Assembly: GCA_003693705.1 (NCBI GenBank)
Contig: RBZT01000673.1
Span: 126,876 to 190,875 of the forward strand
DNA from: Polymyxa betae
Taxonomy: Eukaryota > Endomyxa > Phytomyxea > Plasmodiophorida > Plasmodiophoridae
DNA: 64,000 bases
Direction: 5' to 3'
Positions 1-64,000 of this stretch are shown piece after piece. The position numbers and the translations under genes were made by a program. Each line of letters opens with the position of its first letter. Within the stretch, counting starts at the first letter, position 1. Under the pieces are notes generated by a model. It had not been told where the DNA came from. It searched no databases and saw nothing but the letters and a program-made list of their open reading frames with translations.

Positions 1-2
1 TT

Positions 3-149
3 GCAAGTGAGATTGTTGGCGAAGATGACGGTGATATCATCGAAGATGGCGAGGATGAGGCGCTGGAGATCGATGACGAACTGATGCACCGGGATTATGG
101 CGAAGATGATCTCGTTGATGAACTCTATGAAGATGGTGATGACTACTAA
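3..149 (+). CDS. C-terminal end of an acidic protein (5' truncated by window)
   Basis: An open frame runs from base 3 to a TAA at 147-149. It encodes about 48 residues that are very rich in Asp and Glu (motifs such as GEDDGD, EDGEDEA, YGEDD, YEDGDDY). It is the tail of a gene that begins outside the window or in an upstream exon. Acidic tails of this kind occur on chaperones, nucleolar proteins and many others, so no function can be given. Confidence 0.5.
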   Translation, partial: ASEIVGEDDGDIIEDGEDEALEIDDELMHRDYGEDDLVDELYEDGDDY

Positions 150-495
150 TATTGTCTAATATTCCATGCCCTATGTTTAAATATATAAATCCCCAATACT
201 TCTATACTCTAGTCTCTGATAAGTCCTGATTTCTGGACGCCAGCTCATGGCTGGTGTTCTTACGACGTGCTCCTTTGCCACTTATATCAGCAGCGCAATT
301 GCCGGCTCATACCTATTGCAGATGATGTCGGAGCGCCTTTTGCTCATGGATCGGCGCTGTCCCTGTAAGTGGCATTAGGTTAAACTCAAAGATTGGATGG
401 ATGGGTACGGTTCGCGGTCAAGCCAGCCCTACCCGCTTAACACATCTGATCTTTTAACAGAAGCGGGCACCCAGCGTCCTTCTGGCGGCACCATC
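150..495. other. intergenic: 3' flank and CFAP58 upstream region
   Basis: No convincing open frame is present. An acceptor-like pyrimidine/AG site near 460 could close an untranslated leader intron of CFAP58, but this is only a suggestion. Confidence 0.4.
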
Positions 496-3400
496 ATGGC
501 CGATGTAATCCATCATTGTTCACGTTCTCTTTGTTTTAATCAACGATACAGACATCCACCGAAGATGTGATTAACGGGGCGGAAATGAATTTGGCGTTGC
601 AAGCGAATGTTATTGAATCAATAGAACGCGACTTTCAGAAAGTGTTCGATCAGTTGTCAGCCGATGATTCTCTTAAAACGTTCCGACTTGAATATGAGAA
701 ATTACATGCTGCCTTGAGGAAATCTCACGAGAATGAGAAATTATTGATGAACAAATGCAGGGCGTTGAACGCCGATATCCTGCAGAATGCATCGAAAGTG
801 CACCAGGCTCTCCGTTTGAGCCAGGAGGATCAGAACTCGATCCAGCTGTTGAAGCGCGAAATCGACAAGGCTTGGAAGATGGTCGATGCCGCCCACGAAA
901 AAGAAAAAAATGCCAAAAAGACAACGCAAGCCTTGAAGCAGGAGATCGCTAACCTTAGCCGTCTGGTCGATCAAGGAGCCGGACTTAGCATCGGCCAGGA
1001 GAACACCGTCAATGAACTGATCGCAGACAAGAACAAGTTAGCAGCCGAGATCGTTCATCTCAATGAGACACTGCAAGGGCAGACTGCCCAGATTGACTCC
1101 CTCAAGAAAGATGCCGAACAATACGAATCGGTGAATTTGTGCTATCTCGCTGTCGCTGATCGGCTAACGTTTGATCTTAGCTCAAATCTGGGCTGGAGTC
1201 GTCGCTGTCCGAAGCTCAGTCGCAAACGGCTAAAGCGAAAGCCGAAGCGGAACGCGAAGCTCGTCGCGCTCAACGTCTGCAGGACGAAATGTTGGGGTTG
1301 AAGCAGTTCAGCGACAACCGCGAATTGGAGATTCAGCAGCTGAACTATGAGCTGGAGCAGGTCCGAGCTGAATCCGATCAGCTGCGTCTATTAATTAAAG
1401 ACAGCTCCATCAATCTAGAAAGGCATATCTCAGCTGTATCTTGGTTAATCTCGTCTAAAAGAAAGCTCGGCTAGGTTCCGTCGCGTCGGTGACGATCTGC
1501 GCCTGAAGAACGATGAATACGAACGACGCATTGAGGGCTATGTCAAACAGGCGAATCGGACCACTGAGCAAATCGAGGCGCTTCAGGCCAAAGTCGAGGC
1601 TAAAACCGATCTTATTCGGAAAAAGAACGAAGAAATCGAGCAAATGAAGAAACGCATTGCTAAAGCCGGGAAAGATCTCGACGTCATGACTGAAAAAAAA
1701 GAGGTTCGTACTGTATAATCGTACATAGGAACAATTCGCATAATTATGAAATGCAGGAGATTGAGAACCAGCGCGAATATCTGAAATCTGAATTGATGTC
1801 GTTCTCGAAAGAGATGGAGACTTTTAAGCGTCATGCAGACAGCGATGATCGTACGATTAAAGAATTGCAGTCTCTCCTGAAGAAGCTTGCTGCCGGTGTC
1901 CAACAATCCAAAGATAAAAACAAGAACCAGCTTGAACTGGTGAAGAAGCATAAAGAGGATAAAAAGTTAATACTTGGCTGATTGGCTCGTTCATTGATGT
2001 ATTGCTGACACAATGTTGTAGGCTGCTAGAGCAGGATATCAAGGTGCATAAGCAGCTGGAAGAAAAAATGATGAAGACGAACCATGATCTCGAAATAGGC
2101 CAAGAAAAAGCCTCTATGACAGTTCTATGCTGGCAAAAGAAATATGAGCAGGTCTGTGATCTATCTGCTATAGATTCATGTTATCTTTATCGTTGCCAAT
2201 ACCATACATCATTGATTTTCCATTTAAGATTAACATGCGTTTCCTGCCCCCATAGGAGCGTTTCTTATCTCTTCTGATATCGGCGTTTATCAGAATATCG
2301 GAATTCCTTGCAATAGAGTTCTGCAAATGATTTTTGCGTTGCACGGTTATAGGGCTTAATCGTTAAGCCATAATTTTTTCGTAGTCGTTTGAATTGCTGT
2401 TTGACTATATCATCGGGTTTATATGAAATTTTCCAGGCGGAAGAGCTGCTTAAGAGTAAAGAAATGGAAATCACGGAACTACAGAAGAAGATCAGCGAAG
2501 AGAAACAGAAATTAAAGGCGCAGCAGGCCCTCTACGAAAGCGTCAGAGCCGATCGAAATCAATTCTCACAGCAATGCGTGGAAGTTCAGGACGAGATTTC
2601 TGAGATGAAGAAAAAATTCAAGATCATCACACATCAGATTGACCAGCTCAAAGAAGAAATTGAGAAAAAAGATAACGTAACGAGCAAAACTGGAGTCTGG
2701 TGCATTCCTTTGCTGATGAAGATGTTCTGTAGGCCGTAGTCCAGCAACATTTCACGATCAAGAGTCTGAAGGAAGAAATCAAATCTCTAAAAAAGCAGTC
2801 TTCGAAGAAAGATACAATTCTGGAGAGCACCGATCAGCTTCTATCAAGTCAGGATGTCGAGATCAAGAATTTGAGGTTCGCTCTGATGGAAGCCGAGCAG
2901 GCACAGAAACAGCAGAGAAAGGTCTACGATGATGTCGTCGGAGAAAGGGTAATGGACATATAAGCGCTTTCTCATGCCTTTGATTTCGTGTCGCGGTTCG
3001 GCTTCATTGATTTCTGCTGTAAAACATTGCTTTAGCTCATAACCGCTTTTGATTTGTCGGCGCGATCCACCTCGAATGTTTCTGACATAGTCGTAGGATG
3101 TCCTCGGAGCACAGCTCATCCGACGCAACGACGAGCTGGCGCTGCTTTACGAGAAGATCAAGATTCAAGAGTCGATTGTCGCCAAAGGAGAAATCCAATA
3201 CCAGGATCGCATCACTGATATTAAGTTGATGCGTCGCGATATGGCCGATATGGAGCGACAACTGGCCCTGCGAACCCAACAACTTTCCAATACTGAGGCG
3301 TTAAAGGCTGAACTGCATCAGTTGCAGATTGAGATTCTACAGGAGAGGACTAAAGTCACAGCCCTTTCTGAAGAGCTTGAAACTCCCATGAATGTTCATA

Positions 3401-4132
3401 GGTATCTGAACCAACTTGACAATAATGCCATAGAAACCTTTACTCTTTCGATAATCTTTCCACGAATAACTGGACGTGGTTGAAATCGATTTATATTAGA
3501 CTTGAGTTTCAGCGACAATTGAGTTCAAATTTCAGATAATCATGGAAACAGCGCTCACCGCAAGTGATTTAGGTGGAGGAAACTGGAAGGTAGCGACCCG
3601 AAGGCTTGGGAGATGATTCAGAAGATACAGACGTTACAAAAACGGCTGATCGCCAAAACCGAGGAAGTAGTTGAGAAAAACTCCATCATCGAAGAAAGCC
3701 AGAAACTCTACAAGGACCTGAAAAACATACTAGCCAGGCAACCCGGACCCGAGATCGCCGAGCAGCTCTGTGTCTACCAGCAGACACTTAAAGTACGTTG
3801 ACGAAGCCGAAATCGTGAACGAATCGCTAACGGATTTGGTGGTCTAGGAGAAAACGCGGCAAATGAAAGCCATGGCAGCCGAGCTGAATATGTTGCAGGC
3901 TCAGGCTAATGAATACCGTTACGAGATTGCACAGATCACAAGCGAGCTGCAGGATGTAAAGCGCAAATATCTGGAGCAAAAGAAGATAATGCAGCTGGAG
4001 AAGGAAGCGCAACGTGCTGATCAGGTCGACACTAACGACCCGCTTTTGCGTCAGCAACATCAATTCGCCCAGCAACAAAATCGATTCGTTGGCGGCGGGT
4101 TCAATCTCAATGCAGGATCCACTAATGTATAA
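496..4132 (+). CDS. CFAP58: CFAP58-like axonemal coiled-coil protein
   Basis: A long, intron-split coiled-coil protein matching the cilia- and flagella-associated protein 58 (CCDC147) family along its whole length. The N-terminal part has the family pattern EYEKLH, LMNKCRALNA, KLSQED-like and EKAWKMVDA-like segments, and GAGLSIGQ. The C-terminal part has EEVVEKNSIIEES, ARQPGPEIAEQL, LNMLQAQ and the terminal VGGGF signature. A three-codon first exon (ATG GCC GAT, 496-504) joins through a 47-nt intron to 552, giving the start MADTSTEDV. Later introns of similar size lie at about 1131-1180, 1705-1755, 1975-2025 and beyond; some internal junctions, especially at 1380-1470, are uncertain. CFAP58 is needed for axoneme and midpiece assembly in animals and algae, so its presence means the organism is flagellated. 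Confidence 0.92.
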
Positions 4133-4423
4133 TTTCTAATTTAAATAAACCTAGCTGAATTTGCGATCCCGAGTGATACATCCTGAAAAATCCCCATAAA
4201 TGTGGAAATCGAGCAAACAGGAATTTGATGAGTAAAAAGCGGGATTCAGCATCTAAGAGCAACGACTCAGAAACTACAAAACGGTGACAGAAACTTTTAT
4301 CATATGGCGAGACATTCAAAGTTAGTTTCGGCCACGTACGCTCCCATCGAGGTACGGTCCGACCAGTTGTGACCTCGAGAGTGGATTCGAGACGAATCTG
4401 CCTTCGTGGCGGACGGTGCCACC

Positions 4424-5018
4424 ATGATGAAGATCCGACCAAACATCATCCATCGGCGCGTTCGGGAACGCCCCGACCAGGTCCTAATCGAGAACCTCGA
4501 CAAGGAGTACCAACAGGAACAGGAGCGTGCGGAAAAGCGACGCCAACGTCGCCAAACCTTGCTTGACGAACGTCGCAAGCACCTGTTCGCAACTCCCGAA
4601 GAGAAGGCCGGAATCATGTAAAGAGGGGTTTCCACCAACGACCTGACCTTGAACCCTGAACAGTCGCGAATCACTGGAATCCCGACAGCGTTTGGAGAAG
4701 GCGCGGCAGGCCCAGAAGCAAGCGCTAGACCAAGAGGAGCGCTGCATCACAAGCGACGTCCAACAACATCTGACGGTGGCTGAAGAGATCGATGACATGG
4801 AGCAGGCCGCGCGCCGCGCTTATATGAGGAACCTCTGTCAGGAAAATCTGAAGGTTAACTATCACATTACTCTAGATAGATCGTCGTGTCTCTGATCGCC
4901 TCTACAGCTGGCTGAATACAGGCGCCGGCTCCAAGCTGAAGCCGAAGAGCGAGAAAAAACTCGCGAGCGAATCGCGTCCGGTTTCTACGAACGGTGGGGA
5001 CGCAACGCCTTTACCTGA
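4424..5018 (+). CDS. RIB43A-like ciliary microtubule-associated coiled-coil protein
   Basis: Three exons (4424-4617, 4664-4853, 4908-5018) sum to 495 nt and encode 164 residues. The start ATGATG follows a Kozak-like GCCACC. The product is almost wholly alpha-helical and charged. Its end, with an RRAYMRNLCQENLKLAEYRRR-type helix (split by an intron after the K) followed by FYERWGRNAF, resembles the C-terminus of RIB43A protofilament-ribbon proteins, where an RxxLxxxNLxLAxEQ helix precedes an aromatic FxxFN-like tail. It is shorter than canonical RIB43A (about 370 aa). The position next to CFAP58 on the same strand fits a ciliary role, but other microtubule inner proteins cannot be excluded. 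Confidence 0.45.
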
Positions 5019-5670
5019 GAAGGGCCTAGCCATCGTTCTTCTGCTTCTATAATAAATTAGTGGGAAGACGTCCTCTCCTTTCGATCATCGTTCCTTTCAA
5101 CTCGCCGTGCAGGACGATCGTTTAACGAAGCCTGTCAGGAGACCTCAGCACAGGCTTTTATTTCTGGTTTCAGATGTGGTCGTCAACGGGTGAGATGTCT
5201 GGTCTGTTCTGAAGATCCAGAAGCTGACGCCAAAATTGTTTCTAAAAATATTTTGTCAAAGCGCCACAACGGGATAGCTGAATGACATCCGCCAAACAAA
5301 ACCGGAATGCAAAACATGACAAACTTGGCATTCAGTTCGTCAGAATCGTTGCCAATTGCATTCAGATCAGATTCTATTTCGTCTTCGACCTTCCAAACAG
5401 ACCGAGCTCCCAGCACATCACTCTGCTGATAAGCTTGTGTTATTAGATTCAAACCGTTGTTGATCGATCCAGCCCTTTTTTTATGAATGCAATCTTAATA
5501 AAAAAGATTTCCCCAGTTTTGGAACACCAACGTACAGCATTACTTGGCAAGACTGATTTGCATAACGAAAGATTGAATAGAGAGATGAGATTGAGTTACC
5601 GAATGGACGAGGAATGACTCTATCAAACCTCTCACAACAACCCAGACCCTTATTGGGCTCAGTCCATAGA
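5019..5670. other. intergenic between RIB43A-like gene and mevalonate kinase
   Basis: About 650 bases. The minus strand has an 89-codon open frame (5183-5452) starting at TTG, without recognisable motifs or a clear splice context. I would not call it a gene. Confidence 0.4.
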
Positions 5671-6771
5671 ATGCAGATTCGATGCAGCGCCCCGGGTAAG
5701 ATCATCCTGCACGGCGAGCATGCCGTCGTTCATGGCGCCCCGGCCCTGGCAGTCGCCATTGATCGCCGCACCTACGTCACGATCACGATCACCCCGAACG
5801 ATACCTGTCGCCTTCGCATCCTTGGCGCCGAATTTATTCTGTCTCATTCCAGCCTCATCAAGCTCTCAGCGTCATTTCGATCACGAAAACAATCGTTCAT
5901 TTTGTCCGATCAGGTTGCTGACGAACTACAGCGATTCGTCGACGACAATATTAAATCGGATCAGCCCGAGCACGCTATCAGCCTCACAGTTTTCGCCTAC
6001 TTGTTTGCAGCCATCAGCAGTCAGTATCCGGAATCTCATCTGCTCCAAAAGGCGTTCGAAATCGTGATCGAGAGCGAACTGCCAATAGGTGCCGGACTCG
6101 GGTCGTCAGCATCGTTCTGTGCAGCTACGACCGGCGCCATTCTGTTCGCCACGACCAACCGTGAATTGAACGAAAACGATCGCGACAATGTGAATCGATA
6201 CGCATTCCAGGCCGAATGCATTGTACATGGCAACCCGAGCGGCGTTGATAATTTCGTGGCAGTTGGAGGCGGTGCTGTTCTATATCGTATTGGGGCCGAG
6301 CCAAAGCGCCTACCAGCTCCATTACAGCAGCGGGTCATCATTGTCGATACCAAGATCTCCAGGTCGACTAAGCATCTAGTGGCGAGCGTCTCTGAGTTTC
6401 GCAGACGGCATCCAGACGTGGCCGCCAAATTAATTGAAGCAATTGGTGAGATTTCGCAGGAAGCGGTCCAGAGGTTAAATTCGGGTTCATCGACTATCTG
6501 TCCCGAGCTGATTCGCGTCAATCATCGATTGCTGGACGGTCTAGGAGTCAGCCATATCGCCATCGAACAAATCTGCAAGATGGCCGAGCACCATGGAATG
6601 GCTGCAAAACTAACTGGAGCAGGGGGCGGCGGTTGTGTCATCTGTATCGTTCCTGAAGATTCTGATACGGAACAGTTTATGATCGAGGTTCGTCAAGCCG
6701 GGTTCTACCCATTCGAAACGACGTTCAGCAGCATTGGTGTTGATGTACGACATGTTGATGTTTACACATAA
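5671..6771 (+). CDS. MVK: mevalonate kinase
   Basis: An intronless gene that phosphorylates mevalonate with ATP in the isoprenoid/sterol pathway. The GHMP-kinase fold is clear: N-terminal SAPGKIILHGEHAVVHG, the ATP-binding glycine loop PIGAGLGSSASF, the substrate-site segment HGNPSGVDNFV and the C-terminal LTGAGGGGCV. From ATG 5671 the protein is 366 residues, close to the usual 380-400. An in-frame ATG at 5614 would add 19 residues not expected in this family. It was chosen as secondary because family members begin a few residues before the SAPGK motif. Confidence 0.95.
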   Translation: MQIRCSAPGKIILHGEHAVVHGAPALAVAIDRRTYVTITITPNDTCRLRILGAEFILSHSSLIKLSASFRSRKQSFILSDQVADELQRFVDDNIKSDQPEHAISLTVFAYLFAAISSQYPESHLLQKAFEIVIESELPIGAGLGSSASFCAATTGAILFATTNRELNENDRDNVNRYAFQAECIVHGNPSGVDNFVAVGGGAVLYRIGAEPKRLPAPLQQRVIIVDTKISRSTKHLVASVSEFRRRHPDVAAKLIEAIGEISQEAVQRLNSGSSTICPELIRVNHRLLDGLGVSHIAIEQICKMAEHHGMAAKLTGAGGGGCVICIVPEDSDTEQFMIEVRQAGFYPFETTFSSIGVDVRHVDVYT

Positions 6772-7095
6772 ACCGAATGGGTTTCTGCCCGAGAACATGC
6801 ACAATGCCATGGCTATACAGCAGTTTGATTAACATTCGCGTTCCGCATTCTATGTTCAAGATGTCCAGGAGCGTTTCATTTCCGACTCGCTTTTCAAAGT
6901 TGCTTGAATGATGCAGAATAATGATACGCGCCAGAAGAAAATCGAAATGCCAGATCGGGTAAAAAGGATTAAAGTTGCGTAGGATTTTTGCCACAGAAAC
7001 TGCGCAGAATTCGGCATTTTCAAAGGCTGCGCTTGGCTTAGCTGCGTCCAGGTGTTGAGTTTCGTGCGTCTCTTTTGACCGACACTGTCAGATTG
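6772..7095. other. intergenic between mevalonate kinase and KH gene
   Basis: Short AT-richer gap. The overlapping minus-strand frames lack ATG starts and motifs; no gene or RNA seen. Confidence 0.4.
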
Positions 7096-8884
7096 ATGAC
7101 CATGAGTGTGTCTGAATCTGAACTAGCCGCTCGTCGAGCCCGGGCCCTGGCCATCGCCAGCAAGATCTCGTCTTCCGTTCTTGGCAAACATGCTAGATCT
7201 GAAGCTCCATCTTGGCCAGTGAGCGATGGCTCTTCGCACGCTCGCGACGGCAACAGAGTCAAGATTTACCTACCGAAAGATAAAAGTCAGCAGTTTGTCG
7301 ATATACTACAGGCTTCTGGCGGAGAGAAGTTAAGGCAAATGGAAAGACAAAGTGGTGCCCAGCTCTTTATTCGAGGAAAAGGTTTGTAAGCCTCTCTTGG
7401 ATTTCATGTTTAACAGATTTGCAGGAAGCAGTAGAGACGGCAATGACGAATTCCCAGACGAGGACATCCATATTCTTGTGGAAGGACAGAGCGAATCGCA
7501 AGTTTCAGCCGCCGAACGTATCATCAATGATCTTCTCTTCAATAAGTCCTCCCAGCTGGAAGATGCACAGCGCAAACCAGGCACGTTGGTCCTATCCGAT
7601 CGACTTTACGCTGCCGATATCGAATACTTGCCGTTCCGAGGCTCTGGTGACAAATCTAGGGTCATCAATGTCGCAGCGAATGCTGTTGGCCAGATTATCG
7701 GGCGGGGAGGCGAAACCATCAAGATGCTGCAGATGAAAACTGGTGCCTTTATACAGGTTTCGCGCGAATCCGATCCCAGCTCTAATATGAAAACGGTCAC
7801 AATCGAAGGGACACAATCTCAGGTTGATCATGCCGAAGATGAAATTATGCGAATTTTGCATGAAAACGAGCAGAAAGACCAACGTGGTCATGCCGGTTTA
7901 GGATTCGGTGCTGATACCACCACTGAGATCATTCGCATTCCTCACGACGCTGTCGGCTTGTTGATCGGGAAAGGCGGTCTGACTATCAAACAGCTGCAGA
8001 TGCGAACTGGCTGTAATATTCAGGTTCAACGTGACTGCGATGCCGACCCATCTGCAGTCACCAGAGATGTGACATTGACGGGAACGGATAAACAGATCGA
8101 GGATGCCAAACGTGAATGCGCTGCCTTAGTGCAAGGGCACGGAACCGGACTCGATATTCCTCTGGAAGCAGTCGCCCCTGGCATGATCGTCATTACACTG
8201 ATGATTCCAGGAACCTGTGTCGGCGGCATCATTGGAAAGCAAGGTGAAACGATCAAGGCTATTCAGCAACGTTCTGGTGCGCGCGTTCAGGTGTCGCGAG
8301 ATGCTTCGATGCCAGAACGTGAAATTACCGTTAGTGGCTCTGAACAGGCCGTACAAGTAGCCAAGGCGGAAATCGAGAGTATCGTTGCTGAGAATCAGGC
8401 GCGTGAATCTGGCGGTACGACTGGCCACCGGCGGACCAGCTATGGTGAATACGGCTACGAGAACGATCCGTATTCGAGACAGGCAGCGGCGTATGGCAGT
8501 GACGATTATTACCCTTATGCAGGTTATTACATGCCGTATGGGTATTATGGCTACGATGCTTCAGCTGTTGGTGGTGCGACTGCTGCTCCTGGACAGGCCC
8601 CGGACGTGGAAAAACCTGAGTCTGCTGCGAACCCAACTCCGTCTGAGGAGAATGCGACCGAGGCGCCCCAGCAACCTGGTGCTGATGCGACTGATGCACA
8701 GATACAGCAGTGGCAGGCATACTGCATGCAATATTACTCATACTATGGTCAGTATCCTCCAGAAGCGTATGGTGGACAACAGCAGTCTACAGATGGATCG
8801 ACAGCGGCCAACTTCGAATCTGGCAACGCCAGCCAGGAGGCTGAGACGCAAGCGTTATCAGAAGATGGTCAACCGAGCCGGTGA
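7096..8884 (+). CDS. multi-KH-domain RNA-binding protein, FUBP/KSRP-like
   Basis: Two exons (7096-7381, 7425-8884; intron 43 nt) encode 581 residues. After a short helical N-terminus there is a degenerate KH-like module without a GxxG loop, then three canonical KH domains with loops GRGG, GKGG and GKQG, in the GQIIGRGGETIK, GLLIGKGGLTIK and GGIIGKQGETIK contexts. The C-terminal third is rich in Tyr, Gln, Ala and Pro, with YYPYAGYY and a WQAYCMQYYSYYGQ stretch recalling the FUBP tyrosine-rich tail. FUBP proteins bind single-stranded DNA and AU-rich RNA and act in transcription and mRNA decay. Family placement is firm; the orthology is inferred from KH order and tail. Confidence 0.85.
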
Positions 8885-9378
8885 TGTTAGTGGTTCCCGA
8901 GTATAAATAATCCCATCCTGTCTATGTTTTTCCATTGTTCGTTGTTGTGGTGATCTGATTCTTTTTGTTCACGAGTTTCTTTATTCTAGTAGCAGATCGG
9001 CATTATCATACTCAAGATTTCGCCCTTGTCGTTGGTGAACAAAGGTATCGACACGCTGTCTTGTTCCTGTCTTATCATCATCCATTCATTGCCTAATGTG
9101 CGATATGTCCTTTTTATCATGTAGGTCTGCGACAGGGCAGATGTGTGAGCCTGGGGGCCTCTATACATCCCTGAATTACCAAGAACCTGTAGATTTGGTA
9201 TTTGCGACGTTAGATTTGTTCTGATTTTCGCCACATCCGCCAATACAAACAAGGTACCATATTCAAGTAGATGCTGTCTATCAAATCCGTGTCAAAAACT
9301 AGCACCTTTACGATATGATGGATAGCCGAGCATTCAATAGATGCATTAGTTGCCTTTATAATTGGACGAAGAGCAGGA
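8885..9378. other. intergenic, convergent 3' regions
   Basis: Lies between the KH gene (+) and eIF3g (-), both ending here. Open frames are short, without motifs. It presumably holds the two 3' UTRs. Confidence 0.4.
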
Positions 9379-10319
9379 TTAACGTTGGCTGCTGGCAGCA
9401 CGATCCTGCGCCTCTTTCTCCTCTCTTTCTCGAACCAGCTGCTGCATGGACCGAGACCATTCTGCGCGCAGGATAAGATTATCATATCCGAATCCTTGCA
9501 GTTTCTCGATCGCCTTGGCCGCACTTGAATGCGTGGCGAACGAGATGAAAGCGTAGCCTTTGCTTCGCATCGTGACTCTGTCTTTGGCCAGACGAATACG
9601 AGTAACATGCCCGAATGGCGAAAGCAGTTCTGACAAATCCTAAGACGAACATATTCAGAGAAGCCGCAAGGAACAGAATGAGGAAACTATACGTTTTCGG
9701 TGGTGTCTTCGCTGAGATTGGTGAGACGGATTGTGGGCATATCGTCTTTCGAATCGGTCGACGATATACGAGCACCGGCCCGCTGAGCAGGAACAACATA
9801 GCGTCCTGATGCGGATGATGATGTCGTCGTATCGGGGACATCGGTCGAGCCCGACGGCGTCTCATTGGGCAGCGCCAGCGTGTCGCGTTTGGGACATTTA
9901 AGCGTCCAGTGGTCTCCCACAGCGCCACACAATCGACAGATGACAATAGATTTGTTGCCGGCCAGCTTGTTGAGCGGATCGTCGGCTTCATCAGCATCGG
10001 TGCGCTTCGATAGATCCAGGATGATTTCGTCAGCAGCGAAATAAGTGACGTTTCGTCTAATTGCTTCAGTTTGGCCTTTCGCGTCGCCGAATTCGGCCAT
10101 ATGCTTGCGTCGTTCGACGTTCTTGTTGACTTTCAACTGGCGTGTGACAGGCTTGAACTTACGGATGACCTGGACCCGGCGACCTTTATCGTTAACATAG
10201 TACTCGGTTCGGGTGCGGATCCCGGTAGCAGCGTCGACGGCGTCGGTTGGCGGAGGCAGGACCGTCTCTAACAGGACGCTGTCGTCGTGCGATGCATCAG
10301 CCCAGTTAAACCCATTCAT
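9379..10319 (-). CDS. eIF3G: eukaryotic translation initiation factor 3 subunit G
   Basis: Two exons (10319-9693 and 9639-9379; 53-nt intron) encode 295 residues. The order matches eIF3g: N-terminal FNWAD segment, a TEYYVNDKGRRVQVIRKFK region, the zinc-knuckle CRLCGAVGDHWTLKCP, then a C-terminal RRM with RNP2 TIRLTNLSE and RNP1 KGYAFISF. eIF3g is the RNA-binding subunit of the eIF3 complex, acting in ribosome recruitment, scanning and re-initiation. The start ATG at 10317-10319 precedes the conserved WAD motif; the frame is open further upstream but without similarity, so the longer start is rejected. Confidence 0.93.
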
Positions 10320-11273
10320 GATTTGATACAAAGAATCACCCAACAGATTCACAAGTCCGTCACGGATTTTTGTGAATGCATTCGGCCCAGCTCCAACTAT
10401 TTCATCAGCAAATGTCTGCCTGTAAGGCTGCCAACGAGCAGCAACAGACGTCATTATATTGGGCATAATCATGAGGAAATTCAGAAAATATAATACGAGA
10501 TTCCACTGTGGATGCAATTTGAGAATTGGACGCTTGTTTTTTGAAGGCGTTTTTTTCTAGAAGCGATTTCACTTCCAATGCAAACAACGTTGAGATCAGC
10601 TCCGTTGATCTGATGTCCAATTCTTGGTTTAATTTGCAGCCAGGGATTCTTTAGTTCCTGCGGCAACAATCGAGAAACTTATCAAACGAATCCATTGTCT
10701 CGATCTAATATAGATGGAAGTTTACAATGTTAATGATGTCTCAGCAGCTGTACCTCCACTTCAATGAGCTTCTACTCTCATCGAATACTTAGAGATTGAC
10801 AGTAGTTGACCATTGAAATAAATCCATACAAAAGAATGATCAAGCTCTTCCTTTTACAACATTAAATCACGCTGGGACTTACTGCGGTCATTGATGGAAG
10901 TTATCGGCTGGTAACAATTGTGGTAAAACGGATAGACAGGAAGTCTAATCTGGGAGTGCTTGTAAAAGCGGATCTGTTATCACTATCAACACAGTTGTTT
11001 GAACAACAAACAAAAAAAAAGAAATGAGAAACAGCACGTACCTAACGTTGTTGTCATCGTCATCACAGCTGATATCTACATTACTGATTGGGGTATCATT
11101 ATGCACGTAACAAATGGAGTATTTCGCAGGAAGACAAATTACAAAATCGCAACGACGGAAAAGCATTACAAAACGAACATGAAAAAAGCGCTGGATTTTA
11201 GGTCCTGGGTGACAGACGCATTAATTATTATTGGAGTTTTGGTGTTATTTTGGATCTGTTGACAATCAATCAG
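10320..11273. other. AT-rich intergenic, divergent promoters
   Basis: About 950 bases separating eIF3g (-) from the rhodanese gene (+). Several short frames occur on both strands but none has a supported start or motif. This should contain both promoters. Confidence 0.4.
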
Positions 11274-12277
11274 ATGATGGATTCATATCAGGTTTTATTA
11301 TTCTATTCATATCATACAATACCAGATCCAGTCCAACATCACTCCTGGCATCAACAGCTTTGTGAACGTCTACATCTGCATGGCCGTATTCGTATTGCAG
11401 GCGAAGGTGTCAATGGGACCGTCTCTGGGTCTGTCCCTCATCTACAGACTTACATGGCCTCTATTGATCATACTGGTCTATTCCCTCATATTCAATGGAA
11501 AGTATCTGATTCTCCTTCTGGTCATGCATTCGCCACCTTACGAGTCGATCTTCGTCCCAATGTAGGATGTTGACGAATATCTCCTGTCCACTAAGAGCCC
11601 GCTGCAGATTGTGAATATTGGGGCGGCTATCAGCCTACGTCCTGGACAGCATCTGTCACCTCATGATTTCCATCAGGCCCTGCTGGCCCAGGATTCGGTC
11701 GTTATTGACTGCCGGAATGTCTATGAATGGAAGATTGGGCGGTTCCCTGGCGCTATACGTCCCCCAGGGCGTCAGTTCAGTGATTTCCCTGCTCAGATCG
11801 ACGATCTCATCGCCCAAGGCGTAGTACGACCTGGACACCGAGTCCTCATGTATTGTACGGGCGGGATTCGTTGCGAAATGGGCTCGTCGTATCTGCGCGC
11901 TTGTGGCATCGAAGACGTTGCTCAGCTGCATGGGGGCATTCATGTAACCTGCTAGGGTTTAGGGTTTCGCTCAGGTCTCACTCTCTCTGTTCAGGAATAC
12001 CTCAATACGTTCTCAGATGGAGGCCTATTTCGTGGCAAGAACTTTGTCTTCGATGAGCGGATCGCCCTGTCATCAGGTTCATCAGAGATCGTTGGACGTT
12101 GTGATGCCTGCGACATCGAATTCGACGACTATTCGAGAAGACGCCGTTGTCGTCATTGTCGAATTCTTCTTCTAATCTGCGACCGCTGCGCCGAATCCAA
12201 TCCGGATTCCTTCGATTGCGGCTCCTGCCTTCTTCGACAATCATCGTCAACTCCTGCGTTGATCTCATCCTCGTAAA
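11274..12277 (+). CDS. TSTD2/TrhO-type rhodanese-domain protein (apparent frameshift)
   Basis: The product matches eukaryotic TSTD2 and bacterial TrhO (tRNA U34 hydroxylase): an acylphosphatase-like N-terminal domain (GRIRIAGEGVNGTVSG), a rhodanese domain with the active-site loop MYCTGGIRCE, and a C-terminal part with GKNFVFDER and Cys pairs (CDACDIEF, CRHCR, CDRC, CGSC) that may bind zinc. An intron at 11944-11994 separates the rhodanese and zinc-binding parts. Between RVDLRPN and VDEYLLS (about 11561-11573) the frame shifts by one base. Both sides align without a gap to the family, and no normal-sized intron can be placed without deleting conserved residues, so a base insertion or assembly error is likely. 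The start is at the double ATG 11274/11277. Confidence 0.82.
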
Positions 12278-12332
12278 CACTTATTATTGTCTTAGAGAGT
12301 GTTTGTTACAGTTTATTGGGTTTTATGATGAT

Positions 12333-13394
12333 TCAGACGGCTGGATTTCGATGTAGATAAGGAAGGGTGGATACATGAGCTGCCTGCTTCTCAGCTGGTT
12401 TACGACCGATATGATTTCCATCAATCTGAACAACTCGTGGTGCTGGTAGCTCATCCAAATCTAGATCTCGAGCCCCGGTCGTCTCTAGACATGACGTTCG
12501 TCGCTCCATTGAATCGATCACATTTCGCAATGATGTTCTTGAATGTATCCCCTTGAAATTCGCCATTGATTCATCAATCAACCTTTCAACATGATCGTCT
12601 TCATCATCGTCTTCTTTCTTCTCTGGCACCTCTTGATCTTCGATCAACATGATCGTATTCGGGGCGTTATTGTTTTGGTCAGCGGGAGCTAGACGCCTTG
12701 CTCTGACCGCCTCCGTTTCCGATGTAAAATCACCGCTACGATTGATATCAGCGACTCGTTTCTGGACGCTGCGAACCAGCTGCTGAATTTCGAGATCGTC
12801 AATGTATCTGCCGATATCGAGCTCTTTAGTGAAGCTCAGTAAATCCTCAACCTGAGCTCTGCTAGCTGTCTCTCCTTCCTCTTCTGTCATTGACCACGCC
12901 GGCTTTTGCATCTTCTTCAATTCGCTCAACGGCGCCGTGAACAGTTTCTCGGCCTCGGCTGCCGTTAATTCGTTTTCACCGCCTTTGATGGCTTCGCAGA
13001 TGCGGCGCCGAACGAACGCAGATCGTTCCTTGAAGTTTTGAAGCCGGATCTCGTCTGCAGTTTGCTGCCGGCGATGTTCGTCCTCGATTTGTTGGCGTTC
13101 ATGGCGAAGGTCATCAAGCCAGCGCCGATGCTTGCGCATGGCCGGCGCCATAGCCGATATACGCTTTCGTTGAAGCATGAAAGCTGGATTTGGTATTGGC
13201 GGATATCCAATATGATCATGACAATGACCTCCTGTTATAAAAGGAGGAGGATTACTGCCAGGAGGATGACCTCGCCCATGAGGATCCACGATCGACGACG
13301 CCGGTCGCAGCGATAGCATCACGCCTTTGTGTAGCAGCGTCCCGGACGATGTCGGGCGGGTCGGGGGATCGCTGAGCATGACGCCATGACTCAT
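12333..13394 (-). CDS. unknown coiled-coil protein
   Basis: A single 353-codon open frame from ATG 13392-13394 to a stop at 12333. The N-terminal 70 residues are Pro/Gly/His rich. Residues about 80-140 form a strongly charged helix (RHERQQIEDEHRRQQ, KERSAFVRRRI). A conserved-looking core follows (KKMQKPAWSMTEEE then VEDLLSFTKELDIGRYIDDL). The C-terminus is acidic, then basic. The PAW...DLLxFxxxLDxxxYIDDLE pattern looks like that of conserved coiled-coil proteins of ciliated organisms, but I cannot name the family. Its 3' end converges on the rhodanese gene with a gap of only 55 bases. Confidence 0.7.
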   Translation of the reverse strand: MSHGVMLSDPPTRPTSSGTLLHKGVMLSLRPASSIVDPHGRGHPPGSNPPPFITGGHCHDHIGYPPIPNPAFMLQRKRISAMAPAMRKHRRWLDDLRHERQQIEDEHRRQQTADEIRLQNFKERSAFVRRRICEAIKGGENELTAAEAEKLFTAPLSELKKMQKPAWSMTEEEGETASRAQVEDLLSFTKELDIGRYIDDLEIQQLVRSVQKRVADINRSGDFTSETEAVRARRLAPADQNNNAPNTIMLIEDQEVPEKKEDDDEDDHVERLIDESMANFKGIHSRTSLRNVIDSMERRTSCLETTGARDLDLDELPAPRVVQIDGNHIGRKPAEKQAAHVSTLPYLHRNPAV

Positions 13395-14059
13395 CGACGA
13401 TCAAGGTACGCGATGTTAATGGGATAAATCTTTGGAACAGATTTCTTCTCTGACAAATGATGCCTTTGGAGGCGTTGCGGGATGCTGCTGATGGGATTGT
13501 GTGAATTTAACTCAAAAGATCGCTGATGCTGTAAGTATCGATAAAGATCTGCTGAACACAATTACTGAAGAACTGAGAAAACGAGGTCTGAGAATACTGC
13601 AGGAAACCATCGAAGAATTGTTACTGATCAGAAACAGATTCCATTTTAGAAACAATTTCACTCATAAGGAAGCCATAGCAGGAGATCCCAAATATGGAGA
13701 TATTCGCCCCATGTAGATATGATTCGACAAGCTGATAATTTGATAAGAAAAGAACAGAACTGACAGAAATTTTTGAAAACCAGCAGTATAGAGTATGTTT
13801 TGCAGGTTAAATGAAGACAGCCCGAACCCGACCTAGTCGTTGAGCATTATCTGATCCTAAACCATGAAATCAGATCATGAATATTCATGACCAGAACCCT
13901 ACTTGCAAAGCGGACGTCGTAAAGCCAGGACAGATGATGAAAATATGCTGATATATCATTGAGTGATATAACACCAACAGACCTGAATAACAGAGCTGGT
14001 TATGATACTCTCACATATCAGCACTGTCAGCAACAGCTATGTAGAATTTATTATTGCAG
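13395..14059. other. intergenic or undeciphered exons
   Basis: The plus strand contains a 71-codon frame (13501-13716, GTG start) with a helical composition (ITEELRKRG, ETIEELLLIRNR), and possible short exons around it. No consistent gene model could be built. It may belong to the 5' part of the hypothetical gene at 14060-14600. Confidence 0.3.
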
Positions 14060-14600
14060 GGCGCTCCAAGGACATGGTCGTTCCCAATATCGTCTGATTC
14101 AGGGACTGTAGAACTGGCGTCTATTCCGTTCAAGCAGGCAATGAAACGAGACTGAGCAACACGTCAATCAGCAGCTCGACGCAGGTCTACAGGGCCAGGA
14201 GAGCACGACGTTAATCGGAGCTCTTCAAGAGTACATCTCACCAGTCTTACAATCAGATCGAGCTTGTTTCGAAGCGCATTGGAGACTTCGAATCGGTTAC
14301 GATATTGAGCGAGCGTGCCCCAACCGATTCCTGTCCATCTTCTCGTGTATATCGACCATAAAATTCGGCCTGAGCGGACGCCGGTTCATCTATCAATGTT
14401 CAATGCCTCGCTGGATTAGTCTACAAATCAACCAGGTCCTATCTAAAAAGACATGGAGTGATCCCGGGGCGAATGCAACCAATTCCTGGTCACGATCTCG
14501 CGTCTACATTGCAGAATCGCATCTCTCATCACCCATCATTGTGTATTATAAAAAAGGAGTTCAATCCTATCACATAACAACGTTTTCATTTCGAGAGTAA
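14060..14600 (+). CDS. hypothetical spliced gene, 3' exons only
   Basis: Two candidate exons (14060-14107 and 14157-14600, 49-nt GT-AG intron) keep one open frame of 164 codons to TAA. The frame contains TQHVNQQLDAGLQGQES, ALQEYISPVLQSDRACFEA and HWRLRIGYDIERACP, which read like protein rather than random sequence. The exon base composition is higher in GC than the flanks. No family was recognised and the 5' end is unknown. A competing frame at 14310-14420 (IPVHLLVYIDHKI) means that a further intron is possible. Confidence 0.3.
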
Positions 14601-14711
14601 ATTTGATCTGAAAAAGTGGAATTGATGTGACGGGAGGTGTGGATGATGAGCTGGTTGATTTATTTATATTAGGGGATCTCCCTATATGTTCTATTGAATT
14701 AATGGACGCCC

Positions 14712-15827
14712 TCAGGCACTAATACGCTCCTGTTTCAGAGGAGCGATCCCCGTCTCCTGAATCAGAGCCAGCAGAGCGTCATGATCGTCGACATTCGGTG
14801 GCGTCTCCGGCGGCGTCATATCATCTATCGCCAATGACGTCTGACTGATTGTCGTGATCGAGGACGTCGTCGATGATACCTGATGTATATGGGCCTGATC
14901 TATAGCTCAGCGAACGCCATCTCATCAACCATCAATCGTACCATATGACGAATTAATCTGCCTGGCGTTGTGAATGATTTCATACATATTCGGCAGTCCA
15001 TTGGCCCAAGCTGTTTCTCAGCAGGAATATACGCTGTACCATGTATACTCGTCATATGGCGGTTCAGACGACCTGCCGTTGTAAACGTCTTCATGCAGAT
15101 GGCGCATTGGAGCGGTACACGATCATGAACCAGACCATGGATCTTGAGCTTGCTCCGACAGATGAACGACTTCCCGCATGTCTCACATTGAAACGGACGT
15201 GAACCTGAATGTACTCGTTCATGGGTCGTCAGCTAATACATTGGTCAGCTCCATTAACAAACATCGAGTCCATTAGATGCCATACGGTGTGTTTCTGCCA
15301 TAACACAAGTCAGCGAATGGGGGCCAGTACAACCCGGGTTTTGTTAGAACAGATCCCACCTGGGTGAATGCTTTGCCACAGATCTGACATTGGAATGGTC
15401 GATGACCGGTATGCGTCAGCAGATGCGATTTCAGATTGCCTTTCGTGGACGATGATTTCCCTGCGACGATTGATGGTTGGCGATATGTTGGATGACGACC
15501 TTTAGATTGCTTACCGCAGATAGGACACATATGACGTGTATCAGGGCTGTGGATACGCTCATGGACTCGAACTGATCCTTTCTGGCTGAACTGCTTGCCG
15601 CAGATCGAGCAGCGGTATTCGGTCGGGTTCTCGTGACGCGCCTGATGATTCAGGAAGTTGGCTTTGTGTGTGAATTGACGCGAACAGATCGAGCATGAAT
15701 ACGGTTTCGTGCCGAGCTGTGATGAATGATCGACGGCGGGTGACTCGGGACCCTGAATCGATGCGAAATGTGCTAATGTCATCATGCCTGAGGCGATGTC
15801 GTCCTCGACCACATCAATTCCGTTCAT
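14712..15827 (-). CDS. seven-finger C2H2 zinc-finger protein
   Basis: Four exons (15827-15515, 15460-15351, 15232-14942, 14894-14712) sum to 897 nt, 298 residues. Introns were set so that each finger keeps C-x2-C-x12-H-x3-5-H. The fingers begin YSCSICSRQF, YRCSICGKQF, HMCPICGKSS, FQCQICGKAF, FQCETCGKSF, LQCAICMKTF and MDCRICMKSF. Fingers 1-5 have the TGxRPF-like linkers typical of DNA-binding arrays; the last two are separated by a longer linker. The C-terminal tail after the last finger is Ser/Thr rich. It is probably a nuclear DNA-binding regulator; targets are unknown. Three of the fingers are interrupted by introns, so the introns are not at module borders. Confidence 0.85.
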
Positions 15828-16130
15828 GAAATCGACAATTTACGAAAAGGAATTGTTCAAACTCACGATCTCGACATGGACAATGGAAATGGCCCGGCTG
15901 AATCCAACTAAATCGAGATTCTTTTTTGCGATCCAATTTGGTACGAGAACATGGCCTGAATAAGGAATTTAAATTCTAGAATCCCCAAGACCGGGTTTAT
16001 CTCGACAATATCTTCAGTTTCCGATCTGGAACCCTCTCGATCGTATCTAACTATGACATTTTGGGACACCCTCAAACAATAACGTACAATGTTTTATACA
16101 GAGAACTTGGGTGAATGCGACCTTTTCCGT

Positions 16131-17965
16131 TTAATTTTCATAGGCAGAACAGCTCCTTTGCAGAGCATCCTCGGATGAAAATACTGGCGTGTTCGACAGA
16201 TCATCTTCATCGTTTAAGGTCAAGCATCCAATGATGAATTCGCGATAATCAATCATAGAGCTGCCGTTAGCATCAAATGATAAAAATACCCGATTTGCAA
16301 ATTCTGCATCCTAAACAACCATCAAAACAGATTACAAAACGAGCTGGTCCCCTAAACGCACAATTGTGGGATTGAGCTTCACCACAAACTTGTCGAATTC
16401 TTCTCGATCGATGAGCCGATCACCTCTACATGTACATTAGACCCCTATGCAATTTATAGCGTAACCTAGCTAATACTTGAAATCGATTCGGTCAAAATCT
16501 TCAACGAGCCGTTTGATCTGTTCAAGCTTCACCTTGAATCGTTCTTTGAGCTCATAAATTGAAACACCAATCTCAACGCCTTCGCCCTACATGAAAATTT
16601 TAGATTCATAACTCAGAGCTCGTTGTCAAAGAACGAACACGTCGCAGTAGCCAATTATCGACAATCGAATCTTCGGCTCCGTATGGAACAATTGGAACAT
16701 TTAATGCCTGGGCCATCGTCTGGCAATACCTTCCATTCAGAAACTGGCAGCTAACCACAACCTAACCCGTCCATACCTTTCGAACATTTTCGGCATAGCG
16801 TTCTGGATTGGCCAGCTCACCTTTGGATGGTCGGCGTACCGGAAGGAAGATTATCTCAGCGCGTTGGAATGGCTGTCAGACACAAATTTCTGTATGATAT
16901 CACAATAACGGCAGTAACAGTCATACCTGACAAAGCATCTCTGTTATGGCGATCCAAAGAGGAGGGCTGTGATTTGTCCAGCAAGGATCTGAATGTTGCC
17001 ACGGGAACCTATAAAACGACGACGATGCATCAGATGGTCCAGTACGCCCATTGCCGCCCTCCGTACTTGATGAGAACCGGTTGAACCGGGTATCCAGTGG
17101 AGAAGGCGCCTTTCTTGAACCGCAGCAGCGTTCTGCTGTTGGATGTGGTGCCCTCCGGAAAGATCATGATCGGAGGGAATCCGCCGTGATGAGCTCGTTT
17201 TCTGTAAAAAAACGTCACAAACCATGAATCGCACGTCTTATCAAAAAATGTCGGAATCAGGAATTCGAATGAGCTCAAACTGACCCGATCTCGCTAAGGA
17301 CGTCTGCTCTGCCTTCAACGCTCATGCGATCCACGAAAATGAACTGCAAAGCTTTACAAATGCGACCGACAATCGGCACATCTTCGGTAGACTTTAGTCA
17401 GAATCAGCCAAAGAGATAATCGAACAGGTTGCTGAGTCAGAAACCTTTTTAGCCACAGCAATGGAAGGAAATTGAGACAATAGCAGAAATGCATCCAGAA
17501 TGGTAATATGATTCGCCACGACAATTCGAGCTGATTTATCGAGTTCTCCTCGGGTCTTGATCTTCCAAATACCGAAACATAACAACACAATCCGACTGAA
17601 GAATGAGCAACTTATATCCAGGACTCTAACCCAAATCATATAACATAAGCTTGGAGAAGAATTAGCATCCGGTAGAAGACCTACGTTCGTCTCCATCCAG
17701 TCATTGGTTCAATAACTCCATCTTTATCGTAAACGGGCTTCCGACCAATCGTGATCAGCTCCAGAATAAGCCATTGCAGTATAAAGCACACAATTACGAT
17801 GACGAACCGAACGATGGGAATAAGCAAAAGAGAGGCGATCAGCACCTTGAAGCAAATACAATCTCAGTATAACAAAATTGATAGGGACAGATCTCAATCA
17901 ACCTTAACAAATTCCCTTCTCGAATTCAGAAACGTCTCCCCGCTATATGTGAACGGTCGTGGCAT
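16131..17965 (-). CDS. lysophosphatidylcholine acyltransferase with EF-hands
   Basis: A multi-exon gene (about nine exons) of the LPCAT1/2 (AGPAT, PlsC) family, which reacylates lysophospholipids in the ER or on lipid droplets. Start MPRPFTYSGETF is followed by a hydrophobic anchor (VLIASLLLIPIVRFVIVIVC). Motif I is NHITILD (the HxxxxD catalytic pair). Motif III is IFPEGTTSN, followed by FKKGAFSTGYPVQPV. Downstream exons carry IIFLPVRRPSKGE, then a degenerate EF-hand (DGDRLIDREEF) and a good one (DANGSSMIDYRE). Motif I usually has Ser after His in human LPCATs; here it is Ile-Thr. The EF-hands suggest calcium influence, as known for LPCAT2. Exact junctions at 16450-16900 are less certain. Confidence 0.88.
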
Positions 17966-18417
17966 GCAATAATCATAGGCGTCCGAGTCCCCTATTGGCC
18001 ATTAAAATCAGATCTGGACGCGATTGGTCGGCCAAGGTTCTGGCTGCCCGTACCGACCAAAGCCGATGACCTTCGCCTTAGACGCTGATTAATGTCTGTC
18101 ATTTACAGACTGACAGACACAGTTTTGATACGTAGTAACACTGGCATGCACTGACTTCTGTTTTCTGACGATTTTTTTCACTGACAAAGTCGAGTTTTTC
18201 GATCAAATTGCGTACTGTCCAATCTAAGTCAGAGTGCGAACTTGATCGTAATCATCCACGTTAATCTAAAACGTGCTCCAGCTGCGTTTGACTGCTTCTA
18301 AATAATACGTTCGTATTAGAGTCGACGCCGTCCGATGACCGAAAATGGAAGATCAGATGTGAATATACCCAGAATAGAATGTCTGCTTCAATCGCTAACC
18401 TAATAGCATGACTACTA
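17966..18417. other. intergenic
   Basis: Upstream region of the LPCAT gene. It contains a short GC-rich inverted motif near 18025-18060 (GGTCGG ... CCGACC) but nothing assignable. Confidence 0.35.
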
Positions 18418-18536
18418 GAAGCTGCTGCCAGAATATTGACTTCATAACGATCTCTATCTTTAGTATTGGTTTGATCCTTCTTCTCGTCGTCGTGGCCAGG
18501 GTAATGCTATCTTATGCATTCTTCAGACGCTGCTAA
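18418..18536 (+). CDS. possible very small membrane protein
   Basis: An ATG frame of only about 38-40 residues with a strong hydrophobic segment (FITISIFSIGLILLLVVVA) followed by basic residues. An optional 26-nt GT-AG segment in the last third would also keep the frame. It has no known relative and could be chance; listed because the composition is that of a single-pass peptide. Confidence 0.2.
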
Positions 18537-18993
18537 GGTGTGTGGAATGTGGATGATCCCAGCGATCAGGTTCATTCGACAAGCTGGTGATGTCATCATT
18601 GACTGCCCGGGCCCTCAACTTATCAAAAATTTCTGAAACGGAGCAAGAATGGCTACAGATTGCAGAAAACTTTAATAAGATTGCATTTTTTCCCTGGGCG
18701 CTGCTTTGCAGTAGATGGGAGTCTTATTGCTGTCGAAAGACCATCTAAGTACGAAGGGTGGTACTGTCGTAAGGGGTATTCCTGCAATCAATGCCCTCGT
18801 CATGTCTGGAGTACTCCTTCGTCTTCCATCTGATTAAGGAAAATAATAGGAAACCGGAAAAAGAATATAAACACAGAATCAGTTGGTATGTAGCTTTTTA
18901 GAATATGATATACCAGATTAGAAATAGTCTTATTGACAGACATGAAGCATTTAACAATGAATAATATTAATAAATATTAATACCACTAAATTA

Positions 18994-19472
18994 TTACGTT
19001 CTTGTCTGCATGTTAATACCGGTAGCGGAACTTGCGAGACATCGCAAGACTTGCAAATTATGCAATCCGCAACGCAAATGATGTTTTCGACGGAAATGTG
19101 TAGGGCTGCGCCTGAAATACAGGTAAGGATTTGCGCGCGAAGATTCAAAGAAGGAAGGTATTATCAGGTAGCACCATAAATGACACAAATAAAATGAGAC
19201 AGCAATTGTGGCTGCGGCGACGGAAACGGTTGCTTTTGCTTCTCCGACCAAGTTTCTGAATAAGGGAAAAACTACCTGTGGAGTGATTTCTGATTATTAC
19301 AAAAAATTACAGAAATGGCAATCAATGACCGAAATTCTTTGAGATTCTTGATAAGGGATGAACGCGTTCGACTTTACGACAATGTAATGTTCTTAATGCG
19401 CGGATACTCGAAGTTCAACTGCGCCTTCTGCCAGGCAGGCTGTGAGTCATCGACCAATCCTATTCGCATCAT
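18994..19472 (-). CDS. hypothetical small membrane protein
   Basis: Two exons (19472-19378, 19255-18994; intron 121 nt) sum to 357 nt, 118 residues. The start MMRIGLVDDSQPAWQKAQL is followed after splicing by a hydrophobic stretch (VSVAAATIAVSFYLCHLW and CYLIIPSFF), then a basic tail. The splice phases agree, but the intron is longer than the local norm, and no family was recognised. Confidence 0.3.
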
Positions 19473-19506
19473 AGAGTTCAAGTTAACAGTAATCGTTGTC
19501 TATTGA

Positions 19507-20078
19507 AAAATCTGGATTATTGCATCTACTCCTTATTATAAGAAGTCATTTTCTTATGACAGGCTTAACAACTCTTGGGTTGCGTTGTCTTTTTGTTTTC
19601 AAACCACTTACCGTCAATCTTTCTGTTGAGATGAGAATCGAGCAGACAGACATTTGTACATTCCGATGATAAACCCTGGACTCCATTAACTTCAAACGAA
19701 GTGAACGAATTTGTATCCCAATGATGCAATATTTGTTTTTCAGATTGCATACGATGAGGAAACTTAAATCGGGTTCATGGACGTTCAGGCAGCTCATGAA
19801 GCGCACTAAAAGCGAATTACACAAGACATGGTGTTCGTAATGGCTGAGATAACACGTGTTTGATCACAATCGGTTTTATGGTTAAAATAGCTCAAACAGA
19901 GGAGCCCAATCAATGTTCAATGCAGTTACGAGATTGATCAGAAATATATTCAGATACGGATGTTGACTCATTCGAAAAGATTTCATCCCCTTTGGAATGT
20001 CATCAAAGTGAGTCAATGGATTGCCCGCCCTCGGTTCATCCTCATTCCCTATTTTGAATTCAAGAAGAAAAGACAATA
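19507..20078. other. intergenic upstream of lectin gene
   Basis: Only short open frames; the 64-codon minus frame ending at 19882 has no recognisable feature. It should include the promoter of the lectin gene. Confidence 0.35.
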
Positions 20079-20585
20079 ATGTCGATCGAACTATTCCTTA
20101 CTATCACAATTCTTTCATTAGCACATGCTGATTTTGCTGAACAACCAGACAGTGCCATCATAGTGAGCGGTACCTCATTAATACCAGGCGATAGCCGCTT
20201 CAGCAAGTCCCAACAATACAAGCTAACGTTTGATGGAGATATTCATTTGATGCAATGGAGTGTTGATGCATATTATCCTGAAGGCTGGTATGGGACCTAC
20301 GTCTGGAGTATCTGCAGTAATCAGACCGGAGCGACATTCAGCATGAGATACGATGGCAATCTGGTCTTAGAAGATGCTTATGGAACCCTGTTATGGTCTC
20401 ATGATCAGAACAAAGATGGATCAACATCAACTCCGTATTATGCTATGGTTGGCGATGGAGGGAATCTGGTTGAGTTCACTTACAGTGGAATCATGATCTG
20501 GAACAGCTCGAACCCCGATACACAAAATAGTGGTACGAGCCTCGCCAAGTTGAAATATGGGGATTGCTTATCTGTCAATTGGTAA
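20079..20585 (+). CDS. secreted bulb-type (B_lectin) lectin-like protein
   Basis: An intronless 168-residue protein with a signal peptide (about residues 1-17, IELFLTITILSLAHA). The mature part is a beta-prism lectin-like repeat: FDGDIHLMQWS, YDGNLVLEDAYGTLLWS and GDGGNLVEF, with repeated DGNLV and W-S patterns of the mannose-binding bulb-type lectin fold. The full QxDxNxVxY mannose signature is degenerate (Q is missing), so sugar specificity is unclear. A paralogue lies at 48612-49163 on the other strand. Confidence 0.8.
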   Translation: MSIELFLTITILSLAHADFAEQPDSAIIVSGTSLIPGDSRFSKSQQYKLTFDGDIHLMQWSVDAYYPEGWYGTYVWSICSNQTGATFSMRYDGNLVLEDAYGTLLWSHDQNKDGSTSTPYYAMVGDGGNLVEFTYSGIMIWNSSNPDTQNSGTSLAKLKYGDCLSVNW

Positions 20586-20723
20586 AGCCAGTATTCTACA
20601 AAATAAAATCTATTGAAGAATTAATATCGCAATGTTAGGGGCCTAAACGTTGCATGAGAAAGCTCTCTATATGACAGCGATGTTCGAGTTTATTCCCATT
20701 TAAAGCTAAGCGAGCATAGTCGT

Positions 20724-23697
20724 TTATTTGCTCTTCATTTTTAGAATGGCATACATTGCAATACGGTAAGCAATGATCTGTCCCAAAAGCACTAAGGCCC
20801 AATGAAACAGGTTGACGTCATCGTATCCGAAATCTTTCAACACGTCGAGTCCTGTGAATTTACATTGGCTGTTGAGATCGCTCTTATAATAACCTGACCA
20901 TAACTCAGCACAGCAATGGAAAACGATTGTCTACTAATTTACAGAAGCAATTGGGTCCCGAGCCACATGAGAATACAAGACCGTCAAAATCACTTTTAAC
21001 CAAAGCTTCAAAGGCATAGGTTTGGTATGACCACTGAAACGTCATCAATAATAAATAACAATCTGAATACTTGATACAGTACTTACATAATGGGCCCAGT
21101 ATCGCCAGAATGTTGGTAAAGAAGATAATCGAACAAAGTAGCCTTGCACACACACTGAATTAAACATATTAAAGATCTAAGGCAATATACAACAGAGCAG
21201 GATCTTACTGAAAAAGCCATTCAAGAAAGCTGCCAATGCCAGAGCGATTACAAATATGGGAATCATGGAAGCTCTAAATCAAAGTTAGGGAACGTTTAGA
21301 GAAAATTAATTTATAGTACAAGCAAACCACAATTGACTCCATTGTATACAGAGCAAGAAACAGGAACAGAATGTAATTGAGCACATTGTCAACCGTATTT
21401 TGAAACATGATGAGAGGGTATCTGTAGATGTTTCAGCAAATGTTAAGGAATTTCGAATTCAATCTGACACAATGGCTGTGAACAGCAATGTGATAAGCAA
21501 AACAAATGGAGCCGATACTAATGTGTTTGACACAACGAACGATCCAACATTGTAGGCACCATTTAGCACTTCTCGATCGAAAACCTGTTTCTCTTCAAGG
21601 ATCCCAGGAATACTGGCAACTGACTGAAAAGTTTCGTCAAAGGCGAATTTCTGTACATCTAATCGCATTGCGAACCATGAAGCAAAGAAATGCAACAGCG
21701 AAGAAATGAGCTGAGAATCGATCTTGAACCTGAATGGAGTCATTGGATCTGACAAAGACAATGATGATTAGATAACATACTTCGGTTTGCAAAAGGCCAA
21801 CATCATAGAAAGTCGTACCCATCAATATCGCCATCCCGATAAACACTTTGTACAGTTAAAATTTTCACCAAATTCATTCACAAAAAACGGTTTTTACTTG
21901 CGGCGCGAATCCAATAAAGAAGCAGGTTGCGACCTCGTTTCCATTCAATGTTAATGGAATCCGATTAACAAACAACAAAGAAACTCTCACCTGCGTTCTT
22001 ATATGCCCTCTCAGTTAAAATCATGATCTGACGAAAGGAGCTAAAATTGGCATCAGAGCGATCTGGTTCCAATTTGTAACAGGTTTTTTTTACAAATAAA
22101 CATGAAAGAAAAGCAGAACCGTCCAAAATCCTATCAAGTTACTGACGAATATTTACCTTGCACCATACGATTCTGAAGCCACAACTTTGCCGGGTTTGGA
22201 TTCAATCTCTTTTAGGCTAGCTGCTAGCTTGGATCCCGTTTCCGAATTCTTGAATGTATCCGCATGTTTACAGATAACGGCTTTGCTTTCTGCGGGTGAT
22301 AATGAGAAATCTGTGTTCAGAACAGATAAATAATGATCAGGTGGATTATAATGACTTGGGCAGGGCTATACAACCACATATTAGAGCATACCAAACAGAT
22401 TTACAAAACCGCAGCTCAAATTGCAATTTGATAAACTGGAATTTAATCGAACCTTCTTCAACTCTGATTCAAAGTAATCAAGGGCCTGATCGCGTGACCC
22501 ATGAAAGATTGTTCGGCTTTGAGAGAGCAGTCTAAATTGCAATCTTCTAAATGATAACAAGACGGGGAAATTTGTGTGCATTACGCGATCTTATCGAATA
22601 AAGCAAAAACATCGGAGCTGGGTTGATGAATGGTGGCGACGATCGTCTTATTATATTTCTTTGCTAATTGTGATAGGAACAATACAACCTGCTTGGCAGA
22701 TTCACTGTCAAGACCTGATGTAGGCTGCAAAATGATAATATCAGTATGATTGAGGCTGGAACAGTATTATGACGAACTTCATCAAGAAATATAACTTGTG
22801 GATCAGTAACAAGTTCAACACCTTTTACAAATAATTACAAAACGAAGAGAAATGAAGCCATTTCCTTACAGATGGATACACGACGCCGTTCACCTCCGCT
22901 AATTCCTCGAAATAGGAAGTTCCCTTCGACATGGTTCTTTCAACAACGATTGTCATGCTGGCCAGTTCATACCGATCTTGGTATCCGCGCAACGTTGCAG
23001 GCCCATCATTGCAATCATCTTGTTAACTTTTTCATCGATGGCAGATTGGGACAAGACGGAAGATAACCTGAAGTTGTGACATTGGAGTGTGTTATGTCTG
23101 TGTATACTGTATGAGACTTACTGAAATCTAGCAGCATATGCGATTGTCTCACGAACAGTTAATACAGCTGAACATAGTTTAATGAGGTAATATTCAAATA
23201 TTGAAATAGAATTACGTATCAATGCGTCTTCTTGTTGGACATATGATGCAATATGCTTGAAAGATTTTGTATGAGGTGACCCACTGTCAATATGTTAGTA
23301 AACATTCAATCATTGTTTTGTCATTCTACTTTATTAACACTTTGCCGAACGTTGGTTTGATACGACCACGAATCGTGTCCAGTAGTGTACTGACAAAAGG
23401 TTCAGAATTTTGTTAAATAATGAGGGAATTCTGTTGGACCTCTTGCCAGCTCCTGAACCACCCATTATAGCTAATAATTCACCTGGAAGTGCCTATTTCC
23501 AGATTATTTGGCAGTCCTCAAGAAGACAGCTGAAATTATACATGACCGAAAGCGCCATCGAGAATGACTTTTTCTGGTTTTCCTTTCTGAGACACTTTAC
23601 ACTCAAGATCATGCCATGAGATTGTTATTGGATTGTCATTGGAAGTATTTCGATCAATGACCTCCACAATCAACCCTTCATTAACATCTTGTATCAT
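20724..23697 (-). CDS. ABCG-family half transporter
   Basis: An intron-rich gene read on the minus strand from ATG 23695-23697 (MIQDVNEGL) to TAA 20724-20726. The nucleotide-binding domain comes first: FGELLAIMGGSGAGKSTLLD (Walker A, split by a 49-nt intron inside the Ser codon), YVQQEDALI, LTVRETIAYAARF, signature ISGGERRRVSI, Walker B VIFLDE then PTSGLDSES, and H-loop ATIHQPSSD. The membrane domain follows (FDREVLNGAYNVGSF, several hydrophobic exons), ending LKDFGYDDVNLFHWALVLLGQ. This NBD-TMD order defines ABCG (white/BCRP) half transporters, which dimerise and export lipids or drugs. The substrate cannot be inferred. Confidence 0.9.
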
Positions 23698-24218
23698 TGT
23701 ACTTCTTGAGCAAATTAGCAGCCAATAATACTTCTAGACATTACAAACCAGTCCAACACACATGACAGCTTGTTACAGTTACATGCAGGGTATGACCAGC
23801 TTGTAAATAGAGGAGAAGAATCAAATGAACATCTCAGTATGATTCTTGGGTCAAATGTTTGGTATTATATCTATTACCACTATAAACATATGAAAAACTC
23901 TATCAATAATACGGTTACTACCCGTACAAGGTACTGCAAATAATGAAGATTTGTCATATACAGGTCAATGTAAGGCCTACTGTTTCTTGTTTAATTCTGC
24001 TACAGTATGAACAGTTGATTAGATGCCATCACCTAGCCTGTTTGCAACAAAACCATCTCTGTCCTTCCAGATGCCAGCTAAATTCCAGTTCAGGAGTGCA
24101 AACCTTCATTCCAATCATCAGTCAAATGAGACTGCTGGACAATTGTGAAAATGTCACGTAAAAATCCAACATCATTAACAGGTTTAAATAAGCGGATATG
24201 GAATATTGGGTTTATTGA
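23698..24218. other. intergenic or decayed 3' part of the AAA-like gene
   Basis: About 520 AT-rich bases. On the minus strand a short piece (about 24000-24140) could encode MKVCTPELEFSWHLEG but does not join to the upstream gene by a convincing splice. Confidence 0.3.
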
Positions 24219-25599
24219 TTATAGAACAGGACCAAGATATAATGTATCTAGCAGAGGACGAAGAGCATGCTCCTTGACATCCCTAAACCCAACTAACATC
24301 AGGTAATATTGATATTAGTAATCAGTGAACTTACTTATTAGGAACAGTAACAGTTCCCATTCGTGTCAGAGTCTTTGGATCCACTTCCACATTATCAATT
24401 GTTAATAAACCATGATTTAGCAACATCAACCGAATCATGGTTTCATCTGGCGTTTCTTTCTGCCTACTGGCCCAGGTCGAGGCTAAAGAACGTGATTGCA
24501 ACGGTATTGTGCCTCGAAACACATTATCGAGATTGCAATCGGCTAATGCGTCTGAAAGCCAGATTAAGGGTCCAATTGCAGTTGACCAATGTGGACCAAA
24601 TTGTTGAGTTGCCATCAAAACATTGATTGCATATGGATTATGGAGACGATTGCCTTCACGCTGAGCGTCAGCACCCCAGCTATACCCACCATACCATTCA
24701 GATAACTTATTGTCAAGATCATCCACAGAGATCTTCAAGCGATGATGTAAGCCCATCAATGCATCATGAAAGTTCGAGTGAATCTCATCTGCTGTATATC
24801 CGCATAATCGTGAACCAATATCCTCATCAAATGTTAAGTCACTGATATGTCCAGGGATGATTAATGATGACATTGATGTGACTCCAGTATACATTTGGAA
24901 TCGAAGTTGGGATTCGAGATGTTCGATGGCCGAAGTGAAATCTCGTAATGTTCTCTGGTTGGTAGCTCGGATCTGTTGCTGCTGATCCAGAGGTAAATGA
25001 TGTAGGACGTCTGTAATCGGGGCATCAATTTCGTCGATGAGAACCACGACTTTTCCAGATCGTGATTTACGAGCCATGCCTGAGATTAGATCGCGCGTGG
25101 CGCTTTTCACAGAGCTTTGTGAGATCTGGCCGACATCGTGTTCTTCTGCCATTCTCGTCAATGTGTCGAGAAGAGTGTTGCGAAAGCCTTTTCGACGAGC
25201 AACGGTTTCCATGTTCAGATGAAAAACGGCATGAGTTTCAGCCCGCCAATCCCAACGACTATCGGCAATGGACAAACGTTGAAATCCTAAAGATCCATCG
25301 AAAAGGTGCCTCTCGCCACGAAATAACGATGCCAAGGTCGATATTGTGATACTTTTACCGAATTTTGGTGGACGACATAGCAAGAATTTCTGATCACTAG
25401 AAATCATACGTTCCATAGCTAGTGTCTTGTCAACATAAGCAAAACCGTGCTCGATTAACATATGAAACGTCGATGTCGATGCTGTGATACGTTTTCGTTC
25501 AGCAATTGGCGGCGGCTCTATTCGGATTATAGCATCGGTCGTTGATGATTGAACAAATCGGCGCCTGGAAGAAGCCAAAGTTACAGAAGCTCTGAACAT
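24219..25599 (-). CDS. AAA-ATPase_like (DUF1703-type) protein without a visible nuclease domain
   Basis: Two exons (25599-24335, 24282-24219) give 1329 nt, 442 residues. Residues about 45-330 match the AAA-ATPase_like family (PF09820 as I know it): YVDKTLAMERMI, the Walker A variant RPPKFGKSITISTL, a GERHLFDG segment, Walker B VVVLIDEIDAPI and the YGGYSWG motif. The C-terminus VTVPNKDVKEH resembles the PNxEV boundary that normally precedes a PD-(D/E)XK nuclease domain, but the gene stops about 15 residues later. These genes occur patchily in bacteria, chytrids and other microbial eukaryotes and are often multicopy. The function is unknown. A near N-terminal basic Ser-rich segment could target a mitochondrion. 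Confidence 0.8.
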
Positions 25600-26786
25600 C
25601 AGATGAAGAGTTCGCTTTCAGGTAAGCGATTGATATAAAAACAACCCTTAAAGGTTGAGTGGAAAGTCAGGTCGGAATTCTGCATTCACCGGTAATCATG
25701 TTCATCGGAGAGTAATAATACACAGTGTAATGTTACACATCTGGTATAGGACAATTGTGTAAACATATTGCAGAACACAGACTGAATACGACTCCAAATT
25801 GGAAGTTGATCTCGTTACTGGGCGGGTTTTTTCGAAGCTTAAAAGTGTCAATTACAGAATTTGGTTTTGCCCACGACTCTGGCCTGGGTTTTTCATTGAC
25901 TATCTATGCATGCTGCATCAATCGTTAGCCTCACATGTATAGATTGAGATCCAAGAGTTTTATCATTATTCGTGTCGGAATTGTATTGCTACAGCGGAAG
26001 GTTCCAACAAAGATGACAACATTTCTCGTATTCGGAAACTGTTTTTGAAAGATTCAGAAAGATGTATAGACTGAAACAGCTATAGAGAAGGCGACCATAA
26101 GTACTCGATTGAATGATTACAATCAACGAAATTGAATGGTAGTGGGTGACAGTTGCATGGACTCTTAAAGTTGCAAAGTAGATAAAGAGGGAAAATACGA
26201 TCGTTTGAGATAAAACGAATTCCGGCTACAAATAGTTATTGCTTGACAGTAAGTGATTCGGTGACAATGGATTGCCAAAGAGTATCGCGTATGCGTTAAT
26301 ATCATGATGTGTCCACTGACTTTATCGACAGATCAAAGTTTGCAATAGTGCAACTCCGCATATACAATTCAGAATTCGCACCTTTTTTGAGTATTTTGTG
26401 TATTATTTTCATTTATTTTGTGACTGGCGTATGTCAGATTTTCGAGTCAAAAAAAGAATGCGTAGACCCTTTGACAATTAGGGATCGGCCACGTTCGGGA
26501 TCGCCCAGACAAGTCGCGATTTAACTTCTAGGTCATCTGAGGTTATACTGATTACGATTAAGCCACATCTGACAGCATCATCGTCAACCCAGTTACAGGC
26601 CCTGAACGAGCATGATATGCCGAGAGTGGTAGAGGGTTCTGCTCAACCAGGGCCTGCAAGCCTCGGCCAGGCCTCGATCCTAAAAGCGCCGACCACACCG
26701 CGCGCTCATTCCAAACATGTCCGTTTTGATGTCGGTTTATGGCATGACCGTTGCGCTCCCGATTGCTGAATCATGCTCAGGTTCCA
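25600..26786. other. long AT-rich intergenic region
   Basis: About 1.2 kb without a supported gene. A 71-codon plus-strand frame (26309-26524, GTG start) ends RDRPRSGSPRQVAI, faintly like the GRPR-hook of Tc1/mariner transposases, but nothing else supports a transposon. Confidence 0.35.
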
Positions 26787-28518
26787 ATGGATACGGAAGT
26801 AGAACGTGAAGTCACAACTACCGAGCTCAAACGAAATGCTGCTATACAGGTATTGGTGAATCTTTACATTCGTATTCCTATCTCCTTATTTTTAGTCTAA
26901 GGCTCGTCTTCGCCATCGACGCTGTTCACCTGGTCGGATCGATCCCGATTACATTGCCCTGCATAATGCATCGCTGGCTTTGGAGTCGCCAGTGTCGACA
27001 GAACCAGAAAGCAAAAAGCGTCCAGCTCCTGGGCTCGCATTCAGTCGTGCGAAACGTCTGCAGTTATTGGCTAGTTCGTATGCTTCAAATCCCAATGTAC
27101 TTTGCTCCTACCTCCTCCCTATTCAGTTCCCTGATCTGGTCATTTAGGATTCATTGTCCGAGAATTCAACTTCCACAGGACGCTTGGACTTTAAGGGAAG
27201 CGGCGACTTGTTTTCCTCAGCTGGGAAGGCCTTCAATCTTCACTCTGGAAACCTCAGCGCAAGTGTCACTCCCTTGATGAACGATGTAACCTTGGAAGTT
27301 GAAGACAGCAATCTTAATTCAGCACCTCAAAACGGTCACATTGCGGTCGCTGATAAGCAACTTGAGATGGGACAGTCTGCAGTGCAACCCTTGGCATCAT
27401 TGCCTGGACAGCAATCCAGTGCCTTCCGTTCCGTTTCCAATTTCGCTACTGCTATGGCTTCATCAACATTGTTGTCAACACCTTCTGCATCTGGGCCTAA
27501 TTTCGTCAGGACGCTTTCTCCTGGCATTCGTCGCCACTCTTGGCGACAGGTTCGTGCAGCGGTTGCTAACAAGCAAATCCCATTTACAGGGGTTCATCAA
27601 CCGACTATGTCATCGGGCAATCATGCCCCAATGGTGTCGCCAATGGCATCCATATCTCAGCAATCGCAATATGAATCAGAGCTACAGAGCGTTCCGAAAC
27701 CTGTGCCCATTCAGGCTCCTATGCCTTCTTTCTATTCGGCTGTTTCGAATTCAGACGATCGAAATCACCGCACAAGCCACAAATGGCGCCAATTACGTCA
27801 TGCTGTCACTAATAGGTTCACTCCTATGTATCGACAGATGACTCAGCAACAGTCAGATGCTAACAACGTGTATCCTACCAAGTCTCAGGACCAGCACTCT
27901 TCTCATAACAGAGTGTTTCCTGGCGGAACACCTGCTGGAGCTACGATGCCTTCTCTTCGACAAGCGTTTCCTCCTGAGTTATATGCGGCGACTGCTGGTG
28001 GTGAAGTCGTTGATGCTGACGACGACAATGGAGATGAGAGTGGTTCATCAATGAGCGATTGCGCCCCAGGTCCCTCTACCATAGGCGCTATAGAATTTGG
28101 CCGTACTTCCGGGCATTATAAACGCCCTGCTGCTACTGTCGGTGGCGTGCAAACCAAAACTACGCCGTCTTCTCCATCCGGAAAAGCAAGAGGGACTTTT
28201 TACGCGCGGCAAGTCGCATCTACTGAGACGCAAACCGATCCAGTCATTGTTGAACGTTCAGATGCCTGCGTTCAAACGGACTTCTCGATACCACTTTATC
28301 CATTCGCATCGGTCAAGCAAACATCTTCTGCAGAAACGCAGACAGATACATTTATTTGCATGCGGGTACATCCAGATATGGTTTCAACAATGACAGTAAC
28401 CGAAGATTTCATTAACTGCGACAATAATAATTTATCAACTTGTGCAACTTCGCCTAGGAACCCAGTTGCCAACATTTTCTCTCGTATAAATAAAACACTG
28501 CGATGGAAGCAGTCTTAG
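26787..28518 (+). CDS. disordered protein with three clustered TQT/VQT (LC8-type) motifs
   Basis: Three exons (26787-26849, 26896-27096, 27148-28518) sum to 1635 nt, 544 residues. The protein is low in hydrophobics and rich in Ser, Gln, Pro and Thr. Two related short segments, HSWRQVRAAVANK and HKWRQLRHAVTNR, recur about 70 residues apart. Near the C-terminus STETQTDP, DACVQTDF and SAETQTDTF occur within about 45 residues; TQT is the core of dynein light chain LC8-binding motifs. The spacing suggests a multivalent LC8 dock. No domain was recognised and the name is left open; the coding call rests on length and clean splice phases. Confidence 0.65.
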
Positions 28519-28673
28519 TCTTTAAAACCAGTTTTGAATTAGTTTAATAAATGCAAGGATAGTGCACACTAATGACTGATTAATTAATTGAATTAGTGTG
28601 AATCACGACTTTTTCGCCAAACAAACCTTGGTTGACCAATCTAATACTGAATGGGAAAAAAGCTCCATATAAT

Positions 28674-28905
28674 TTAAAGAGCAAGGCCTGAGGTCCATCT
28701 AGCTGAGTAGTATCGAACTTGCATAGCATAAAGGACTGCAAGTAGTATCGCTATTAACGTAATTAGGAAAGAGTTCGCCTCGAACGTGTATCTGCGCCGG
28801 TATGCCTCATATCCGAAGCTTGGATTAGTTAGCGACGAAGCGCGACGTCGTCGATGCTGTTCGTGGTTGTCGACAGGCACGGGCCCTGAAACCGTCTCAA
28901 AATTG
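28674..28905 (-). CDS. C-terminal exon of a putative tail-anchored protein
   Basis: An open frame preceded by an acceptor-like TTAG (about 28910) encodes INFETVSGPVPVDNHEQ, an Arg-rich stretch, then SFGYEAYRRRY and a hydrophobic helix (SFLITLIAILLAVLYAM) 15 residues before the end. That layout fits a tail-anchored membrane protein. The N-terminal exon was not found. Confidence 0.35.
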
Positions 28906-29018
28906 ATCTAATGAATCAAAAAGCCAATGATACTGAGTCTCTGAATGAGGCGTTTTGGGGAAATTTCGCGAGATTGTTCTAGATCTAAAGATAACGATGA
29001 AAATAGAAGTGTTCAAGG

Positions 29019-29186
29019 ATGGCTGGCAACCTACGCGCTAATGAACGGCGGGAATGGTGTCGTGATATGCGACCATTGCTCGCTGCTGGACGACAAAACC
29101 AGCAGTATTTGATGAACGAGCCACCTGCAATGGCTGATCCAAGAATTGCCAAAGCCAGCATGGCTGAGGAGCTGTATAACTGGTGA
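29019..29186 (+). CDS. possible small soluble protein
   Basis: An ATG frame of 55 residues (MAGNLRANERREWCRDMRP ... EELYNW), too short for usual ORF cut-offs. It is more GC-rich than the AT-rich surroundings. The end GGTGA could instead be a splice donor, so it may continue. No family recognised. Confidence 0.25.
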   Translation: MAGNLRANERREWCRDMRPLLAAGRQNQQYLMNEPPAMADPRIAKASMAEELYNW

Positions 29187-29442
29187 AAGCTATGGCACTT
29201 TTTCTCAAATCCAGAAAATTTGGAAAATGAGAAAATACTAACGGTAGTCCGAATACAGAAAATATTTTTTCGAATTACGCAGAATAGCACACCTTTTAAA
29301 ATAATTCTAGAATGGCACTTACGCAAAGTTTCAGAAACCCGCCTATTCAAAAACCAAGAGTTTGTTCGACGACAGCCTTGCCCAGGGCATCTGCAACGGA
29401 CCTGATTCCACGCCTTGTCTGGACTGAAAGCTTATTTCTGTT

Positions 29443-29825
29443 TTATTTTCTTGTAGCAGGTGTTCCTCGTGGACGAACAACATGAGAGAGCAGCATTTCT
29501 TGAAACTCCAGATTCGCCAATGACATGGGGATATCTTCACAAGCCTCTCACTATTCGATTCTTTGTAAATTTCTGAGACTAGATTGGAGCATTTGTACTT
29601 GAATTGCAAAAGCGCAGGCGTGACTGCACGGCATTTAAGAAATTTTGAGCAGGAGCAAATTCCGAAGACAACCAAGAAGGCGGGATGTTTTTTTAAACTC
29701 TCCGTTACATTTGTGATATTGTTGAGAATTTGAAAAAGCAACAACATATGATACTCTTCAGTCTTCTGTATAATACGGTACGCCAAAAAAGTGTGATAAT
29801 CTGTAGAGCTGTCCGCAAATGACAA
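29443..29825 (-). pseudogene. unknown gene with an apparent one-base frameshift in an A7 run
   Basis: On the minus strand an open frame reads YHTFLAYRIIQKTEEYH then QILNNITNVTESLK up to a run of seven A (plus-strand T7 at 29688-29694). Dropping one base continues it as SSEFAPAQNFLNAVQS, RLRFCNS, and after a small intron ACEDIPMSLANLEF and VVRPRGTPATRK with TAA at 29443-29445. These downstream pieces read far more like protein than the unshifted frame does. Either the assembly has one base too many, or the gene is broken. The 5' end was not found and the family was not recognised. Confidence 0.35.
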
Positions 29826-30000
29826 GAAAGATATGTACCTTTTGTTTAAAGAAATTTGGATTTTTGCTTATGCGATTTTATATTAGATCGTACGAAATCC
29901 AATAGTGTTGTACAGTACGATTTCAAGAAGTTAAAAAAGCCAGAAATGCCTACCTTCGCTCCTTTTTTAAAAAAGATACGTTGTCGTTCTATTGCCATTA

Positions 30001-30668
30001 ATGATGGATTTCGCCACTGTCACCATGTCGCCTCTGCTAACCGCCAGTTCTGGTGACCTTGTTGAAGTGACGCCAAAAAACGATGCTGACCCTTTGAACC
30101 TCAGTGATCGTGAGGCACAGTTAGCTGCAGATAGACTCGAGAATAGCGTCTTCTCGGGCGATGAAAATCAATCGCAGCCCGGGGCTCTTCTAGATATCAA
30201 ACAAGTGGAAATGATTAGTAGGAGAGCTACGGACTTCAGTCTATGCCCCGGGACTAGTGCCGACCATCTTGCCGAAAGGCACGATAATCCAATCCAATCC
30301 GATCATCTCGGGCTGAATGCATCACCGCACAGCTATCATGAATGCAATGGCGCTTTTTATCAGACGCATTTTGAAGCATTCTGTCAAGGGAAAGACCAGC
30401 TACAACAGATTCCTTTCGTACGAACAGAGCGTAAGTATAATTTAGAAAAAAAGCGAAGACATGATCAGAATCTGCCATAGAAGGTCTGGGTAAAAGTAGA
30501 GAGATATTTCTGTACAGTTCTTCGAAGGCCGAGATATGTTCAATCGACGACGTCAATTACGTAGTATCCAACCATTTGTCTAAAAAGACTTCAACACTGA
30601 GACGGCCGATTGTAAGGGCGGTGCCAAAACAGAGCTCCAATCTGTTGACATCCCCTTTCCGCCACTAA
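30001..30668 (+). CDS. hypothetical Ser/Asp-rich protein
   Basis: Two exons (30001-30430, 30481-30668; 50-nt intron with GTAAGT donor) sum to 618 nt, 205 residues. It begins MMDFATVTMSPLL and contains acidic and Ser-rich segments (NDADPLNLSDREAQLAAD) and, after splicing, QGLGKSREIFLYSSS and a basic end. No motif recognised. A further intron starting at the GTAAGG at about 30612 is possible and would change the last residues. Confidence 0.5.
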
Positions 30669-31625
30669 GAGTATCAGCCATGTCGATGTCTCAGTTTGAG
30701 AGATCGCATATCTTTCAATGTCTCTTTGATTCGCTTTGTTTACGAACAGGCCAAAAATAAGGAATGATTCTATATTTATCATACATTCATACTGTAGACT
30801 ATAGAGCGTAAATCTGAAAAGGATGCATTTATTTCCGGACAGCTCTTAGTGTTATTTTTCATGTAATTTTCTTGGAAAGTTGAGCAAAATTCGCCAAAAA
30901 AAGGCTAAAGTGATTTAACGAGAGTTGAATTTCGCTTGTCAAAAAATCCGATCAGCTGGAATTTGGAAGGAGCTCTAACCAGTAGGCATTTATAATTGCT
31001 ACGATGATGTAATCTATTCATCCTTCTAAATTTACAAAACCTCTCCTCTGGATGTCAATTTATCTGTTTATATATAAAGTTTCTTAAACGAAACTAAGCT
31101 AAGCTCATATCAACCTCATTTCTACAAATTTGTCTAAAGAAAGAAAAATAAAATAGAATTTTAAGCTAAATTTGCCCCTTTAAGTTTCGTCGACATCAAA
31201 AATGAAAGTTTTTGATATAGCCTGTAGGTAGTGGAAGATAAACAGTGCATGCCGACCCGTACCTGGGACCGAACATCACGTATCCGGGAAACTATTACCA
31301 CCTGACAGAACCCGGTCCTGCACGGCTGAGTCTGCCAACCGGATAGCGGTTGTGATTTGTGAACCAGGGATTGTGGCCGTGGCTTTGATAGTTGATTGGC
31401 CTCTGTTACGAGAAGGGTCACTCACTCATCATCCCACCACCCCATCATAGCATAATCAAGAGTACCCGGGTTGGCCTCTCCATATTAGTCATTTATCAGT
31501 ATTGTCGCATCTCTATCGTACGTCATCGCCGCTGAACGACATTCGTGGCGCCGGCGTCTTTTACAACCGACGCAATCCTGACTTTAGACAGCGCTGGCGC
31601 CGGCGTTGCCGCCCGTGACGCCAAT
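30669..31625. other. AT-rich intergenic region
   Basis: About 950 bases. A GC-richer island at 31230-31420 stands out in AT-rich flanks but has no ATG-started frame or recognisable RNA. The end should hold the PP2A B56 promoter. Confidence 0.35.
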
Positions 31626-33685
31626 ATGTCGGTTCGTGGACTAATCAAGACTTTTAAGCGACGTATTAGTAAAGACGGGAACCTACCCGGTTCAGGCGCT
31701 ACCAGCCCGCCTGCACTTACAAGAGCTTTGTCTGGCACCTCTCAAGATGGTCAGAAACATTTTTCAAGATTGTTTCTTGAACTTTTGCGATTTTATATTA
31801 AGTTGTCATTTGTCTGAAGTTGGTTCCTAACAAACCAAAGCAGCAAATTCAATCTCGTCGAAGAAAGATATATTACAACCATTGCCAAGTTTCAGGGAGT
31901 GCCCAGCCTCTGAAAGACAGGTCTGATGATTTGGTTTCTGACATAAATTGCCATTTCCCACAAAATGGCCCTCCAGGCGCTCATGATCCGCAAGTTGAAA
32001 CTTTGTACGATTATCTTTGATTTTTCTACAAATGATAACGGTAAAGATAATCTCGGAAAAGAGATGAAACGCCAGATGCTTCTCGAGCTTGTCGACCATT
32101 TAAGTAAAGTATTTTTTTGGACACTGTTCCGAATTTTATTTTGTTTCTAGGCACAACAAAGACTTGGTTTTCAGAGCAAGTTTGTCAGGAAATTATCAAT
32201 ATGATCCAGTGCGTGTATGCTAAATTTTGCAGCCTGCTTTCTGATTGTTAACAGGACAAATCTTTTTCGAACTTTGCCTCCTTCACCTTCAGAAACTGCC
32301 TTTGATCCAGAAGAAGACGATCCCGTGCTGGACCCTGCTTGGCCTCATCTTCAGATTGTCTATGAATTTTTATTAAGGTACAATTGCTGTAAATTGTTGT
32401 TTGCAAGTTATACAAACTCCACTATAGATTTGTGGTATCCTCGGACACGGATGCAAAAATTGTAAAAAAATATGTCAATGGTCCATTCGTTCTCCATATT
32501 TTGGATCTTTTTATGAGTGAAGATCCGAGAGAAAGAGATTACCTAAAGACTGTACTGCACAGGTAAATCCATTCTGGTTTCAGTTGATAACTCTAATTTG
32601 CTGCGAAAGAATATACGGAAAGTTCATGTCGCTTCGATCTTTTATCCGCAAAGCCATCAATAATGTTTTCTTTACTTTTATCTACGATACTGAACGGCAT
32701 AATGGCGTTGGTGAGTTGCTGGAAATTCTGGGCAGTATAATCAACGGATTCGCCTTACCTCTGAAAGACGAACATAAGAGATTCTTGAAAAATGTTCTTA
32801 TTCCCCTTCACAAGGTTTTACATGCGAGAGAGAGACATTTTGTACTTCTCAACATTCGGTTTAGGTCCGAACATTAGCGTTATTTCATCAACAGCTGGCG
32901 TACTGTGTAACACAGTTCATTGACAAAGATCCGTTATTGGCTCCGACCCTGATTCTCGGTATTTTACAGTACTGGCCCATCACGAATAGCTCAAAAGAGG
33001 TGCGAGTGCATCGTTTTTGCACAATGCGTTTTTCAATGCTGTGCTAGGTTCTGTTTTTGAATGAACTGGAAGAGATTTTAGAATTAACCCAACCAGATCA
33101 ATTTCAGCTGGTAGTGGAGCCTCTCTTTAGACAGATTGCAAAATCCATCGCTAGCCCGCACTTCCAGGTATATATGACTTTAAGAAAGATCAATGTATCT
33201 TACTATTGGATTAGGTTGCTGAAAGAGCTTTGTTTATGTGGAATAATGAATATATATCATCACTAACGACAGATTTTCGGAAAAAAATCCTTCCTATATT
33301 ATATCCTGCGTTGCATGCTAACAGTGAGACATTGTGTTGATAGTTTATCTTTCTTGTAACCAGCCCATAGGCAAAAAGCATTGGAATACGACTGTGCATA
33401 CGTTGACTTTCAACGTGATCCGCATGTTTATGGAAATGGATTCGGAATTATTCGATGCTCGATCGAAGAAGGTATTGACGGCCTTCGAGCCTCTTATGTC
33501 TGCTTAACATTGTGTCAGTTCACTGAAGAATCATCGGCAAATCAAGATAATGCTAAAAAGCAAGAGGACATGTGGGAACAGCTCGAGAGGCAGGTTGGTG
33601 ATATCCTTCCATTTACTCATATCCGTCAAATGACAAGACCGTGTAGGCTGCTCAGCAAAAAAGACTGTCTTCTGGGGCCTCTTAA
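31626..33685 (+). CDS. PP2A regulatory subunit B56 (B')
   Basis: A many-exon gene for the HEAT-like-repeat B56 subunit that directs protein phosphatase 2A to LxxIxE-containing substrates. After a basic Ser/Gly-rich N-terminus ([19 protein letters not shown]) come [101 protein letters not shown] and [10 protein letters not shown], all strongly conserved. The last intron (about 33593-33645) joins EQLERQ to [12 protein letters not shown] and a TAA at 33683-33685; reading through instead gives an unrelated tail. Exon borders near 31740-32270 are approximate. Confidence 0.92.
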
Positions 33686-33902
33686 TATTGTTTCCATCTT
33701 TCATACAATGTATTCATTTATGTCATGAATATTCTCTAAATCGTCGTATTATTAAATCTACTTTTTAAGTAGAAAACCAAAGCTCAACGAAGCTTTTCAA
33801 CTGCATCCGATCAAGCTGATATCTAAGTGAAAAGGAATCGAATGTGCTAGGCAGCAGCTGTGAACACCCGAAAGAAAACTGCCATAAATAATTGGGGCGA
33901 TT

Positions 33903-35908
33903 TCATTGTTCATTAACATCAACATCATGAACAAATACAGTCGGTTGCAATGTTGTCTCCTGAGCTGCTTGATTACGCTGCAATTGACATTGCAGCATTG
34001 TAAGCCGCCCTGATAGCGCCATCAAAGACGCAGCACCTCTTTGCCGATTATCTAATAACTGAACCCAGAATCAACCTTTACTGTAATACAAGAGTAATAA
34101 CATACTAGTTTGGCTTCTGCAAGCTGTTCAGCAACGGCCGAATTGCCCAGCAAGTAAGCAGTATGTCGTTGCAAAAGGCATTGAAACCAGTTGATTGTGT
34201 TCGCCAGATGTTTCGGTTTCATGGAAGCTGATTACAACGATAAGGAACGACTACATCAGACAAAATGCAACTCACATCGAATACGCTTGACGAGTACAGT
34301 AATCAATGAAGGGATCAAAGCCGGCGGAAGGCGCGACAGCGTTGAAGCGATAAATGAGTCGCGAGTCTGATCCAGAACCAAGCACAGCTTCTGGTTATCG
34401 TTGGATTTCAGGCCTTGCACTAGTAAAGTGATCATAGAATCGGCGGATGCTGCAGCGTTATCATCATCCAGAGGAAGAGGCCTAAGAGAATGATCAGAAC
34501 TAATCGGGAATTTGAAGAAAGTTACCGACAGCGTTTCTTCGGCAGTAATGGCGACAACAACTTTGTCAGTTTTGGGTTTTTTGAGGGTTGTTGAGACGAC
34601 TTCTACCGGAGCCTCAGACTTGGCTCGCTTCCTTGGAGCGCGATCCAAGGCGTTGTCCGCTTCTGAAATGACGTCAGACAAATCACGATAGCTGATGTCT
34701 GGTTTTACGACCAAACGGTGGCAAGTCGTGAGATTTATCGATGGCGCTGGATTGAAACACAGGTTGGGCAATGTGTCCGCCCGCGATCATGATCGCGTCG
34801 TCGCCTGTAAAACGCACAGCTAACGCCACACCGGCACAGTTCAACGAGACGAATTCGGTCACTGATTTCTGCTTTGAGGACTTCTTAACTTGGCCGATCT
34901 ATACAATCGAACTTAGATATAACAAATTGGCAACAGAGCTTCAACTTTACGTTGAAGATTGCGATGTTGCCGGTCTGAGCAACGCAGGCGATGGCATTCG
35001 CGCCAATCGCCAATGTTCTGGGCAAATCGATTCCGAGATAACAAACGGCAGCATCCAATGTGTCTTTAGAGATCTTCTTTAACCTGATCGAAACGAATAA
35101 GGACGGGGCGATTACAGTCTCATGAAGGAGCAGAACGGACCGGAATGCGTTGATGGTTCGATCGCCATGAGCGATACTATACAAGATATCGCCAGCTGGA
35201 TTGAACCTCATCATGACAACATCAGAAGCATGACCACGCAGCTTCATCACAGGCTTTAAGGACGCCAGATCCAATAGGCGAATCGTGCTGGAACCTAGTT
35301 AGAGCGGTCAGACAGGGAAGTCGACATATGCAGGAACAGCAACAGCACCGACCGCATGCCAGCTGTGTGTTATCAGGGCTGATAGCGATCGATCTCGTGA
35401 CAGAACGTTTCGAAGGACGGAATTGGCGCCTTTTGACGAATTCGTCCTCGGACAAAACCCATTCTGAGCAATAACCATCATTACTACACATATACAGTTT
35501 CTATTAACAGAAATCAGTAATGGATGGATAAGGACATTGATATCAGATAGAGACATACAGTAGCATCAGATGTAAAGCAGAGGTCGTGAATACGATCATT
35601 ATGAGCATTGGTCTCATGTATGATGGCGCCTTTCGTCAAATCCACAATAACGACAGAACCGGAGGTCATGCCTAACAATAGATATTCAGTGATTGTATGG
35701 GAGTATTAGAGAGGGGAATGAGACCAATTGCTAATAATCGGCATCGTGTAGACAAGCAATGTGGAATATGATCAGATGGAAGACGTAATTGATCACCGTG
35801 AGGCGTTCCTGTCGCCGTCTCAAAGCAGCGAAGGCGCTGATCAGCAGTGACGACAACGAATATTTCGCCATCGTCTGTAAGGCATGTCAGGACCGGTTCA
35901 TCTGCCAT
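33903..35908 (-). CDS. WDR43: UTP5/WDR43, small-subunit processome protein
   Basis: Read on the minus strand from ATG 35906-35908 (MADEPVLTCLTDDGE) to TGA 33903-33905, with about seven introns. WD40 blades are visible: GEIFVVVTADQRLRCF, SGSVVIVDLTKGAIIH, LYMCSNDGYCSEW, RSIAISPDNTQLACG, RLLDLASLKP. A basic linker (RAPRKRAKSEAP) leads to the Utp12 domain: MITLLVQGLKSNDNQKL, LSRLPPALIPSLI, NTINWFQCLLQRHTAYL. Human WDR43 shows the same order. UTP5 belongs to the t-UTP/UTPA complex that binds nascent pre-rRNA in the nucleolus. Confidence 0.9.
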
Positions 35909-36669
35909 TGTCAGGGCTGCCGGATCCTGGAAAATGATCCGAAACAAATATTCCAGTTCGTGGTGAGATTTACTGATCGATCACGCAGTCCGTCTCGGAC
36001 TGCGTAACGGGTTTTCAACAAAATTTCGCAACAAAATCAGTTTTAGCTCCCGATATTTTTCAAGCTCAGTCGAATACGGAATACTCCTTTCTGCATTTTC
36101 GGATCGCTGAAGTGTGCGTCAGATGCTACACGTTGGTTGTTAGACGAAAGGCATTTTGTGAGTCCTTCTTTTTTTAATGAAGGAATGGAATCAACCGTCT
36201 AATTTGTTGATCAAAATCAACGGGCGATTGCTGTCATCTTCAGCACAAAGCCATTTCTGGCGACAATCATAATGCACAAGATACGATTTTTATGGTATGA
36301 TTTGGTGCTATATTGTGGGACTCGATACACATGCTCATGGAAGAATCCTGAATCTATTGCAAAATGAATACATTATGGACAGATGAGCTTCATACAGAAT
36401 GTTGAACATTATTATTTCACTAATAAAGATGTTATACAATATATGGTATGAGACTATAGTTCACCCATATATTCGCAAATGCTCTGGATTATGCTGTCAG
36501 CGATCATTGCTTCAACGTATATCGTCGTATAGTTACTGGATCATGTTGGATGAAGGCTCCTTCCAGAGACTGTTTGCATTCCAGTATTATATCATATCTC
36601 GACAACAATCTCACAACCAGTGAATGACGTCATGCCGGGCTGCCTGTTTCAAACAAGATCAAAATCATG
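35909..36669. other. AT-rich intergenic region
   Basis: About 760 bases upstream of UTP5 and downstream of the small minus-strand gene. An inverted CAGTCCG / CGGACTG pair lies near 35986-36005. No gene or RNA recognised. Confidence 0.35.
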
Positions 36670-37108
36670 TTATGGTTCACCATTGTGAGGAAGTTGCTCA
36701 CCTTGGAGGGGAATAGTGTGTACAGGACCGCCCTCGTAGAGATGGGCATAACGGGGTACTTTATGGAGCATTTCCAGAGAGGGGAGGAATGTCAGTAGCT
36801 CCTCAGGAGTACATCTTGAGAGATAGAGCAAATGCATTCACCGATATATGGATGAAGGTCACAACTCTTAATCGTGCTGATAGTCCTCGCCGCATCCGAT
36901 CAGATCCCCCTTGACCATAATGTCGTATATCTGCTCTGGCGTCACAGGGCCAGTACGTCCAAAGCTGCACTGGTTGACCATTCACCTCCCACAAATCATA
37001 GAGGGATTAATATCTAATCCCCCTGGATGATATTTCGGCCTCAAGACATTAGCATGTTCTGCTCGCGATCATCTAGGATCTACGATGTTTGAGGTTTTCC
37101 GGGCTCAT
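36670..37108 (-). CDS. small hypothetical spliced gene
   Basis: On the minus strand, the exon with HANVLRPKYHPGGLDIN and PSMICG joins through a 50-nt intron (about 36910-36960) to RADIRHYGQGGSD and SARLRVVTFIHIS, and through a 40-nt intron to ELLTFLPSLEMLHKVPR, YAHLYEGGPVHTI and a TAA at 36670-36672. Both joins keep phase, and the joined sequence is protein-like. The first exon (ATG at 37106-37108) would need a 25-nt intron, which is outside the local range, so the start is doubtful. No family recognised. Confidence 0.35.
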
Positions 37109-37220
37109 AGGGTTTTAGGGTTAGGGTTTAATTGTCAGCATGTGCGGAGCGCAAAACAGTGTTGTTGTATCTCATATCTGTTGATCTTCCATTGCTGTAC
37201 AGTATTACGTCAGAGCTTCC
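37109..37220. promoter_or_regulatory. divergent promoter with telobox-like repeats
   Basis: The 112 bases between the small minus gene and Acinus contain, on the minus strand, AAACCCTAACCCTAAAACCC (37109-37130 region). This is an interstitial telomere-like or telobox element directly at the start of a head-to-head gene pair. In plants teloboxes act in promoters of translation and cell-cycle genes; a role here is inference only. Confidence 0.4.
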
Positions 37221-38155
37221 ATGTCACAGGCAGAGAACGGATCTACAGCGCAGGCGAACAGCGCAAACAGAAGTACGACTTCTCGTTCGCGTTCCGTCTC
37301 GCCTGCATCGAAAACTCAGCAACAGCGCTCCAAATCGCGATCACGATCGCCTCGTCATAAATCTGAGGTTCGACGCTCAATGTCCCGGTCGCGTTCTCCT
37401 GCTGAAGACAGGAAACGAAACCATGGCCGAGACGACATGGGATCGCCCTCACCCTCTCCTTCTGCAAAGAGACAGCGAAGGTGATTGCCGAGCAGCGTTG
37501 GCTCCAGGCTATATAGCCTATTGCTGAATCTGTTTCAGGTCACGCTCTAGATCAGAATCCAGAGACAGAATAGCTGAAGCTCCTGTTCAACCTACTGCTA
37601 CTGACACTATTCAGATAAACAACTTCGTGAGACCTCTGCGAATTGGTATGCCTTTGGACCAGCAATATATATTCTGGTTGAGATCAGTTCCCATTCAGAT
37701 GATGTTCGAGAGCTACTGTCCAAGTATGGAAATGTTGAATCTCTGACAATGGACAAGTTTAAGACGCATGCTATTGTTAAAGTTGGTTGGAATGCGAAAG
37801 ACATCATGATCACATTCTAAAAAGTGTCCTGCAGTTTAGTTCACGAAATGAAGCGGCCGAAGCATATCAGAACTTGCAAGGTTTCTCATTTCAACCAGAG
37901 AGCGGTAATTTATCTGCAAATGTTTCGATGCCGATTGTCAACTATGTTGTAGGGAAGACTCTATCTGTAAGTTATATTGGTGGTGAATCTAGTGGGGCAA
38001 GTATTCCCAATTCTGGAGCTTCATCAGTTGAAGCACCAGCTGTAGAACTTAGTAATGGCATTCCTCCTCCGGCTACTGATACTGTCACCCTCGATCATTT
38101 ATTCAAGAAAACGACCGCATTACCACCTCTGTATTGGCTTCCAAAGAAGATCTAA
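37221..38155 (+). CDS. ACIN1: Acinus-like splicing/EJC-associated protein
   Basis: An RS-rich N-terminus (SRSRSVSP, SRSRSPRHKSE, SRSRSPAED) is followed by an RRM (TIQINNF ... DDVRELLSKYGNVESLTM ... THAIVKFSSRNEAAEAY) and a C-terminal RSB motif, LDHLFKKTTALPPLYWLP. In Acinus that motif (LDDLFRKTKAxPxIYWLP) binds RNPS1 and SAP18 to form the ASAP complex. Introns lie at 37481-37538, about 37627-37682 and about 37781-37833. The second could be read as a 17-nt intron, retaining VRPLR as in human Acinus, or as a normal 56-nt intron; the latter fits RRM length. Length about 250 aa, a minimal Acinus. Confidence 0.85.
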
Positions 38156-38250
38156 CCGGCTTCAATAAATAATCCCTTCCGGAAGTATCATCATTCTCTC
38201 AGTTTTCACATGATTTCCCTTTCTATATAACAGTATATAATATTACACAG

Positions 38251-39979
38251 TTCACAGCAATGGATGTGGTGGCTTTTCCTTGATGTCTTCTGCGACCGAA
38301 TCGAATGAAAGGTTTCCAATCAAGACATCCTTGATCAGTTTGATTTTAGCAAGGCACTGCAGTAGGACGCCCTGATTGCATTCTAATTGCCTGTATAGAT
38401 TAGCAAACCAGTAGCGCATGTCGTCCCAACATTCAGGTCGTACCCTTTCCGTATTTCACGTTGCATTACAGCAACCAGCTCTTCGAGCTTGTTTCCGAGC
38501 ATCTCGTTGTTTGTTAACGAGTCGTTTAGGTTTCCCGGTAAAGATGGAACCCTGTCCTTTCTACCAGGGCTAAGCTTTGGTAATTTTTGTACGTGCTGAT
38601 TTGCTGAATGTTTTGGAATTTGCTCCTTTTCCGGTTCCGTAGGAACAGGGACGAATACAAACGAACCCACTCCTGACAGTTTTTCGCCTTTCAGCAGACG
38701 CTCGGCACTGCGAATGTCAAGATGAAACAATATTACAAATCGTCCCAAATCAGATTACCTGACAATGAGTTCTGACATGTCACCAACTGGTGGATATGAA
38801 AGCATTAGTCTAATACAAGCGCTGTGATCTCCCGATAACAAATCTTTGCGAACATATTGGAGCATTGCCACACAAAAGTAATCCACGAAAGGCAACGGGT
38901 ATACACTCTCAGGTTTATGATGGGAACTGGAGCTGAAAATCGCATCCCAAATAACAAATCTAGTTTCGAATGCATCAGAAAAGTTCCATTTTGTGGTAAT
39001 GCAGCTTACATATTCGCAAGGGTAAATTCCCGAGCTAGAAGAAGGCGTAACCATCGAAGTCCATATAGTTGAGGTTGAACGCCAACCTGACAAAATTGCA
39101 GAAGGCCCATAACGTGCCGACATTTTTATACCTTGCTGAGATGTAAATACAGCTCGGAATCTGCGTCTCTAAGTAAAATATTCTGAACGTATTCCGACCT
39201 AAATGATCAATCAAGATAAAACCAAGATGTCACAGCAGCCGCAAACCTGGCTACGATCGGAGGAGGCTGATTCTCAGCATCCGAAGGTTCTGAGATAAAC
39301 AGATTTGACATATTAGACATTAAGACATCAAATACAGCAAATGAATCATGCTCGATGAAGTTTCTGTCTGCAAACTGTTATATTCAGCAGAAACATATTA
39401 TTGTAAGGACCTAACCAGACAAACAACGAATCTCTTCGGAAGAGCATTCGTCAACGTCATCGGCATCGTTGGATCTGGCCAAAATGATAGGCGATAACAG
39501 CTCGTTCATTCCTTGTCGATATGAGACATTCGGGTTTAATTGCGCCCAGACGAATAAGATGTTTCGCATCTGCATCTGCGTTTGTGGCGACTGGAAAAAA
39601 GGTTTTGTGGGATGTGTTCGAACCAAATCAAGATCGATGGTCGATTGTAGATCAGCTGACCTGAAAAACTGAGACCTAAAAGAACAATGAGATGATGTGT
39701 GAGATTCAACGGCAAGAACATCAAAGAAGTAATCGATCGTAAAACCAGCAGATACCATGAACTTCGCTGATGTTGTGAAAGAGGATTGTTAATCTGCAGG
39801 TCGTCATCGTCATTAACAGGAGCCGCCGTGAACTTCGCTAACAAGCTGCTGTACGTCCCCCGTTGCTGATGAGCTTGTTGGACCCATTCGGCGGGATCGA
39901 GTCCTTGAAAGACGCCAAGCCAAGACCTCCACTGCACCGACCTCGGCAGGTGATCGAGATGATGCTGTGTGAATGTCAT
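38251..39979 (-). CDS. TBC1D5: TBC1D5-like Rab GTPase-activating protein
   Basis: Start ATG 39977-39979 (MTFTQHHLDHLPRSVQWRSW), end TGA 38251-38253. The TBC domain has the Arg finger TIDLDLVRTHP (IxxDxxR) and Gln finger VSYRQGMNELL, then QPQLYGLRWLRLLLAREF, FETRFVIWDAIF, VDYFCVAMLQYVR and MLSYPPVGDMSELI. The C-terminal QCLAKIKLIKDVLIGNLSF matches the last helix of human TBC1D5. TBC1D5 inactivates Rab7 and works with retromer and Atg8 proteins. Several introns split it; the middle Pro/Ser-rich linker is short compared with vertebrates. Confidence 0.88.
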
Positions 39980-40484
39980 AGATATGATTTACTTGAACGT
40001 ATTATTAATAGTATGTAGTATTACGGTGCTAAAGATGGTGGCCTCCCTGGCTCCATCATTTCTATTATCCATAATACATGCAATGCATGGCATCCTTTCA
40101 TTAGCAATCTTCGCACAATCGAACTGGGATTATTCTCCAAATTGTAGCTTCAAGTTCGTCCATTAATATCATGGAAAAGTGATGACAAAGTTTTCAATTT
40201 GTGTATTTTTTATTCAGTTTTACTTTGGGATAACGCAAAATCAGAAAAGAAAAAGATGAATGGTTTTTTTTCCTAAAGCCTAATTCAGTTCGAAATGAGA
40301 TTTATTCTCGATATGGATTGGATGGTGGATTTAATCGCAGAATTTGTGTCGTTTGTTGGCTCAGATATTGTTCGACGCTGTCATGACGTTATCCCCAATC
40401 TAGACGCCTACAGCCAGACATAGATCATTGTGGCGTCAGCAGTAAACATCCATCCATTCGTCGTCTGTTGATCTCTTCGTTGTC
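39980..40484. other. intergenic, divergent promoters
   Basis: About 500 AT-rich bases between TBC1D5 (-) and CaMKK (+). Nothing else seen. Confidence 0.4.
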
Positions 40485-42293
<1,809 letters not shown>

Positions 42294-42933
42294 ACTCCAG
42301 ATGTATAATATTTCTTCAGCCCACAAAAGCCTCGGCATTCCTTTGGACAAATAGAGAATCGATGCTGGTTTGCTACCGAATCACATCCTTTCATCATTTC
42401 ATGTTCGAGTTTTACAGATGGATCGGGTTGATGTTGAACATGAATTGGAATGCTCGAAATCAGCATGAACACGACGTGCGGCGTCTTGCTCTAAATACCC
42501 ATGACGTTGAATGTATTCGACAAAAGTGTTGAATCCCATTTCATTCAGAGCGCATCGACTGCAGTTTGTTAGGTCTGGGTATCTGACAAGTAGGCTAAAC
42601 ACACCCATTCTTGATATTTAAGAACCTCGCCAGACCAGTGTGATGTGTCATAAAGCCAGGGATGGTTTTATACTCATATAGAGAATTAGAACTGGAAACC
42701 CTTTACTTCCATTCCTGTCTAATTGTCTAATTGACATTGAAAGCCGCCTCACCCTTGCAGCTGATTCAATGCAACATTTGTGTGTTGTCGCATCAGCTCA
42801 AGTTAGCGACAACTGTTTTCTGCAGCATTTGAATGAAGCCAATACATTCTCAATAACGGTTTGATGACAGCTGGATGATTGGCACGCGGTCACGAGTTTC
42901 TATAAATATCGGGACGACGACTCCTGACTGATC
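42294..42933. other. intergenic upstream of receptor 1
   Basis: About 640 bases. Short frames only; it should include the promoter of the GH18-like receptor. Confidence 0.4.
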
Positions 42934-45384
42934 ATGTTCTATCCAAGGCTCTTGTTGTTATGTTCTGTATTCATCATAATCTTGGTATCATGGTCGCAAG
43001 CATTGTCGTGTCGTACCTGCTCGCAGCAGGCGACCGGACCCCAAACTGATGCCTTGATTGTTGCTCATTTCACAGATTGGAAGCATTATCTAATGGTGCC
43101 TCTTGGCGGATTGATATCGATTATCAATGGATCTCTTTATACACATCTGGTTATGGGTGTGTCTTCTGTATCAAATGGTCTCTGCATAATTGCTGATGGC
43201 TGGGCTTCCCTACAACTATCATTTACAAGCACATCATTGGGATCTGATGTCAATGACCCATACAAAGGGAACCTGAACCAAGCTCGACGTTTGAAACTCG
43301 CCTATCCACACTTGAAAACAATCCTGGAGGTGACCTCGTCTGGAGGTTTCAGTACAGCAGCTGCTGATTCGGCAAATCGAGCGAAGCTGGCCACATCGTG
43401 TGTTAGTTTGATGCAGCAATACAATCTTGATGGTATTCAGATCAATTGGGGTATGTAACTACCATTAACATCTTTGTTATGCTCTTAATAGTATATTATA
43501 GCCAATCCTGGAACATCAGATTATAACAATTTTGCACTGTTGGTTGCATCATTTCGATCTGCGATTCAGACCTCAACGTATCCAAATGCGACATTATCAA
43601 TATCAGCAAACTTCGATCCTGCAAGATGGAAGTCTGAGTACAATATCGCGGCCATGGCTCCGTATTTGGACTGGATAAATGTCAGATCGTTTTGGTATTG
43701 GGGTGGATCTAATTCTATAGTTGGTCATACAGCCAATCTATTCCCAGCTGGTCCATCATCACCACATTCTCGTTCTGTTGCTCAGGATCTGCAATCTGTC
43801 CTCGACCTACCAATGTCTTCGTGTAAATTACTTATGGGAATTCCGTCATTCGGATCAGTATGGAAGCTTCCATCGGCGCCGGCGTCTCTGACATTGCCCA
43901 GCTTTTATGCTGTTGGCGCAAGCACTGGCTTAGAAGGCGGTGCTGAATTCTCAAGTTATCTAGACTTTGATGTTCAAAGGTTATTATCGAATGGGACATG
44001 GACGACCATTTGGGATTCAACAGCTCAAGCTTCTGTTTATTACAACCCATCATTACTCAATTTCATCACATACGATTCTGCAGAGTCACTGAATGCAAAG
44101 ATGCAATGGGTACTGGACAATAACCTGGCAGGAGTTTCAATTGAAGACGTAACTGGTGATCTCAGATATAACAGGATCTCATCAACAGCTGTTAAGAAGT
44201 TCGAGTCATCTCGACCCTATCCCAAATCAAGAAGCTCAACGAAGAAGTTTCTAATCACCAGCTCACAACAGCTATTTAGTGTATCCAAACAGGGCCCTAT
44301 CTCGACATCATCCAGATCACAAAGCCAAACATCAACAACAAATTCACCGTCTTCAACGATTTCGTCCATTCAGAAGACGGCAAAAACGTCGTCATCATCC
44401 CAGAGCAGTTCAATGAACATATTGTCGAGCCATTCAAGTTCAGCCAGTTCTGGATCGTCTAAATCAATGCCAAGTCCTGTTGTAGCAACACCCTCTATCG
44501 TGGGATTTTCTGCAATCGCCCTCAGGTCTACAAGCACGCGATTGGCGCCGGTCTCCCCCTCGCAGAGCTCAGGCAGCAGATCACGTTCCAGATTTCCTAC
44601 GATGTAAGTGTATTGGTTACGAGGTCGTGTAGAATATCAATCTCTCAACAGAACTGATACCTCTATTGGCACCTCATTCAACGCTTGGATGGTCTCCTTG
44701 GCCATTCTTTGTGATACTCGACAGTACACCGATGATAGACGTCAATTGGAAGATGCCTATTTACGTAGTGCCCTTTCGAAGTCGCTGAATGTCGACCAGA
44801 CTCAATTCGTAAATGCACAGCTTGTTTCAAGTACTCAGGCGACAACGTCAGTCTCGTTTTTGGTGCTGCCGAGATCGTCATTGGGCGTTCCTGAAGGCGA
44901 TGAAATCTCTGCACTGTTCACATCACAGATGCAAGAAACGTCGAGCTTCTTGAGGCAGAATTCTATTCTTGGTTTTGCGTTGTCACCGCCGACTCCAATA
45001 TCAGTATCGCAGGTGTCTGTTCGTCGTTGCGGTCAAGATTCCTACATAATAATTAGATCTAACAGCGACAAATGCCCTACAAACACGCTCGCAACACAAT
45101 CAACAAGTTCAAAAGTCACAATCATTGGTGTCGCTGGTGGAATTGCTTTCTTAGGGGTCTTGGGCGTAGGCCTTTGGCTATATCGAAAACCAAGGTTGAT
45201 GGGCCTCGAACAGCCTGCCAACGTTGTATATTTCAACGGAATGACCCAAGAAGATCCTGATGGCCATCCGTTGTCGCTCAAAGATGGTGCTGTTATTCTG
45301 GGACCTTTCACGACCAGCTCTTATGGTAGTAGTGACCAGGCATTCACGAGCTACAGCATAGTTCAAAGGACGAATACTTTGTAA
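42934..45384 (+). CDS. single-pass receptor with catalytically dead GH18 ectodomain (paralogue 1)
   Basis: Three exons (42934-43450, 43502-44603, 44652-45384) sum to 2352 nt, 783 residues. A signal peptide (LLLLCSVFIIILVSW) is followed by a Cys pair (SCRTC) and a GH18 chitinase-like barrel: HLKTILEVTSSGGF, the pseudo-active site LDGIQINWANPG, WINVRSFWYWGG, LLMGIPSFG, YDSAESLNAKMQWV and NNLAGVSIEDV. GH18 enzymes need DGxDxDxE; here it is DGIQINWA, with the catalytic Glu replaced by Ala and both flanking Asp changed. A roughly 130-residue Ser/Thr-rich stalk, a compact membrane-proximal domain, a transmembrane helix (IIGVAGGIAFLGVLGVGLWL) and a 60-residue cytosolic tail follow. It is probably a cell-surface chitin or glycan-binding receptor or adhesin. 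The ligand is inferred. Confidence 0.85.
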
Positions 45385-46247
45385 ATAATATAATAGATGT
45401 AATATACAGGTATTATTGTAGACGTGGTACGAACTCGTAAAGTTCTAAAGTACTTAAAGGTTCAGCTCCGAGGGTTTCTGATGTTCGGGATCTTGGTCAG
45501 ATTGGATCCCTAACCACCCGGATCGAAACGTTGGATACCTTTCCCGAATATATATGGCCTAAGAACCCGGAATGGCGATGCGCCCATTTGTGCTGCAGGA
45601 ACATAATGGACCGAAATAATCTATATTCGAAGGCATGGGTAATGCCCAAGGTAATTCAGGTCCCATACAATTACAAGTCAGAAGAGCATCGTAGGTCGTC
45701 AGAAAATCGAATTCTCTGGCCGGACAATAATGCCAGCCCAGCCCCGATCGACAAGTCGCCGAATTCAACGCTGATGTCGGTTTTGAACAGGCGGTTCTTT
45801 AGAGCGTTTGTTAAAGCAGCTGGAAAGCGTTAAGCTTGACAAAGTTTCCCCTTTCCTGAGTAATTACATTGAGTAATTGGTGAAAGGAATCAGAAATTGG
45901 CAGCAGCGGTTCATCTAATACATTAAGCTTCGATCCTGATTTGTCTCTCTAAAACCAGGACATAGCGAACACCACGAAATTGATGTTGTCTTTCAAGAGC
46001 AATCCGAATAATTATTTGGATGTAGTCGTTGTTCGCGGAACAACCGAGCCATGATACTTCTGAAGCAGGAACATTCCACATGCTCATTCATTAAGCAATT
46101 CTACGTGGGAGTAATGAAAGCGATGTCGCCTTTCTACGTCGTAAAAGTCGTGGATAACTTCCGATCTCGTTCATGTACTGATCGCCTATATCGATATCTA
46201 AGCGATACCGCTGGTAAATATCTCTCCTCGAATTGCCTCAAACGTCC
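45385..46247. other. intergenic between receptor paralogues
   Basis: About 860 bases. A plus-strand frame with ATG at about 45606 runs to 45833 (76 codons, MDRNNLYSKAWVMPKV..., basic C-terminus) but has no supporting feature. A run at 45420-45560 reads partly open in other frames. It may be a gene relic. Confidence 0.3.
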
Positions 46248-48581
46248 ATGAAAGCCGCTCTTCTATTCCTAACTCTTCTATTCCACCAAGCCCAATCGTT
46301 ATCATGTCGAACTTGTGCCCGGGACACAACTGGACCTAGAACTGATGCGTTGATCATCGGTCAATATATTGATTGGAAATACTATACATTAGAGAGCTAT
46401 GGAGCTGTCATATCTAATATTAATGCGTCTATATATACGCATATAGTGATGACTGTATCATCAGTATCTAATAAGTCATGTATCATATCAGATAGATGGA
46501 TCTCATTACAGAACTCCTTTACTAGTACAACATTAGGCTCAGATACCAATGATCCATATAAAGGTATCCTGAATCAAGTTCGGAAATTGAAGCTGCTCTA
46601 TCCACATCTGAAAGTGGTTCTGGGGATGACTGATGCCCCTCCATCCACCAAGCTATCTGTAGTCGCAGCCGATTCCACTTTCCGAACTCAACTCGCCCAA
46701 TCCTGTGTTAATATGATGCTGCAGTATGGTCTGGATGGCATTCAGATCGATTGGGGTCAGTTTCTATGATCGTTTTGACTGATACCATTATCATCTAAGT
46801 ACTTATTTCATAGCTAAGCCAAATCCAACCGGTTCGACTCTAGCCGATCCTAATAATTATATTCTATTAGCGGCCGCTTTTCGTTCAGCGATAGCCAGCT
46901 CGACCAAACCGACGGCAACACTGTCTATTAGTGCAATATTCGATCCTTGGACAATGAACCAACATTTCAATTTGACAGGAATAGCTCCATATTTAGACTG
47001 GATTAATGTTAGACCATTTTGGTATTGGGGCGGTTCAGATTCTGTCATTGGTCATACTGCTAACTTAGCTTCACCTGGCTCATCATCACCACATTCTCGT
47101 TATGGAGCACAAGATATACAGACCGTTATCAGTAAATCTGTACCATCATGCAAGATAATCATGGCTATACCAGCCTTTGGATTTGCATGGCAGCTGCCAT
47201 CAGCACCATCATCGCTGTCACTTGCGAATTTCTACAAAGTTGGGACATCTACAGCGATATTTGACGGCTCCGAGAATGGACGGTACATTGATGTTGATAT
47301 CCTGCCTCTGACAAAGGCGGGATCAAACGTCACGACTGTTTGGGACTCTACAGCTCAAGCCTCGGTTTATTACCAGGCTTCATCCCGTTTACTGTTTACT
47401 TATGAGTCGACACAATCTGTTAATGCCAAGATGCAATATGTTGTCGATAATAATCTCGCTGGAATCCTTGTCGATGATATGGGATGTGACATGAATTGGA
47501 ATCTGATCGCAACAGCTGCTTTCAATAAGTTTCGGTCACTACGACCTTGCGTAGCAACCAGCAAAAATCTGACTACCAGAAGATCATCTCTGGGTGTGTC
47601 AAGCAATACGAGAATTAATTCGGCGTCGTACCAATGGAGGTATCCGTCAATGGTAATAACAGTCGTTGATTTTTCTCTGCATTGATTGAAGCCTTGTTTG
47701 CAGCCGATCACTAATCCGTCGACCTATGCAAGCTCAGCGTCAGCAGATTCGTATGTATACTGTAATAGCCATGTCTAATTTGGTCTTCTGAGGTTTCATG
47801 TAGATCGGCGAATGGAACACAAATTGACATGCCATTCTGGGCAGCCATGGTATCACTGCCCTTGCAACGAAGTCTGACAAAATATTCATCGGATAGGAAG
47901 CACACTGAGCTTCAATTCTTCATTGCTGATGCATCCAACGCTCTGTCAATCGATTCTAATCAGATTGTTGATTGTGTGTTGATGGCGAATGGACCGTCTG
48001 CAAGCATATTATCATTTACATTGCTGCCTGGCTCACACACAGCTCTGGATACAGCAAATGAATTCTTCAATCAGATGCAAGATTCTAGTAGCAGGCTACG
48101 CCAAGGAGCGTTGCTACAATTTGCCCCAGAGCCTCCCTTTGTCATCTCAATCACCTCTGTTCGAGTACGTCGTTGTTCCGGCAACATGATTATATCAGCG
48201 AGCTCTCAATGTTCCGATTTGAGTTCTGAGAATAACCAATCACACTTCTTTATGATGCAAACCACGTCGATAATCGCATCAGTATGTGGCTTGATGTTAG
48301 TATTAGCTTTGCTGCTGTGGATTTGTGTTTATAAGAAAAAGAGTCATCTACGTAATGTTAAAGGGCAACACCAGCAAGAGACTCCAGTTGGAAAAGAAGT
48401 TGCTGTTGGGCCGACAGCAGTTCCAGAGCCTGTACAAAATCTGGTATCGTTCTTCCATCAAGGACCTCTTGATAGCCCTACACCTATGCTAGATGTAGCT
48501 AGTTATTACTCGTCAGATGACGCATGGCATCAGCAACAACAGCAACAGCAACGACACTATCGACCTGGTCAAACATTATAA
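46248..48581 (+). CDS. single-pass receptor with catalytically dead GH18 ectodomain (paralogue 2)
   Basis: Four exons (46248-46755, 46814-47652, 47704-47750, 47804-48581) sum to 2172 nt, 723 residues. It is collinear with the gene at 42934: signal peptide, SCRTC, TGPRTDALIIGQYIDW, pseudo-active site LDGIQIDWAKPNP, DWINVRPFWYWGGSDS, VWDSTAQASVYY, NNLAGILVDD. The Ser-rich stalk is shorter, with its own 47-nt exon. The membrane-proximal domain, a transmembrane helix (SIIASVCGLMLVLALLLWI) and a Gln-rich cytosolic tail (QQQQQQQ near the end) complete it. The catalytic Glu is Ala, as in paralogue 1. The cytosolic tails of the two paralogues are not alike, suggesting different partners. Confidence 0.85.
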
Positions 48582-48611
48582 TACATTATTACAGCCAGCA
48601 AGAACATAATT

Positions 48612-49163
48612 TTATGTAGACAACAAACTGCTACTACAATCACCATATTGGAAGCAGGCCCCTTTGCTACTGCCAGAGTTCTGGTCGGTACCATTAACAG
48701 TGGACCAGATCAGGTCACCGTTACTCGATGTGTTGTAGTATGAGTATTCGTTCAACTGAGCGGAATCGTCCAAACTGACCAGATATGGACCATAGTGTGT
48801 GCTGCCCGAGCTTACGTCGTTAACAGGATTCGACCACAACAGAACTCCAAGTTTTGATCGCATTTGCAGGTTGCCCGCTTGGTTCAGCGTCAATGTTTCG
48901 CCAAGCTGGTCGCCCGTTGGGCAAATCGCCCATAGAACCGTCTCATACATTCCAGTTGGATGCTGTTCGTCGGACGTCCATTGAAGCAATTTGACAGCTC
49001 CATCGCGAAACACGAGTTTGAAATCCTGCTTGGGGCTGTACAGGCAGGCATCGCCATCGTTTGTCAATGTGAATCCAACTGGTATCACACTTGATTGTGT
49101 GGAATCGCCATGGACCATAACACCAAAGGCAAATAGTAGGAGCGTCGTCAATGTTCTTACCAT
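48612..49163 (-). CDS. secreted bulb-type (B_lectin) lectin-like protein, paralogue
   Basis: An intronless 183-residue protein with a signal peptide (LTTLLLFAFGVMVHG). The mature part repeats the pattern FRDGAVKLLQWTSDE, AGNLQMRSKLGVLLWS and SNGDLIWSTVNGTDQNS, parallel to the lectin at 20079 (same NGTDQNSG-like and YGDC-type ends), so the two are paralogues. The sugar-contact QxDxNxVxY motif is degenerate. It ends only 30 bases from the stop of the receptor at 46248-48581 in tail-to-tail arrangement. Confidence 0.8.
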   Translation of the reverse strand: MVRTLTTLLLFAFGVMVHGDSTQSSVIPVGFTLTNDGDACLYSPKQDFKLVFRDGAVKLLQWTSDEQHPTGMYETVLWAICPTGDQLGETLTLNQAGNLQMRSKLGVLLWSNPVNDVSSGSTHYGPYLVSLDDSAQLNEYSYYNTSSNGDLIWSTVNGTDQNSGSSKGACFQYGDCSSSLLST

Positions 49164-49302
49164 GGCTGTGAACGTTTCGAGAGAGTTAAACTTATGAAAA
49201 ATGAACTCTTACGAAAAAACCAATTCAAGAAACGAGCGAACGAATGACTCATGGTGACTCACGTCAGACTATAACACTTCAGAAATTTAAAAAACCAGAG
49301 TT

Positions 49303-49332
49303 GAATTATATCGTGATGAATTATATCGTGAA
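49303..49332. repeat. short tandem repeat
   Basis: GAATTATATCGTGAT occurs twice in a row just downstream of the RING gene stop, in a short intergenic gap. Confidence 0.6.
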
Positions 49333-49336
49333 TATA

Positions 49337-51375
<2,039 letters not shown>

Positions 51376-51742
51376 TTGCTGATAGAGCAGGAAATGATCC
51401 AGAACTTTCAGAGTGAAAGTCAGTGACAGAAATCCGAAAAATTCAGGATATTTTGCTACAGCACTGTTCAGCTCAGCCTTTTCCTCCACTTAGCAAAAAG
51501 ATTGTGAGTTGTTCCAGTTATTCACGCAGAGTTTCAAAAAAAATTTTTGCAGAGAAATTCATCTCAGGGATGGCTAATTAGTTTAATGGCATCCACTGCT
51601 GAGCGTAAGGCATTTGCGAATTTATCGGAGCTCTACGACCTTTCAAACATTTAAGATTTGATTACTTATCTCAAAGAATTTGCTGATATTTAAATCAAAT
51701 TAATGATTAATCCCAGTAAAGACTCCTTTAAATGCACAAATA
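51376..51742. other. intergenic
   Basis: About 370 AT-rich bases between RING and deformylase genes. Nothing seen. Confidence 0.4.
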
Positions 51743-52535
51743 TTATTGTTGATGCTGAATATTGAAGGACGGCCAGTCTGCTTTTGGGTATTCCCGCTTG
51801 AGGATTTCTTCAGGCTGTTCGTCGAGCATTCTGAAACAAGAGGTAAGCCGACGATCGCCCAGAGATAGCATGAGTATTACCGCTCATATTCTTGTGTCAT
51901 AAACAAGTTCTTTTTGCAGTCGACTTTATCTATAAACAAGCGACCGTCTAGGTGATCGATCTCGTGTTGAACAGTCCTGGCATTAATCCCATGCAAGACA
52001 GTGCTTTGTGGCTGAGAATCGGCATCGAGATAATCAACCGATAAGGAATGCCATCGAGGAACCAGTCCCGTTAATCCTAAACAGATATAATCCCAGACAG
52101 CTACTGATTTCAAAATACGAGCACACCTGGAATACTGAGACATTGCTCCCAGTCGTTAATGATATCATTACAATGCGATTTGATGACCGGGTTGATCATA
52201 ACTATAGGAGGCAGGAATTCATCGAGCTCTTCTGAATCCGAATTGTCGACGTATGGGCAATACAGGAACATTCGAAAGCTACGCTGAACCTGGGGAGCAG
52301 CAAGCCCGATTCCATTCAAGGTTTCGTCGGATAACATCGACTGCATTTCTTTGATTAAATTTTGAAATTCCGGTTTGGATATCGCACTGCGCTCGACAGC
52401 TAGAGCTTGACGACGAAGAACTACCGACGTGGTCAGCAACGGAAACCGCATTGTAGAGCAACTCTGACCTGGATTGCCTAAATAGCATAGGCGTAGGAAA
52501 GACTTGGCAATCTGGCCGACCATTGGCGGTCCCAT
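51743..52535 (-). CDS. peptide deformylase, probably mitochondrial
   Basis: Removes the N-formyl group from nascent organellar proteins. All three metal-site motifs are present: GIGLAAPQ, EQCLSIPG (usual EGCLS; Gln replaces Gly) and HEIDHLDG. Start ATG 52533-52535 gives a basic, Ser/Leu-rich leader (MGPPMVGQIAKSFLRL) that may be a mitochondrial presequence. Two introns are placed, one after CLSIPGV and one (about 51833-51882) after QEYER, joining to MLDEQPEEILKREYP and TAA 51743-51745. The exact start of the first exon is uncertain. Confidence 0.88.
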
Positions 52536-53104
52536 TATGGCAAAAGACAAGTCGGAAACGATCGAGATTGCAGTTGAAAACTGCTTTTCGTCAGAAGTAC
52601 GCAATTGTTGGCAGAGTCATAATCCTGTAATTCAAGGGATCGGGAATTTGTGATTCATGACATGGAAGGGATCACCGCTGCACCAGGAATCGGCGAAATT
52701 GTCCACTAATACTATATGACCAGTTTTTGAATCAGTAATGATCGAAGACGTCAACGGAATGTATGTTTCTTTATTAGAACAGTTTAAATGCAAATACGGA
52801 GCACATGTGGGCAAGCTTCGCCAGGACCCTCCCACGTGTCATAATAGGATTCTATCTGATCAATTTGTAAAATGCACCACCATCTGCGACGTATTCGTCC
52901 GGCTGCATCTAGTACTCTAGGACCTTGCTCCGTCCTCTTTTTTAATACCATATTGGCTGGAGCAGATTTTGAACTCTATGTTGAGTAGTTGTCTGGAACC
53001 AGAATTCGTCCCATCATGCCACCTGGACGTCAAACCGGACAACAGGCAGAAAGCTGCAGCTGGATTGGGTAGGAGTCGGGCCATGATGTATGTTTGGCAA
53101 CTGC
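52536..53104. other. unresolved region, possible 5' exons of the chalcone-isomerase-like gene
   Basis: Contains short open pieces on the plus strand, notably a basic leader-like MHHHLRRIRPAASSTLG at 52872, which could be a mitochondrial presequence exon. A complete join to the gene downstream could not be found. Confidence 0.3.
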
Positions 53105-53490
53105 ATGCTTCCAACGCTTCGAGCCTATGCGATTGGTCTCTATCTCCATCCCGATGTCAAGAGAAGAAAATCGTTGACGGGGCTGTATTCAAGCAATGAT
53201 ACGAAACGTGTTTGTCAATTCTGCATAGACATGTTAGCGCAGATCATTTCGCTGGAGGTTTCTGATTTATAAGAAAACATTTGAATGTTCCAGATTCTGA
53301 TGAATCAGAATCCGATCTGAAAGAGCTCGTTGCCACCTTCCAACGTCAAGGATTGGTTCAATATTGGGATAAACTCGGTTTCGTTTGGAACACCGATCGA
53401 TCATTACTGGTTTACAAAAACGAAATGATGTTATTCAACTCGAACTCATCAACCGTAAGCCAAGCTGCGCTTCAGAATTACATCGGCTAA
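53105..53490 (+). CDS. probable chalcone-isomerase-like protein (AIM18/AIM46 type), 5' incomplete
   Basis: Exons read TLRAYAIGLYLHPDVKRRKS (53105-53207), an optional 15-nt exon (53243-53257), and a last exon from 53294 with DLKELVATFQRQG, DKLGFVWNTDRSLLVY and VSQAALQNYIG then TAA. The YAIGLYL strand, an amphipathic helix, and the final small-residue-plus-YxG end resemble the mitochondrial chalcone-flavanone-isomerase-like domain of fungal AIM18/46. The optional exon is in frame whether included or skipped. The 5' exons are not resolved, so the call is tentative. Confidence 0.4.
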
Positions 53491-53755
53491 GACCCGATGT
53501 CGTCCATTGCCAGAGATAACTTTCGTAGGCTCTTGAACAGTATCGCTTTAGAGCAATCGTAATGCTTCACAGAAGTATAACAAGGTATCATTATCATCTT
53601 CATTCTCAGATTTTGTCAATCCTTGCACATTGTAAAGAAGTCTACTGGTTATCCTGGATAGAACGATCGATGGTACGTAATTACTGGATAAGGTCGAGTT
53701 TATGGAGAGAGTTACTGAACCATTGCCATGTATTTTAGCCCTATGAGTTACTGAA

Positions 53756-56700
53756 ATGAATTTTAGCCCTATCTTCTACATTGTTGTCGTTCTTTGCATT
53801 GACAAATGTAAAGCTTATTTACCATGCCAGTCATGCACAGTGTCAGGGCCAAAGACGTCTTCGCGTTTAATTGGTTACTACTATAGAACCAAGGTCGATG
53901 CTCTTCCAATTGAGTCGATCGATGCTGGATCGTTGACGCACCTGGTTTGGAATGGATTCACCGTCGCGAATGGCCGTTGCGAGATTTCTAATCTGAATAC
54001 TGATTTACAACAAACGTATGGCTCGAATTCGCTGGGTATTGATGTTGATGCCGCATATCATGGTCAACTATATCAGCTTCGCTTACTAAAGCTCAAATAT
54101 CCTCACTTAAGCTTGCTCGTCACGATCCCTGGAATTTTTCAGACTACCGGTGTTTCCAGTCTAAATACAAGAGCCTCCTTGGTATCCTCATGTGCTGCTT
54201 TGGCTCGGCAGTACCTTTTCGATGGCGTCGAATTCGATTGGGGTAAGCCAGAATTGAGGCCTCGCCATCACTGATTGTATACCCAGTCATCACCACCGAC
54301 GGCGATAAGTTCGAGTTTGCTCAACTGTTGTCGGCCTTCAAGCAAGCAAACGCAAACCTGACTGTCGTCTCTCAGATCAGGGGCCCTTTAGCGACTATGT
54401 ATTCACGTTATGATTTCACTACCATCTCTGCCAGTGTCGACTGGGTCCATTTCTCTGCATTTAATTTATGGGAGTCAAGTCTAAGACCAGGTTAGTGGAG
54501 TCCAGTCGGTGATGTTACCCCGCATTAAATAACCAATTGTAGGTCATCACTCGCCTCTCTACTGGTCTCCTTACTCTCCAGTATACGACTCGGTTGACTC
54601 CTGGGTCCGGTATTTGCTAAAGAATGGAGTTCCACCTTGTAAGATTGTGCTGGGACTATCGTTGTCGGGGCCCGCCTGGTCGTTGACGGATTCGGTTTCA
54701 CCGACCAGCCCAGATGCCATCTTGGCGATATTCAATCAAAGCAGGGCCATGGTTTACAGTGGCAGGTTTGCCGGCGGTTACCGGCTCCGTTTTAGAGACG
54801 TTAGCCATTCCTTCAGCTTGGTTTTTGATGCCGCTTGTCAGACCTCAGGCTACCTGAGTTCTCAAACGTTTGCATCTGTGGAGGGGATTCAAGCCATGCA
54901 AATTAAGGCCAGATATGCATCGCATCAGAATTTGGGCGGCATCTATTTGCATGATCTCAGTGCTGATATCCCTTCAAACGGAATTGTTCAGGCGGTTCGG
55001 TCAGCGCTTGTTCCGCTGACGCCATGCAAGAATTTGATCGCAAACACTCAATCATTGTCAACGCCTACGAATTCAGTTAAAAGCTCTACTGCCACGATTA
55101 ATACCAAAGTTGTCACTTATCTTACTATGAACAATATCGATCATGTTGAGGGAAATCAGTTCACTCATGCTATTTACGACCAGTTGAATTGGACCAGTAT
55201 CTCGATGGATACGCGATCGTCCATGATCGATCTTAACCTTCGCCGCATTGCTACGTTCAGAAAAAAATACCCCCAAGTCTGTTTATTGCTACAAGTTGGC
55301 AACAACATCGAGTTTTCCAAAGTCGTTGGGAATAATGCAACGAGGATGGCTCTTGTATCAGCCATTATCGCCAACGTCAACTATTTTGAATTCAATGGCG
55401 TATCTGTAAACTGGGGTATGAAGTGCAAATGCTGCTTAAGGATTATTAACGGGGTTTGTAGATGATACGTCCGGACAGATTAGCAACAAGTTTCACCTTG
55501 CTACGTTTATGTCTCAGCTGCAGTTGCGGCTGAGCTCAGATTCTGCTTTAACAATGGAACTGAAATTCCGGACAGAATCGTTCGATGTCCGTTATAACTT
55601 GACTCTCGTCGATTCTTTCGTCGATTGGTATCATGTACGACCTTTTGATTTCGGGTTTGTTGGATAGAGATTCTTGTGATCAAGTCTGAATCCGATTTAG
55701 ATTGCAGGTAGCAGTTCCGTTCACATTCTCTTCGTGGTATTTGCCTGACACTGGCGCTAATTTCTTTGACAAAGTTTTGGTGCTATCGGCTTTAAACAGG
55801 ATACTAATTGAACCCATTTTACCATCCAAAATTGTTTTGGTCCTGCCAATGTTCGGGCTTCAGCTAATTTCCACGTACATGGACACATGGATGTATCTCG
55901 CTTGGTATTATCCAGCCATACTACAATCGTCCGTAATTCCTAGTGCAAACGTCATCAAGGCAGCAAATACGGCCGGTTGGGTCCAGTTAGCTGATCCAGT
56001 CCCTAATGTTACTTTGCTTTATCAACAATCTTTGGCACAAATGATTCTCTACGATGGCATTGGAAACATCATCACCAAAGTCGATCAGGCCAAGACTTGG
56101 GGTTTAGCGGGAGTTGGGTTTTATGACGTGTCGACTAATGATGCTCGAGTAGCAACTGCAATAGCAAGGTTACCAAAAAACGACATAACCCCCATATCAT
56201 CATCACCTCGACCTGTTCTGACGTCCGCAACATCTGTTCAACCGAGCTTTTCGTCTCAAGACTCGTTAATGCCCCTTGGCGTCTGTAATCAAATTTCTAT
56301 CAGCAAATTAGTGCAATGGAATATCGCGGATTTTCCGATCATGCTCCAATCAGTTATCCCAGACCCAAGTGTTCTACTTACATCTGGTTGGACTTCACCG
56401 AAACTTGATCTCTCGTCTGCTTCTTTCGTATTAAACTCTCCCGCTGACCTTGATCTGGTTTTATCATCACGATCGCTAAAGGAAAACTATGCTGGTCAAC
56501 GACTATTCTTCTTTCTAAACCTTTCGTGCTCTGATCCTAACCATTCCAGACCTACTAATGTTATCATTCCAACGTCGTTGGCAATTCCGCCTCGCACACC
56601 AACCCCTGAAGGTTTGACAATCACACCAAATACTGGCGAAGCGCTTCTCACTGTTTTCAATCTTGAAGTAAGTGGCGATTATCATCAATCGGCATGCGCG

Positions 56701-58966
56701 CGATACTTTGTTTATCTCGGCAACGCTCAGGTCCCACTTGGTGATGGGAACTGCATTCCGACATTTTTCTCTCTCAAAACCGTGTTACCAGCTTCAGATA
56801 ATAGTTCGGTTGTTATAGTCGCTGTCGAAGTTGTTGATAATGGCGTTGTTTCGGAAGGACTGGCGAATGTCACTGTTCAGATTTCAGCTCCGGAAATTTC
56901 TTTAAATTACATCGAAGACATATTTACACCCAACTCTAGAATACCTTTTTGCGATCACGTTTTGTCCACAGTATCCATAATCAGCCGTCTTTCAGTCAAC
57001 ACAACAACGGTACGAGCAAGAATAATGGAGATGATAAAAACGCAGTATCTTGAAGCACCTGCATGCCCACCGGCTAGTTATCAAGATCTTGCTTTTATAA
57101 CTGTCACATCAGAGCTCTTGAAGGTAATCATGTTTGTCATCTGCTTCAGCTCGACTTATTAATCTGTAGGATCCGACTGATCTCAATAATGGTATCGCCC
57201 AGGATGCATTAGATGTGATCAACAAGGCGATGAATAAGACTGATGTCATGCAGCATCGTCTTTTGCGGGAAAGAATTGCTATTTTATTATCGTCCTTGTT
57301 GTTATCTAAAGCGTCAAGTGGGACTTTATCTTACATGCAGTCGATTCGAAACATTATCGATCGCTTGGCAGTGAGCGGTCTCAGTAATTTAGCGGGTGGG
57401 GAACGCGATTCGTGTCGTCGCTCAATTAGCACCGATGCTTTCAATATCCAAACATACAAGCTACATGCACTTGGTCTAAATTCTGCTCCTTCGTGCTCTG
57501 TTACGCTGCCTCTGGATTTAGTTACCCGATATCGAGGCAGAACAGTTGGTGTAGTCTCAACAATTTATCAGCTTGTTTCGGGGTTACCGTCTACGACCAA
57601 TCTCGTCCATTCTGTTAATGTATATATCGATAACAGTGGACCGGCTACCATTCAGAATGCAAGCTCGCCATTTAAAATCAATATGGGATTAATGCCGTCG
57701 TCTGGCGTTCGTTTGGAGTGTGGCTGGATTCTGCCCAATGGGCGCGATATATCGAAGACAGGATGTGAAACCCAAATCGCTGAAAATCGTATCGTTACAT
57801 GTAACTGCTATCATCTAACCGATTTCGTTTTGATAATCACTGAAAGTGAGAGTATTACTTTCGTTAGCTCCAATACCAAAGATGTGCAATCCTGGGCGTT
57901 TTCACTGGCGAATCTATTTAATCTCGCTCTTTCGGTTGTTTCTTTATTTTTAGGATGTTTCGGAAAGTACGTCATAACAAATGCCGAATCATATAAGACT
58001 TTCTCGATTATGGCAATCCTTATTGTGGTAAAGTGTGTCGCTCGAGCTGCATTCTATGGTACGATACTGTTTGGAGGTATCAGACCCAATGGCGACCTCT
58101 TTCTTGCTAGATTGATGTTTGGCACAATCACCCAATTCTCACAATTTATGATTTTCGGTTATCTGCTATGCCTCCTCATTATCATTCTATCATCTATCGT
58201 AACAATGAACGAGAAACCCCTGGCGCTTCGTAATTTCCTCTTCTTATTTCAGTCTGTCATCAAGGTTCTTATTGTAACATCGCTTGGGGTTCCTGCATTA
58301 CTGATTTACGGGTCGGTTCGTTTTGACAGCCAAGGAATGTTTTTTGCCGCATCTGCTTACATTCTTATATTAAATATACTACTGACTTTATCTATTCCTG
58401 CCACCGGAATCATCATCGCGCGATATCTGGTAAATCATTCACACAAGAGAGTTATTTCAAACAACTTTGCTATTAAGAGGTCTGGTATTCAGTCACTTTG
58501 TCGAATGGAAGCATTAAACGAAAAAATTAGGTATTTAAAACTGGCGAAGTTTATGCGAATAATTACAATTGCGATGGGCATCTGTTTATCATTACAGGCA
58601 GGACTCTGGACATGGTCAATTGTTGGTTTAGAATCATATAATAAGAACACTAACGGCAGTCTGGCCTTCGTTGTTTTGGATACGGTTGCTACTTGTCTTG
58701 TTCTGACCTATCAATGTAATGTGGCCTGGACACAATACTGCAAAAAGAAACGAGAAGAGTCTCTTATCGAGAAGAACGTCGCTGCTCACTTCCGTGATGA
58801 CGCCGTTCGTGTTGTCAACGAGCAGTTCGTATACGTGGAATCAAAGCGAATCAAGGAACCCTCTGTTTGGGACAATGTCTTTGATGAGTTTGCTAATGGA
58901 CTTGGTTCTAAACATATGTCGTTCGATAATGATTATTCAAGCGATGATGGCAGTAGGCCTTGGTGA
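53756..58966 (+). CDS. GH18-like tandem ectodomain fused to GPS stalk and seven-transmembrane domain (adhesion-GPCR architecture)
   Basis: Six exons (53756-54242, 54287-54490, 54543-55415, 55462-55654, 55701-57123, 57170-58966) sum to 4977 nt, 1658 residues. A signal peptide (IFYIVVVLCIDKCKA) precedes two chitinase-like GH18 modules with pseudo-active sites FDGVEFDWVITTDG and FNGVSVNWDDTSG; the catalytic Glu is Val and Asp. A beta-rich stalk of some 600 residues leads to a GPS motif: CGWILPNG, GCE, then CNCYHLTDFVLI, where cleavage in adhesion receptors falls between L and T (about 1276/1277). Seven hydrophobic helices follow (about 1300-1580), for example NLFNLALSVVSLFLGCF, FSQFMIFGYLLCLLIIIL and LAFVVLDTVATCLVLTY, then a 78-residue tail ending in acidic residues. 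It is likely a surface receptor that senses chitin or a related glycan; ligand and G protein are unknown. Confidence 0.87.
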
Positions 58967-59201
58967 AATCCAAGAGCATAGAATAATATAGAACATAGAG
59001 ATCATTAACTGTGATGTTTGGACTCCAATGTGATTCCTTTGAAGTGACTTAGTAGTCTGATGCGTTTGTAACGACTGATGTTTGAATTCTTGTGTACAGG
59101 TATAGTAAAAGGCAAGAAGAAAAAGCTCTTCTGATTCCGCATCCATGTATTTAGTTTGCGTTCGCAAAACGTTTGCGCTTCGCAGTCGCATCGCGTTCCG
59201 A
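58967..59201. other. short intergenic region
   Basis: Holds the 3' UTR of the GPCR-like gene and the promoter of the next gene. Confidence 0.35.
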
Positions 59202-60050
59202 ATGTCACAACGGTTTCTCCCTACTGCTGCTCGTAATGGCTGCAGATCGCTTTTATCATGGTCTGACCTAGGTTCGGTTGTCATATCTATACGATAGCAA
59301 AGCTGACGTCTACTAGCGACCATTTATCCCTACACGACACCATTGCGATTGTGTTCGGTGACGAAACAGAGATTTCCGTCTGCTTTCCTAATTAAATTCT
59401 GTCGTCCGCGTTCATCATCTGCCAATCCGAAGATCGTCCCTGATGGGCTTCGTCGGCGCTATGGAAAAGGATTCTGGGTTTATGCAGATTATAGAGCGGT
59501 TCAGTTAATGTTGAGCAAATGTAGAGAAACAGCATTGTAACAGTTTCATGCTAAGGGATTATTCAGATTTTGATACCAACCTTAAGACATCAGCTCTAGA
59601 GGTTCTCCAAAACGAACTTCAACTTGCATGTGAACGCTCACTAAAAAAGATTTATGTACATCCGGTTTTAAGAGCATCGGCCGATAATCAACCCCACGAT
59701 AATGCAGCATTCTATCTCGTTGCTAACGATATCAATGTGAAAAGTCTTCTATTATCAGATTATAGGTATTGTTCATCACCTTTTCACTAGTACATTTTTT
59801 ACGCTTAGATAGATTGAATGAAAACGTCCCGATATATTGCCTATTTCCTCTTGGGCTTCTACAAGCACAGTTAAGAACTCAGAACCAACATGAAACAGGT
59901 AAATGATGTATGAACTGCTTGATTACAAATGTATTGAAACAGCTTGAAGGCATATTCAAATCTGTAGTTGGAGTTTCAGCAGCAAAGCTTGCCATAGAAA
60001 TTCGAAGATTGATAGCGGCAGGAAAAAATGTGCATTTCATCAAACAATAA
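59202..60050 (+). CDS. YlxR (DUF448)-L7Ae fusion protein with mitochondrial-type leader
   Basis: Five exons (59202-59271, 59317-59520, 59567-59765, 59813-59898, 59980-60050) sum to 630 nt, 209 residues. The leader MSQRFLPTAARNGCRSLL lacks acidic residues, as mitochondrial presequences do. Then comes a DUF448/YlxR domain, LRLCSVTKQRFPSAFLIKF ... KIVPDGLRRRYGKGFWV, matching the bacterial RxCxVTxxxxPxxxLIRFV ... VVPDxxxxxxGRGxWV pattern. The second half, NAAFYLVANDINVKSLLL, ENVPIYCLFPLGLL and KLAIEIRRLIAAG, fits an L7Ae-type RNA-binding domain. The same fusion stands next to nusA-infB in alphaproteobacteria, where YlxR/YlxQ act around translation and RNA processing. A mitochondrial role and origin are inferred. 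Confidence 0.72.
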
Positions 60051-60321
60051 ATTCAACTGCAAACCTAGCACATCGTTTCAGGTTTCTCATGTATATTTTC
60101 ATCAACAAGGTCTTGGAGCTGGTTACACACTGATAAATTTGATGCCTGTTTCTGTAGGCAACTGAGCCAAGTGCAGCAAAGTGCATTCAGAGCAGTTACA
60201 AAACTGCGCTGTGATTTCCCAAATACGCAAACTGTGAATGCTGGAAAATGCGCGAAAGCAGCATTTTTGTAGCCCGTCCTGAGAATTCTGCTGCTATCGC
60301 CTGCCTGTGATTCACTCAAAC

Positions 60322-60772
60322 ATGAATAGGGATACTGCCAGTTTACAACGCCTGCTAAAGATTAAAACCAATGCTGTAGTGCGGCTTGGTAAGGAACTCA
60401 AATATTATATGAAGGAGCAGCAGGACTATGAATCCAAACTTATGCAGCTTCGTGAAGAACAGGCTGACGCATTACAAATCAAGAAAACAGTAAATGGCAT
60501 TACTGCTCGACATCGTTGGGTTAAATACTTTATTTACAGGAAGAGTTCGTCGAGGAAAGTTCGAACGCTGTTCGTGATACCCATTCGAGATTGTTTAAAA
60601 GTTTCGCCGACCTTCAAGGATTTGTCGTAAGCTGTCTCCATCCCTGTTGCAATGGTCGTTTCTCACTTTTTCTCAGCAAATTCACCAAATAGAAGAGGGA
60701 ATCGCCGGTACTGAAGAGCTTATCAAAGCTGAAATGACTATAGGCGAAACTTCCAACCTAATTTGCTCTTAA
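60322..60772 (+). CDS. TBCA: tubulin-binding cofactor A
   Basis: Three exons (60322-60489, 60540-60626, 60677-60772) sum to 351 nt, 116 residues, the usual size. The all-helical pattern matches the family: LQRLLKIKTNAVVRLGKEL, KEQQDYESKLMQLREEQAD, QIKKTEEFVEES, LFKSFADLQGFV and GIAGTEELIKAE. TBCA holds beta-tubulin after release from the chaperonin, on the way to heterodimer assembly in the cytosol. Confidence 0.85.
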
Positions 60773-61056
60773 TGTTGTCACATCATAATTTGAGATCCTG
60801 CTTCATTCTATTGATAAATATCAGAGCTTCTATATTATCTCTTCCTTATCAGAATGTAGTCTATCGCATCAACTTCTGGTTCTGGAAAAATCTGTACACT
60901 TAAGGTTTTGTAGCAAACATCACACCGTTGATTCCCGATTGCGGACGTCCTGTGCAGAAAGGGCGCCAAATTCGAGACTATCAGAGGGGTTGGCGGCTAC
61001 CTGACCATCCCTGAAGATATTTTCATTCCTGTAATTAATTTCAGTCATAACTCACA

Positions 61057-61491
61057 ATGATGAGCAAAGGCCATCCAAGACCAGCCGATTCTGACACAGA
61101 CGACCAGCAACATGCTCGTCGCGGACGGCCCAGAACACGACCGCCTTCTGGTTCGTCGCCACGCTCGACAATCAGGTCGCCCTCAAGATTTCGTCAAGCT
61201 TTGAAAGCGCCTCCTGCCGCTCCTAGGAAATCTCGCCCATATGCCTGTCGAATTGTCGATCTCGGACATTATACCAACAGAAGACTTGATTTTGGATCAG
61301 ACGACGAAAATGACAACAAGAACACAGAGAAATGCTCGCGCAGTCGACGACGAATCTCATTTGGCCAGATCTGTCGCGATCTTGCTGATATTATTGACGA
61401 CCAGGAGACTATTATTCCAAAAAAATTCGATTTATCCGGCAAAAATCGACGAGTAATGTTGATGCCGGTAATCAGAACCGAGGCAATTTAG
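61057..61491 (+). CDS. unknown basic protein
   Basis: A 144-residue intronless frame from a double ATG. Residues 1-65 are disordered and Arg/Pro/Ser rich (RRGRPRTRPPSGSSPRS). The rest is more ordered, with RRISFGQICRDLADIID and KKFDLSGKNRRVML. No domain recognised; the basic N-terminus suggests nucleic-acid or acidic-protein binding. Confidence 0.5.
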   Translation: MMSKGHPRPADSDTDDQQHARRGRPRTRPPSGSSPRSTIRSPSRFRQALKAPPAAPRKSRPYACRIVDLGHYTNRRLDFGSDDENDNKNTEKCSRSRRRISFGQICRDLADIIDDQETIIPKKFDLSGKNRRVMLMPVIRTEAI

Positions 61492-61521
61492 AGCCTCCTA
61501 GATTAGAAGATTAGTAGTATA

Positions 61522-62442
61522 TTATGTATAAAGCTGGGAAATGCCAGGATCTGCATCCGAATCTATAAACCAACAGACTGGTCGCATTGTATGGACCAGG
61601 CAAGCTGGTAATAGCTGTTCACCTTGCTCGCATTCCTTCTTTACGATTCTTGCTAAAATCTCACGCTTGCTTGAACCGCAAACAACGAACAGTCCACGAT
61701 ATGTTAGCTGAAAGCATCGCAATGTCATAGTTATTCGACAAGGCGGCGGCTTTGGACTAAATGAAAAACTTAGCCAACATCCTTGGCGGAGACAGATGTA
61801 AGTGACCTATCATTTACACCTTCAAAAAGAGGCCCATGACGAACCATTTCATGATTTCTATTCGGAAATAAAGAAGCAGTATGACCATCAGGGCCAACAC
61901 CAAGCAGAATCGTATCAATAAAAGCACAACCGTTCTGCCAGATGGCTGCCAAAAGATCAGCATAAAAACGACATCAAAATAAACATTTTTGATACGAGAT
62001 GATATGATTCGCTTCTCGTATTCTTCTGCAGCAGCTTCAGAGCCAGATCTCATAGCTTCTTCACTAATTGCGAAAATTTGCTCCCCAGGGATGTCAATGT
62101 GTGATAAAAAATGTTTCTTAAGCAAACCAAAATTGGATTCAGGATCCGAATGAGGAACGCATCGTTCATCAACGAATAGAACCCACCATTTTGAAAAGTC
62201 GCTTTCTCGCTTCACTAATTCAGGCCTAAATAAACTAAGAAACTGCGATAGATGCTAGAACGTAACTCGAAATTATACCCAATGAGAGCCGGGATCGAGC
62301 CACCAGAGAACCCAATCACAAAACGCTGCCTCAGTTCAATGGCTTGTTTAGCTTCATAGAAGACAAGATTGGCGACATGATCAGCGACCTGCTCTGTTGA
62401 CGACAAGACGTGGACTGTAGGTGGACATTGCTCTAGAGGCAT
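61522..62442 (-). CDS. 6-phosphogluconolactonase
   Basis: The second enzyme of the oxidative pentose phosphate pathway, hydrolysing 6-phosphogluconolactone in the cytosol. Start ATG 62440-62442 (MPLEQCPPTVHVLSS). Conserved parts: FVIGFSGGSIPALIG, WWVLFVDERCVPHSDPESNFGLL, DTILLGVGPDGHTASLFP, and near the end RGLFVVCGSSKREIL and VCWFIDSDA. At least three introns of about 45-60 nt split it. All family hallmarks are present. Confidence 0.92.
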
Positions 62443-63021
62443 TGTGAGATACAGTTAAGAGATATATCAATACAGTTATGAACATGTCCGCTTCAATCGA
62501 TTATATTCGAGAATCTCCAGAATCGATATAGATGGCCAATATCAATCTGTTTCAAATCTAATGATGGTATTGTTTCTTTATTCATAGTGAGTGGTATCTC
62601 AACACAAATTTGGAATTTTGAGTAGAGCTGCCTGGACATTCTATACAGTGCGCTGCCTCTGCATGACTGAAATTATATCTCGCGAGTAATCGCATTCTCA
62701 ATTCTGAAAGGCTTTCTGAGGTCATCTTACAATATTTGGCAGAAAAATCATGATCCTCTCATGACTCGCAATTCGTACGTCAATCTTGAATGACATTGGG
62801 CTATTTGCTGATGCTTGCAAATATCGAGAGTTTCGAAATAAGGTTGCAGCGGTACCGAAACTGGGCGGTCGGTGCCTGCATCTGGTGATGACAATAGTTT
62901 CAGGCGATGCGACGGCAAGATTCAGCTTCAACGGAAATTAAGGGAATCCGATAAATCATCATTACATAAGGGATGCTGTTGGCCATTTATGGATCCATCA
63001 TTCTATAATCGCTTGGATACA
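62443..63021. other. intergenic, divergent promoters
   Basis: Between 6-phosphogluconolactonase (-) and the expansin-like gene (+). A frame open from 62872 runs into the expansin gene in phase; it could be an N-terminal extension but would bury the signal peptide, so it is treated as leader. Confidence 0.35.
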
Positions 63022-63955
63022 ATGACCACATTCAACTTGGTGTTAGTTGCTGTCGTGTGTGTGTTGTTAAGCGGGCATACATCTGCTCAGTCAGGCTCGG
63101 GAGGATGTACTATGCATATGTACTTATCACAGGGTTTGATTTTTTTAGTTGAACATGTCATAATTGCTAATAAACTTATTGCAGATAAAGTCAATGGAGC
63201 ATGTGGTGAATATTATGCACAAGTTCCTTCGTCAGTAAACGGAGGCTTTATTACAGCCTGGCGAGATCTGCCTGGTGATAACAAAGCTGGCTGCGGTGTC
63301 TGCATTCAAGTAACTTCAACCAAGACTTCCAAGTCCACCCATGTGTTGGTCGTAGATCGTGGTGGTGCTATGGGTCTAGATCTTAGTCAAAACGCCATTG
63401 AAGCTATCGACCCCGGATGGGCAGCGGCTGGAAATACTCCATGCAAGGTTAGGCCTGTCAGAGACTGGACGTTTGGGTTAGTGACGTCAATTTTAGTGGG
63501 AAGTCGTCGCCAGCAGCAACTGCCAAGGAGCGTCCAACAATCCTTCCGCAGGCAGCCAATCTCCATCGTCGGGTGGCAGCCAACCAGGCCAGAATCCATC
63601 ATCTGGTGGTTCACAGCAAGGACAAGGCGGCCCAAGCCAAGGCGGATCACCTTCAACGCCAGCGCAACAGCAGTCTGGTGGTTCTAATGGTTCACCCCAA
63701 GGACAGCAGCAATCCTCATCTCCAGAGAACCCATCATCTAACGGTCAAGCCCCAAGGTCTGGCGGTCCCGGAGGAATGGTCGGGCCACAAAGTGGAGGAA
63801 TGGGAGGGTCTCAAGGCAGCATGGGAGGATCTCAAGGTGGAAGAGGAAACTCTCATGCAGGTATGGGTGGACCTCAAGGAGGAATGGGAGGAGGAATGAT
63901 GGGCGGACCTCAAGGAGGAATGGGAGGATCGATGGGTGGACCTCCAGTTCAATAA
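63022..63955 (+). CDS. secreted expansin-like (double-psi beta-barrel) protein with low-complexity tail
   Basis: Three exons (63022-63133, 63185-63447, 63497-63955) sum to 834 nt, 277 residues. A signal peptide (FNLVLVAVVCVLLSGHTSA) precedes a single DPBB domain: NGACGEYYAQV, AGCGVCIQV, HVLVVDRGGAMGLDLSQNA, and a final CKWEVV strand. The catalytic-type Asp of the HxD/VxD site is seen in VVDRGG. The last 140 residues are Gly/Ser/Gln/Pro/Met rich with repeats of GGMGG and GGPQGG. Expansins loosen plant or algal cell walls, and fungal relatives bind cellulose or chitin; no C-terminal carbohydrate domain is visible here. Confidence 0.8.
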
Positions 63956-64000
63956 AGGCGGGTGGCTGGGCCTCCAGTTCAATAACGGCGGGTGGCTGGG
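63941..64000 (+). repeat. 30-nt tandem duplication at the end of the expansin gene
   Basis: The unit beginning CCTCCAGTTCAATAA occurs twice back to back (63941-63970 and 63971-64000) with one mismatch (AATAAA versus AATAAC). The first copy contains the stop codon and a possible AATAAA polyadenylation signal; in the second the signal and the stop are lost. It may continue beyond the window. Confidence 0.8.

Follow-up and report, generated by a model that had tools for sequence, protein, structure and literature searches.

GAIN-type stalks on seven-helix receptors have been reported from animals and closely related lineages. In a 2025 study, the fusion of GAIN and seven-helix domains is placed in stem holozoans and the addition of further ectodomains later still (PMC12716839). 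Adhesion-type GPCRs are apparently absent from fungi according to a survey of 1357 fungal species (PMC12842992). That survey would have missed the protein described here, because its stated cut-off was p < 1e-5 and the GPS of this protein reaches E 0.0052 in a Pfam scan. One reference paper names polycystin-1-like proteins, apart from adhesion GPCRs, as the sole known GAIN family (PMC11697300). Polycystin-1 itself counts as an atypical adhesion GPCR for whose signalling the GAIN domain and tethered agonist matter (PMC13197933, PMC11458180), and it is described as binding and regulating G proteins (PMC9672506). A study of gut-fungal GPCRs sees nothing of class B in those receptors (PMC5168858). 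In one chytrid, zoospores show chemotaxis towards N-acetylglucosamine; the paper that describes this contains neither "receptor" nor "GPCR" in its main text (PMC12115818).

The locus described here lies in a 64-kb window (the whole stretch of DNA analysed). Its protein product reads, in order, as a signal peptide, two GH18 modules, a stalk, a GPS, seven hydrophobic segments, and a tail. No GH18-GPS-7TM protein was found described among the top-ranked results of a search of the open literature.

Gene structure and the dead chitinase modules

The six exons join into a single frame (Table 1): their total of 4950 nt equals 1649 codons and a stop, and the five introns (44, 52, 46, 73, and 46 nt), with splice sites inferred from the sequence rather than from transcripts, all run from GT to AG. 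In a codon test trained on five ORFs (1817 codons), the chosen frame scores best of six in every one of the six exons, and 30/30 alternative frames score lower; the whole coding sequence scores 0.054, below the training ORFs themselves (0.172-0.322). The first-pass annotation had proposed one gene with exons summing to a multiple of three, and had named 55700-57200 as a place where two genes might be separated, for example by a stop or promoter. No stop or break was found there. Positions 55690-57162 form one open frame, and exon 5 by itself covers the last part of GH18 module 2 together with the REJ-like domain and the part that follows. The gene structure as first noted, from the paired GH18 modules through the GPS to the seven segments, is confirmed.

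Table 1. Features of the gene and of two neighbouring genes, in window positions
Feature	Positions	Strand	Basis
Whole gene, six exons, 1649 aa	53756..58966	+	Clean frame on splice reconstruction; codon test
Exons 1-3	53756-54242, 54287-54490, 54543-55415	+	Inferred splice sites
Exons 4-6	55462-55634, 55708-57123, 57170-58966	+	Inferred splice sites
Signal peptide region, residues 1-23	53756..53824	+	Hydrophobic segment 6-24
GH18 module 1, dead, DGVEFDWV replacing DxxDxDxE	53864..54967	+	Pfam; alignment
GH18 module 2, dead, NGVSVNWD replacing DxxDxDxE	55094..56175 (approximate ends)	+	Exons 3-5
REJ-like stalk domain, residues 874-977	56590..56901	+	Similarity to REJ of C462 protein
Putative GAIN domain, residues about 980-1267	56908..57817	+	Position ahead of GPS; weak C462 alignment
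Intron 5, splitting inferred GAIN domain	57124-57169	+	Inferred splice sites
GPS motif, predicted cleavage L1267/T1268 (HL/T)	57719..57820	+	Pattern; profile; likeness to C462 GPS
Candidate tethered agonist and linker, TDFVLIITESESITFVSSNTKD	57818..57883	+	Position after GPS; TxF-hydrophobic pattern
Seven hydrophobic helices, residues 1290-1569	57884..58723	+	Hydropathy; loop charges
Intracellular tail, 80 aa	58724..58963	+	Helix assignment
Neighbour g1, dead chitinase (DGIQINWA), one TM by reading	42934..45384	+	Pfam; gene model; shared intron
Neighbour g2, dead chitinase (DGIQIDWA), one TM by reading	46248..48581	+	Pfam; ORFs; shared intron

For the paired pseudo-chitinase modules of the first reading, Pfam matches GH18 in two stretches (E 1.6e-48). 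Module 2 is more diverged than module 1, with a profile match in the genome search at 55109-55417; the exon 5 piece completes it, matching the PDB chitinase 3g6l at E 0.0019 and Pfam at only 0.049. An active GH18 chitinase carries DxxDxDxE with its catalytic Glu, which the alignment shows replaced by Val in module 1 and by Asp in module 2; further active-site positions look altered by reading. The Glu is absent from all four GH18 modules of the window. An intact DGVDIDWE occurs at both other loci checked in the genome (C345 and C1, splice sites inferred). All four pseudo-chitinase modules share a phase-1 intron that splits the codon of the catalytic Glu, which suggests that they arose by duplication, and the neighbour g1 is probably related in this way. 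The extent given for g2 is provisional at its 3' exons. By reading, the N-terminus of the six-exon gene resembles those of both neighbours (LSCRTC / LPCQSC).

Stalk, GPS, and seven-helix part

The GPS, CGWILPNGRDISKTGCETQIAENRIVTCNCYHLT, has the form CxW...C...CNCYHL/TDF and lies ahead of the first TM segment, as in adhesion GPCRs. The first-pass annotation had described it as ending in CNCYHLT, and its form is canonical. A six-frame scan of the window with a GPS-type pattern finds this site alone, and the pattern, which follows the usual GPS form and was framed after the sequence had been seen, occurs in 0/20,000 shuffles of the protein. The Pfam GPS model gives 17.7 bits for the whole protein, 19.3 for exon 6, and 20.6 for the piece, all below the cut-off of 22.5, and 23.2 bits, above it, in the genome search. 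Directly behind the GPS, TDFVLII fits by eye the TxF-hydrophobic pattern of adhesion-GPCR tethered agonists, and TDFVLIITESESITFVSSNTKD is a candidate tethered agonist and linker.

Searching the genome for GPS turned up one further match, in a polycystin-like protein of REJ-EGF-GPS order, C462, whose REJ domain scores 80.2 bits. Residues 874-1182 of the window protein align with it at z 6.8, a score reached by 0/1000 shuffles, and the two GPS sequences match at E 1e-6 and z 10.3. The REJ-like part is 33% identical to the C462 REJ over 104 aligned columns (E 0.003); Pfam REJ itself found no match in scans of the protein and its pieces. Most of the stalk signal is carried by the REJ and GPS parts. 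The alignment continues over the exon 5/6 junction to residue 1182, and the stretches flanking the junction, like other parts of the GAIN alignment, are weak alone: shuffles score as high as GAIN-A in 15/1000 cases, as its exon 5 share in 160/1000, as its exon 6 share in 27/1000, and as the first part of GAIN-B in 850/1000. Adhesion-GPCR stalks, compared with the window stalk through PDB sequence search alone, yielded as best match of the exon 6 piece ADGRG3 (7qu8), at E 1.1 only. The polycystin-like protein of the same genome is the sole stalk relative found, and the best reading of the stalk is a putative REJ-like/GAIN stalk of the polycystin kind. N-glycosylation sequons were set aside as evidence, because 14/16 lie before the GPS and length alone predicts about 12.

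Downstream of the GPS, hydropathy resolves seven groups of segments followed by the tail, as first described. "Seven" depends on counting from the GPS onward, because the signal peptide and residues 118-136, 607-639, 937-965, and 1087-1105 pass the same scan, some of these pre-GPS stretches being as strong as TM6 and TM7. Manual helix assignment gives a third intracellular loop (ICL3) of 40 residues with 9 K/R. Disulfide-forming cysteines in TM3 and ECL2 are a class-B requirement; under the same assignment, ECL1, ECL2, and the top of TM3 are all free of Cys. The seven-helix domain matched no Pfam or NCBIfam family and no PDB sequence, and the piece alone had no Pfam match at E<=10, 7tm_3 of class C included. 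For 7tm_2, hmmscan of the protein returned no match at E<=1 or E<=10, settings at which HMMER filters drop most weak matches. A genome-wide search also found no 7tm_2, which says little because it ran exon by exon in six frames and the profile was silent in all control genomes. The term "adhesion-GPCR body" used at first is therefore unproven, since no Pfam family, 7tm_2 included, matches and the class-B extracellular cysteines are absent; the polycystin-like character of the only stalk relative also tells against it. A resemblance to the THH1/TOM1 family, suspected by eye, was checked with the TOM1 family profile, which gave no genome match even when E values up to 10 were allowed; the TOM1/GPR137 likeness was set aside.

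Searches for relatives add little. In a set of 5.8 billion proteins, no homologue was found with residues 1052-1649, exon 6 alone, or residues 30-1290, each query being scored against only those 8000 or 7999 candidates with the most words in common; the blanks argue only weakly for absence, because of that candidate limit and because residues 30-1290 missed even chitinases. Viral and GTDB contigs, collections not meant for eukaryotes, held no relative. A genome search for paralogues of the 7TM region found only the query itself and not the membrane part of C462. With no homologue found, nothing shows the architecture to be conserved. AlphaFold models made without homologues are unusable (pLDDT 41.5 for exon 6, 46.7 for the 7TM), and Foldseek with both gave no match at E<=0.001; the matches at E<=10, 46 and 14 in number, carry no weight.

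Host lineage and competing readings

The genome contains an IFT46 match, fitting the flagellated cell proposed at first, together with 17 Zn2Cys6 matches, a Chitin_synth_1N match, and chitin-synthase-type matches, the profile for which also matched in 4/14 control prokaryotes. None of these is exclusive; together, IFT46, Zn2Cys6, and the chitin-synthase-type matches suggest a zoosporic holomycotan host. G-alpha exceeds its family cut-off at 8 places in the genome.

On balance, we lean towards a receptor on the cell surface, its two dead chitinases joined to a seven-helix domain by a polycystin-type REJ-like/GAIN stalk. Such a receptor would cut itself at HL/T in the secretory pathway, its two fragments staying associated. 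The GH18 pair might bind, and not hydrolyse, an extended and possibly chitin-like ligand on a wall, exuvia, prey, host, or partner cell; chitin sensing itself is a guess. Pulling or displacing the ectodomain would then expose the TDFVLII segment, which would switch on the seven-helix domain and, through it, a heterotrimeric G protein. This last coupling is inferred and lacks direct support, because no GPCR family matches and the structure was not predictable.

The blank profile and PDB searches, the missing TM3/ECL2 cysteines, and the polycystin-like stalk would also suit a seven-helix part that is no GPCR and instead a divergent transporter-, TOM1/GPR137-, or polycystin-derived anchor, making the protein a cleavable adhesin or channel partner. 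This appears rather unlikely. Seven segments with a basic ICL3, a GPS and TxF segment immediately ahead of TM1, the silent TOM1 profile, and a 7TM query that retrieved only itself all speak, if weakly, against it. An ordinary adhesion GPCR of a unicellular holozoan, its 7TM diverged beyond recognition, is improbable: the GAIN/7TM fusion is typical of holozoans (PMC12716839), but the Zn2Cys6, Chitin_synth_1N, chitin-synthase-type, and IFT46 matches, while not exclusive, are more in keeping with a zoosporic fungus or a relative of one. The genome-wide 7tm_2 blank also points away from a holozoan receptor and counts little. Least credible by far is the erroneous joining of a secreted double GH18 protein to a separate GAIN-7TM receptor. 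Intron 5 is predicted from the sequence and the GAIN stretches beside it align weakly alone, but the single open frame of exon 5 ties the end of GH18 module 2 to the REJ-like domain and its sequel, and the best overall C462 alignment passes intron 5.

Beyond the favoured receptor reading lies a broader proposal, which we hold only tentatively and with more doubt than conviction: that there is a third type of GAIN receptor, which lies outside Holozoa and is unconnected with the class-B line. A zoosporic holomycotan would have combined a polycystin-type REJ-GAIN stalk with an unrelated or unrecognisable seven-helix receptor and placed on top, as a wall sensor, two dead chitinases in tandem that were copied from the single-pass ones nearby.

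Comparison with known systems

A holomycotan host, if true, would be at odds with recent surveys, in which GAIN-7TM fusions are a holozoan feature and fungi have none. A receptor of GAIN-7TM type that carries folded ectodomains would, in such a host, imply that the fusion is older or arose twice, and would offer a molecular candidate for surface recognition by zoospores.

The gut-fungal receptors, from zoosporic fungi, resemble the window protein in pairing seven helices with an ectodomain that looks like an enzyme or a sugar binder, but their 7TM is of class C and their ectodomains are pectin-lyase folds or solute-binding proteins (PMC5168858). Polycystin-1 and PKD1-like proteins have a REJ domain followed by a GPS, an order that the window protein probably repeats with its REJ-like domain, and the stalk relative C462 is such a protein. 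In place of the 11 TM segments given for polycystin-1 (PMC9672506), the window protein has seven and a short first loop (manual helix assignment). Polycystin-1-like proteins carry PLAT after TM1; in the window protein no PLAT or channel domain was matched by Pfam, and GH18 modules stand in front. Several inactive chitinase-like proteins are among the PDB matches. Proteins of this group, such as CHI3L1/YKL-40 and Ym1, keep the GH18 fold but lack the catalytic Glu, as do the window modules; they are soluble and are not known to be fused to a receptor. With the adhesion GPCRs (class B2) of animals, choanoflagellates, and filastereans, the window protein shares the long ectodomain, the GPS (HL/T), a candidate TxF-type segment before TM1, and seven helices. 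It differs from them in a 7TM not recognisable as 7tm_2, in the absence of the class-B extracellular cysteines, in its GH18 ectodomain, and in a host that is probably not holozoan.

Gene model and GH18 modules of the putative receptor

The window occupies positions 126876-190875 of contig C206 in a eukaryote genome of 24.43 Mb and 541 contigs. Splice reconstruction with inferred sites joins six exons (53756-58966) into a single frame of 1649 residues, interrupted by five GT-AG introns of 44-73 nt. In 6/6 exons the chosen frame has a higher codon score than any of the other five frames, judged against a small reference set of 1817 codons from five window ORFs with Pfam matches; the score of the whole coding sequence, 0.054, lies below the 0.172-0.322 of those ORFs. 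The six exons very probably make up a single gene. The first-pass annotation rightly observed six exons forming one open frame with a GH18 part, a GPS and seven hydrophobic groups.

The spliced protein matches Pfam GH18 over two stretches (E 1.6e-48), and residues 1-737 match PDB chitinases, the best at E 6.1e-19, with 74 distinct sequences at E<=1e-5. Module 2, the second GH18 module, is weaker than module 1 (genome-level GH18 match at 55109-55417) and is completed by exon 5 (PDB E 0.0019, Pfam 0.049). By alignment, the catalytic motif DxxDxDxE is replaced by DGVEFDWV in module 1 and by NGVSVNWD in module 2.

Neighbouring dead chitinases and a proposed duplication history

Two neighbouring genes, g1 and g2, encode dead chitinases. 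On inspection, both proteins finish with a single hydrophobic stretch followed by a short tail. The architecture of g1 comprises GH18, a Ser-rich linker, a membrane-proximal stretch and one hydrophobic stretch; the membrane-proximal stretch reads as similar in g1 and g2, preceding the hydrophobic stretch. The piece of g1 scanned against Pfam gave no match, and the g2 piece gave weak matches, all below cut-off.

A phase-1 intron, placed from inferred splice sites, splits the codon of the lost catalytic Glu in all four GH18 modules (g1, g2, module 1 and module 2). At both other loci checked, C345 and C1 (two of the six further contigs with GH18 matches), the motif is preserved as DGVDIDWE, with the inferred intron upstream by a few bases. 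On C345, a G-alpha gene and an intact chitinase (loci 552-1697 and 12097-12965) are about 10 kb apart. Identity is 57% between g1 and g2, 31% between g2 and module 1, and 29% between g1 and module 1; module 2 shares 21% with module 1, 21% with g1 and 17% with g2. In the simplest history, the receptor's GH18 part would derive from duplication of a local dead chitinase, with the place of module 2 less sure because it is strongly diverged. Chitinase activity may have been lost through a shift of the intron boundary.

Features in the window and the stalk's relative elsewhere in the genome
Feature	Location	Strand	Details
g1, dead chitinase	42934-45384	+	motif DGIQINWA; upstream of the receptor gene, same strand
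g2, dead chitinase	46248-48581	+	motif DGIQIDWA; upstream, same strand; 3' exons provisional
Glu-codon introns of the four GH18 modules	43451, 46756, 54243, 55416		same phase-1 position; alignment
C462 protein (REJ-EGF-GPS, further hydrophobic segments)	L012 and L022	-	profile matches
AAA-ATPase-like gene	24334-25617	-	PF09820
Barwin/cerato-platanin-like protein	62842-63684	+	

GPS, stalk and seven-helix domain

The receptor's GPS reads CGWILPNGRDISKTGCETQIAENRIVTCNCYHL, continuing as TDF after the predicted cleavage site. A GPS-type pattern, written after the sequence was seen, has a single match in the six-frame translation of the window and none in 20,000 shuffles of the protein. Pfam GPS scores 17.7, 19.3 and 20.6 bits in protein scans and 23.2 in the genome search (cut-off 22.5). 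The whole-genome search lists two GPS matches, the receptor and the C462 protein, whose GPS regions align at 31% over 51 (E 1e-6, z 10.3). One exon of the C462 protein carries REJ and the following one EGF and GPS, with more hydrophobic segments after them; PLAT has no match in the three pieces scanned. By this reading of its domains it is polycystin-like.

Residues 882-977 align with its REJ domain at 33% over 104 columns (E 0.003, a single comparison). As one query, residues 871-1290 reach z 6.8 against the REJ-bearing exon, with 0/1000 shuffles as high; the alignment spans residues 874-1182 and therefore crosses the exon 5/6 junction (57123/57170). Most of the signal comes from the REJ part. 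GAIN-A alone is weak (15/1000 shuffles as high), its exon 6 share marginal (27/1000) and its exon 5 share not significant (160/1000). Alignment fails for the first part of GAIN-B (850/1000), and the control, the receptor's 7TM region, gives no signal (932/1000). The exon 6 piece before TM1 has adhesion GPCR G3 as its top PDB match, but at E 1.1. The GAIN domain before the seven helices is putative, and the stalk's sole relative found is polycystin-like.

Seven groups of hydrophobic segments follow the GPS at residues 1290-1569, in a hydropathy scan whose threshold the signal peptide and four ectodomain stretches exceed as well. Manual helix assignment gives an ICL3 of 40 residues with 9 K/R and an ECL2 of only 7. 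AlphaFold run without homologues gives seven long helices with a further one in the tail; with pLDDT values of 41.5 and 46.7, these are not counted as a fold. No family matches this region in Pfam (E<=10), NCBIfam or PDB chains, and no paralogue of it was found in the same genome. The 7tm_2 profile has no genome match, a blank that carries little weight because the profile is silent in 14/14 control genomes. Cysteines in TM3 and ECL2 are a feature of adhesion GPCRs; under the manual helix assignment they are not found in the receptor. The label "adhesion GPCR" in the first-pass annotation fails on 7tm_2 and on these cysteines.

Proposed working and known systems

The receptor's anatomy is read from the gene; cleavage, ligand and coupling are proposed on the model of adhesion GPCRs and polycystin-1. 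The receptor would cleave between HL and T with its fragments staying together, and its two dead GH18 modules would bind a surface ligand. Force or displacement would then free TDFVLII, the segment directly after the cleavage site, to act on the helices. Signalling through G proteins is offered as a hypothesis. G-alpha exceeds the cut-off at eight places by our own grouping, among 29 matches altogether.

The genome also encodes IFT46 (E 1.1e-81). Chitin-synthase-type matches exceed the cut-off in 8/11 cases, with a profile that also matched 4/14 control prokaryotes; Chitin_synth_1N has one partial genome match. All 17 Zn2Cys6 clusters among the matches listed exceed the cut-off. Ten Zn2Cys6 matches lie across about 15 kb of contig C244 (207653-222151), eight of them paired within one open frame. 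By its IFT46, Zn2Cys6, chitin-synthase-type and G-alpha matches, the organism was read as probably a zoosporic fungus or near relative.

One study places GAIN/7TM in stem holozoans and reports no extra ectodomains on ichthyosporean, corallochytrean or non-holozoan adhesion GPCRs (PMC12716839). The adhesion class is apparently missing across 1357 fungal species (PMC12842992); fungal adhesion-type receptors were earlier reported, without N-terminal domains (PMC3251606). GAIN was not found in amoebozoan family 2 receptors (PMC10445921). Among the top matches listed, the open literature searched yielded no chitinase-GPS-7TM protein. The nearest parallel found is in gut fungi, whose class C receptors bear enzyme-like ectodomains (PMC5168858).
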